Assembly: GCA_027619975.1 (NCBI GenBank)
Contig: JAQCGX010000030.1
Location: forward strand, 1-41,372
Length of the DNA stretch: 41,372 nucleotides
Direction of reading: 5' to 3'
From: Nitrospinota bacterium
GTDB lineage: Bacteria; Nitrospinota; Nitrospinia; Nitrospinales; VA-1
Shown in pieces: positions 1 to 41,372 of the stretch. Position numbers and translations under genes: made by a program. The notes under the pieces are model-generated. The model did no database searches and had not been told where the DNA came from. It saw only the letters and a program-made list of their open reading frames with translations. Every line of letters starts with the position of its first letter. Within the stretch, counting starts at the first letter, position 1.

Positions 1-74
1 TTCTTGCTTGATAACGCCATAGCTGTCGCTACACCAGCGCTCACCTGCAAGAATTTCCTTCTATTTAACCTCAT
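1..74 (-). CDS. N-terminus of a Tat-exported protein, cut by the window edge
   Basis: Reading from an ATG at 74 towards the left edge gives 24 codons, MRLNRRKFLQVSAGVATAMA followed by LSSK. This is a textbook twin-arginine signal: RR-K-F-L followed by a hydrophobic, alanine-rich stretch. A strong ribosome binding site (AAGGAGGT, about 85-92 on the minus strand) sits a few bases before the ATG. Tat substrates are exported folded, often with a molybdopterin, Fe-S or other cofactor. The enzyme itself lies outside the window, so its identity cannot be told. Confidence 0.75.
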   Translation of the reverse strand, partial: MRLNRRKFLQVSAGVATAMALSSK

Positions 75-601
75 ACTAGAAACCTCCTTAAAATTATGGC
101 TTCAACGTGAGTCTATTCAGGGAAGGTTGAAATCCAACCAACCCCGTTACTTCCCAAGCATCTAACCTGGTGCCTCAGGGCACCCCTCCATTTTCGTCAA
201 TCCTCTTCTCTAAAATTTCACGCAATTTAGATTCGATGATTTAACAAAAAAACAAAAAAAAGCTCCAAAACTTAATCAGAGTCCCTGCCACCAGGCAAGG
301 AAGGGAGGGCAAGTCCCAGCTCTGATTAAGTTTTGGAGCCGCATAAAAAAATTCCAAGTGTAAAGAAATAAAAGCTTTTATAGTTGATGGGAGTTTAGAC
401 AATCCGGGCAAGAAGGGAAATCAGACAAGCCTTATTGTCGTATAAGAGATACCTGCTTTTCCAGACAGAACAAACCCGATCGACTATCAGAAAAACGCCT
501 AACTCTCATGATTCCAATAGTCAAATCTTGTGCAATATAAAAAGAGGGGGAGGGGGCAGCGGAGATGTTGTGTTGGAGGTTATTTTCAAACGATTTCTGA
601 A
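75..601. other. Non-coding region between the Tat gene and the response regulator
   Basis: No convincing gene is seen in these 527 bases. On the minus strand they hold the leader of the Tat-signal gene, with two small hairpins (GGTTG/CAACC at 125-139 and GGTGCC/GGCACC at 169-184). Further right is a long perfect inverted repeat that is listed separately. The stretch 340-601 lies downstream of the response regulator and shows nothing I can name. Confidence 0.5.
241..339 (-). terminator. 20-bp perfect inverted repeat with T-rich tail, probable terminator
   Basis: GCTCCAAAACTTAATCAGAG at 262-281 is repeated as its exact reverse complement at 320-339, with a 38-base spacer. Read on the minus strand, the second arm is followed by a T-rich run (complement of 241-260). 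This fits an intrinsic terminator for the leftward sensor kinase/response regulator genes. The stem is much longer than a usual terminator stem and the loop is large, so a small RNA or a MITE-like remnant remains possible. Confidence 0.5.
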
Positions 602-1249
602 TTAAATCAACTTATTAAAGATTGCATATTGAATGAGTTCGGCGTTGGTTTCCATTTTCATTTTTTGCAGAATGCGGCTGCGATGCGTGCTGACGGTTTT
701 CACACTCAAAAAGAGTTTCTCGGCGATTGCCGTCAGTGAGACCCCGGAAACCAGCAGACGATAAACCTGAAACTCCCGATTGGAAAGTGATTCATGCGGT
801 TGTTTCACGCTGCTGGAAAAATTAAAAGCCATTTTCTCCATAAACTCAGGGCTCAAAAACCGCCCCCCTGCAGCCACCTTGCGTACGGCCTGCTCTAAAA
901 TCTCCAGCGGGCTTTCCTTGGTAACATAACCGGAAGCGCCTGCCTTGATATAACGCATGGCAAAGTGTTCTTCCGGGTAGACACTCAGCACGATTACCGG
1001 CAAATCGGGAAATTCACCTTTCAACTCTTTCATGTAATCGAGACTCCATTCCCCATCCATAGTGATATCCAGCAATACAATATCAACCTTCTTCGCCGCC
1101 CGGACTTTTTCCAATAAGTCCGAGCCGTTTACAGCTTCTGCAACCACTTGCAGGCCACAGCTTTCGGCAAATGCGCGATGCAAACCTTGCCGGAACACCG
1201 GATGATCGTCCGCAATCAGTATGTGAATCGTCTCTGTTTTTTCTGCCAT
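602..1249 (-). CDS. LuxR/NarL-family response regulator
   Basis: This is a two-domain DNA-binding response regulator of about 215 residues. The receiver domain (about 8-125) has the acidic pair D14-D15, the phospho-acceptor D61 (DIVLLD), a switch Ser at about 89 and the conserved K111. The C-terminal LuxR-type helix-turn-helix (about 145-210) carries LSNREFQVYRLL and the recognition helix region SVKTVSTHRSRIL. I prefer the ATG at 1249; an in-frame TTG at 1258 adds three residues but overlaps the stop of the upstream kinase gene and has no useful ribosome binding site. The kinase lies immediately upstream, so the two form a cognate pair. The target genes and signal are not visible. Confidence 0.9.
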   Translation of the reverse strand: MAEKTETIHILIADDHPVFRQGLHRAFAESCGLQVVAEAVNGSDLLEKVRAAKKVDIVLLDITMDGEWSLDYMKELKGEFPDLPVIVLSVYPEEHFAMRYIKAGASGYVTKESPLEILEQAVRKVAAGGRFLSPEFMEKMAFNFSSSVKQPHESLSNREFQVYRLLVSGVSLTAIAEKLFLSVKTVSTHRSRILQKMKMETNAELIQYAIFNKLI

Positions 1250-1254
1250 TGATC

Positions 1255-2817
1255 TCAATCCGATTTAATTTTAATGGTGACGGTTGTCCCTTCATTTTTC
1301 ACTCCCGCAATTTCAACCTCGCCTCCCCACATTTGCGCCCGTTCCTTCATGCCCAGAACCCCCAGGGACAAATTATTTTTGGCTTCTTTTTCAGCAATGC
1401 CCTTGCCATTATCCCGCACTCGCATGACCAGATTTTTATCCTGGTCGATAATATCGACGTGAACATCGCTGGCGCCTGAATGCCGGGAAATGTTTGTCAG
1501 GCATTCCTGAAATATCCGAAAGAGGGTGATCGACCTTGGTGCGTCCAGATTTATTTGGGAAGGGGATGTGGATAAACTGAATTTCACCCCTGTCTTTTCC
1601 TGAAACAACGTTCCCTGCCAATCAATGGCTTCCGTCAAACTCAAAGAATCTAATACCGGTGGGCGCAAATCCCGGGAAATCTTTTTTACCACTTGAATGT
1701 TTTTTTCAATGAGGCTGAACATCATCCGCATATTTTCCTTAACATCCACTTTTTTTTCGGACAATTTATTGTCCAGCAACGACAGTTCTATTTTTAAAGT
1801 GGTCAACACCTGCCCCAGATCATCGTGAACATCCCGTGCAATTCTCTTGCTCTCCTCTTCGCGGATAGAATCGAGCTTGTGATACAACTGCCGTAAGTTA
1901 ACGCTGTAACTCTCCTTATTCTGATCGGCCCGGGTTCTTTCAATAACGCGCCCAAGCATAACACCGATGCTTTCCATCACTTCCACCAGCCTTTTTTCAG
2001 GTTCCATGGGGATTGATGAGAAAAATTCCATGACACCGACCACCGTGTCCTCGCTTAAAATTGGAAATCCGAATCCGGAAACCACACCAATTTCTTTTGA
2101 AAACGCACCTCTTGGGAAATTCGGATCTGCTTTCAGGTCCAAAATAAACTGTGCCTTTCCTTGAGCAATCACACGCCCCGGCAAACCTTCTCCAGAGGCC
2201 AGCGGGTTTTGCTGAGTAATTTCACGAAAATTTTCAAACCTTTTTTTATCCTCCAGATACCAGATACCCGATGGAAAAAGAGTTTGCCCGTCTTCCCCCA
2301 ACAAGTAGAGATGTCCGACCGGCCAACCGGTAAACGCACAAATCTTCTTCAAGCTGTAGGTGATGGCGTCGTCCAGCGAGCGTGACAAATTGGTGAAAGA
2401 CGCAATGTCACGGTTCAATTGAACATAGCCGGTTTCTTTTTTAAGACGACTGTTGGCTTTTTCCAGAAGTTCGCTACGATATTTTTCCTCCATCCATCGC
2501 AGGTTCATTAAACAAAAATAAGTCGTGAGCCAGAGAGTACCGTTGGCCAGCAGGCGATTGTAATTGGCAAGAACCTGATCCGAATCAACTGGAGAAAAAT
2601 GCGCCCCAAGAACCGTTAAAACCGTTCCCAAAAGGGAGTTAAAAATAATGAGCTTGCGAGATTCCGACCATAAACCGACCAAAACCAGCGAAATGTAGGG
2701 AACGCCTCCAGCGAATCCAAGGGGTAGCAGGCGATCCATATAAAAAAAAGTGGCGGCCAGAATCAGGCTCAATAGAATGTATCGCCAAAAGGAAAATATC
2801 GGATTGCGCGGGAACAT
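1255..2817 (-). CDS. Membrane sensor histidine kinase with GAF domain (NarX/UhpB type)
   Basis: This 520-residue sensor kinase is probably in the inner membrane. Three to four hydrophobic segments fill residues 12-105, without a large periplasmic loop. A GAF domain follows (about 140-297). The HisKA_3 dimerisation/phospho-acceptor segment has H331 in RIARDVHDDLGQ. The HATPase domain shows the N box around N442 (FQECLTNISRHS), the G1 box DNGKG at 469-473 and a G2-like LGVLGM at 485-490. All catalytic motifs look intact. It is translationally coupled to the response regulator and presumably phosphorylates it. The N-terminal membrane region and GAF domain are likely the signal-sensing parts; the ligand cannot be inferred. 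Confidence 0.9.
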   Translation of the reverse strand: MFPRNPIFSFWRYILLSLILAATFFYMDRLLPLGFAGGVPYISLVLVGLWSESRKLIIFNSLLGTVLTVLGAHFSPVDSDQVLANYNRLLANGTLWLTTYFCLMNLRWMEEKYRSELLEKANSRLKKETGYVQLNRDIASFTNLSRSLDDAITYSLKKICAFTGWPVGHLYLLGEDGQTLFPSGIWYLEDKKRFENFREITQQNPLASGEGLPGRVIAQGKAQFILDLKADPNFPRGAFSKEIGVVSGFGFPILSEDTVVGVMEFFSSIPMEPEKRLVEVMESIGVMLGRVIERTRADQNKESYSVNLRQLYHKLDSIREEESKRIARDVHDDLGQVLTTLKIELSLLDNKLSEKKVDVKENMRMMFSLIEKNIQVVKKISRDLRPPVLDSLSLTEAIDWQGTLFQEKTGVKFSLSTSPSQINLDAPRSITLFRIFQECLTNISRHSGASDVHVDIIDQDKNLVMRVRDNGKGIAEKEAKNNLSLGVLGMKERAQMWGGEVEIAGVKNEGTTVTIKIKSD

Positions 2818-3049
2818 AATTATTTTTCAAGAGATAGATTGTAAGAATCCAGAAGATTTTCAACTTTATTTAACTCTTTACGAAGGCCGGAATACAATAG
2901 GACAATTCTGATTTTCAGGTTTCTCAGGAATTCCGGAATCTTTGAAGGGAGCGCACCTTCTCCATCTTCTGATTCAATCCAGATTATCGGGATGAAAATA
3001 AACCCATTGGGTTTTGGACTGAAGAATTATTTCGGGTCTGACTTTTAGC

Positions 3050-3077
3050 TTGAGAATTGATAAATTAAGGATATAAT
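3050..3077 (+). promoter_or_regulatory. Sigma-70-type promoter for coaD
   Basis: TTGAGA (3050-3055) and a perfect TATAAT (3072-3077) are separated by 16 bases. The coaD start lies 36 bases further on. The remaining sequence from 2818 to 3049 shows no gene. Confidence 0.6.
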
Positions 3078-3112
3078 TCAGCGTTTTTCCCCTCAACAAA
3101 CAACCTGTAAAA

Positions 3113-3595
3113 ATGAAACGGATTGCCATTTATCCAGGAACCTTTGACCCTGTCACCAACGGTCACTTAGATATTATGCGGCGGGCGGTCAAAATTTTTG
3201 ACCATCTGGTTGTGGCCGTGGCTTTGAATCCCAAAAAAAGCCCCGTATTTTCGCAGGAAAAACGCGTCCAGTTTATCATTGATGCCTCTCAAGATATTGA
3301 CAATATTGAAATTGTTCCCTTTGACAGTCTTTTAACCAGTTTTGTGCATGCAAAAAACGCGCGCGTCATCATCAAGGGGTTGCGAGCGGTTTCCGATTTT
3401 GAGTTTGAGTTGCAGATGGGGTTGATGAACCGAACTCTTGATGAAACCATTGAAACTCTATTTATGATCCCCAGCCAGGAATACTCCTTCCTCAGTTCAA
3501 ATTTGGTCAAGGAGATTGCCTGCCACGGTGGAGATATCTCAAACCTCGTCCCGGAGAGCGTCACTCAAGGGCTTCAGAAAATCAATTTAAAATGA
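3113..3595 (+). CDS. coaD: Phosphopantetheine adenylyltransferase
   Basis: CoaD transfers AMP from ATP to 4'-phosphopantetheine, the fourth step of coenzyme A synthesis, in the cytoplasm. The 160-residue protein has the usual family length. Its N-terminus IAIYPGTFDPVTNGHLDI carries the nucleotidyltransferase TxGH motif (T15-H18). The C-terminal half has the expected PSQEYSFLSSNLVKEIA segment, with Asn where many homologues have a third Ser. The stop overlaps the start of the aminotransferase gene (ATGA), so the two are co-translated. No good ribosome binding site precedes the ATG, but the conserved N-terminus fixes the start. Confidence 0.97.
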   Translation: MKRIAIYPGTFDPVTNGHLDIMRRAVKIFDHLVVAVALNPKKSPVFSQEKRVQFIIDASQDIDNIEIVPFDSLLTSFVHAKNARVIIKGLRAVSDFEFELQMGLMNRTLDETIETLFMIPSQEYSFLSSNLVKEIACHGGDISNLVPESVTQGLQKINLK

Positions 3596-4785
3596 AATTT
3601 TCCAAGCGTATTCAAACAGTCCAATCTTCCCTGACCCTGGAAATCACCGCGCTCGCTAACGAGTTAAAGGCCAAGGGTGAAGACGTTATCAGTTTCGGCG
3701 CCGGGGAGCCGGATTTCCATACGCCTGAAAATATCAAACAGGCCGCCATCCGGGCCATTCAGAATAACGATACCTATTACACCCCGGTCAGCGGCACCAA
3801 TGCATTGAAGGATGCCATTGTCCATAAATTCAAGCAGGACAACGGCCTGGACTACCAGCGCGATCAAATAGTGGTTTCATGCGGCGCCAAGCACTCTCTT
3901 TACAACCTCGCGCAGGTCCTTTGGGATGCGGGAGATGAAATCATCGTCCCGGCTCCCTACTGGTTGTCTTACCCTGAAATCATACGTCTGGCAAACGCCA
4001 CTCCCGTCATCATTGAAACGACAGACGCGAACGAGTTCAAAATTACAGCCCGACAAATCGAGGCCGCCGTTACCCCGAACACCCGCGCCATCATCATCAA
4101 CAGCCCCTCCAACCCCACCGGGTCCGCTTATAGCAAGGAGGAGTTGGAAGCCATCGCGGAATGCGCCTTGAAGCATAAACTGCTGGTGATCTCAGATGAA
4201 ATCTATGAAAAAATCGTTTTTGATGGCTTCCAACATGTCAGCATCGCCTCGCTCAGCAAAGAAATGCAGGCCAATTGTGTAGTCGTCAACGGCATGTCCA
4301 AATGCTATTCCATGACCGGGTGGCGGATCGGGTACCTTGCGGCGGGCCGTGACATTGCCGCGCAGGTCAACAAAATTCAAAGCCAAAGCACTTCCAATCC
4401 CACGTCGATTTCCCAGGCGGCCAGCGTCGAAGCTCTGGTGGGCCCGCAGGATACAATCGACCATATGGTAAAAGAGTTTAATACCCGGCGGGATCTCCTT
4501 GTAGATCTGCTGACGAAAATTGACGGGTTGACCTGCTATCGCCCCGTAGGCTCCTTTTATGCTTTTCCGGATTTTTCCGCGCTTTACGGAAAGAGCTTCC
4601 AGGGACAATCGGTGGCGGGGTCGGTTGAGTTTTGCAAGTTCATATTAAAAGAAGCCAAAGTCGCCCTGGTTCCCGGAGTGGCTTTTGGGGCCGACAACAA
4701 TATCCGGTTGTCCTTCGCCACGACACAGGAAAATATCCGGCAGGGCGTTGAGCGCATCGCAAAGGCCGTGGCTTCACTTCAGTAA
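3592..4785 (+). CDS. aspC: PLP-dependent aspartate aminotransferase (class I/II, Ib type)
   Basis: This 397-residue fold-type I aminotransferase most likely interconverts aspartate and oxaloacetate using 2-oxoglutarate/glutamate; relatives of this type can also act on prephenate. Visible motifs are FGAGEPDFHTP near the N-terminus, NSPSNPTG (about 170-177), SDEIYEKI (201-208), and the PLP-binding lysine K237 in GMSKCYSMTGWRIGY, with a phosphate-binding Arg following. The C-terminal NIRLSFAT holds the substrate carboxylate-binding Arg. It overlaps coaD by four bases. The symbol is assigned by family; aspB/aat would be equally valid, and the exact substrate range cannot be read from sequence. 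Confidence 0.88.
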   Translation: MKFSKRIQTVQSSLTLEITALANELKAKGEDVISFGAGEPDFHTPENIKQAAIRAIQNNDTYYTPVSGTNALKDAIVHKFKQDNGLDYQRDQIVVSCGAKHSLYNLAQVLWDAGDEIIVPAPYWLSYPEIIRLANATPVIIETTDANEFKITARQIEAAVTPNTRAIIINSPSNPTGSAYSKEELEAIAECALKHKLLVISDEIYEKIVFDGFQHVSIASLSKEMQANCVVVNGMSKCYSMTGWRIGYLAAGRDIAAQVNKIQSQSTSNPTSISQAASVEALVGPQDTIDHMVKEFNTRRDLLVDLLTKIDGLTCYRPVGSFYAFPDFSALYGKSFQGQSVAGSVEFCKFILKEAKVALVPGVAFGADNNIRLSFATTQENIRQGVERIAKAVASLQ

Positions 4786-4916
4786 CTTCCTGAAACGCCT
4801 TTTTTCTAAGCAGGTTATAATAAAAATTCGGAGGAAGGGAATCGAGTCAGTGGATTTCTTAAACCGGAATGGCGGGTGGCAACAAATGAACGATCGTCCA
4901 CGCAGGGCGGGTGATC

Positions 4917-5207
4917 TCAGACGGCGGGTTTTTCCAGTTCTTCTTTCATGCTTTCTTTGTAATCCTTGACCCTTTTTTCAATAGGACCTCGGCACCTTTT
5001 CGCTTTGCAATTCCCGGTTCCGACACCAATTTTACTCCTCAGCGCTTCAAAAGACAACGTCCCCTGACGAAGGGCGGCCGTGATGGTACTGGCCTTTACG
5101 TTGCGGCAAATGCAAACCTTTTTAAAGCTGTCTATTAACTCTTTCTGAGAACTCAAAGCCAGTAATTCCTTTGTTTTAGCATTATTACTCTTTTTACTAT
5201 AACCCAT
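4917..5207 (-). CDS. BFD-like [2Fe-2S]-binding protein
   Basis: This is a 96-residue protein whose central part resembles the bacterioferritin-associated ferredoxin (BFD-like) domain. It has VCICRNV (CxC), then the TITAALRQGTLSFEAL helix, then GTGNCKAKRCRGPI. The second cysteine pair is spaced CX4C rather than the classical CX2C; this wider spacing occurs in BFD-like domains attached to some amine/opine dehydrogenases. Four cysteines suffice for a [2Fe-2S] cluster, so an electron-transfer role is inferred. The start is only 17 bases from the divergent lnt start and has no clear ribosome binding site, so the true start may be further in. No partner enzyme is adjacent. Confidence 0.65.
   Translation of the reverse strand: MGYSKKSNNAKTKELLALSSQKELIDSFKKVCICRNVKASTITAALRQGTLSFEALRSKIGVGTGNCKAKRCRGPIEKRVKDYKESMKEELEKPAV
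5177..5203 (+). promoter_or_regulatory. Possible promoter of lnt
   Basis: TATAAC at 5198-5203 (five of six matches to the -10 consensus) lies 17 bases after a weak TTTAGC. It would start transcription about 15 bases before the GTG of lnt. It lies inside the 5' end of the opposing Fe-S protein gene. Confidence 0.3.
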
Positions 5208-5224
5208 GTTCGAAAAAAAGCCCA

Positions 5225-6799
5225 GTGCAAACCATTGATAGCAGACGACCCTGGACCTTATCGACCTTAAGCGGTCTGATGCTGGTCCTGATATTTCCGC
5301 AGTTTAACCTTGAAATACTCGCCTGGTTTTCCTTGATCCCGCTGTTTTTCCTCATCCAGGATCAGCCCTTGTTACGGGTCACCGCTTTTGGGTTCTGGTC
5401 GGGGATGGTTTTTTATTTTTTCGGGTTGCGCTGGGTCACCAACACCATCGTCAATTACGGAAACCTCCCTGTTATCGTCAGCTACCTGGTTTTATTGCTT
5501 CTGGCCGCTTATCTGAGCCTCTACATGGCGCTGTTTTGCTATCTTCTCAAAAAGTGGAGTCGCGGAAATCCTTTATATTTTATATTCCTCGCTCCCGGAC
5601 TCTGGACCTCGCTGGAATATTTACGGTCCACCCATTCCCAATATGGCTTTTCCTGGCTGGGGCTCGGGTATTCCCAATCAGGGAACCTGCCAGTCATTCA
5701 AATGGCAGAAATAACAGGAGTCTATGGCATCTCCACGTTGATCGTTTTCATCAACGCCAGTCTCTTCTATTTATTGAACACCTGGTTGACACGCAAGGAA
5801 TCCCGGCAGGGTAACAAGCAGGTGGCCGGGGTGTTGGGGCTTTCCTTGGCAATAGGGGTCTTTTGGATCGGTTACGGGCAGATAGCCTTGGGACAATGGA
5901 AAAATGATTCAACGGGAGGAAAATCTCTCAAAGTGGGGCTGGCTCAGGGCAACATTCAGCAACACCTGAAATGGAACCCCCTTTACCAGAATCAGGTGGT
6001 GGATACTTACCGGAAGCTCAGTCTCAAAGCTGCACAGTCACAACCGGATCTCATCGTCTGGCCCGAGGCCGCCATCCCGTTTTACTATTCCCTCGATAAA
6101 AAAAACAGCGCGTTAATAAAAGACATCGTTCAGATCACTAAAACGCCTCTCTTACTCGGCAGTCCTTACGGGGAATTTACCAATCAAAAACGCGTCCTGT
6201 ATAACAGCGCCTACCTGATCGACGCCAACGGCGAAACTTTGGGCCGCTACGACAAGATTCATCTCGTGCCTTTTGGAGAGTTCGTCCCCTTTAAAAAACT
6301 CTTATGGTTTGTCAGCAAAATGGTGGAAGGCATCGGCGATTTCGGCCAGGGAACGGAAGACAAGGTTTTTGATCTGAACGGTACCAAGCTGGCGATTTCC
6401 ATTTGCTATGAAATCACCTTCCCCGATCTGGTGCGGCAACCGATCCTGCACGGGGCGCAATTTCTGGTGAATATCACCAACGACGCCTGGTTTGGGAAAA
6501 GCCCCGCCTCTTACCAGCACATGGACATGGCGGCCCTGCGCGCCGTGGAAAATCGCGTTCCCATTGTCCGCGCCGCCAATACGGGAATCACGGGGACCAT
6601 CGACCCGACCGGCGCCATAAGGCAAGCGACCCAACTGTTTGAAGAAGATATCGTCATCACCGAAATCAGGCCCAACCAAGGAGAACGGACTTTTTATACC
6701 CGGCACGGCGATCTGTTCAGCCAGATTTTGCTGTTGCTGATGGGGCTGTTTGGCCTTCGAGATTTTTACTCTAACCCAGCTCGTTTTTTTCGCCGATAA
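5225..6799 (+). CDS. lnt: Apolipoprotein N-acyltransferase
   Basis: Lnt adds the third acyl chain to the N-terminal cysteine of lipoproteins at the periplasmic face of the inner membrane, the last maturation step in Gram-negatives. The 524-residue protein has hydrophobic membrane segments over about 1-225, followed by a nitrilase-like domain. The catalytic triad is visible as E281 (VWPEAAIPF), K344 (RYDKIHLVPFGE) and C394 (ISICYEITFPD). NITNDAWFGKS and the RAVENRVPIVRAANTG segment are also typical. The start is a GTG at 5225 with a weak ribosome binding site. Several lipoproteins in this window are candidate substrates. Confidence 0.96.
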   Translation: MQTIDSRRPWTLSTLSGLMLVLIFPQFNLEILAWFSLIPLFFLIQDQPLLRVTAFGFWSGMVFYFFGLRWVTNTIVNYGNLPVIVSYLVLLLLAAYLSLYMALFCYLLKKWSRGNPLYFIFLAPGLWTSLEYLRSTHSQYGFSWLGLGYSQSGNLPVIQMAEITGVYGISTLIVFINASLFYLLNTWLTRKESRQGNKQVAGVLGLSLAIGVFWIGYGQIALGQWKNDSTGGKSLKVGLAQGNIQQHLKWNPLYQNQVVDTYRKLSLKAAQSQPDLIVWPEAAIPFYYSLDKKNSALIKDIVQITKTPLLLGSPYGEFTNQKRVLYNSAYLIDANGETLGRYDKIHLVPFGEFVPFKKLLWFVSKMVEGIGDFGQGTEDKVFDLNGTKLAISICYEITFPDLVRQPILHGAQFLVNITNDAWFGKSPASYQHMDMAALRAVENRVPIVRAANTGITGTIDPTGAIRQATQLFEEDIVITEIRPNQGERTFYTRHGDLFSQILLLLMGLFGLRDFYSNPARFFRR

Positions 6800-6835
6800 A
6801 GTTTAAACTTTTACCTCTTTTAAGACAGGAAACCT

Positions 6836-7819
6836 ATGGAAACAGAGTTAGACACTAGTGACGAGGAGCAGTTTCGACCGGTGCACCTCAAATACCTGAA
6901 GGGTAAAATACAAGAGAATTTCGAAATTTTTTATAAGACCGAATCCTTTGGAACCATCCGGTTTGTCAAACTAGTCAGTGCCGATCCTGAGAACCAAGAT
7001 AAAGCCCAGAAGTTGATTGCAGAAAAGGAGGGAACTGAGGACTTTTTCATCAGGAAGGAAGATATCGGTAAGTACTTCAATCAAGCCACGGCTCAACTCA
7101 GAAACATGATGGCCGACGACAATATATCCTTCGAGGATAGAACCAAGAAAGCTTATGAGGTCTCGAAAGATCTCATGAAGGATTTTTTTGTGCACAATGG
7201 CTCGCTAAATACCCTTAAATCATCCGATGAAGTGGTGGGAGTCATGGGTGAATGTTTGTCCGATGCGGATGCCAATTTTCATTCAATATTCACGATCACC
7301 GCTAAAAATTATTACACCTATACTCACAGTGTGAACGTCGGGCTTTACTGTCTGGCCTATGGGGTTAAAACCGGGATGAGCGAAAATGATATCCGGGATC
7401 TGGGTATCGGCGGTATGTTGCACGATGTTGGGAAATCCAAAATTGACCCCAAAATCCTCAACAAAAATTCCGGATTGACAGATGACGAATTCAATCATGC
7501 TAAAGGCCATTCAGCCTATGGGCAGGAGATGCTGGAGGCTGTAAACTGTTTTTCAACCCGCATCATAGAGATGGCAGGCCAACACCATGAAAAATATGAT
7601 GGAACTGGCTACCCTAATGGCCTGGCCGGAAATGACATTTCGCATTTCGCAAGGATTTGCAAAGTAGCGGATGCCTATGACGCCCTGACGACCCATCGTT
7701 CCTATAAAAGGGCTTTGACTCCCTTTGACGCCCTCATTGTTATGGGAAAGAAAATGAACAAAGAGTTTGACCTTGAAATTCTGGAAAACTTTATTCGATT
7801 TATGGGCCCTGAAGCTTAA
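6836..7819 (+). CDS. HD-GYP domain protein (probable cyclic-di-GMP phosphodiesterase)
   Basis: This 327-residue cytoplasmic protein has a C-terminal HD-GYP domain. Visible metal and signature residues are H164 (YTYTHSVNVG), H196-D197 (GGMLHDVGKSKIDP), HH at 250-251 followed by EKYDGTGYP, with the GYP triad at 258-260, and VADAYDALTTHRSYK. All core motifs are present, so activity against cyclic-di-GMP is likely. The first 150 residues have no recognisable receiver domain and may be a divergent sensory or dimerisation region, as in three-part HD-GYP proteins with an N-terminal DUF3391-like segment. A reasonable ribosome binding site (CAGGAAA) precedes the ATG. It stands alone, 36 bases after lnt. 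Confidence 0.9.
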   Translation: METELDTSDEEQFRPVHLKYLKGKIQENFEIFYKTESFGTIRFVKLVSADPENQDKAQKLIAEKEGTEDFFIRKEDIGKYFNQATAQLRNMMADDNISFEDRTKKAYEVSKDLMKDFFVHNGSLNTLKSSDEVVGVMGECLSDADANFHSIFTITAKNYYTYTHSVNVGLYCLAYGVKTGMSENDIRDLGIGGMLHDVGKSKIDPKILNKNSGLTDDEFNHAKGHSAYGQEMLEAVNCFSTRIIEMAGQHHEKYDGTGYPNGLAGNDISHFARICKVADAYDALTTHRSYKRALTPFDALIVMGKKMNKEFDLEILENFIRFMGPEA

Positions 7820-7963
7820 CCCCTCTCCGCAAAATATTTTCCAGCTTATCTCCTGTGGTGCTGGACCGCCGGTCATTTTATTTGGCCGCCAAAATGAGCC
7901 ATTGTATGGGACCCATGACGCTCAGCCATTTTCCTGCCAACCCAACTCTGTAGATGCCATCAA

Positions 7964-8785
7964 CTAATTGGCACCCACGCGCCGGTCAATGACTATCTTC
8001 ACCTGTTGATTGCCCGCAGTGATGGTTGCCGTTCCTTCCAGGTCGTCCGGCCCCGAACGCGCATCGCCGTCCTGATCGATACGGGCCGTCAAGGTCAACT
8101 CGCCCTCAAAAACCGACCCCGGCATCATGGTATTCTCCTGGCCGATCGAAAAAGCGTAGGGAAATTTGACCGAATCCAAAAGTTTGACAGCCAGCGGCGG
8201 TCCACCGGCAACTCCTTCGGGCCGGGCAAAGAGAAATAATTTCCAGGTCTCCGGCAAATTTTTCGCTAATTCCGGATCGATATCAATAGTTCCGCGAACG
8301 GAATTATTCGAAAGAACAACCATTTTATCCAACACAATATCCACCTGTTTGTCGCCCGCCTGGCTCAACCGTTGACCCTCAATATCTCCAGCTGTGGCCT
8401 TGGCATTGCCATCCTGATCGAGCCTCACCTTGATGGTAATCGCCCCTTCGAACTGATTCCCCTCAAGCATTACATCGGAAGGGCCGATATTGTAATTGAA
8501 GGGAAACTCCACCAGACTGTGACGCTGGACTGCCAGCGGCGGCCCCCCTTCTACACCTTCGGGACGGGCGATAATGAACAGCCTGGCATTTTTTGGAATG
8601 GAGTTTGCATGACTTGGATCAACGGTGATCGTTCCCGAGATTTCTTTCGCTTGTAGCGTTGGGTCACTTTGCTTGATAATTTTTTGTTTCAGGCTTTCGG
8701 GCAGAGGATGTTCCTTCAGCTTTTTTTCGCAGGCGGAACTAAAAAAAACCACAACGGCTAAAAATAATAAAATACGATTTTTCAA
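7964..8785 (-). CDS. Lipoprotein with two tandem CcmI/CycH C-terminal-type domains
   Basis: The long open frame extends upstream to 9049, but I place the start at the TTG at 8785: GGAG lies seven bases before it and the product begins MKNRILLFLAVVVFFSSAC, a signal peptide with a lipobox Cys at residue 19. The mature part holds two repeats of about 85 residues. Each has the order GTI-x-DP, ARLFIIARPEG or WKLFLFARPEG, GGPPLAV, FPFNYNIG or FPYAFSIG, then R-x-DQDG. This pattern matches the Ig-like beta domain at the C-terminus of cytochrome c maturation protein CcmI/CycH. Here it is free of the TPR part and duplicated. A role in binding periplasmic cytochrome-like partners is speculation. Confidence 0.75.
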   Translation of the reverse strand: MKNRILLFLAVVVFFSSACEKKLKEHPLPESLKQKIIKQSDPTLQAKEISGTITVDPSHANSIPKNARLFIIARPEGVEGGPPLAVQRHSLVEFPFNYNIGPSDVMLEGNQFEGAITIKVRLDQDGNAKATAGDIEGQRLSQAGDKQVDIVLDKMVVLSNNSVRGTIDIDPELAKNLPETWKLFLFARPEGVAGGPPLAVKLLDSVKFPYAFSIGQENTMMPGSVFEGELTLTARIDQDGDARSGPDDLEGTATITAGNQQVKIVIDRRVGAN

Positions 8786-9072
8786 AACATTTCTCCAAAC
8801 GCCAAATATGTTGAACAGCAAACAGGAAACCAAACAGGTTCTGCGACATCTTAATAGTAGAGGGTTTTTTAATTTCAAGAAACGTGATGCCCCTCGTTGC
8901 CGTGGCCTTATGGATTGCTTGTTTGATGCAGGTAAATTCCAGTTGAGATTCGACTGGGATGGATTTTTCTCAATGATACCCCATAAGGCCTTAAAAACCA
9001 AAGGAGCATTTCGGCGCTCCCGGAAGTTTTTGCAGACAATAATGCTCAAGGGTCGTCATGGAGGAGGGTCGT

Positions 9073-9291
9073 ATGTTTTATCCCGTAAAAATTTTAACAG
9101 CCAAAGGGAAAGTGAAAAAAGTCATTACGGCCAAGTCATTGAGTCAGCGGTATTGGGGTGATTTCTTCGACCAGAACATCAAAAATAAAAATGTCGGGGC
9201 GAAAGATAAAGGCCGCAAAACTCAAAAGAAGACCGAAGCTAAAAAAGTTCAACCGATGACTTACGAAGAACTTAACTTTTCCGAAGACTGA
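9073..9291 (+). CDS. Small basic protein of unknown function
   Basis: An ORF of 72 residues begins MFYPVKILTAKGKVKKVITA. GGAGGAGGG lies just before the ATG at 9073, so I prefer this to the in-frame ATG at 9058, which overlaps the binding site. The N-terminal half looks like a short beta-rich domain ending in SLSQRYWGDF. The second half is a lysine-rich linker ending in an acidic tail (YEELNFSED). No signal peptide or membrane segment is seen. I do not recognise the family. Confidence 0.6.
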   Translation: MFYPVKILTAKGKVKKVITAKSLSQRYWGDFFDQNIKNKNVGAKDKGRKTQKKTEAKKVQPMTYEELNFSED

Positions 9292-9398
9292 CACCGCCTG
9301 AAGCGGTTGACAATATTTCAGGGCCATTGTTTTGATTCCTGACTCCTAATCCTCCACCAAAGGTTGAGTTGGAAACATCGAAATTTTCCCTGAAAGAA

Positions 9399-9433
9399 AC
9401 GTGGGGGGAAGCCATTCTGGCAACCCCCCGCGT
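9399..9433. other. Strong two-part hairpin in the intergenic region
   Basis: ACGTGGGGGG (9399-9408) pairs with CCCCCCGCGT (9424-9433) with one G-T wobble. Inside it, GCCA (9411-9414) pairs with TGGC (9418-9421) around a three-base loop. There is no clean T-run on either side. It could act as a terminator between convergent transcripts or be a structured RNA element. The surrounding 9292-9517 holds no gene. Confidence 0.45.
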
Positions 9434-9517
9434 GCCCCCTTCCCAAATAGTTAATCCTTTATATTTCCTTCTAAAGCATCGCCCCTCTTAAAAACACCAT
9501 CGGCATTCCCACCTCCC

Positions 9518-9970
9518 CTAAAACAGAATCGTATTATTTTGCGGTTTGGAAGTTTTTTCAGGACCCGCAGACGGCGCCGGGCCTTCGGCAATTTTGCGGA
9601 TGGCTCCAAAAATCGACCCTACCTGTGCGGCCTTCACCGCCGCCAAACTGGAAATGTGAAAATGATGACTCAAAAAGTGCTTAAGAGCGGCGAGCGTTTT
9701 GACCCGGACGCCGGGGCCGGTCATCCACAGTTTCTGGATTTTATAAAGCTGAGCCGGGCTGGCCAATAGAGGATTTTGCGGTGCCGAGCGAAACTGTTCC
9801 CACCCCAATCCCTTGAAGTGAGTCAACAGCGCTTCGATTTCATCCGAAGTAAAGTTTTTTGAAGAGCGCTTGCCAAACCAGAGTTCAAGAAAATCCCGGT
9901 ACAGAGAGTCGGTGAGCTTCAGTTCCTTTTTCGCAATATGCACTCTGGCAAGTTGATTTCTGGTGGGCAT
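9518..9970 (-). CDS. GemA-like (Mu Gp16, DUF1018) protein
   Basis: This 150-residue protein begins MPTRNQLARVHIAKKELKLT and continues SLYRDFLELWFGKRSSKNFTSDEIEALLTHFKGLGW in the genome. That order (RNQLAxxHIAKKxL, YRDxL, GKxS, LxxHxKxLGW) is typical of DUF1018, the GemA/Gp16 family of Mu-like phages. The middle has a second helical block with QLYKIQKLWM, as in family members. A strong GGAGGG site precedes the ATG. No phage structural genes are nearby, so it is either a phage remnant or a domesticated gene. It lies directly downstream of the DnaC-like ATPase. Its function is not settled even in Mu, where GemA has been linked to host gene expression and replication. Confidence 0.75.
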   Translation of the reverse strand: MPTRNQLARVHIAKKELKLTDSLYRDFLELWFGKRSSKNFTSDEIEALLTHFKGLGWEQFRSAPQNPLLASPAQLYKIQKLWMTGPGVRVKTLAALKHFLSHHFHISSLAAVKAAQVGSIFGAIRKIAEGPAPSAGPEKTSKPQNNTILF

Positions 9971-10048
9971 GGCACCCTCCTTCCCGGCTTGAAATATAGG
10001 TCACAGGGGAGATTTTGACCAGCGGTTAAGCGAAAGAAAAAGTGGAAT

Positions 10049-10948
10049 TTATCGTTTGGGGCGGGGGTAACGCTGAGTGGCGGGAATATTTGTTTGGCGC
10101 AAATCCTGGCCCTGGATCATCACGAATTTGCACATCTCGGCCAACCGCGAGTAAACCCGCGCGCCAATTTTCTCCTGCAGACTTTCGCGTGTATAGGCAT
10201 CGGCGTAGTTTTTGAGAGCCCCATCGCCAGAGGTACTTCTGCTCTCTTTTTTTTCGATCACCAGTTCACTGGGGTAATTGGTGGTGAAAATCGTCACCTT
10301 GTCGGCGGCATTGTAGCGGTTGGAAATGAGTTGATCGAGCACCGTCAGCTCCCACTCTGTATTTCTGCCTTTCGCCAACTCGTCGATCACCAGAACACGG
10401 GCTTCCTGATAGGGCTTGATAAATGTCTGATCGGACAAATCCTCGGAAAAACCGTGGCGGATATCGGACAGGAGCTGAAAAAAATCAACGAACCGGCAGT
10501 CAACCCCCGCCTCCAAAGTGAGCGCCTTGATGATGGCGATGGCGAGATGGGTTTTGCCCAGACCCGGAGGCCCCATGAAAATCAATCCGCGGCCGAAATT
10601 ATTTTTGGATTTTATAAAGTCCGTCACGAAATCCATCGCCACCCCCTTGGCCCGCCCCTGGGTTTGATGGTGCTTTACGAACGAATCGAAATCCGCCTCT
10701 GCAAATTTTCCGGGAATTCCCGCATCTTCCAGCAGGCGAAAGCGTTTTTTGAGCTGGGAACATTCGCAATCCACAAGATACGAGCGGCCCTTAGCATTCT
10801 GCGTGAAAATGCGGCCTTCGCCTTCACACTTGTCGCAAAGGAAACAATCGCAGGGGGCCACATGCAGCCGCCCGTTCTGGTTGCTCAGCGTATAGCCCCG
10901 GCCTTTGCAGGTCGGACAGGGATTCGATTGAGTTTGTGCGTGCGGCAT
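10049..10948 (-). CDS. DnaC/IstB-like AAA+ ATPase with N-terminal zinc-binding region
   Basis: This 299-residue protein resembles replicative helicase loaders. The first 65 residues carry eight cysteines in DnaJ-like patterns: C11/C14 in CPTCKGRGY, C33/C35, C38/C41 in CDKCEGEG, and C61/C63. The AAA+ part has Walker A GPPGLGKT at 126-133, Walker B VLVIDEL (about 185-191), sensor 1 IFTTNYP and a candidate arginine finger in IGARVYSRL. It probably loads or remodels DnaB helicase, or serves a mobile element as IstB does; no transposase is adjacent. Together with the GemA-like gene 78 bases downstream it forms a small replication-flavoured pair of likely phage ancestry. Confidence 0.75.
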   Translation of the reverse strand: MPHAQTQSNPCPTCKGRGYTLSNQNGRLHVAPCDCFLCDKCEGEGRIFTQNAKGRSYLVDCECSQLKKRFRLLEDAGIPGKFAEADFDSFVKHHQTQGRAKGVAMDFVTDFIKSKNNFGRGLIFMGPPGLGKTHLAIAIIKALTLEAGVDCRFVDFFQLLSDIRHGFSEDLSDQTFIKPYQEARVLVIDELAKGRNTEWELTVLDQLISNRYNAADKVTIFTTNYPSELVIEKKESRSTSGDGALKNYADAYTRESLQEKIGARVYSRLAEMCKFVMIQGQDLRQTNIPATQRYPRPKR

Positions 10949-11219
10949 CGGTTAAGGAATCAAGATAGAGTTTAAATCCACGATTTAATGCGACGGGGTC
11001 GAATCGTTTCCGGGATTGGAAGGGTCAAGGTTTCCGGCAACCTATAGATTGGATTTTAGTCCCGATGCAATTTGCTTTCAATCATTTTTTCAACCCAGGA
11101 GGAGAGACCTCGTGTTGAAAGGGTTTGCGCCGGGAATTTATTTTCGATGATAATATTTAATCCCCGGTTACGGGACGAAGACGAGAAAAAAAGTTGACAA
11201 CTGCTATAGAATTTTTGTT

Positions 11220-11930
11220 TTAAGATTTGATATCCAGGAGCGAGCCGATCAATTCATCCGCCGCTCGAATAACGCTGGCGTTTGCCTTGAAGGCGGCTTT
11301 GGAAACGATCTGACCGACTATTTCCTCGGCAATATCCACATTGGAACTTTCCAGAGCTCCGGAAATCACCGTGCCTCTGGAACCCGACCCAGGCGTCCCC
11401 GAAACGGAAGGCCCCGACGATGCGCTGAACAGGTTGCCTCCTTCAGCCGTCAATCCGCCCGGATTGTTAAATTGGGCCAGTTCAATTTGCCCAACGGTCA
11501 CGGATGACCCGCCAACAATTGCCGAGACCTGGCCTGAAGAGTCGATGGAGACACCTGTGGCATTGCCGGGAACCGATACCGGGGGAGATAAGGGATTGCC
11601 TGATGAAGTGGTTATTTGACCTGTGTTGTCTATTTTGAAACTGCCGGCGCGTGTGAAGCCGGTGCCGCCGTCGGCAAGGCTCACTTGAAAATAACCCTCG
11701 CCGTTAACGGCAAGTCCGAGTGGGTTTGTGGTTGGGATCGGGGAGCCGGGAGTCGATAATCGGGTGACAGCGCTAACCTGGGCGCCACCTGACGACACAT
11801 CGCTGATTTCTGTGCGGCTTTTTTTGAACCCCGGAGTCTGTAAGTTTGCCAGATTATTGGCGCTGGTCTGCAGTTTCGTAGCGGATGTCCGCATGCCGGA
11901 CAACGCACTGAATATGGAATTTATGAACAT
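11220..11930 (-). CDS. Flagellar rod/hook-type protein (FlgE/FlgF/FlgG family)
   Basis: This 236-residue protein begins MFINSIFSALSGMRTSATKL and contains ANNLANLQTPGFKKSR, the N-terminal signature of flagellar rod and hook proteins. It continues with LAVNGEGYFQV and FTRAGSFKIDNTG, shared by FlgE, FlgF and FlgG. The C-terminus SSNVDIAEEIVGQIVSKAAFKAN is the matching helix. It is somewhat shorter than typical FlgG. GGGGGGAG directly before the ATG is a strong ribosome binding site. No other flagellar genes lie in the window, so which of the three roles it fills, or whether it is a stand-alone paralogue, cannot be told. Confidence 0.82.
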   Translation of the reverse strand: MFINSIFSALSGMRTSATKLQTSANNLANLQTPGFKKSRTEISDVSSGGAQVSAVTRLSTPGSPIPTTNPLGLAVNGEGYFQVSLADGGTGFTRAGSFKIDNTGQITTSSGNPLSPPVSVPGNATGVSIDSSGQVSAIVGGSSVTVGQIELAQFNNPGGLTAEGGNLFSASSGPSVSGTPGSGSRGTVISGALESSNVDIAEEIVGQIVSKAAFKANASVIRAADELIGSLLDIKS

Positions 11931-12025
11931 GACTCCCCCCTGAGTTGGGTTTCTGGGTCAACCCGGCCAGCAAGGAGTGATCATTATCCTTAGCCTGAGC
12001 GAAATTTCCCCGTATCCTTAAGCTC

Positions 12026-12547
12026 TCAGTATAAAACTTCCGGTGAATTGTTCAAGGGAATGTTTTTCAATCGGCTTGTTTTCAAAGCCTTTAGGGAAAG
12101 GGTCAGAGCGATTTCATCGCACTTGTCGCGATGCAGACAGGACTGGCAATCGTTCCATATTTTCATGGGCAGGGTGCTTTTATCGACGACTCCGAATCCC
12201 AGCTTTATAAACAGGGGCGCGGCGTAAGTTAAAACAAACAAAACCTGCGAATCCGTGGCCAGGGAACACTCGATGGACTCCCTGACGAGTGCGGTTCCAA
12301 TTCCCTGACGGTTGAAGCGTGGGTGAACAACCAGCGAGCGAACCTCCACATATTGGTCCCCGCCAGTTTTCAAACTGCAAACCCCCGCCAGATGGTCTTC
12401 CTGTTCACAAACCAGAAAGGTGTCGATGTTCTGTTGAATTTCGGGGAGGGACCGATACAGCATCTGTCCATTCTCTGTAAAAAGCAGGATCAGGTTCTGG
12501 ATCGCCTCGGCGTCTTCATAGTTTGCTTTGCGTATCAATGGTGTCAT
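12026..12547 (-). CDS. GNAT acetyltransferase, short ArgA-like (N-acetylglutamate synthase) type
   Basis: This 173-residue GNAT protein has the acetyl-CoA motif VRSLVVHPRFNRQGIGTALV (motif A, with Q-x-x-G-x-G/A) and the later YAAPLFIKLGF. Its tail has KIWNDCQSCLHRDKCDEIAL, a cysteine pattern seen in the stand-alone N-acetylglutamate synthases that lack the amino-acid-kinase domain. This suggests it acetylates glutamate with acetyl-CoA, the first step of arginine synthesis, which agrees with argH three genes upstream in the same direction. Its start overlaps the DUF484/GGDEF gene (ATGA). The family call is firm; the exact substrate is inferred. The last 25 residues look like an added tail. Confidence 0.8.
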   Translation of the reverse strand: MTPLIRKANYEDAEAIQNLILLFTENGQMLYRSLPEIQQNIDTFLVCEQEDHLAGVCSLKTGGDQYVEVRSLVVHPRFNRQGIGTALVRESIECSLATDSQVLFVLTYAAPLFIKLGFGVVDKSTLPMKIWNDCQSCLHRDKCDEIALTLSLKALKTSRLKNIPLNNSPEVLY

Positions 12548-13788
12548 ACCGCTCGTTTTTCAGCCAATTCATTAGTACTTGTCAAATCCTTGGAGGCTTC
12601 ATGCAGGAGATCCTCCGGTGTCGCGATCGAAGTTCCTGGATACGTTGCCATCCCTATATTGACTGTGAGTTTCGCAAAGCCTTCAAATTCCTTGAGATGG
12701 GGTTCGCTCAGCGCCTTGCGAATGCGTTGAGACACAAGAGTTGCGCCCTGCGGGTCGATTTCCGGTAAAAGAATCAAAAACTCCCCGATATCCGTGCGAA
12801 TTAAAATATCACAGGCCCGGCAATTGCCCGTCAGAATTGTTCCAATGATTTCGAGAACGGTTTCCCCTTCCGCCTCTCCCCAAGTATCCAAAAGATCATC
12901 GAAATAGTCAATCTGCATTTTGATGCAGGATAAATTTTTCTTCCGGCGTTCCGCCAGATTGAATTCCCGATGCAAAACCGGCTCCAGATAGGCCCGGTTA
13001 TACAACCCTGTCTGCTTATCGACCACCGATTGGCGGCGCAGACGGTCGATCAGAAAAATATTGTCCAGAGCGATGGCCATTTTGCCCGCCATTCTTTGCA
13101 GAAAATCGGTGCGCAGGCCCGCATGGAAATGAAAAGGTTTTGTGCTGCCAAGCACTATGGCTCCCGCAACTGAACCTCGAACCATGATCGGGATCAACGC
13201 CTCCGACTTTATGGCTTCCTTGCTTTCAGCATCTTCAAAGCATTCGGATTCGCCCTCGATTTCGCCATTCATGACCGGGTCCTTGCCGCCGGCAAACCAC
13301 TGGGTGGCCGTTGCCTGATCCACAAAACGCAGGGCGTTATTCAGGCCTTCCCCGTATTTTTCCTTTAATTTACTTTCAATAAAGTAGTCTTCCTCATCCA
13401 CCAGGCAAATCAACACATGCGGAATGGCAAAACGCGAGCTGATATCTTCCCGAAGTTGCTCCACCAGCTGATTCAGGTTGGAGCTGGTGAGAATCGACCG
13501 CTCAATTTCGAAAAGGTGCTCCTGAATTTTTTCATTGGCCTGAGAAATTTCCACAAACCATTCCAGTTTGCTCTTCAAATGCTCTTTATCGGCGTGCGCC
13601 CGCTTGATGATCCGGTCCGCCAGACTCAATGTTCCCAATGGCTCCAGGGGCAGATCCTGCATATCGATGGCCTGGATTTTGGTTAAAAGCTCGGGATAGT
13701 CATTGAAAAACTCCAGGTGCTCATTGAGGTAGATCGCGATCTGGTCTTTGTTCATGGGTCGGGCCTTGATGGGGGTTGGGTTGGGCAT
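12544..13788 (-). CDS. DUF484/GAF protein with degenerate GGDEF domain
   Basis: A 414-residue cytoplasmic protein. Residues about 12-95 resemble the DUF484 N-terminus (FFNDYPELL followed by LSLADRIIKRA and a coiled-coil-like stretch). Next comes a GAF-like domain (about 95-245). The C-terminal part (about 250-400) is a GGDEF fold starting at QTGLYNRAYLEPVL. The catalytic signature is RTDIGEF instead of RYGGDEF, so both glycines and the metal-binding acid are replaced. Diguanylate cyclase activity is therefore unlikely; it may bind nucleotide or only signal by protein contact. It is followed by the GNAT gene with a four-base overlap. The HD-GYP protein in this window may belong to the same signalling network. 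Confidence 0.8.
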   Translation of the reverse strand: MPNPTPIKARPMNKDQIAIYLNEHLEFFNDYPELLTKIQAIDMQDLPLEPLGTLSLADRIIKRAHADKEHLKSKLEWFVEISQANEKIQEHLFEIERSILTSSNLNQLVEQLREDISSRFAIPHVLICLVDEEDYFIESKLKEKYGEGLNNALRFVDQATATQWFAGGKDPVMNGEIEGESECFEDAESKEAIKSEALIPIMVRGSVAGAIVLGSTKPFHFHAGLRTDFLQRMAGKMAIALDNIFLIDRLRRQSVVDKQTGLYNRAYLEPVLHREFNLAERRKKNLSCIKMQIDYFDDLLDTWGEAEGETVLEIIGTILTGNCRACDILIRTDIGEFLILLPEIDPQGATLVSQRIRKALSEPHLKEFEGFAKLTVNIGMATYPGTSIATPEDLLHEASKDLTSTNELAEKRAV

Positions 13789-13820
13789 TAATAAGTTTCA
13801 CTCAGGAAAGACAACTGGAA

Positions 13821-13952
13821 TCAAAAAATTTTGAATGCCGGTAGCGCAACATTCTCCTTAGGAGGTTGAGGCGGCCCTTTATGACCACAGGCGGTCTGTA
13901 GCAGGCAAAGGCTTAAAATCACTCCCAGGATTATAAAATGTTTTTTATTCAT
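13821..13952 (-). CDS. Small LptM/YifL-like lipoprotein
   Basis: This 43-residue ORF begins MNKKHFIILGVILSLCLLQT and continues ACGHKGPPQPP, ending in PAFKIF. It has a short signal peptide, a lipobox (LQTAC, Cys at residue 22) and the CGxKGPxxxP start of the mature peptide. That start is the hallmark of LptM (YifL), a small outer-membrane lipoprotein reported to help assemble the LPS translocon LptDE. These genes commonly sit beside argH or lysA; here it follows argH by 74 bases. GGAAGG precedes the ATG. The short length means automatic gene finding can miss it. Confidence 0.8.
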   Translation of the reverse strand: MNKKHFIILGVILSLCLLQTACGHKGPPQPPKENVALPAFKIF

Positions 13953-14026
13953 TTAGCGCCTTCCAAAGGTTGCGTGTTGGTACCGGAAATTTTTCAGGGG
14001 CCCGTTTCTGGACCGGCAAAAAACTT

Positions 14027-15409
14027 CTATTCAGCCTTTTTTATTTTTTTTTGCAGCCGCGCCATCTGCGCAACCACATTTTTCCGGGCGGTGCCGCCGT
14101 AGGAGGCTTTTCTTTCCACGGATTTTTCAATGGCAATATGATCCAGAACGTCCTTCTTAAACTTTGGAGAAATATCTTGAAACTCCGCCAATGCGAGTTG
14201 TTCCAGATTTTTTTTGGTTTTTATACAATAGGCCACCGTTTTTCCGGTGATCTCATGCGCGTCGCGGAAGGGGACGTCCTGTAAAACCAAATAATCCGCT
14301 ATATCCGTGGCGGTCAAAAACCCTTCGGACTGAAGGTTTTCCAGAGGAACTTTTTTAAATTTCGCCGATTTTATCATGCCATTGAAAACCGCCAGGCACA
14401 TTTTTACGGTTTCGACCGTATCGAACACCGGCTCCTTATCTTCCTGCAAGTCCCGGTTATAAGCGAGCGGCAAGGATTTCATCAGCGTCAGCAAGGCAAC
14501 CAGACTGCCATACACGCGCCCGGATTTACCACGGATGAGTTCCGCCGGATCGGGGTTTTTCTTTTGCGGCATGATACTGCTGCCCGTCGAAAACGCATCG
14601 GACAACTCGATTCTATTGAACTCGCTCGACGACCAGAGCACCACCTCTTCACAAAACCGGCTGAGGTGCATCATCAGGATCGAAGCCGCACTGCAAAATT
14701 CGATGAGGAAGTCGCGATCGCTCACCGAATCGATGCTGTTGTGGGACACTTCGGGAAACTTGAGCAACTTCGCCGTATACTCGCGGTCGATGGGAAAATT
14801 GGTTCCCGCCAGCGCCGCCGAACCTAGAGGCATGATGTTGATTCGTTTCAAAGCGTCCTGCAGGCGCTCGCGGTCGCGCAGAAGCATTTCCAGGTGCGCC
14901 AGCAGATGGTGCGATAATAATAACGGTTGCGCCCGCTGTAAATGCGTGTAGCCGGGGATGATATGGTCAATATTCTTTTTCGCCAGAGCCAGCAGGGTTT
15001 TACCCAGGCTCTCTATTTCCTGGATGATCTCCGCCACTTCGTCCCGCAAATACATGCGGATATCGAGGCAAACCTGGTCGTTCCGACTTCTCGCCGTATG
15101 CAGTTTACCGGCCACCGGCCCCACAAGCTCCGCCAGGCGGCTCTCAATATTCATGTGAATATCTTCCAGACGTTCCTGAACCTTGAAGCGTCCTTCATCA
15201 AACTCAATACGAATTTTCTGCAAGCCGCCGATGATCTTTTTCGCTTCAGCCTGTTTGATGATCTTGCATTTCGCCAGCATTTTGCAATGGGCAATGCTTC
15301 CCTCAATATCATAGGCGTAGAGAAGCCGGTCGTATGAAATCGAAGCCGAAAAACGCTCCATGAGCGAATCGGTGGTTTTTTGGAATCTGCCGCCCCAGAG
15401 TTTTTTCAC
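14027..15409 (-). CDS. argH: Argininosuccinate lyase
   Basis: ArgH splits argininosuccinate into arginine and fumarate, the last step of arginine synthesis, in the cytoplasm. The 460-residue protein has the normal length and begins with KKLWGGRFQKTTDSLMERFSAS, typical of ArgH. Other visible motifs are HTARSRNDQV, PGYTHLQRAQP and the fumarate lyase signature GSSIMPQKKNPD. The start is a GTG at 15409, fixed by the conserved N-terminus. It lies 50 bases after the L,D-transpeptidase gene, and the LptM-like gene follows. Confidence 0.97.
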   Translation of the reverse strand: MKKLWGGRFQKTTDSLMERFSASISYDRLLYAYDIEGSIAHCKMLAKCKIIKQAEAKKIIGGLQKIRIEFDEGRFKVQERLEDIHMNIESRLAELVGPVAGKLHTARSRNDQVCLDIRMYLRDEVAEIIQEIESLGKTLLALAKKNIDHIIPGYTHLQRAQPLLLSHHLLAHLEMLLRDRERLQDALKRINIMPLGSAALAGTNFPIDREYTAKLLKFPEVSHNSIDSVSDRDFLIEFCSAASILMMHLSRFCEEVVLWSSSEFNRIELSDAFSTGSSIMPQKKNPDPAELIRGKSGRVYGSLVALLTLMKSLPLAYNRDLQEDKEPVFDTVETVKMCLAVFNGMIKSAKFKKVPLENLQSEGFLTATDIADYLVLQDVPFRDAHEITGKTVAYCIKTKKNLEQLALAEFQDISPKFKKDVLDHIAIEKSVERKASYGGTARKNVVAQMARLQKKIKKAE

Positions 15410-15459
15410 AGGTCGTTACTCAATTCAAAATTTTTGGAGTAGAAATATAAGGAAGGGCT

Positions 15460-16707
15460 TTATGCGGCGGAGGGAGGAGACACTTGTTGTTCTGACTGCC
15501 ATTTGTCTTTTTGCACAATATTGACATGCGCTCCCACAGGCACCACCTTCGCCAGGAATTGCAAATACCAGCCCTGTATATTTGGGCATCCCGCACTGCC
15601 GTTTCGCCAATCGAAATTCTTTTTGTAAAACTCATTGACCTTCTGGATATTGACCCCGTGAATCCCATAACTTCCCTTGACAGGCTCGCCCACCTTCTTG
15701 AGCCCCATCCACCAACGGCCAATATCGTGTTCCTCATGGCCGAAGGGAATCGCGCGGACACGGGTTTTGCCGTTGAGCGTTTCCTTTTTATACCAGGTGG
15801 GTTTAAAAACTTTATTTACAATTTCATATTCGCCGGCGGGAGTTTCCTCACCGGTGCGTCCAAAAATCGCCTCGGTTTCGAGGATTTTTTCATTATCGTA
15901 ATACACCCGAATCACCCCGCTTTCAATGACCCCCACAATATACCAAAGCTCCGGTCGGCTTTTGTAGCTTGCAATGTTGCGATCATTGAACACCAGCGAT
16001 ACCTGGTCCCCCTTTTTAACATATTTTGTCCGGGGATCCTGGTAGATTTGTTTTAAAATGTATTTAAAATTTTCAGTGACCTGATTATTGAGGATCATCT
16101 GCTCAACCATGCGACTGAGCTCGACATTGTTTTTGCGGGTTTCCGCCAGTTTCAAGGACGTGGCGGTCAGGTTTTCATTAATGTGTTCAAAATCCTCTTT
16201 GGAGACCAGACCCACGCGGTTCATGCCTGCATAATAAGCCATATCTATTTCCCGCTGCGTCTCGGAATCAACACCAAACTGGTAAATCATCCAGGTGGCT
16301 GTCCCCAGAATCAAAAAGGCCATGGCTGTCAATTTCAAATACCGCTTGACCCCCAGAGACAACCGGTACCAGGCGACTTCAAACTTGACCTTTTTATCCT
16401 GCGCCTTCAACGGGCTGAAACTGGCATTGCCAAATTTTTCCAGCAAACGACGTTCCAATGAGGTCAACCGCACAGGGTTCCCCTGTAGCTTTTCAATGAT
16501 CCAATACAGGTTTTCCCGCGTTTTGCGGTCGTAACTCCCACGCGGATCTTTATTGGCAATCAGATTATAGTCGGGAACATTAAGAACCGCCAGCTTGCGA
16601 TCGGTAGAAGCGCTGGAAAAGCTTGAACTGGCAGAGGATGTACTTTCCAATGGATTCACTTTATCTAGATCCTTTTCAACCAATTGAATTATACGGGCTT
16701 GCGTCAT
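15460..16707 (-). CDS. Membrane-anchored L,D-transpeptidase (YkuD domain) with bactofilin-shared N-terminal module
   Basis: This 415-residue protein has three parts. Residues 1-120 are cytoplasmic and include a module (K53-L100) that matches the N-terminus of the neighbouring bactofilin. A single membrane helix lies at about 123-143. The periplasmic part has a helical stretch (150-225) and a YkuD domain (about 255-398). The catalytic region shows YGIHGVN with H350 and GSAGCPNI with C374. The residues around Cys differ from the usual S-H-G-C-x-R, with Ala for His and Asn for Arg. L,D-transpeptidases make 3-3 cross-links or attach proteins to peptidoglycan. It follows bactofilin 2 by 71 bases. 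Confidence 0.85.
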   Translation of the reverse strand: MTQARIIQLVEKDLDKVNPLESTSSASSSFSSASTDRKLAVLNVPDYNLIANKDPRGSYDRKTRENLYWIIEKLQGNPVRLTSLERRLLEKFGNASFSPLKAQDKKVKFEVAWYRLSLGVKRYLKLTAMAFLILGTATWMIYQFGVDSETQREIDMAYYAGMNRVGLVSKEDFEHINENLTATSLKLAETRKNNVELSRMVEQMILNNQVTENFKYILKQIYQDPRTKYVKKGDQVSLVFNDRNIASYKSRPELWYIVGVIESGVIRVYYDNEKILETEAIFGRTGEETPAGEYEIVNKVFKPTWYKKETLNGKTRVRAIPFGHEEHDIGRWWMGLKKVGEPVKGSYGIHGVNIQKVNEFYKKNFDWRNGSAGCPNIQGWYLQFLAKVVPVGAHVNIVQKDKWQSEQQVSPPSAA

Positions 16708-16778
16708 TTAATCTTAACGCGGAATCAACGAATTTCAAAGTAAATTGTTGTAATTATGGTAACCAGGTAGAAAAATAA

Positions 16779-17339
16779 TCACCCCGCAGAGAGGAGTTTC
16801 CAGGGCTTGGACTTTTCCTGGATGGCAATTTCTCCGGGTTGGTTGGGCATGGAGCATCGGCCTTCAAAAAACGCTCCTTCTTCGACGTGGAGCGAGGGGG
16901 TATAAATGCTTCCACGCACCGTAGATCCCTTACAGAGGCGAACCTGAACCAGGGCCTGGATATTGCCTTCGATAAGTCCCCGGCAAATCACCGTTGCCGC
17001 AGATATACTGGCTAAAACCTTGCCCTCGGGTTCAACCGTCAAGGTCTGGTTGATGAGGATCTCCCCTTCGAAATTTCCTTCCACGCGCACTGCCCCCGGA
17101 TGGAGAATTTTCCCTTCCGATTCGGTTCCTCGCCTGATCAGAATGCCGAAGTTGGCGCCTGCGAATTTCTTAAATATCTTTTTTTCCTGGCGGGAACATT
17201 TGCGACCCTGATCCCCCAGTTTTTGGATGATTTTGTACAACACCTCCCGCGTTTCACGGTCGTAGTCCCCGGCAGGATCTTTATCCTGCATAAAGTCAAA
17301 TTCCTGCGGGGTTATAATGTTGAGTTTTGGATTTCCCAT
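16779..17339 (-). CDS. Bactofilin with an extra N-terminal module (bactofilin 2)
   Basis: This 186-residue protein has a bactofilin beta-helix core at about 75-170, recognised by the repeating pattern VRVEGNFEGEILINQTLTV, then GKVLASISAATVICRGLIEGNI and the SSLHVEEGAFFEG-like end (here PSLHVEEGAFFEGRC). Bactofilins polymerise into cytoplasmic filaments that scaffold cell-wall enzymes or chromosome-segregation factors. Residues 1-70 are an added module (DKDPAGDYDRETREVLYKII), also present in the L,D-transpeptidase downstream. It starts seven bases after the ParA-like gene, with no ribosome binding site, so translational coupling is likely. Confidence 0.88.
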   Translation of the reverse strand: MGNPKLNIITPQEFDFMQDKDPAGDYDRETREVLYKIIQKLGDQGRKCSRQEKKIFKKFAGANFGILIRRGTESEGKILHPGAVRVEGNFEGEILINQTLTVEPEGKVLASISAATVICRGLIEGNIQALVQVRLCKGSTVRGSIYTPSLHVEEGAFFEGRCSMPNQPGEIAIQEKSKPWKLLSAG

Positions 17340-17346
17340 AAGCAGA

Positions 17347-18663
17347 TCAGCTGAAACTTGCGGCCAGACGACTTATTCCAGCCGCCAGACTGGATTTCCC
17401 TTTATTGTGAAGATATTTCAGAATTTCTTCATCCGAGCTCGCCAGGGTCGGGCTGGATGCATTTTCCGACATAATACTTTTTGCTACAAGGTCCAGTCGG
17501 CTTTTCAATTCCCTGTCCTTATCGTAAAATAAGGCCCCGCGGTTATTGGTAATATTAATGATTCTGTGCTGAGGCATCATTCCCACGATGCATATACGGT
17601 TTTTGTATTCTTCATATTTATCCAGCGTATCCAGGTATTCTCGTAACCGGCGCAGACAATCTTTGATTTCATTCGCTCCCTGACAGCGATTGAAAAAAAC
17701 ACCTATTTTTTTATTACGCAGAGACTCCGCGATCGCCTGCTGGCCTTTTGCCGCTACCAGCCGGTTGACATGGGCCTTGTCAAGGCCCGTCAAGCGGTCC
17801 TGGTTAAAATCATCAAAAAAGTCTTCATAATAATCAATGAAGGAATGCAGGGCGTCCAGGCTTCCGTTGATGGCGATGACGTTACTCATGTCAAACACCA
17901 AAATGACCTGGTCTATGGAATTCATGAGCGAGGAAAGATGATTGACGCCTCCGGCAGGCGTGTCTAAAATTATGTGATCAAACTTCCCATAAACCTCGTT
18001 GAGAAACTCCAGAAACAGCAACAGGAAGGCGGGCTCGTTGATTCTTTTGCGATGATTTTTTTTGCCCATGATCGGCACTTCGCCGCCGATAATGGAGAAA
18101 CCATACTCTTCAATAAAATTGACAAACTCCGCCACCATTGGCCGCGCCGCCTCTTGAAAAACGCCCAAAATGGCCTTAAATTCAATAGCATCTATTTTAG
18201 CTAAAATGGGCAATAGAGCTTTTATGTGCGACGGACGTTCGATTTTTCCCCGCTGGAGAAATAAATCGTAAACTTCGTTGCCAAACTTAAAATCTGAAAA
18301 ATAAAACAGGTTGGTATTGATTGTCTTATAAACAGACAGGCTTTTTTCCAGCTGACGGCTGTTGGAGGCAAGATGTCCTTCCAGATAATTTTTGAAGGTA
18401 CTGATGATCTGGTAAAGGTTTTGCAGAATTTCGGCCTGATGGGTTTTGCTGGCAAGGATCTCAAAAAGGTCGTAAAACGTTTTACGCGGATGACTGTCCA
18501 GAATGCTGGAGATGGTGGGCAGGCGCAAGTCCAGGTCCACCAGGCAAACCCTGTTCTTCAAACCCTGCCCGGCCAGCGCCCGCGTCAGGGACGCGGCGGT
18601 ATTAATGGACAATGTGGTCTTTCCAATCCCGCCCTTGGGGCCAATGATTGAAATGATTGCCAT
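17347..18663 (-). CDS. MinD/ParA-family ATPase, long form
   Basis: A 438-residue P-loop ATPase. The deviant Walker A GPKGGIGKTTLSIN is at 8-21, with both signature lysines (K10, K15). VDLDLRLP (switch region) and HIILDTPAGG (Walker B region) follow. It is much longer than typical ParA/MinD (about 260-270). Residues about 60-230 contain a large helical insertion between the switch I region and Walker B. The C-terminus (about 400-438) is a Ser/Lys-rich tail, possibly amphipathic (SLAAGISRLAASF), which could bind membrane or DNA. It starts immediately after the rsmI stop. Its place before bactofilin 2 and the L,D-transpeptidase suggests it positions a cell-wall machine rather than a plasmid. Confidence 0.82.
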   Translation of the reverse strand: MAIISIIGPKGGIGKTTLSINTAASLTRALAGQGLKNRVCLVDLDLRLPTISSILDSHPRKTFYDLFEILASKTHQAEILQNLYQIISTFKNYLEGHLASNSRQLEKSLSVYKTINTNLFYFSDFKFGNEVYDLFLQRGKIERPSHIKALLPILAKIDAIEFKAILGVFQEAARPMVAEFVNFIEEYGFSIIGGEVPIMGKKNHRKRINEPAFLLLFLEFLNEVYGKFDHIILDTPAGGVNHLSSLMNSIDQVILVFDMSNVIAINGSLDALHSFIDYYEDFFDDFNQDRLTGLDKAHVNRLVAAKGQQAIAESLRNKKIGVFFNRCQGANEIKDCLRRLREYLDTLDKYEEYKNRICIVGMMPQHRIINITNNRGALFYDKDRELKSRLDLVAKSIMSENASSPTLASSDEEILKYLHNKGKSSLAAGISRLAASFS

Positions 18664-19398
18664 CTAGCTCTCCTTGTTTGAAGTTCCGGCAATCACCAGA
18701 GTGATCTCGCCTTTCAATTTTCTTTCGCTGAGCGATTCGACCAAATCCCCTAAATTGCCGCGAATCACTTCTTCAAATAACTTGGTCAGTTCCCTGGCCA
18801 GGGCCACCTTGCGGTTGCCCAGGACGCTGTGTAAGTCCCGTAGCGTCTTGTGAATTCGATGCGGCGATTCGTAAAGAACAATGGTCCGTTTCTCCAGGGC
18901 CAATTCTTCCAAACGCGTCTTCCTTCTTTTCTTCACCGGCAGAAATCCCTCAAACACAAACCGATCCATGGGCAATCCTGAAACCGTGAGCGCCGCCAGA
19001 ACCGCCGAGGGCCCTGGCAGAGCCAGGACTTGAATGTCCGCTTCCAACGCCAGTTGCACCAAATGAAATAAAGGGTCCGAAATTCCCGGAGTCCCCGCAT
19101 CCGAGACCAGGGCCATGTCCTGCCCTTCGTTTAAAAGGCTGATGAGTTGCGGCCCTTTTTTTTCCTGGTTGTAACTATGAAAACTGGTCAGTCGGGTTTT
19201 AATTTCGTAATGATTTAACAAAATTCGCGTCCGCCGGGTATCTTCGGCGGCAATGAACTGCACCCCATTTAGAATTTCCGCCGAGCGAATGGTGAAATCC
19301 CCCAGGTTGCCGATGGGGGTGCTCACAATATAAAGCGAACCTTTGCCCGGATTTTCTTTTTCATTGATTATCATAGCGGAAAATTCCGCAGGAAACAT
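18664..19398 (-). CDS. rsmI: 16S rRNA (cytidine1402-2'-O)-methyltransferase
   Basis: RsmI methylates the ribose of C1402 in the decoding centre of 16S rRNA, using S-adenosylmethionine. The 244-residue protein shows the tetrapyrrole-methylase fold motifs LYIVSTPIGNLGDFT, AAEDTRRTRILL, ALVSDAGTPGISDP and LPGPSAVLAAL, and FEGFLPVKKRRK. The ATG at 19398 adds a short N-terminal extension; an in-frame ATG at 19374 (MIINEKEN) is also possible. The next gene starts at the base after its stop, so rsmI may drive or be co-translated with the ParA-like ATPase. Confidence 0.95.
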   Translation of the reverse strand: MFPAEFSAMIINEKENPGKGSLYIVSTPIGNLGDFTIRSAEILNGVQFIAAEDTRRTRILLNHYEIKTRLTSFHSYNQEKKGPQLISLLNEGQDMALVSDAGTPGISDPLFHLVQLALEADIQVLALPGPSAVLAALTVSGLPMDRFVFEGFLPVKKRRKTRLEELALEKRTIVLYESPHRIHKTLRDLHSVLGNRKVALARELTKLFEEVIRGNLGDLVESLSERKLKGEITLVIAGTSNKES

Positions 19399-19570
19399 TA
19401 CCCCGTAATCACTGATTTATTGGATGTCCTGAGGAATTGCAGTTGGAATTTTAATGGATTGGATAAACGTTGGTACTATCATCTGAAAGTGGCGGACCGC
19501 ACTGCGCTGCCGTTGCCAAAAAATTCCAGCGCTGCTATCAATAGAGGTGCACTGTTTTTCTTGCAAGGAA

Positions 19571-19960
19571 TCAGCCGGTTCCGACCACTTCGTTTTTCCT
19601 CAACTCAACGACCTTATTTCCCTGGCTCGACATATCGCACTCCCCATCCAGGATGCCGCCAACTTCCACAAAAAGCGATGGAGTTTTCACAGTACCCACA
19701 ACCTGACTGGCAGAATGCAACTCAATTCTTTGGGAGGCGATGAGGTTGCCCTCGACCTTGCCCTTGCAAATAATAGTTCCGGCGTTGATATCCGCAATGA
19801 TCCTTCCAGACTCACCGATGATAAGCGTGTCTTTCGTTACCACCTGGCCTTCAAAGCGGCCATCGATTCGCACGGTCCCCTCAAAAGTCAGCGAACCATT
19901 GAAAACAGCGTCCTCGCCCATATAGGCCTTCAGCTCGGCGTCGTCTTTTTTCTGCGCCAT
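19571..19960 (-). CDS. Bactofilin (bactofilin 1)
   Basis: This 129-residue bactofilin is of typical short form: a flexible N-terminus, then the beta-helix core with GEDAVFNGSLTFEGTVRIDG, GQVVTKDTLIIGESGRIIADI and GTIICKGKVEGNLIAS, and a short tail. It lies 38 bases after parB, with GGGGAG before the ATG. Bactofilins beside parAB are known from Myxococcus, where BacNOP filaments hold ParB/parS complexes in the subpolar region. A similar role here is inferred. It lacks the extra N-terminal module of bactofilin 2. Confidence 0.92.
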   Translation of the reverse strand: MAQKKDDAELKAYMGEDAVFNGSLTFEGTVRIDGRFEGQVVTKDTLIIGESGRIIADINAGTIICKGKVEGNLIASQRIELHSASQVVGTVKTPSLFVEVGGILDGECDMSSQGNKVVELRKNEVVGTG

Positions 19961-19998
19961 ACGATCTCCCCTACCAAATGTTTGACTTCAGTTTTTTA

Positions 19999-20868
19999 TC
20001 AATTTACTTTTTTCACGATCATGCCGCGGATGCGTTCCAGGTCATCGTCTGAATAATAAGTGACCACAACCTTACCGCCCTTCTTGCGCGGGACAATTTC
20101 AACTTTCGTCCCCAGCTTACGCTCCATTTCCGTTTCCAGATTTTTAATGAAAACATCTTTTTTCCTGGCGGGAGGCGCCTCATGAGGCGGGGTTTTCATT
20201 TGCTTGACCCGGCCTTCCACCTGCCGAACGTTCAAATCCTTTTTCAGGATTTCCTTTTTCAAGGCTTCCATGTCCTGCACGGACTCCAAACCAAGGAGTG
20301 CGCGCGCATGCCCCATGGACAATCGCCCCGCAACCATTTCCTCTTTGACGCTTTGCGGTAGCTTGAGCAGTCTCAATGTATTGGTGACGGAAGTTCGATT
20401 TTTGCCCACCCGTTTGGCCAGCTTCTCCTGAGTCAACCCAAAATCGTTCGCCAACCGCGAGTAGGCCTCGGCTTCCTCGATAGGGTTGAGATCCTGCCTG
20501 TGAATATTTTCAATGATGGCGAGCTCCAGGGATTCCGTATCACTGACTTCCCTGATGACTGCTGGAATTTTTTTAAGGCCTGCCTTCTTGCTGGCGCGCC
20601 AGCGGCGCTCACCGACGATCAGCTCATAACCGTTATTTTTGCCTTTTTGCACGACCACAGGCTGAAGAACCCCGTTTTCACGGATAGACTGCACGAGTTC
20701 TTCAAGTTTTTCGTCGTCGAAGTATTTTCTGGGCTGGAGCTTGTTTGGAGAAATTTCGTCGATCAACAGCTCCCCCACCCCCGGACCGGCGCCCCCGGAC
20801 TGCGGAACCCCTATTTCAAAGTCCGGAATCAGGGCATTGATTCCCTTGCCCAAGGCTTTTCGATTCAT
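19999..20868 (-). CDS. parB: Chromosome partitioning protein ParB
   Basis: ParB binds parS, spreads over nearby DNA as a CTP-dependent clamp, and stimulates ParA. The 289-residue protein begins MNRKALGKGINALIPD, a typical ParB/Spo0J start with the ParA-stimulating basic peptide. The CTP-binding motifs are GERRWRA (86-92) and ENIHRQDLNP (120-129, His where Gln is common). A helix-turn-helix (LTQEKLAKRVGKNRTSVTNTLRLL) follows, then a C-terminal dimerisation domain. Its start overlaps the parA stop (ATGA). Confidence 0.97.
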   Translation of the reverse strand: MNRKALGKGINALIPDFEIGVPQSGGAGPGVGELLIDEISPNKLQPRKYFDDEKLEELVQSIRENGVLQPVVVQKGKNNGYELIVGERRWRASKKAGLKKIPAVIREVSDTESLELAIIENIHRQDLNPIEEAEAYSRLANDFGLTQEKLAKRVGKNRTSVTNTLRLLKLPQSVKEEMVAGRLSMGHARALLGLESVQDMEALKKEILKKDLNVRQVEGRVKQMKTPPHEAPPARKKDVFIKNLETEMERKLGTKVEIVPRKKGGKVVVTYYSDDDLERIRGMIVKKVN

Positions 20869-21671
20869 GCGACGCGCTCACCTCTTGAGTCTTTTTGCAG
20901 GGCGCCGTTTTTTGTGCGGGAAATAATTTCTTTTGCCAGCTCGATATAGGATTCCGCCCCGCGGGAGCGGTTGGCGTAGAGGATGACGGGCTTGCCGTGG
21001 CTGGGGGCTTCACTCAGACGAACGTTGCGCGGGATGATCGTTTCAACAAGAAATTCCTGAAAGTATTTTTTGACCTGGTCGCGGACCTGACCCGCCAGCA
21101 GGGTCCTGCCGTCATACATGGTCAGAAGAATGCCTTCGACTTTCAATTCCGGATTGAGGGAGCGCTTGACCAGCTTCAAAGTTTTCAGCAGATGGCTCAA
21201 CCCCTGCAACGCATAATATTCACACTGCATGGGGATCAGTACCGACTGACAAACCGCCAGGGCGTTCAGCGTGAGCAATCCCAGGGACGGGGGACAATCT
21301 ATCAGGATAAATTCATATTCTTCCTCCGTCCCTTGCAGGACGGTTTTTAATCGTTTCTCGCGGTTCTCACAGGAAACCAGTTCAATTTCCGCGCCGGTGA
21401 GATCGACTGAGGAGGGGATGATTTTCAGGGTATCTATTTCTGTCGGGTAAATCACCTGCTCGAGCGTCGCCTCCCCCATCATCAGATCATAGAGACCCAG
21501 GGCATCGTCCGGCAACGTGATTCCCAGACCGCTGGAGGCGTTCGCCTGCGGGTCCACGTCTACCAGGAGAACTTTTTTACCGGAGAGAGCCAGACAGGCC
21601 GAAAGGTTGATGGCTGTCGTGGTTTTGCCAACCCCGCCCTTCTGATTGACGATGCAGATTGTTTTTCCCAT
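20865..21671 (-). CDS. parA: Chromosome partitioning ATPase ParA
   Basis: ParA forms ATP-bound dimers on the nucleoid and pulls ParB-parS complexes apart after replication. From the ATG at 21671 the product is 268 residues, starting MGKTICIVNQKGGVGKTTTA with the deviant Walker A lysine K11 and K16. LLVDVDPQANAS and FILIDCPPSLG are the switch and Walker B regions. An upstream in-frame TTG (21704) would add 11 residues, but the conserved start supports the ATG. The order rsmG-parA-parB, with parS in the gap, is the classic chromosomal locus. Confidence 0.97.
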   Translation of the reverse strand: MGKTICIVNQKGGVGKTTTAINLSACLALSGKKVLLVDVDPQANASSGLGITLPDDALGLYDLMMGEATLEQVIYPTEIDTLKIIPSSVDLTGAEIELVSCENREKRLKTVLQGTEEEYEFILIDCPPSLGLLTLNALAVCQSVLIPMQCEYYALQGLSHLLKTLKLVKRSLNPELKVEGILLTMYDGRTLLAGQVRDQVKKYFQEFLVETIIPRNVRLSEAPSHGKPVILYANRSRGAESYIELAKEIISRTKNGALQKDSRGERVA

Positions 21672-21815
21672 ATTTGCTTGATTTCCAAAGGAGTACGTCT
21701 GCAAAAATCATAGCACAGTTTAAAAACACATCCTATCAAAATATCGGAGTTCGGGACGGATTCAGCAATGGGTTTCGGCAGAAGAATGGAAGTTAAATGT
21801 TTCGTCCAGCGCCCT

Positions 21816-21831
21816 GGTTTCACGTGGAACA
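21816..21831. promoter_or_regulatory. parS site 1
   Basis: GGTTTCACGTGGAACA matches the bacterial parS consensus (TGTTTCACGTGGAACA in this orientation) in 15 of 16 positions. It lies between rsmG and parA and is a predicted ParB loading site. Confidence 0.9.
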
Positions 21832-21861
21832 CCGGAAGCTCTGTATGCCCTTGAAAACTAT

Positions 21862-21877
21862 GGTTTCACGTGGAACA
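21862..21877. promoter_or_regulatory. parS site 2, overlapping the rsmG stop codon
   Basis: An identical copy of the 16-mer GGTTTCACGTGGAACA lies 46 bases from the first, in the same orientation. It overlaps the stop codon of rsmG (21866-21868 on the complement), so the last codons of rsmG are constrained by the ParB site. Confidence 0.9.
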
Positions 21878-22525
21878 CTTGGCAAATAGCATCAGCTTGG
21901 ACAAAACCCCGGTTCCGCCCTCGAAAGGGATTTCATCCTGCAGCTGAAATTTGTAACCTGATTGTTCGGTAAACTCAGGGGGCCTGGCATCCGGTTCCTT
22001 TTTGATAACCACCCGCCCGCCCATTTTTAAACAAGGGCCTGCCAGTTTCGAGCAATAAAGAATGTCCCCCACCCCGCGAAAAACCACAAGATCGAATCGG
22101 TCGAGATAGTCGGCGCTCAAATCTTCGGCCCGTTGGTTCAATACCTCCACATTATCCAGGCTCATTTTACGAACACAGTTGCGTAAAAAGCTGGCGCGCT
22201 TCCTCTGGCTTTCAACCAGAACAAATTTTAGTTCGGGAAAAATAACTTTCAGGGGGATGCCGGGAAACCCGGCGCCGCTACCGACGTCCATGACCTGGCC
22301 CTGAGGACTCTGCACTGCCCGCACGTATTGCAGGGAGTCAAAAATATGCCTTTCAATGACCGCTTTGGCATCGCCTTCGGCGGTCAGGTTGATCTTGTCG
22401 TTCCATCGGGCCCACTCGCCCAAAAACGTATCCAAAGCCCCGGCCCATTTGTCGGAGCACTCGGAAGACGGCAGCTGGAGCCGTTGATCGGCAAATACTT
22501 CAAGTAATTGTTTAAGGTAGGACAC
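21866..22525 (-). CDS. rsmG: 16S rRNA (guanine527-N7)-methyltransferase
   Basis: RsmG (GidB) methylates G527 of 16S rRNA with S-adenosylmethionine. The 219-residue protein shows ARWNDKINLTAEGDAKAVIERHIFDSL, the SAM-binding VMDVGSGAGFPGIPLKVIFP, and LVESQRKRASFLRNC, all typical. The start is a GTG at 22525. It sits immediately upstream of the parS sites and parA, as in many bacteria, though without mnmG (gidA). Confidence 0.96.
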   Translation of the reverse strand: MSYLKQLLEVFADQRLQLPSSECSDKWAGALDTFLGEWARWNDKINLTAEGDAKAVIERHIFDSLQYVRAVQSPQGQVMDVGSGAGFPGIPLKVIFPELKFVLVESQRKRASFLRNCVRKMSLDNVEVLNQRAEDLSADYLDRFDLVVFRGVGDILYCSKLAGPCLKMGGRVVIKKEPDARPPEFTEQSGYKFQLQDEIPFEGGTGVLSKLMLFAKCST

Positions 22526-22635
22526 AGTTATTTTTATACCGCTAAAGGGAGTTATAAAGAGTCAAAAGGAAGGTTACAATCGCTATTTTGGTCCCGGGAT
22601 ATGAGGATCGGCTCTCAATTCCTCTCACAGTCCTT

Positions 22636-23634
22636 CTACAAAACCTTGCGAAACTCAGCGGTCAAAAGAGGAAGAACTTCCAGAACATCGCCAACGATTC
22701 CATAGTCGGCAACCGAAAAGATCGGCGCATGCGGATCTTTATTAATAGCGACGATACATTTTGAGGAAGACATCCCCGCCAGATGCTGGACGGCGCCGGA
22801 GATTCCGCAGGCAATATAAAGATCAGGCGCAACCGTGCGCCCGGTTTGCCCAACCTGATTGGAATATTGCCGCCAGCCATCGTCAACCACCGGACGGCTG
22901 GCTCCAACCGCCGCCCCTAAAACCTCGGCCAATTCATCAAGCAGTTTAAAGTTTTCGGCACTTTGCATCCCCAGCCCGCCGGACACCACGATCCGGGCTT
23001 CGGTAATATCAAGTTGTTTCCCCGCTTCCCGAACGATTTCTTTCAACTGCATCGCAAAGGGAAGGGATTGCATTTGCACATCCACCCTTTCAACGTCCCC
23101 GTACCGTTTGGTATCGGGTCCATCGGCGCGGAAAACATTGGCGCGCAGGGTGGCTATCTGAGGACGGGAAGAATCGTAGACCAGGGTGGAAATGGCTTTC
23201 CCGCCATTGACGGGACGACGCACCTTCAATCCTCCGGCGGAATCCAGATCGAGGGAAATGCAATCTGTCGCCAGTCCGGTTTTTAATTTGGCGCTGAGGG
23301 CCGCCGCCAGTTCCTTGCCGTGGTTGGTGGCGGGAAGAAGCAGAAACTCGGGTTTTCGGGCACGGATCTCCGGTAACAGGGCCGCGAGATAGGCGGATGT
23401 GGTGTAACGGGCCAGCCGGGCATGGCAGAATACAAGAATCCGGTCTGCCCCGTAGTGAAACAGGACTTCAGAATTTAAGTTGGCACCATCCTCGGCCCCA
23501 AGACAGAGGGCGGTCACCTGCCCACCGGCTTTATCTGCCAACTGCCTGGCCGCATGGATGACTTCCAAAGCTACCGGCTTAACTGCGCCTTCCACCTGCT
23601 CAACGATCGCAAAAATTGGGTTGCCGCTAGTCAC
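22636..23634 (-). CDS. etfA: Electron transfer flavoprotein, alpha subunit
   Basis: EtfA carries the FAD of the EtfAB heterodimer, which passes electrons from dehydrogenases (for example acyl-CoA dehydrogenases) to a quinone reductase. The 332-residue protein has the N-terminal ETF domain ([19 protein letters not shown]) and the FAD-binding C-terminal domain with [48 protein letters not shown] and [20 protein letters not shown]. The start is a GTG at 23634 with GGAG nine bases before it. etfB lies upstream, separated by a small membrane-protein gene. Confidence 0.96.
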
Positions 23635-23753
23635 TGATTTTCACTCCATTCAGACCAAAGAAGGCAAAAGGATAACGCATTTAATGAACCGGGTTCAATA
23701 GAAAGTAATAAAGGGCTGAAACAACCGGGCAGGCAATATCCGCCGGGGAGCAA

Positions 23754-23963
23754 TCAGTATTTTCCGGGCGGGCGGAACAGGGGCAGGTCCAGAATCCATT
23801 CGACTTCCCAGATTTCACCGATCGTCCCCAACCCTAAAAGCAGAACATACAGGACGAGAACGAACAGCCCGATTCCGGCTTTATATTTATAAAAATATTG
23901 CCGGAGCCGATCCATAAAGGAGAAGGAGGCGGAATTTTCTTGATTGGAAGTTGCGTCTTGCAT
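23754..23963 (-). CDS. Small single-pass membrane protein between etfB and etfA
   Basis: This 69-residue ORF has a polar N-terminus, a basic stretch (DRLRQYFYKYK), one hydrophobic helix (about 30-49, GIGLFVLVLYVLLLGLGTIG), then EIWEVEWILDLPLFRPPGKY. The positive-inside pattern places the N-terminus in the cytoplasm. No good ribosome binding site is seen before the ATG. The patterned sequence and its place between etfB and etfA argue that it is real. It might tether the soluble flavoprotein to the membrane, but no known family is recognised. Confidence 0.6.
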   Translation of the reverse strand: MQDATSNQENSASFSFMDRLRQYFYKYKAGIGLFVLVLYVLLLGLGTIGEIWEVEWILDLPLFRPPGKY

Positions 23964-24008
23964 AGTCGTCAGGAGGGGTGAGGGGTTAAAGGGTCACTCC
24001 AATAAATT

Positions 24009-24791
24009 TCATATCACTTTTTCTTCTTCGCGCAGCAGGCGCACCAGTTGAGGCAACGACTCTGGCAAAGGCCCATCGAGTATCCGGCCTTTCTTTCTCG
24101 CAGCCGGCAGGGAGAAATCCATTTGCCGGACTCTCGGCGCACCCGAAATTTCGGGGTCGAATCCGATACTTTTAGCATCCAGCACCTGAATCACCTTTTT
24201 CTTGGCGGCCATGATTCCCTTGAGCGAAGGCAGGCGCGGTTCATTAAGCCCTTTTTGGCAAGTCAATAAAAGCGGCAGAGAAGATTCCAGGCACTCGGAG
24301 CCGCCTTCTATCTGCCTCGTAACTTGAGCCTGTTTATAATCGTCAGAGAACGTCAACTGAGTGACGACGGAGGCAAAGGGAATATCCAGTAAAACCGCAA
24401 GCGCCGGTCCGACCTCGGCCATATCGTCATCGACGGCTTGCCGCCCGCAAAGGATCAAATCGAATGCGAGCGTGGAAATGCCTTGTGCCAGCGCCTCGGC
24501 CACCGCCAGGTTATCGAGGTTGTCAAACGCGGCATCGCTCAAGTGAATGGCTTTGTCCGCCCCCATCGCCAGCCCGGTTTTCAAAACTTCTTTAAAACTC
24601 TCCGGCCCCAGGCTGATCAGGGTGATTTCCGAATCAGGCTTGTTGGCCTTGATGCGGAGCGCTTCCTCCACCGCAAACTCATCGTAGGGGTTCATCACCC
24701 TGGGGCTGCCGGTCGCATCAATCTGGCCTTCCTTGATGCTGATTTTGGCGGCGGTGTCGATGACTTGTTTGACGCAGACGATGATTCGCAT
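24009..24791 (-). CDS. etfB: Electron transfer flavoprotein, beta subunit
   Basis: EtfB is the AMP-binding partner of EtfA. From the ATG at 24791 the protein has 260 residues and begins MRIIVCVKQVIDTAAKISIK, as expected for the family. Other marks are MNPYDEFAVEEALRI, DLILCGRQAVDDDMAEVGPALA, the recognition-loop signature LPLLLTCQKGLNEPRLPSLKGIMAAKKK, and a C-terminal arm. An upstream TTG (24827) would add 12 residues without support. It is the first gene of the leftward etfB-etfA run. Confidence 0.95.
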   Translation of the reverse strand: MRIIVCVKQVIDTAAKISIKEGQIDATGSPRVMNPYDEFAVEEALRIKANKPDSEITLISLGPESFKEVLKTGLAMGADKAIHLSDAAFDNLDNLAVAEALAQGISTLAFDLILCGRQAVDDDMAEVGPALAVLLDIPFASVVTQLTFSDDYKQAQVTRQIEGGSECLESSLPLLLTCQKGLNEPRLPSLKGIMAAKKKVIQVLDAKSIGFDPEISGAPRVRQMDFSLPAARKKGRILDGPLPESLPQLVRLLREEEKVI

Positions 24792-24910
24792 AGGTAAATT
24801 GACTTGAGGTTTCCGCTGGTTCAACAATTTGCTATTATCTCATTGTTCCCGATAAATAGGAACCCAACAAAAATATAACAGAATCCTGAGTTCACCCGTC
24901 CTTTTAAATT

Positions 24911-26434
24911 ATGACCCAACCCGCAAACCGAATATACGCCCTGCTCTTCAAAGTCCTGATATTGGCATACGCATTCAATCAATTTTCCCTGATCTCCGCC
25001 GATACAGATCTCTGGGGACATCTCAAATTCGGGGAAGCGGCCTGGATGCAAAATTCATTACCGTCCACGGACCCATACTCCTATACAGCCGAGGGCCTGC
25101 CCTGGGTCAATCACGAATGGCTGGCAGAAATTTTTTATTATCTGATTTATGCGGCGCTGGGTTCCACAGGTCTTCTGGTTTTCAAGCTGGCACTGGGACT
25201 ATTCATTATTCATCTGCTCTCCTCACTGTATTTTGCCAAAGAAAATAACGCGTACATTTACCTGCTCATTTTCTTTCTTCTGGTCACCGTGATAGCTCCC
25301 GGGTTCATGACCCGCCCTCACCTCTTAACGTTTCTCTTTCTAACCCTGCTTGTCGTGCAGTTGCAACAATTTTTTGACGGCAATTTAAAGGCCCTGGCCT
25401 GGTCCCCGCTTTTAATGCTCGTTTGGGCGAATTGTCATGGTGGCGTGGTGGCGGGAATAGGCATCTTCGGTGCGGTGGCCGCAGTGGAGGGAGGGCGTTG
25501 CCTCTATACCGGAGAAAAACACGGCAGGATTTTATTGGGTTATTTTACCCTCTCCTGCCTGGCTCTTCTGGTCAACCCCGAAGGTTACAAACTATGGGTA
25601 TTTTTTTTCGAGTCACTCTCCGTGCCGCGCGACATTGGCGAATGGAACCCGGTCCCCCTGTCGGGCACCGGGTTTCTGGAGTTCAAAATCCTGACAGCCC
25701 TGTTTGTGGCCTCGTTGTTTGTTCCAGGGCGTAAACGCCTGTGGGAAGTTCTCATCATCGGTCTGGCAATCATTTACGGTTTCAAACACCAGCGCCACAC
25801 CGTGCTCGCGGCAATCGTCATGATCCCCTACCTGCCGCTCAAGATGGCAGAATTCTCGAGACGCTTTCACATCCAGGAAACCCTGGACGGCCTGTCAACT
25901 CAGGTAAGCATGGTGTTGAAATCAGCAATCGTTATATTAACCGTGGGGCATTTATTTGTCGGGCTCAGCAAGTACCAGACCAGTGACTTCAAAATTCTGG
26001 TGGAACCGGGGCGCTACCCCACCTACGCCGCACAGTTTCTGCTGGCAAACGGAATCAACGGCAATGCTCTCGTCCCCTTCGACTGGGGCGAATATTTTAT
26101 CTGGAAACTGCCCGAGTCCAGGGTTTCCGTCGACGGCAGGTTCCGTACCGTCTACCCGGACAAAATCCTGCGACAACACATGGCCTTCACCGCCGGCCAG
26201 CCGGAAGGAGACGGCTTGCTGAAAGATTTCCCGACCGATCTTGTTGTCATACGCAAATCGGACCCCAATCGGAATTTTATGGAAAATAAAACCGAATGGC
26301 TCAAGTTTTATGAAGATCCACTGGCGAAAATCTATATAAGGAAATCCCAGCCGCCGGGCCCCACCGAGGAAAAGTTTCTGCACAAAAAACTCGTTGACCC
26401 TCGCGACCCGCCGCCGCACGTGTTTCCGGGGTAA
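24911..26434 (+). CDS. Polytopic membrane protein, GT-C glycosyltransferase-like
   Basis: This 507-residue protein has about ten hydrophobic segments over residues 10-370 and a soluble C-terminal part. Near the N-terminus is SADTDLWGHLKFGEAAW, then STDPYSYTAEGLPWVNHEWL. An acidic pair in the first loop followed by such a segment is typical of GT-C-fold enzymes and related uncharacterised membrane proteins, which use polyprenyl-linked sugars. The C-terminal part has LVPFDWGEYFIWKLPESRVSVDGRFRTVYP in the genome, common to this group. No sugar-pathway genes are nearby, so the function stays open. The DUF2461 gene follows after two bases. Confidence 0.65.
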   Translation: MTQPANRIYALLFKVLILAYAFNQFSLISADTDLWGHLKFGEAAWMQNSLPSTDPYSYTAEGLPWVNHEWLAEIFYYLIYAALGSTGLLVFKLALGLFIIHLLSSLYFAKENNAYIYLLIFFLLVTVIAPGFMTRPHLLTFLFLTLLVVQLQQFFDGNLKALAWSPLLMLVWANCHGGVVAGIGIFGAVAAVEGGRCLYTGEKHGRILLGYFTLSCLALLVNPEGYKLWVFFFESLSVPRDIGEWNPVPLSGTGFLEFKILTALFVASLFVPGRKRLWEVLIIGLAIIYGFKHQRHTVLAAIVMIPYLPLKMAEFSRRFHIQETLDGLSTQVSMVLKSAIVILTVGHLFVGLSKYQTSDFKILVEPGRYPTYAAQFLLANGINGNALVPFDWGEYFIWKLPESRVSVDGRFRTVYPDKILRQHMAFTAGQPEGDGLLKDFPTDLVVIRKSDPNRNFMENKTEWLKFYEDPLAKIYIRKSQPPGPTEEKFLHKKLVDPRDPPPHVFPG

Positions 26435-26436
26435 AA

Positions 26437-27111
26437 ATGAAACCTTTTCACGGATTTCCCAAAGCAGGAATAAAATTCCTGGCGGAACTTGAAAAAAACA
26501 ATAATAAGGAATGGTTCCAGCAAAACAAAACCCGCTACCAGGAATCGCTGGAAGCGCCGACCAAAGAATTTGTAGCGGTCATGACCGACAAAATGCAAGC
26601 GTTGATCGGCGGCCCGGTGAGAGGCAAGATTTTTCGCATCCATCGCGATATACGCTTCAGCAAGGACAAAACACCCTACAACCCGATGATCAAAATAGCC
26701 TTTGCGTCAGCTGACAAAAAGGGTAAAAAGGGTTGCTCCTCGGCCATGTACTTTTTCAGATTGCAACCCGGCACACTGGCTCTCGGCACCGGGGTTTATG
26801 AAATAAACGACCACCGGATGCTGGAAAGGTATCGAAAATCCGTCGCCGATGTAAAACAGGGACCGCAGTTAGCAAAAATCCTGGATAGATTCAGGCAAAA
26901 CGGATTCTGGATCAACGAACCTCATTACAGGCGGGTTCCCCAAGGCTTTGAAAAAGACCATCCGCGTGAAGATCTGCTCAGACACAAAAACCTATATGCG
27001 TTTATCGAAGCACCGGTTGCAAGCCAGCTGTCCACGGAACAAGCGGTGGATTACTGCCTTAAACAATATAAAGAATTGAGTCCGCTGTATCACTGGCTGA
27101 ATGGTTTATAG
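26437..27111 (+). CDS. DUF2461 family protein
   Basis: This 224-residue protein has the DUF2461 (TIGR02453) pattern: FLAELEKNNNKEWFQQNKTRY near the N-terminus, then KIFRIHRDIRFSKDKTPYNP, MYFFRLQPGTLALGTGVY, and DHPREDLLRHKNLYAF. The family is widespread in bacteria and fungi and its molecular role is not established. It follows the GT-C-like gene by two bases and is the last gene before the dnaA regulatory region. Confidence 0.88.
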   Translation: MKPFHGFPKAGIKFLAELEKNNNKEWFQQNKTRYQESLEAPTKEFVAVMTDKMQALIGGPVRGKIFRIHRDIRFSKDKTPYNPMIKIAFASADKKGKKGCSSAMYFFRLQPGTLALGTGVYEINDHRMLERYRKSVADVKQGPQLAKILDRFRQNGFWINEPHYRRVPQGFEKDHPREDLLRHKNLYAFIEAPVASQLSTEQAVDYCLKQYKELSPLYHWLNGL

Positions 27112-27415
27112 CGTGGAGTTTACTTGAGGGGAGGGAGAGTCGAGTTAAATACTATTTTCATCTAAAACAATTTTAGCTCTATCCGCCATTTTGAGCAAAA
27201 AAATCCTATTTTTATCGCCGCAGATTTCCGCGTGGGGCCTGCCTTTTCTCCCTCTCACTTATTACCAGAAAGAGTAAGGTGGCAAGCCCGTAAACCTTTT
27301 TAAACAAACAAAGATTGGGCAAAAAAAAGTTAGGCAGACGTTAAAATAAGAAACTCAAAGGAAGAAGGAAATTTTTTTGCAGCCGTTTTTAATTTTTTTT
27401 TCAACAAAATACTTC

Positions 27416-27439
27416 TGTTAACTTAAGGGTTAGCTAACA
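27416..27439. promoter_or_regulatory. Palindrome cluster, possible dnaA operator
   Basis: TGTTAAC and GCTAACA face each other across 10 bases as imperfect inverted half-sites (TGTTARC). Three perfect palindromes lie within: GTTAAC (27417), CTTAAG (27422) and GTTAGCTAAC (27429). The cluster ends 25 bases before the -35 element of the dnaA promoter, a suitable place for a regulator. Confidence 0.4.
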
Positions 27440-27464
27440 ATTCATTTTACTTTTGTTTTTCCAG

Positions 27465-27493
27465 TTGATTTTAGAAAATTGGTTTTATATATT
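27465..27493 (+). promoter_or_regulatory. Sigma-70-type promoter of dnaA
   Basis: TTGATT (27465-27470) and TATATT (27488-27493) are 17 bases apart, giving a leader of about 48 bases before the dnaA ATG. Confidence 0.55.
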
Positions 27494-27547
27494 ACCCACT
27501 TCTTTCCCTCCAAAATAATCTTACAAATTTCTGCCCACTAGGAATTT

Positions 27548-28909
27548 ATGAATTCGAAGGACATTCTTTGGCAACAGTGTTTGAAGGAAATCGAAGAACA
27601 AATACTGCCGGAGAACTACACCGCCTGGTTCGCTTCCACTTATCCTTACGCTTTACATAACGAATCGCTCACGATTGCCGTTCCCAATAATTTTTATAAA
27701 AAGTGTCTGCAGGAAAATTATCAGGATTTGATCGAGTCCACTCTTGAATCTCTTTTGAAAAAGAGAACTCGGGTGGACTTCTTCGTCGACAGTGAACCGC
27801 GAGGCAACAATCAGGCGCAGAACGCGCTTACTAATAACAACAAAACCGAGCAAATCATACCCGCCCCGAGTAATGATATCTGGGACCTCAGGATAGAATC
27901 TTCATTAAATCCCAAATATAAATTTTCTAATTTTGTCGTTGGGTCCAGCAATCAATTCGCCCATGCCGCAGCGCTGGCAGTGGGCAATAATCCGGCGATG
28001 GCCTACAACCCGCTATTTATTTACGGAGCGGTCGGTCTGGGAAAAACTCATCTTATGCATGCCATCGGTCACCAGATTCTGGAAAATGATCCCAACGCCA
28101 GAGTCCGATACCTGTCAGCAGAAACGTTTACGGTGGATTTGATCGAGTCTCTGAAAAGGGACGAGATGCCGGCATTTCGAAAACGCTATCGTCCTCTTGA
28201 CGTATTGCTGATAGACGATATCCAATTCCTGGCAGGTAAGGACCGAACCCAGGAAGAGTTCTTCTATACCTTTAACACCTTGTACGAATCTCACAAGCAG
28301 ATCGTCATCTCCAGTGACCGGTATCCGAAGGATATGCAAAACATTGAAGAACGTCTGCGCTCGCGCTTTGATTCCGGTGTTGTCGCGGATATCAACCACC
28401 CGGATGTGGAAACCAAGGTCGCTATTCTGTACAAAAAAGCCGATATCCACAAAAAAGTTATTCCCCAGGATGTCGCCATGTTCATCGCCAGCAACATCAA
28501 ATCTAATATAAGGGAACTGGAAGGACTGCTCCTTCGAATCATCGCCTATGCCTCGTTCACGCACCGGGAAATTTCCCTGGACCTGGCAAAAGAAATCTTG
28601 AAGGAATTTTCCTACGATAAAACCAAAAACTTCACCGTTCCAAATATCATGAAAATCGTGGCGGCCTATTTCAATCTCAAGGTTGCGGATTTGAAGTCCA
28701 AAAAACGGACCCGGGAAATTTCTTTTCCCCGCCAAATTGCGATGTATCTGTGTCGTGAATATACCAAATGCTCTCTCCCGGATATCGGCAAACAGTTTGG
28801 CGGAAAAGACCACACCACGGTTATTTTCTCCCACAAAAAAATTACCAAGAGCGTTCTGGAAAATAACCAGTTAGCCAAGAATATACAAGACATTACCGAA
28901 AAGATTGAA

Positions 28910-28918
<9 letters not shown>
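27548..28918 (+). CDS. dnaA: Chromosomal replication initiator DnaA
   Basis: DnaA binds 9-bp boxes at the origin, melts the DNA and recruits the helicase. The 456-residue protein has domain I (1-80, ILWQQCLKEIEEQI and YTAWFAS), a variable linker (82-115), and the AAA+ domain III with Walker A GAVGLGKT at 160-167 and Walker B VLLIDDIQF. Domain IV carries the DNA-binding signature with DIGKQFGGKDHTTVIFSHKKI. Its stop codon lies within the first of a row of DnaA-box-like 9-mers. The gene runs towards the proposed origin and gyrB. Confidence 0.98.
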
Positions 28919-31750
<2,832 letters not shown>

Positions 31751-31769
31751 TTCAGCGTCACGCTGGACC
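31751..31769. repeat. Short hairpin-forming repeat, copy 1
   Basis: TTCAGCGTCACGCTGGACC starts at the base after the gyrB stop and forms a CAGCG/CGCTG hairpin. A copy differing by one base is at 37792-37810. Confidence 0.55.
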
Positions 31770-31803
31770 TGATTTATTATAATGAGCCTTTAAAGGAAAA
31801 ACA

Positions 31804-34221
<2,418 letters not shown>

Positions 34222-34237
34222 TCTCGAGTCGCCCCGA

Positions 34238-35164
34238 ATGACAAAGGCACCCGGAGCAATGCACTTCAATCCAGTATCGAGGGTTCATAGCCCGTTTCCA
34301 TTTCTACGAGCCGAAGCCTCTTCTGCGCCGCCCCCTCACTTTTTCCGCCTGCTTTCTCGTAGACTTTTTATTTCTCTGGTTGGCTTATGTTTTTGTTACC
34401 TTCTGTCGGGCTGTGGTAATGATGGGCCAGATCCTCTGATCCAGCAGGCTCACAATGAATGGGTCGAAGGCCGTAACCAACAGGCCGTTGAACTGTTCAA
34501 GTCGGTGCTGAAAAAAAACCCGTCCGGTCCGCCGGCGGAAGAGGCTCTGTTTCGTCTGGGAGAAATTTCTCACTTCAGTCTGGGCAACAGCTCGCAGGCG
34601 ATCATGTATTTTCAGGAGCTTTTGCAATTAAACAAAAAGGGATCTTTTGCTCATGACGCGCAAAAATATATAGCGGAAATTGTTGAGTTTACTTTCAGGG
34701 ACTACGAGCAGGCGATCATCGAGTATCAACACCTGATCAATCGTTATGATGAAAAAGAAGAAAAAGGCGATCATCAATACCGCATCGCTTCGGTATATTT
34801 CAAAATGCAGAATTATGAGCAGGCTCTGGCTGAATGGGAAGTCCTGCTGGATAAATATCCCGATTCCCGACGGGCCGAAGAGTCTCAGTTCAAAGTGATC
34901 GAAACTTTATTTACTTTGCAGAGATTTTCTCAAGTTCGTGAGCAATACGACAGTTTCATGGGGAAATACCCCACCAGCAAGTTCAAGGCTGAGGTGGATT
35001 TCATCCAGGCTTCCTGTCTGGAGGAAGAGGGACACCTGGAGGAGGCATTCAAGCGATTCAAACTTCTGGGAGAAAATTACCCGTACCCCGCCATTCTCAA
35101 GACCAAGATGGAAGGTCTTGAGGAAAGAATGAAAAAAAATAAAAGTATAAAAAAGAAGAAATAA
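34238..35164 (+). CDS. TPR-type lipoprotein (BamD/YbgF-like)
   Basis: This 308-residue protein has a membrane segment ending in a lipobox (LLSGC, Cys about residue 59), then at least five helical TPR-like repeats such as [25 protein letters not shown], then [14 protein letters not shown], with [19 protein letters not shown] and a Lys-rich end. This architecture is like BamD and other outer-membrane assembly or cell-envelope helper lipoproteins, but no specific family is certain. About 40 residues precede the signal helix, which is long; no better start codon is visible nearby (ATG at 34259 is the alternative). It overlaps serS by one base (TAATG). Confidence 0.7.
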
Positions 35165-36453
35165 TGCTGGATATAAAAACGATCAAAGAAAATATGGAAG
35201 CCGTGAAGACCCGTCTGGAACGCCGGAGTCCGGGGACTTCTCAAGCGTTGCAAGACCTTATGCGACCGGAGGAAGAACGGCGGCGCTGTCTGACCGAATC
35301 CGAAGCGTTGAAAAATAAGAAAAAGAGACTCTCAGCCGAGGTGGGAAAGCTCAAGCAACAAGGGAAAGACGCGGCTCAGGAAATGCAGGAAGTCAAAATC
35401 ATCAACGCTTCCATCAAAGAGCTGGATGATAAAACCCGCAATTGTGAAGCGGAAATTTTAGCCACCCTGCTCAGTATTCCCAACCTTCCAGACGACTCCA
35501 CCCCGGATGGAGCCGATGAATCGGCAAATCAGCCGGTACGGGAATGGGGAACAAAACCGGAATTTTCTTTCACTCCCAAAACCCATGTGGAACTGGGCGA
35601 AAAGCAGGACCTGCTGGATTTCAAACGAGCGGCAAAGATTGCCGGATCGCGTTTTGTCGTTTACAAAGGCGCAGGAGCTGAGTTGCTCCGCGCGCTCATC
35701 CGTTTCATGCTCGATGTGCAAACTCGAGAGAATGGCTATCAGGAACTTTATCCGCCGTTTCTGGTGAACCAGGAGAGCATGCAGGGGACAGGTCAACTTC
35801 CCAAGTTTGAAGAGGAACTGTTCGCAATGAAGGATGACCCGTATTACCTGATCCCGACCGCCGAAGTGCCATTGACTAATTATCATCGGGATGAAGTGCT
35901 GAGGGGCGACTCCCTGCCCATCTGCTATACGGCCTGCACCCCCTGTTTTCGGCGGGAAGCGGGATCGTACGGAAAAGACACGATGGGATTGATTCGCCAG
36001 CACCAGTTCGATAAAGTGGAGATGGTCAAGTTTGTGCAGCCGGAACGGTCGTACCAGGAACTGGAATCCCTGGTAGGAAATGCGGAATCCATTTTAAAAA
36101 AGTTGAACCTGCATTATCGAGTGGTGGTATTGTGTGCCGGCGACTTGGGGTTTTCGGCGGCGAAAACCTATGACCTGGAAGTCTGGGTTCCCAGTCAAAA
36201 CACATTCAGGGAAATTTCTTCCTGCAGTAATTTCACCGATTACCAGGCCCGACGGGCCAGCATTCGCTTTAAACGCGGCGAAGGGGAAAAACCGGAATTT
36301 GTTCACACCTTGAACGGGTCCGGTCTGGCGGCAGGGCGGTTGTTTGTGGCGGTGCTCGAAAACTTTCAACAGGAGGACGGTTCCATCGTCATCCCGGAGG
36401 TTCTTCAGCCCTATATGCATGGCAGGGAAATACTTCGTAAGGAGCAGGAATAA
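35164..36453 (+). CDS. serS: Seryl-tRNA synthetase
   Basis: SerS charges tRNA-Ser (and tRNA-Sec where present) with serine. The 429-residue class II enzyme begins [20 protein letters not shown]. The N-terminal coiled-coil arm (about 30-105), which grips the long variable arm of tRNA-Ser, is followed by the catalytic core with motif 2 [26 protein letters not shown], then [15 protein letters not shown] and motif 3 [18 protein letters not shown]. It is directly upstream of a cluster containing four serine tRNAs. Confidence 0.98.
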
Positions 36454-36519
36454 TCGTCGAAAAAAGATAAATCCTGCCACTGAATCGCAAAGCAGAAACA
36501 AGAATGGAAAACACCCTGC

Positions 36520-36548
36520 TTGACATTTATAGTGAACTGGATAATTAT
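36520..36548 (+). promoter_or_regulatory. Promoter of the serine tRNA cluster
   Basis: A perfect TTGACA (36520-36525) is followed after 17 bases by AATTAT (36543-36548), a four-of-six -10 match. The first tRNA starts 15 bases later. Confidence 0.5.
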
Positions 36549-36562
36549 TAGCACATCCTAGA

Positions 36563-36648
36563 GGAGGGATGGCCGAGTGGTTTAAGGCGGCGGTCTTGAA
36601 AACCGTTGAACGAAAGTTCCGTGGGTTCGAATCCTACTCCCTCCGCCA
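36563..36648 (+). tRNA. tRNA-Ser (UGA)
   Basis: The acceptor arm GGAGGGA/TCCCTCC, D arm, anticodon loop CTTGAAA (anticodon TGA), long variable arm (GAAC-GAAA-GTTC) and T arm with TTCGAAT are all visible. The encoded end is G-CCA. The long variable arm confirms a serine tRNA. Confidence 0.96.
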
Positions 36649-36728
36649 ATTATTTTATTAATAAGTCCTTACCAATCAATCACTTGAGGGTTGCTCTTCA
36701 AAGGGTTCGTTGGTATGTATTTATTTAA

Positions 36729-36821
<93 letters not shown>

Positions 36822-36862
36822 AATATTTTTGAGATTTCTTTGTAAAATGTTGGCAACTTGTT

Positions 36863-37495
36863 ATGAGTGAAAGGGCGATGTCCAAATCATCCATTGGCTT
36901 TAAAATTGTTTTTCGTTTCTTTGCCGTTTCGTTGATACTATTCGGCGTGTTTGTTACCGCTTGTACAAAAACAGACGATAAAGAACCTCAGAAACCGATG
37001 GACGCGGCTCCGGGGCTCACCCTGACTGACAGCTCAACGAACGAGCTTCTTCAAGAGACGCAAAGGCCAGAAGGTTCCGGCGGAGAGGTCAAGGATCATC
37101 CTGATGTTGAGGAAACGGAAAAGCTGGAGCGGCAGGTCTACATTCCTAAAGATGTTGAAGGTAAGTGGAAAGCGGTGAAAATTTTGGTCCGCAACAAGGC
37201 CGACGAAGGGAAAAACGAGCTCAAAACTGCGGAGATCGGATCGAGTTTCGTGGTGGCGGATTCCGGAATCAAAGTCACGGTCGGCCCTTTTTTACCCAAC
37301 TTCGTCATGGATCAGGGAACGTATACTTCCATGAATAATCAGGTGATCAACCCCGCTGTGCAACTTACGGTTGAAGAAAACGGAAAAATTCTATACAAAG
37401 GTTGGACCTTCGCTAGATATCCGACAATGTACGCCTTTGAACACGACGTGTATGCGCTGGAATTGAAGGATCACATCCCTGTGGATATATCCTGA
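36863..37495 (+). CDS. DUF2155 lipoprotein
   Basis: This 210-residue protein has a signal peptide and lipobox (FVTAC, Cys about residue 34), an acidic and Ser/Thr-rich linker (about 40-95), then a domain with KAVKILVRNKADEGKNELK, GSSFVVADSGIKVTVGPF and KGWTFARYPTMYAFEHDVYALEL. That order matches DUF2155, known mainly from alpha-proteobacteria, where it is a periplasmic beta-rich domain of unknown function. An alternative ATG at 36878 (MSKSS) would give a shorter signal peptide. It is placed between serine tRNA genes. Confidence 0.72.
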   Translation: MSERAMSKSSIGFKIVFRFFAVSLILFGVFVTACTKTDDKEPQKPMDAAPGLTLTDSSTNELLQETQRPEGSGGEVKDHPDVEETEKLERQVYIPKDVEGKWKAVKILVRNKADEGKNELKTAEIGSSFVVADSGIKVTVGPFLPNFVMDQGTYTSMNNQVINPAVQLTVEENGKILYKGWTFARYPTMYAFEHDVYALELKDHIPVDIS

Positions 37496-37565
37496 CAAAC
37501 ACTGGATAAATTATTAGATCGGAGGGAAGCGTTGGTTGATGTCTCCCCTGATTCAGATTTAGCAT

Positions 37566-37639
37566 GCGCCCATGGCTCAGTTGGATAGAGCGACGGTTTG
37601 CGGAACCGTAGGTCGGAGGTTCGAGTCCTCCTGGGCGCA
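37566..37639 (+). tRNA. tRNA-Arg (GCG)
   Basis: Acceptor arm GCGCCCA/TGGGCGC, D arm GCTC-AGTTGGATA-GAGC, anticodon loop TTGCGGA (anticodon GCG) and T arm GGAGG-TTCGAGT-CCTCC are all present, with discriminator A. CCA is not encoded. By wobble this reads CGC; it would serve the other CGN codons if deaminated differently or with help from other tRNAs. Confidence 0.93.
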
Positions 37640-37703
37640 TTCTTATTTTTCTGGCTTCATTGCCGGGAAGCGTTGTTGGTAGTGAATGGATTGAGACCCT
37701 TTA

Positions 37704-37792
37704 GGAGAGGTGGCCGAGTGGTCGAAGGCGATTGACTCGAAATCAATTGTCCTCTTTAAAGGGGACCGTGGGTTCGAATCCCACCCTCTCCT
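37704..37792 (+). tRNA. tRNA-Ser (CGA)
   Basis: Acceptor arm GGAGAGG/CCTCTCC, anticodon loop CTCGAAA (anticodon CGA), a long variable arm (GTCCTCTTTAAAGGGGAC) and T arm GTGGG/CCCAC. The discriminator base is T where the other three serine tRNAs have G, and CCA is not encoded. The T is also the first base of a repeat found after gyrB. Confidence 0.93.
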
Positions 37793-37810
37793 TCAGCGTT
37801 ACGCTGGACC
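37792..37810. repeat. Short hairpin-forming repeat, copy 2
   Basis: TTCAGCGTTACGCTGGACC starts at the last base of tRNA-Ser (CGA) and differs from the copy after gyrB (31751) in one base. Confidence 0.55.
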
Positions 37811-37857
37811 CTATGAGGCCTTGGAACCATTCACTATTCACAGCAGAAATTATTTAA

Positions 37858-37945
37858 GGAGAGGTGGCCGAGCGGTTGAAGGCGCACGCTTGGAAAGCGT
37901 GTGTAGGCTAATCCCCTACCGAGGGTTCGAATCCCTCCCTCTCCG
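37858..37945 (+). tRNA. tRNA-Ser (GGA)
   Basis: Acceptor arm GGAGAGG/CCTCTCC, anticodon loop TTGGAAA (anticodon GGA), long variable arm and T arm are present, with discriminator G. CCA is not encoded. The 47 bases at 37899-37945 are identical to tRNA-Ser (GCU), as are the eight bases directly upstream (TTATTTAA). Confidence 0.95.
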
Positions 37946-37963
37946 TTGATATTTAAAGAAAAT

Positions 37964-38076
37964 GGGCAGTTTTGTTGGGCCTCACGCAATAAGGTTATGC
38001 GAACCCCGTCAGGTCCGGAAGGAAGCAGCGGTAGCACTTTTCCTTGTGTGCTGTGAGTTCCCCAACAATTCTGCCT
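37964..38076 (+). ncRNA. ffs: Signal recognition particle RNA (4.5S)
   Basis: The conserved apical loop region GTCAGGTCCGGAAGGAAGCA is followed by GCGGTAG, the Ffh-binding hairpin of bacterial SRP RNA. Flanking sequences close a long helix: GGCAG...GTTGGG at 37965-37979 pairs with CCCAAC...CTGCC at 38061-38075 with two mismatches. The length of about 113 bases fits the short bacterial form. SRP RNA with Ffh targets membrane proteins. It begins 18 bases after tRNA-Ser (GGA), so it is probably processed from a shared transcript. The place upstream of dnaX is common in bacteria. Confidence 0.95.
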
Positions 38077-38080
38077 TCTA

Positions 38081-38105
38081 ATTTTCAGGGCGTCTTGAAA
38101 ATTTT
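38081..38105 (+). terminator. Weak terminator after SRP RNA
   Basis: ATTTTCA (38081-38087) pairs with TGAAAAT (38096-38102) around an eight-base loop, followed by a short T-run. A second hairpin (CCCCT/AGGGG, 38120-38135) lies further on. Confidence 0.35.
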
Positions 38106-38239
38106 AACTTGGGCTATGACCCCTTAAAATAGGGGGTGGGCGATTTCAAAAGCCCAAAAGCATCATTTTTTGAATCCACCTTATTTGCCAGGTTTCCCAC
38201 CGTTTCTGATGGTTCGTTGCCATCCTCCAGGATGATTTT

Positions 38240-39895
38240 ATGGAATTCCAGGTTTCCGCACGCAAATGGCGTCCCCAGACATTCAGTGAACTGATCGGGC
38301 AGGAGCACATCGTCCGCACCCTGACCAATGCCATTGAACTCAATCGGGTATCGCACGCGTATTTGTTTTCGGGAACCCGTGGTGTTGGCAAAACCACTTC
38401 GGCCCGAATTCTTGCCAAGGCGTTAAACTGCCAGAACCCGAAGGGCAGTGAGCCCTGCGATGTCTGCCCGAACTGCATCGAGATCAAGCAGGGAACCAGC
38501 CTCGATGTGCAGGAAATCGACGGAGCCTCGAACAACGGAGTCGGGGAAGTCCGCGACCTTGTAGAAAACATCCAATACTCAGCTTCCTCCTGCAAGTACA
38601 AAGTCTATATCATTGACGAAGTGCACATGCTTTCTAAAAGCGCCTTCAACGCGCTCTTAAAAACGCTGGAGGAACCGCCGCCCCGAGTCATTTTTATTTT
38701 TGCCACCACGGAATTGATCAAGATTCCAGAGACCATCCTGTCCCGTTGTCAATGTTTCGAGTTCAAACCCCTGTCGCACAAACAGATTGTCCAGCAGTTG
38801 GCGTTGATCGGCAAACACGATGGCATCGAAATCGACCCGAAGAGTCTGGACGAGATCGCGAAAACCGGGGCCGGTAGCATGCGTGACGCCCAGAGTCTGC
38901 TCGATCAGGTGATTGCCTTCAGCGGCAAGCAAGTGACGCAGGGGTCGGTCGAATCCGTTCTCGGCATTGTCGGGCAAAGCGCGCTCGAAACTTTTGTGGA
39001 CCACCTGATCGCCCGTGATGCGGCGGCACTCATCGAGCAGGTGCAGGAAATCGCCAATGCCGGCAAGGATCTCAACTATTTTTGCCGCGATCTGCTGGAA
39101 ACCATTCGCAATCTGCTGATATTTCAAATTGCAAAGAATCCAGAAACGATTCTCGATGCTCAGACCTGCGATCTCGCGGTGCTGGCCCGGCAAGCCCGGC
39201 AACTGGATTCCGACCAATGGCAACAGATGTTCACCGTCCTGTCCAGGACGGAAACGGAAATGAAACGCAGTTCGCAGACGCGGGCGGTGTTTGAAATGGC
39301 GGTCCTGCGTTTGACGGACATCCGCCCGTTTCAAAAGATCGACGCCTTGATCGATACCATCAATAAAACCGTGGGCGAGGTTGCCGACGAACCCAGCCGG
39401 GCGATTGCGCCGCAACCCAAAAAAGAGCAGAGCCGGATTGAACCCCCGGAACAGACGGAAACATCTAAACCGCCGGAGTCTTCCATTTCCCTTGAAAATC
39501 GAGAGGACAGAGGGGCTTCAGAGTCCTGGGAGAAAATCCAGCGGGAAATTGTGAAGCGAAAAGCGTCTTTTGGCCATTATTTCATGGTCTGCGATTTCGT
39601 CGAACTCACGGACTCAGCGATCCATCTCAGCGTTGCCGACTCCTACACCAAGGAGTTGATCGAAAAAGAGGAGAACCTGAAAGTCATTCAGGACAGTGTG
39701 CAGGCCGTGTGCCACCGGACGGTCAACGTCAGGCTTTCGTTCAAAACGCAGGGACAGAGCGGGTCTGGCAAAGCGGCCGCCAACAATGAGGCGGAAAAAA
39801 AAACTCCGATCGACTATAATGGTAAGCGTCAAATCGCAGAATCCGAAATTATCAGGGAAGCCCTTGAGATTTTTGGCGGCGTGGTCACGGGCTGA
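38240..39895 (+). CDS. dnaX: DNA polymerase III tau/gamma subunit
   Basis: DnaX is the ATPase of the clamp loader and links polymerase cores. The 551-residue protein begins MEFQVSARKWRPQTFSELIG. It has Walker A GTRGVGKTT, a zinc-binding region (ALNCQNPKGSEPCDVCPNC), Walker B VYIIDEVHML and sensor/arginine-finger region TILSRCQCFEF. After about residue 370 comes a Pro/Glu/Ser-rich linker, then a C-terminal domain. Nine adenines at 39795-39803 could allow slippage near the end. The ATG is preceded by AGGA, which lies inside a CATCC/GGATG hairpin (38221-38234). ybaB and recR follow. Confidence 0.96.
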   Translation: MEFQVSARKWRPQTFSELIGQEHIVRTLTNAIELNRVSHAYLFSGTRGVGKTTSARILAKALNCQNPKGSEPCDVCPNCIEIKQGTSLDVQEIDGASNNGVGEVRDLVENIQYSASSCKYKVYIIDEVHMLSKSAFNALLKTLEEPPPRVIFIFATTELIKIPETILSRCQCFEFKPLSHKQIVQQLALIGKHDGIEIDPKSLDEIAKTGAGSMRDAQSLLDQVIAFSGKQVTQGSVESVLGIVGQSALETFVDHLIARDAAALIEQVQEIANAGKDLNYFCRDLLETIRNLLIFQIAKNPETILDAQTCDLAVLARQARQLDSDQWQQMFTVLSRTETEMKRSSQTRAVFEMAVLRLTDIRPFQKIDALIDTINKTVGEVADEPSRAIAPQPKKEQSRIEPPEQTETSKPPESSISLENREDRGASESWEKIQREIVKRKASFGHYFMVCDFVELTDSAIHLSVADSYTKELIEKEENLKVIQDSVQAVCHRTVNVRLSFKTQGQSGSGKAAANNEAEKKTPIDYNGKRQIAESEIIREALEIFGGVVTG

Positions 39896-39927
39896 CAGGC
39901 CCAAATTAAATTAGACAGGTAAATAAC

Positions 39928-40248
39928 ATGAGTAGTCTGGTTTCGATGTTTAAACAGGCCAAAGAACTGCAATCGAAAATGGCCGATATCCAGAAAGACC
40001 TGGCCAGTAAAACGGTTGAAGTGTCCACCGGCGGCGGCATGGTGAAAATTACCGCCAATGGCATTCATCAGGTTTTATCCGTTCACATCGATGATGAACT
40101 CATCAATATGCAGGACCGGGAAGTGCTCGAGGATCTGATTCTTGCCGGGATGAACGAGGTCCATAAAAAGGTCAAGGACCTGGCCCAGGAGGAAATGACC
40201 CGACTGACAGGCGGGATCAAAATTCCCGGCCTGTTTCCAGGGACCTAG
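39928..40248 (+). CDS. ybaB: YbaB/EbfC nucleoid-associated protein
   Basis: This small DNA-binding protein (106 residues) begins MSSLVSMFKQAKELQSKMAD and contains VEVSTGGGMVKITANG, VHIDDELI and LEDLILAGMNEVHKKV, all typical of YbaB. It coats DNA with limited sequence preference and lies between dnaX and recR as in most bacteria. The C-terminal GIKIPGLFPG is also conserved. Confidence 0.96.
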   Translation: MSSLVSMFKQAKELQSKMADIQKDLASKTVEVSTGGGMVKITANGIHQVLSVHIDDELINMQDREVLEDLILAGMNEVHKKVKDLAQEEMTRLTGGIKIPGLFPGT

Positions 40249-40307
40249 GAGATGCCCATTCCTTCACTTGCAATTCATCAATGGCTTAAACTAATGTTGT
40301 CAATCAC

Positions 40308-40907
40308 GTGAAAAGACCTGAAGCGGTCACAGACCTGGTCGATGAGTTAAAGAGATTACCGGGGATCGGTCAAAAGACCGCCGAGCGGCTTTCTTTTTTC
40401 CTGATGCGCGGCCCCAAGGAACGGGCGGTAAAACTGTCCCAGGCAATTCAGAATATTAAAGAGAAGATCATCTTGTGCGGCCAGTGCCACGGCATCACCG
40501 AAAAAGAACCCTGCGACATCTGCCGGGACCCTGGCCGCGACCAGACGCAAATCTGCGTGGTGGAAGAACCGTATGACGTCTATGTCATTGAGAGCGTCGG
40601 GCATTTTAAAGGCGTTTACCACGTGCTGATGGGAGTGGTCTCACCGCTGGATGGCGTCGGGCCGTCGGAGTTGACCATCGATGACCTGAAAGCGAAAGTG
40701 GCGAAGGGCAACGTGACGGAAGTGATTCTCGCCACCAATCCGGATATGGAAGGGGAGTCCACCGCGGTTTATATTTCCAAAGTGCTGAAGCCGTTTGCGG
40801 TCAAAGTGACGCGGATTGCCCGCGGCCTGCCCATCGGATCGGATATTGAATACGCCGATACCGTGACTTTGATGAAGTCACTGGAAGGGCGGAGCGAAAT
40901 GTTGTAA
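40308..40907 (+). CDS. recR: Recombination mediator protein RecR
   Basis: RecR, with RecO and RecF, helps load RecA on gapped DNA. The 199-residue protein has the N-terminal helix-hairpin-helix (LPGIGQKTAERLSFFL), a zinc finger (CGQCHGITEKEPCDICRD) and the Toprim domain starting ICVVEEPYDVYVIE, with VSPLDGVGPSELTIDDL and a C-terminal EYADTVTLMKSLEGR. The start is a GTG at 40308. It completes the dnaX-ybaB-recR operon. Confidence 0.97.
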   Translation: MKRPEAVTDLVDELKRLPGIGQKTAERLSFFLMRGPKERAVKLSQAIQNIKEKIILCGQCHGITEKEPCDICRDPGRDQTQICVVEEPYDVYVIESVGHFKGVYHVLMGVVSPLDGVGPSELTIDDLKAKVAKGNVTEVILATNPDMEGESTAVYISKVLKPFAVKVTRIARGLPIGSDIEYADTVTLMKSLEGRSEML

Positions 40908-41105
40908 ACTAGAGGGCCAAAACCGCTTGACAATGGGGCGCAAATGGATTAATTTTCAGCCCTTTGATAAATTTCGGATTTTAATGTCCTGTGCTCTTGC
41001 GTTACGATCGAGGGACAGCGATAATCTGTTGTTGAGCGGAAAATAGAGTCAACGCTGATCCCGTCAGCAGGGCCTAAAGGACAATAAATACAGACCACAA
41101 CTTAT

Positions 41106-41180
41106 TCCGGTGTGGCGCAACGGTAGCGCACTCGACTGTTAATCGAGTTGTTACAGGTTCGAATCCTGTCACCGGAGCCA
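41106..41180 (+). tRNA. tRNA-Asn (GUU)
   Basis: Acceptor arm TCCGGTG/CACCGGA, D arm GCGC-AACGGTA-GCGC, anticodon loop CTGTTAA (anticodon GTT), T arm ACAGG-TTCGAAT-CCTGT, discriminator G and encoded CCA are all visible. Confidence 0.97.
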
Positions 41181-41186
41181 TAATAG

Positions 41187-41222
41187 AAAAGCCGTTTCTC
41201 ACAAGAGAAGCGGCTTTTTTTT
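41187..41222 (+). terminator. Intrinsic terminator after tRNA-Asn
   Basis: AAAAGCCGTTTCTC pairs with GAGAAGCGGCTTTT around a four-base loop (one G-T wobble), followed by a run of T. The remaining 150 bases to the window end hold no recognisable gene. Confidence 0.9.
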
Positions 41223-41372
41223 ATTGGATTAAGAATTTTAAACAAAAGTTGGCAACTTAGCTGATTAGATTGGTAGGTTTAATTTAAGGGTATCTCTAAA
41301 AATTGACTAAATGCTCCTAATCGTCAACTTAAGGAGATGGCTTTGTTTTAGTGGAACAGGCGACCTGCCCTT

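Follow-up and report, generated by a model that had tools for sequence, protein, structure and literature searches.

Background

Bactofilins have been found to recruit cell-wall enzymes via the cytoplasmic tails of the latter, as described for PbpC (PMC12448750) and LmdC (PMC10945521). In Caulobacter, a filament of the bactofilin BacA is combined with PbpC, a bitopic wall enzyme whose cytoplasmic N-terminal part serves for recruitment (PMC12448750), and in Hyphomonas and Rhodospirillum BacA and LmdC constitute an operon of a bactofilin and a bitopic wall enzyme, the latter consisting of a tail, a membrane helix, a periplasmic linker and a C-terminal enzyme domain (PMC10945521). A ParA/MinD-superfamily ATPase is tied to a bactofilin in Myxococcus, where a dedicated binding domain connects ParA and BacP (PMC5703909). 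Finally, the bactofilin CcmA of the Helicobacter shape complex works with periplasmic wall enzymes (PMC9507126). Literature searches that combined Nitrospina with bactofilin recovered only a broad phylogeny review, and those that combined bactofilin with YkuD only Caulobacter stalk synthesis.

The locus described here was found in a window of 41,372 nucleotides (the whole stretch of DNA that was analysed) from a member of the Nitrospinota. It encodes a MinD-like ATPase, a second bactofilin (Bac2) and a YkuD-domain enzyme, further referred to as the triad, of which the latter two share a module of 63 residues.

The locus and its products

The main features of the triad are the following:

17347..18663, reverse strand: MinD/ParA-like ATPase, 438 aa, co-inherited with the module-bearing enzyme (PF13614, E = 2.4e-11; co-distribution)
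16779..17339, reverse strand: bactofilin 2, 186 aa, with module, bactofilin beta-helix and short tail (PF04519, E = 5.5e-23; model matches 2n3d)
16854..17141, reverse strand: predicted bactofilin polymerisation core of Bac2 (PF04519, own-genome search)
15460..16707, reverse strand: bitopic YkuD-domain protein, 415 aa, putative L,D-transpeptidase, with cytoplasmic module, membrane helix, linker and YkuD domain (PF03734, E = 1.8e-12; order-wide alignment A5)
16267..16341, reverse strand: sole predicted transmembrane helix of the YkuD protein, about aa 123-147 (hydropathy and flanking Lys/Arg; predicted topology)
15517..15927, reverse strand: YkuD catalytic domain, aa 261-397, with invariant His350 and Cys374 (Pfam; alignment A5)

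The gene order rsmG-parA-parB-bac1-rsmI-(MinD-like ATPase)-bac2-enzyme-argH is conserved across the order. The intergenic gaps between rsmI and argH are short in the window (0, 7, 71 and 50 bases), which suggests that the genes are part of one transcript. The outgroup families of the class possess parA-parB-bac1, two of them with rsmI next to it, and none of the triad genes is found there; the triad was therefore probably assembled in the ancestor of the window's order. The genes dnaA, gyrB and gyrA (window 27548-34221) are located about 5 kb from rsmG-parA-parB, which places the triad in a likely replication-origin region. The window also holds an open frame of 507 aa (24911-26434) that had no Pfam match at 1e-5. 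In four of the recovered loci (L121, L122, L123 and L124) bac2 and the enzyme gene were separated by about 0.4 to 1.3 kb, and one genome (G052) contained two diverged locus copies on separate contigs (L104 and L105), representing either a duplication or a mixed assembly.

Bac2 is a bactofilin by its PF04519 score (81.5 bits, against a cut-off of 27.9) and by the match of its AlphaFold model to 2n3d (prob 1.00, TMt 0.87). A short N-terminal membrane-targeting peptide (MFSKKKK-like) is common in bactofilins, although it is not defining for all. No MF-K/R peptide was found conserved in the Bac2 alignment, the N-terminus being taken up by the folded module (MGNPKLNII...). The orthologues share a conserved C-terminal tail (LLSAG, LFRAG or KKTG; window 16779-16800, alignment A4) past a low-confidence linker. 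A third bactofilin domain, without the module, is encoded outside the triad in an open frame of about 670-700 codons (own genome, contig C3:9460-9738), and similar ones occur in most of the searched genomes.

The enzyme belongs to the YkuD family (PF03734, 48.5 bits against a cut-off of 23.4, covering domain positions 8-146 of 146). His350 and Cys374 were retained in all 27 aligned sequences and are, on basis of the motif, presumably the catalytic cysteine of YkuD and its upstream histidine. YkuD enzymes usually carry the motif S/T-H-G-C. Here it reads SAGCPN in 27 out of 27 sequences, with Ala for His, so that transpeptidase rather than carboxypeptidase activity is not assured and the protein may be either of the two. 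Searches of PDB sequences yielded no homologues of the enzyme and the catalytic assignment therefore rests on Pfam and the motif. The sole hydrophobic stretch is found downstream of the module, behind a stretch rich in lysine and arginine, and has a modest hydropathy peak (1.46). The sequence is thus consistent with the cytoplasmic side to which the preliminary description of this locus had assigned the module, on a predicted topology.

The ATPase carries a deviant Walker A motif (GPKGGIGKTT) at its N-terminus and matches the AAA_31/CbiA families (PF13614). Against the MinD equivalog TIGR01968 it scored 40.7 bits, well below the cut-off of 212.9, and it is therefore considered MinD-like and not MinD. 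Roughly 130 residues separate the N-terminal Walker region from the next match, and the orthologues have a conserved, RIASSL-like C-terminal tail.

A module shared by Bac2 and the enzyme

Residues 20-67 of Bac2 and 53-100 of the YkuD protein align without gaps and are identical at 22 of the 48 positions, precisely the number that was reported in the preliminary description, whose coordinates (16408-17282) are correct for this core. The gapless homology begins earlier, at residue 5 of Bac2 and residue 38 of the enzyme, so that the complete module comprises 63 residues:

17139..17327, reverse strand: copy carried by bactofilin 2, aa 5-67, predicted to form three helices (shuffle-tested pairwise score; profile match E = 7.8e-29; AlphaFold pLDDT about 90)
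16408..16596, reverse strand: copy carried by the YkuD enzyme, aa 38-100, with the same three helices, preceding the membrane helix (profile match E = 2.6e-27; AlphaFold)

The similarity is real: the pair reaches a local BLOSUM62 score of 123, whereas none of 5,000 shuffles exceeded 71 (mean 32.7, sd 4.9, z = 18.6). At the DNA level 75 out of 144 bases are identical and the match is poorest at third positions (21 of 48), which points to an old homology at the protein level and not to a recent duplication or conversion. The module of Bac2 alone was sufficient to retrieve that of the enzyme in the own genome (E = 3.5e-10). Within 60 related genomes the Bac2 module reached enzyme modules with E-values down to about 6e-14 and the enzyme module reached Bac2 modules with E-values down to about 3e-15. 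An alignment of 36 non-redundant modules gave the consensus KLxxLTxxEYxLLxxKDPxGxYDRxTRExLYxIIxKLxxxxxxxSxxExxLxxKFxxAxFGxL, in which Tyr22 and Glu48 are invariant and helices 2 and 3 are rich in basic residues.

In the AlphaFold2 model of Bac2 (32 sequences, mean pLDDT 88) the module forms three helices ahead of the beta-helix. The same three helices were predicted for the module of the enzyme alone (68 sequences, pLDDT 77 and about 85 inside the module), with near-identical boundaries in module numbering. The KDPxGxYDRxTRE motif corresponds to a loop and the start of helix 2 in the models. No significant match was obtained in Pfam, NCBIfam, PHROG or the PDB sequences (best PDB sequence E = 0.29), nor did Foldseek return a significant fold match in the PDB (best E = 3.3, prob 0.14), in line with the earlier statement that no named domain was known to have this pattern. 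Kinship with the J-domain was considered and rejected, as the resemblance is very weak (2lgw, E = 0.96; 3ucs, prob 0.07) and the turn that joins helices 2 and 3 lacks the HPD motif. The module thus appears to be a new domain family, without a counterpart in the searched libraries.

Distribution of the module

A profile search of the own genome recovered exactly two copies of the module and, with E-values up to 10, no third module-bearing protein. Weak sequence matches (E about 0.1) to proteins of 405-474 aa in or near the genus disappeared under the profile search. Within the phylum, 48 of 77 genomes carry the module, all 48 within the window's own order, and the profile detected none in the remaining families of the class. 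Extension of the profile search that the preliminary description had proposed to 387 genomes, most of them outside the phylum, returned the same 48 carriers and no others. The module is confined to Bac2 and the YkuD enzyme in all of these. The co-occurrence that had been anticipated was observed in 35 of the 48 genomes, with nine more having only the module-bearing enzyme and four only Bac2.

To cover a wider set, 85,000 named genomes were scanned using short patterns, a procedure that distant relatives could escape. Patterns from the enzyme-module alignment identified 36 loci, 35 of them under the title Nitrospinota or a Nitrospina-related one, the other under 'Nitrospirae bacterium SZUA-226'. 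A scan of the same genomes with full Bac2 gave nothing, because short Bac2 patterns are poorly conserved. No match to the module was found in plasmids. In trees the modules group according to their host protein, no more than two changes being required, so that a single ancient duplication suffices to explain the two copies.

Loss of triad genes

Mapping of the triad on a tree built from ParB, RsmI and ArgH indicated that Bac2 was lost alone four times (at least four independent losses). In eight of the nine genomes without Bac2 the locus is contiguous and the ATPase is followed by the enzyme, leaving no space for Bac2; in G004, the remaining one, a contig end carries the last part of the ATPase next to the enzyme. 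On the same tree the ATPase and the enzyme were jointly lost twice (once in G005/G013 and once in G014/G018) with retention of the Bac2 between them, which in these four genomes is directly positioned between rsmI and argH; neither of the lost genes was found elsewhere in them. This loss around an intervening gene implies that adjacency alone does not explain the pairing of ATPase and enzyme. Further genomes lack all three triad genes, and in G010 a remnant of 102 codons of the enzyme's catalytic end remains between rsmI and argH (L185 6763-7068), the remainder of the triad, including ATPase and Bac2, having been deleted. One genome (G033) was excluded from the loss counts, as its contig ends at rsmI.

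Wherever contiguous sequence could be checked, a genome had either both the ATPase and the enzyme or neither of them. The enzyme was lost independently five times, each time together with the ATPase, versus about one of five for Bac2. A sign test on these five pairs, three of which are whole-triad deletions, gave p = 0.0625; so few pairs cannot attain significance, and the co-loss is no more than suggestive. The tie between enzyme and ATPase is nevertheless seen to be tighter than the one between enzyme and Bac2.

Possible functional association of the module

The preliminary description proposed that the module mediates the association of Bac2 and the enzyme. That proposal is supported in so far as the module is real, unnamed, conserved, present only in these two neighbours and, judged from the sequence, cytoplasmic in the enzyme. 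As the whole story it does not hold: a link that is exclusively direct predicts that the module becomes useless once the partner is gone, and nine genomes keep the enzyme module without Bac2 while four keep the Bac2 module without the enzyme. Direct association of the two proteins is therefore not the sole function.

We consider it probable that the module serves to dock scaffold and enzyme at a single site of the membrane, with the MinD-like ATPase most likely taking part. MinD/ParA-type ATPases commonly position cargo via small cytoplasmic partner regions. The reading that we tentatively favour, with somewhat less than even confidence, is that of a docking domain that brings the filament and the enzyme to a common partner, the candidate MinD-like ATPase being the most plausible one. 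A small three-helix cytoplasmic docking domain would have been duplicated once, before the order radiated, and would now be carried by two proteins of one operon, on a bactofilin filament and on the cytoplasmic tail of a membrane-anchored YkuD enzyme. Both copies would bind the shared cytoplasmic or membrane-associated partner, which might bring filament and enzyme together at a single site of the membrane, where wall cross-linking would then be positioned. ATPase and enzyme would then form the core unit, with Bac2 as an optional scaffold.

The strict co-inheritance of ATPase and enzyme, with the joint losses around a retained Bac2, argues for such ATPase docking. So does the conservation of the enzyme's module, which evolves as slowly as the catalytic domain and comparably to the ATPase (mean distances 0.49, 0.45 and 0.53, respectively), with the Bac2 module evolving about twice as fast (1.1), and which had not decayed after three of the four Bac2 losses. 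Precedents point in the same direction, as bactofilins are bound by the cytoplasmic tails of wall enzymes (PMC12448750, PMC10945521) and ParA is linked to BacP through an adapter (PMC5703909). On the other hand, the Bac2 module is intact in the enzyme-less genomes G005 and G013 (70-74 bits), where it must act without ATPase or enzyme, and the co-loss comprises few pairs, most of them deletions of the complete triad. Moreover, a mirror-tree test singled out no partner, since the ParB control correlated with the enzyme module as well as the ATPase did; the test was for that reason set aside as uninformative.

The main rival is homotypic pairing, in which the module self-associates, Bac2 filaments capture the enzyme by module-module contacts, and homodimers are formed where one of the proteins remains. 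We regard this as possible yet doubtful. The occurrence of one domain in two neighbouring genes, and of both proteins in most carrier genomes, fits with it, and self-association would account for the retention of the module in either protein alone. Two observations after partner loss fit as well: in the oldest Bac2-less clade (one genus, five genomes) the enzyme module is mildly more diverged, with a ratio to the catalytic domain of 1.28-1.54 versus a median of 1.07 elsewhere, and the Bac2 module of the enzyme-less G014 and G018 lacks the KDPxGxYDRxTRE signature, although that of their triad-bearing relative G006 has diverged as well. Persistence of the enzyme module through at least four losses of Bac2, and the good conservation of the Bac2 module in G005 and G013, speak against homotypic pairing, which in addition leaves the strict tie between ATPase and enzyme unexplained.

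It is rather unlikely, though still worth consideration, that the module has its binding partner outside the triad, such as a lipid, a divisome or elongasome protein or Bac1, the ATPase being tied to the enzyme otherwise, for example via its periplasmic or linker parts. The retention of the module by Bac2 where both other genes are gone would be readily explained, and the many basic residues in helices 2 and 3 would suit contact with a membrane or nucleic acid; against this, no candidate partner emerged and the own genome has no further module-bearing protein. A chance similarity, or a functionless passive remnant of a local duplication, is very improbable, for even though a partial tandem duplication is easy between adjacent genes, the shuffle score, the order-wide conservation with invariant positions (which already refutes chance), the confident fold and the persistence through gene losses all contradict it.

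Comparison with described systems

The positioning of a wall enzyme by a bactofilin was already known, and what appears to be new here is the domain family. PbpC contacts the bactofilin polymer by a short peptide at its N-terminus, which also binds as a synthetic version of 13 residues, and BacA has no shared folded domain (PMC12448750), whereas in the present locus both proteins possess a domain of 63 aa and are linked with a MinD-like ATPase. The present enzyme resembles LmdC in its succession of tail, membrane helix, linker and enzyme domain. LmdC, however, has a beta-hairpin on the cytoplasmic side and is an endopeptidase of the M23 type, as opposed to a YkuD enzyme with a three-helix domain that also occurs in the bactofilin. 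In the BacP-PadC-ParA system the bridge is a separate adapter, PadC, and the system serves chromosome segregation, while here the domain resides on the bactofilin and the wall enzyme themselves. The Helicobacter CcmA complex differs in that the partners are Csd proteins, and we know of no shared module in it.

Few worked examples, like PbpC and LmdC, exist of cytoskeletal filaments that tell periplasmic enzymes where to act. The module defines a domain family missing from the searched libraries, in a little-studied phylum, and its presence as a folded domain on both filament and enzyme, together with a co-inherited positioning ATPase, would make a compact three-protein system that hinges on one unit of 63 residues. 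It is even conceivable, albeit on balance doubtful, that the new domain family lets the MinD-like ATPase steer both the bactofilin scaffold and the wall cross-linking enzyme, which would amount to a Min/Par-type positioning of cell-wall remodelling beside the parAB genes of the Nitrospinota.
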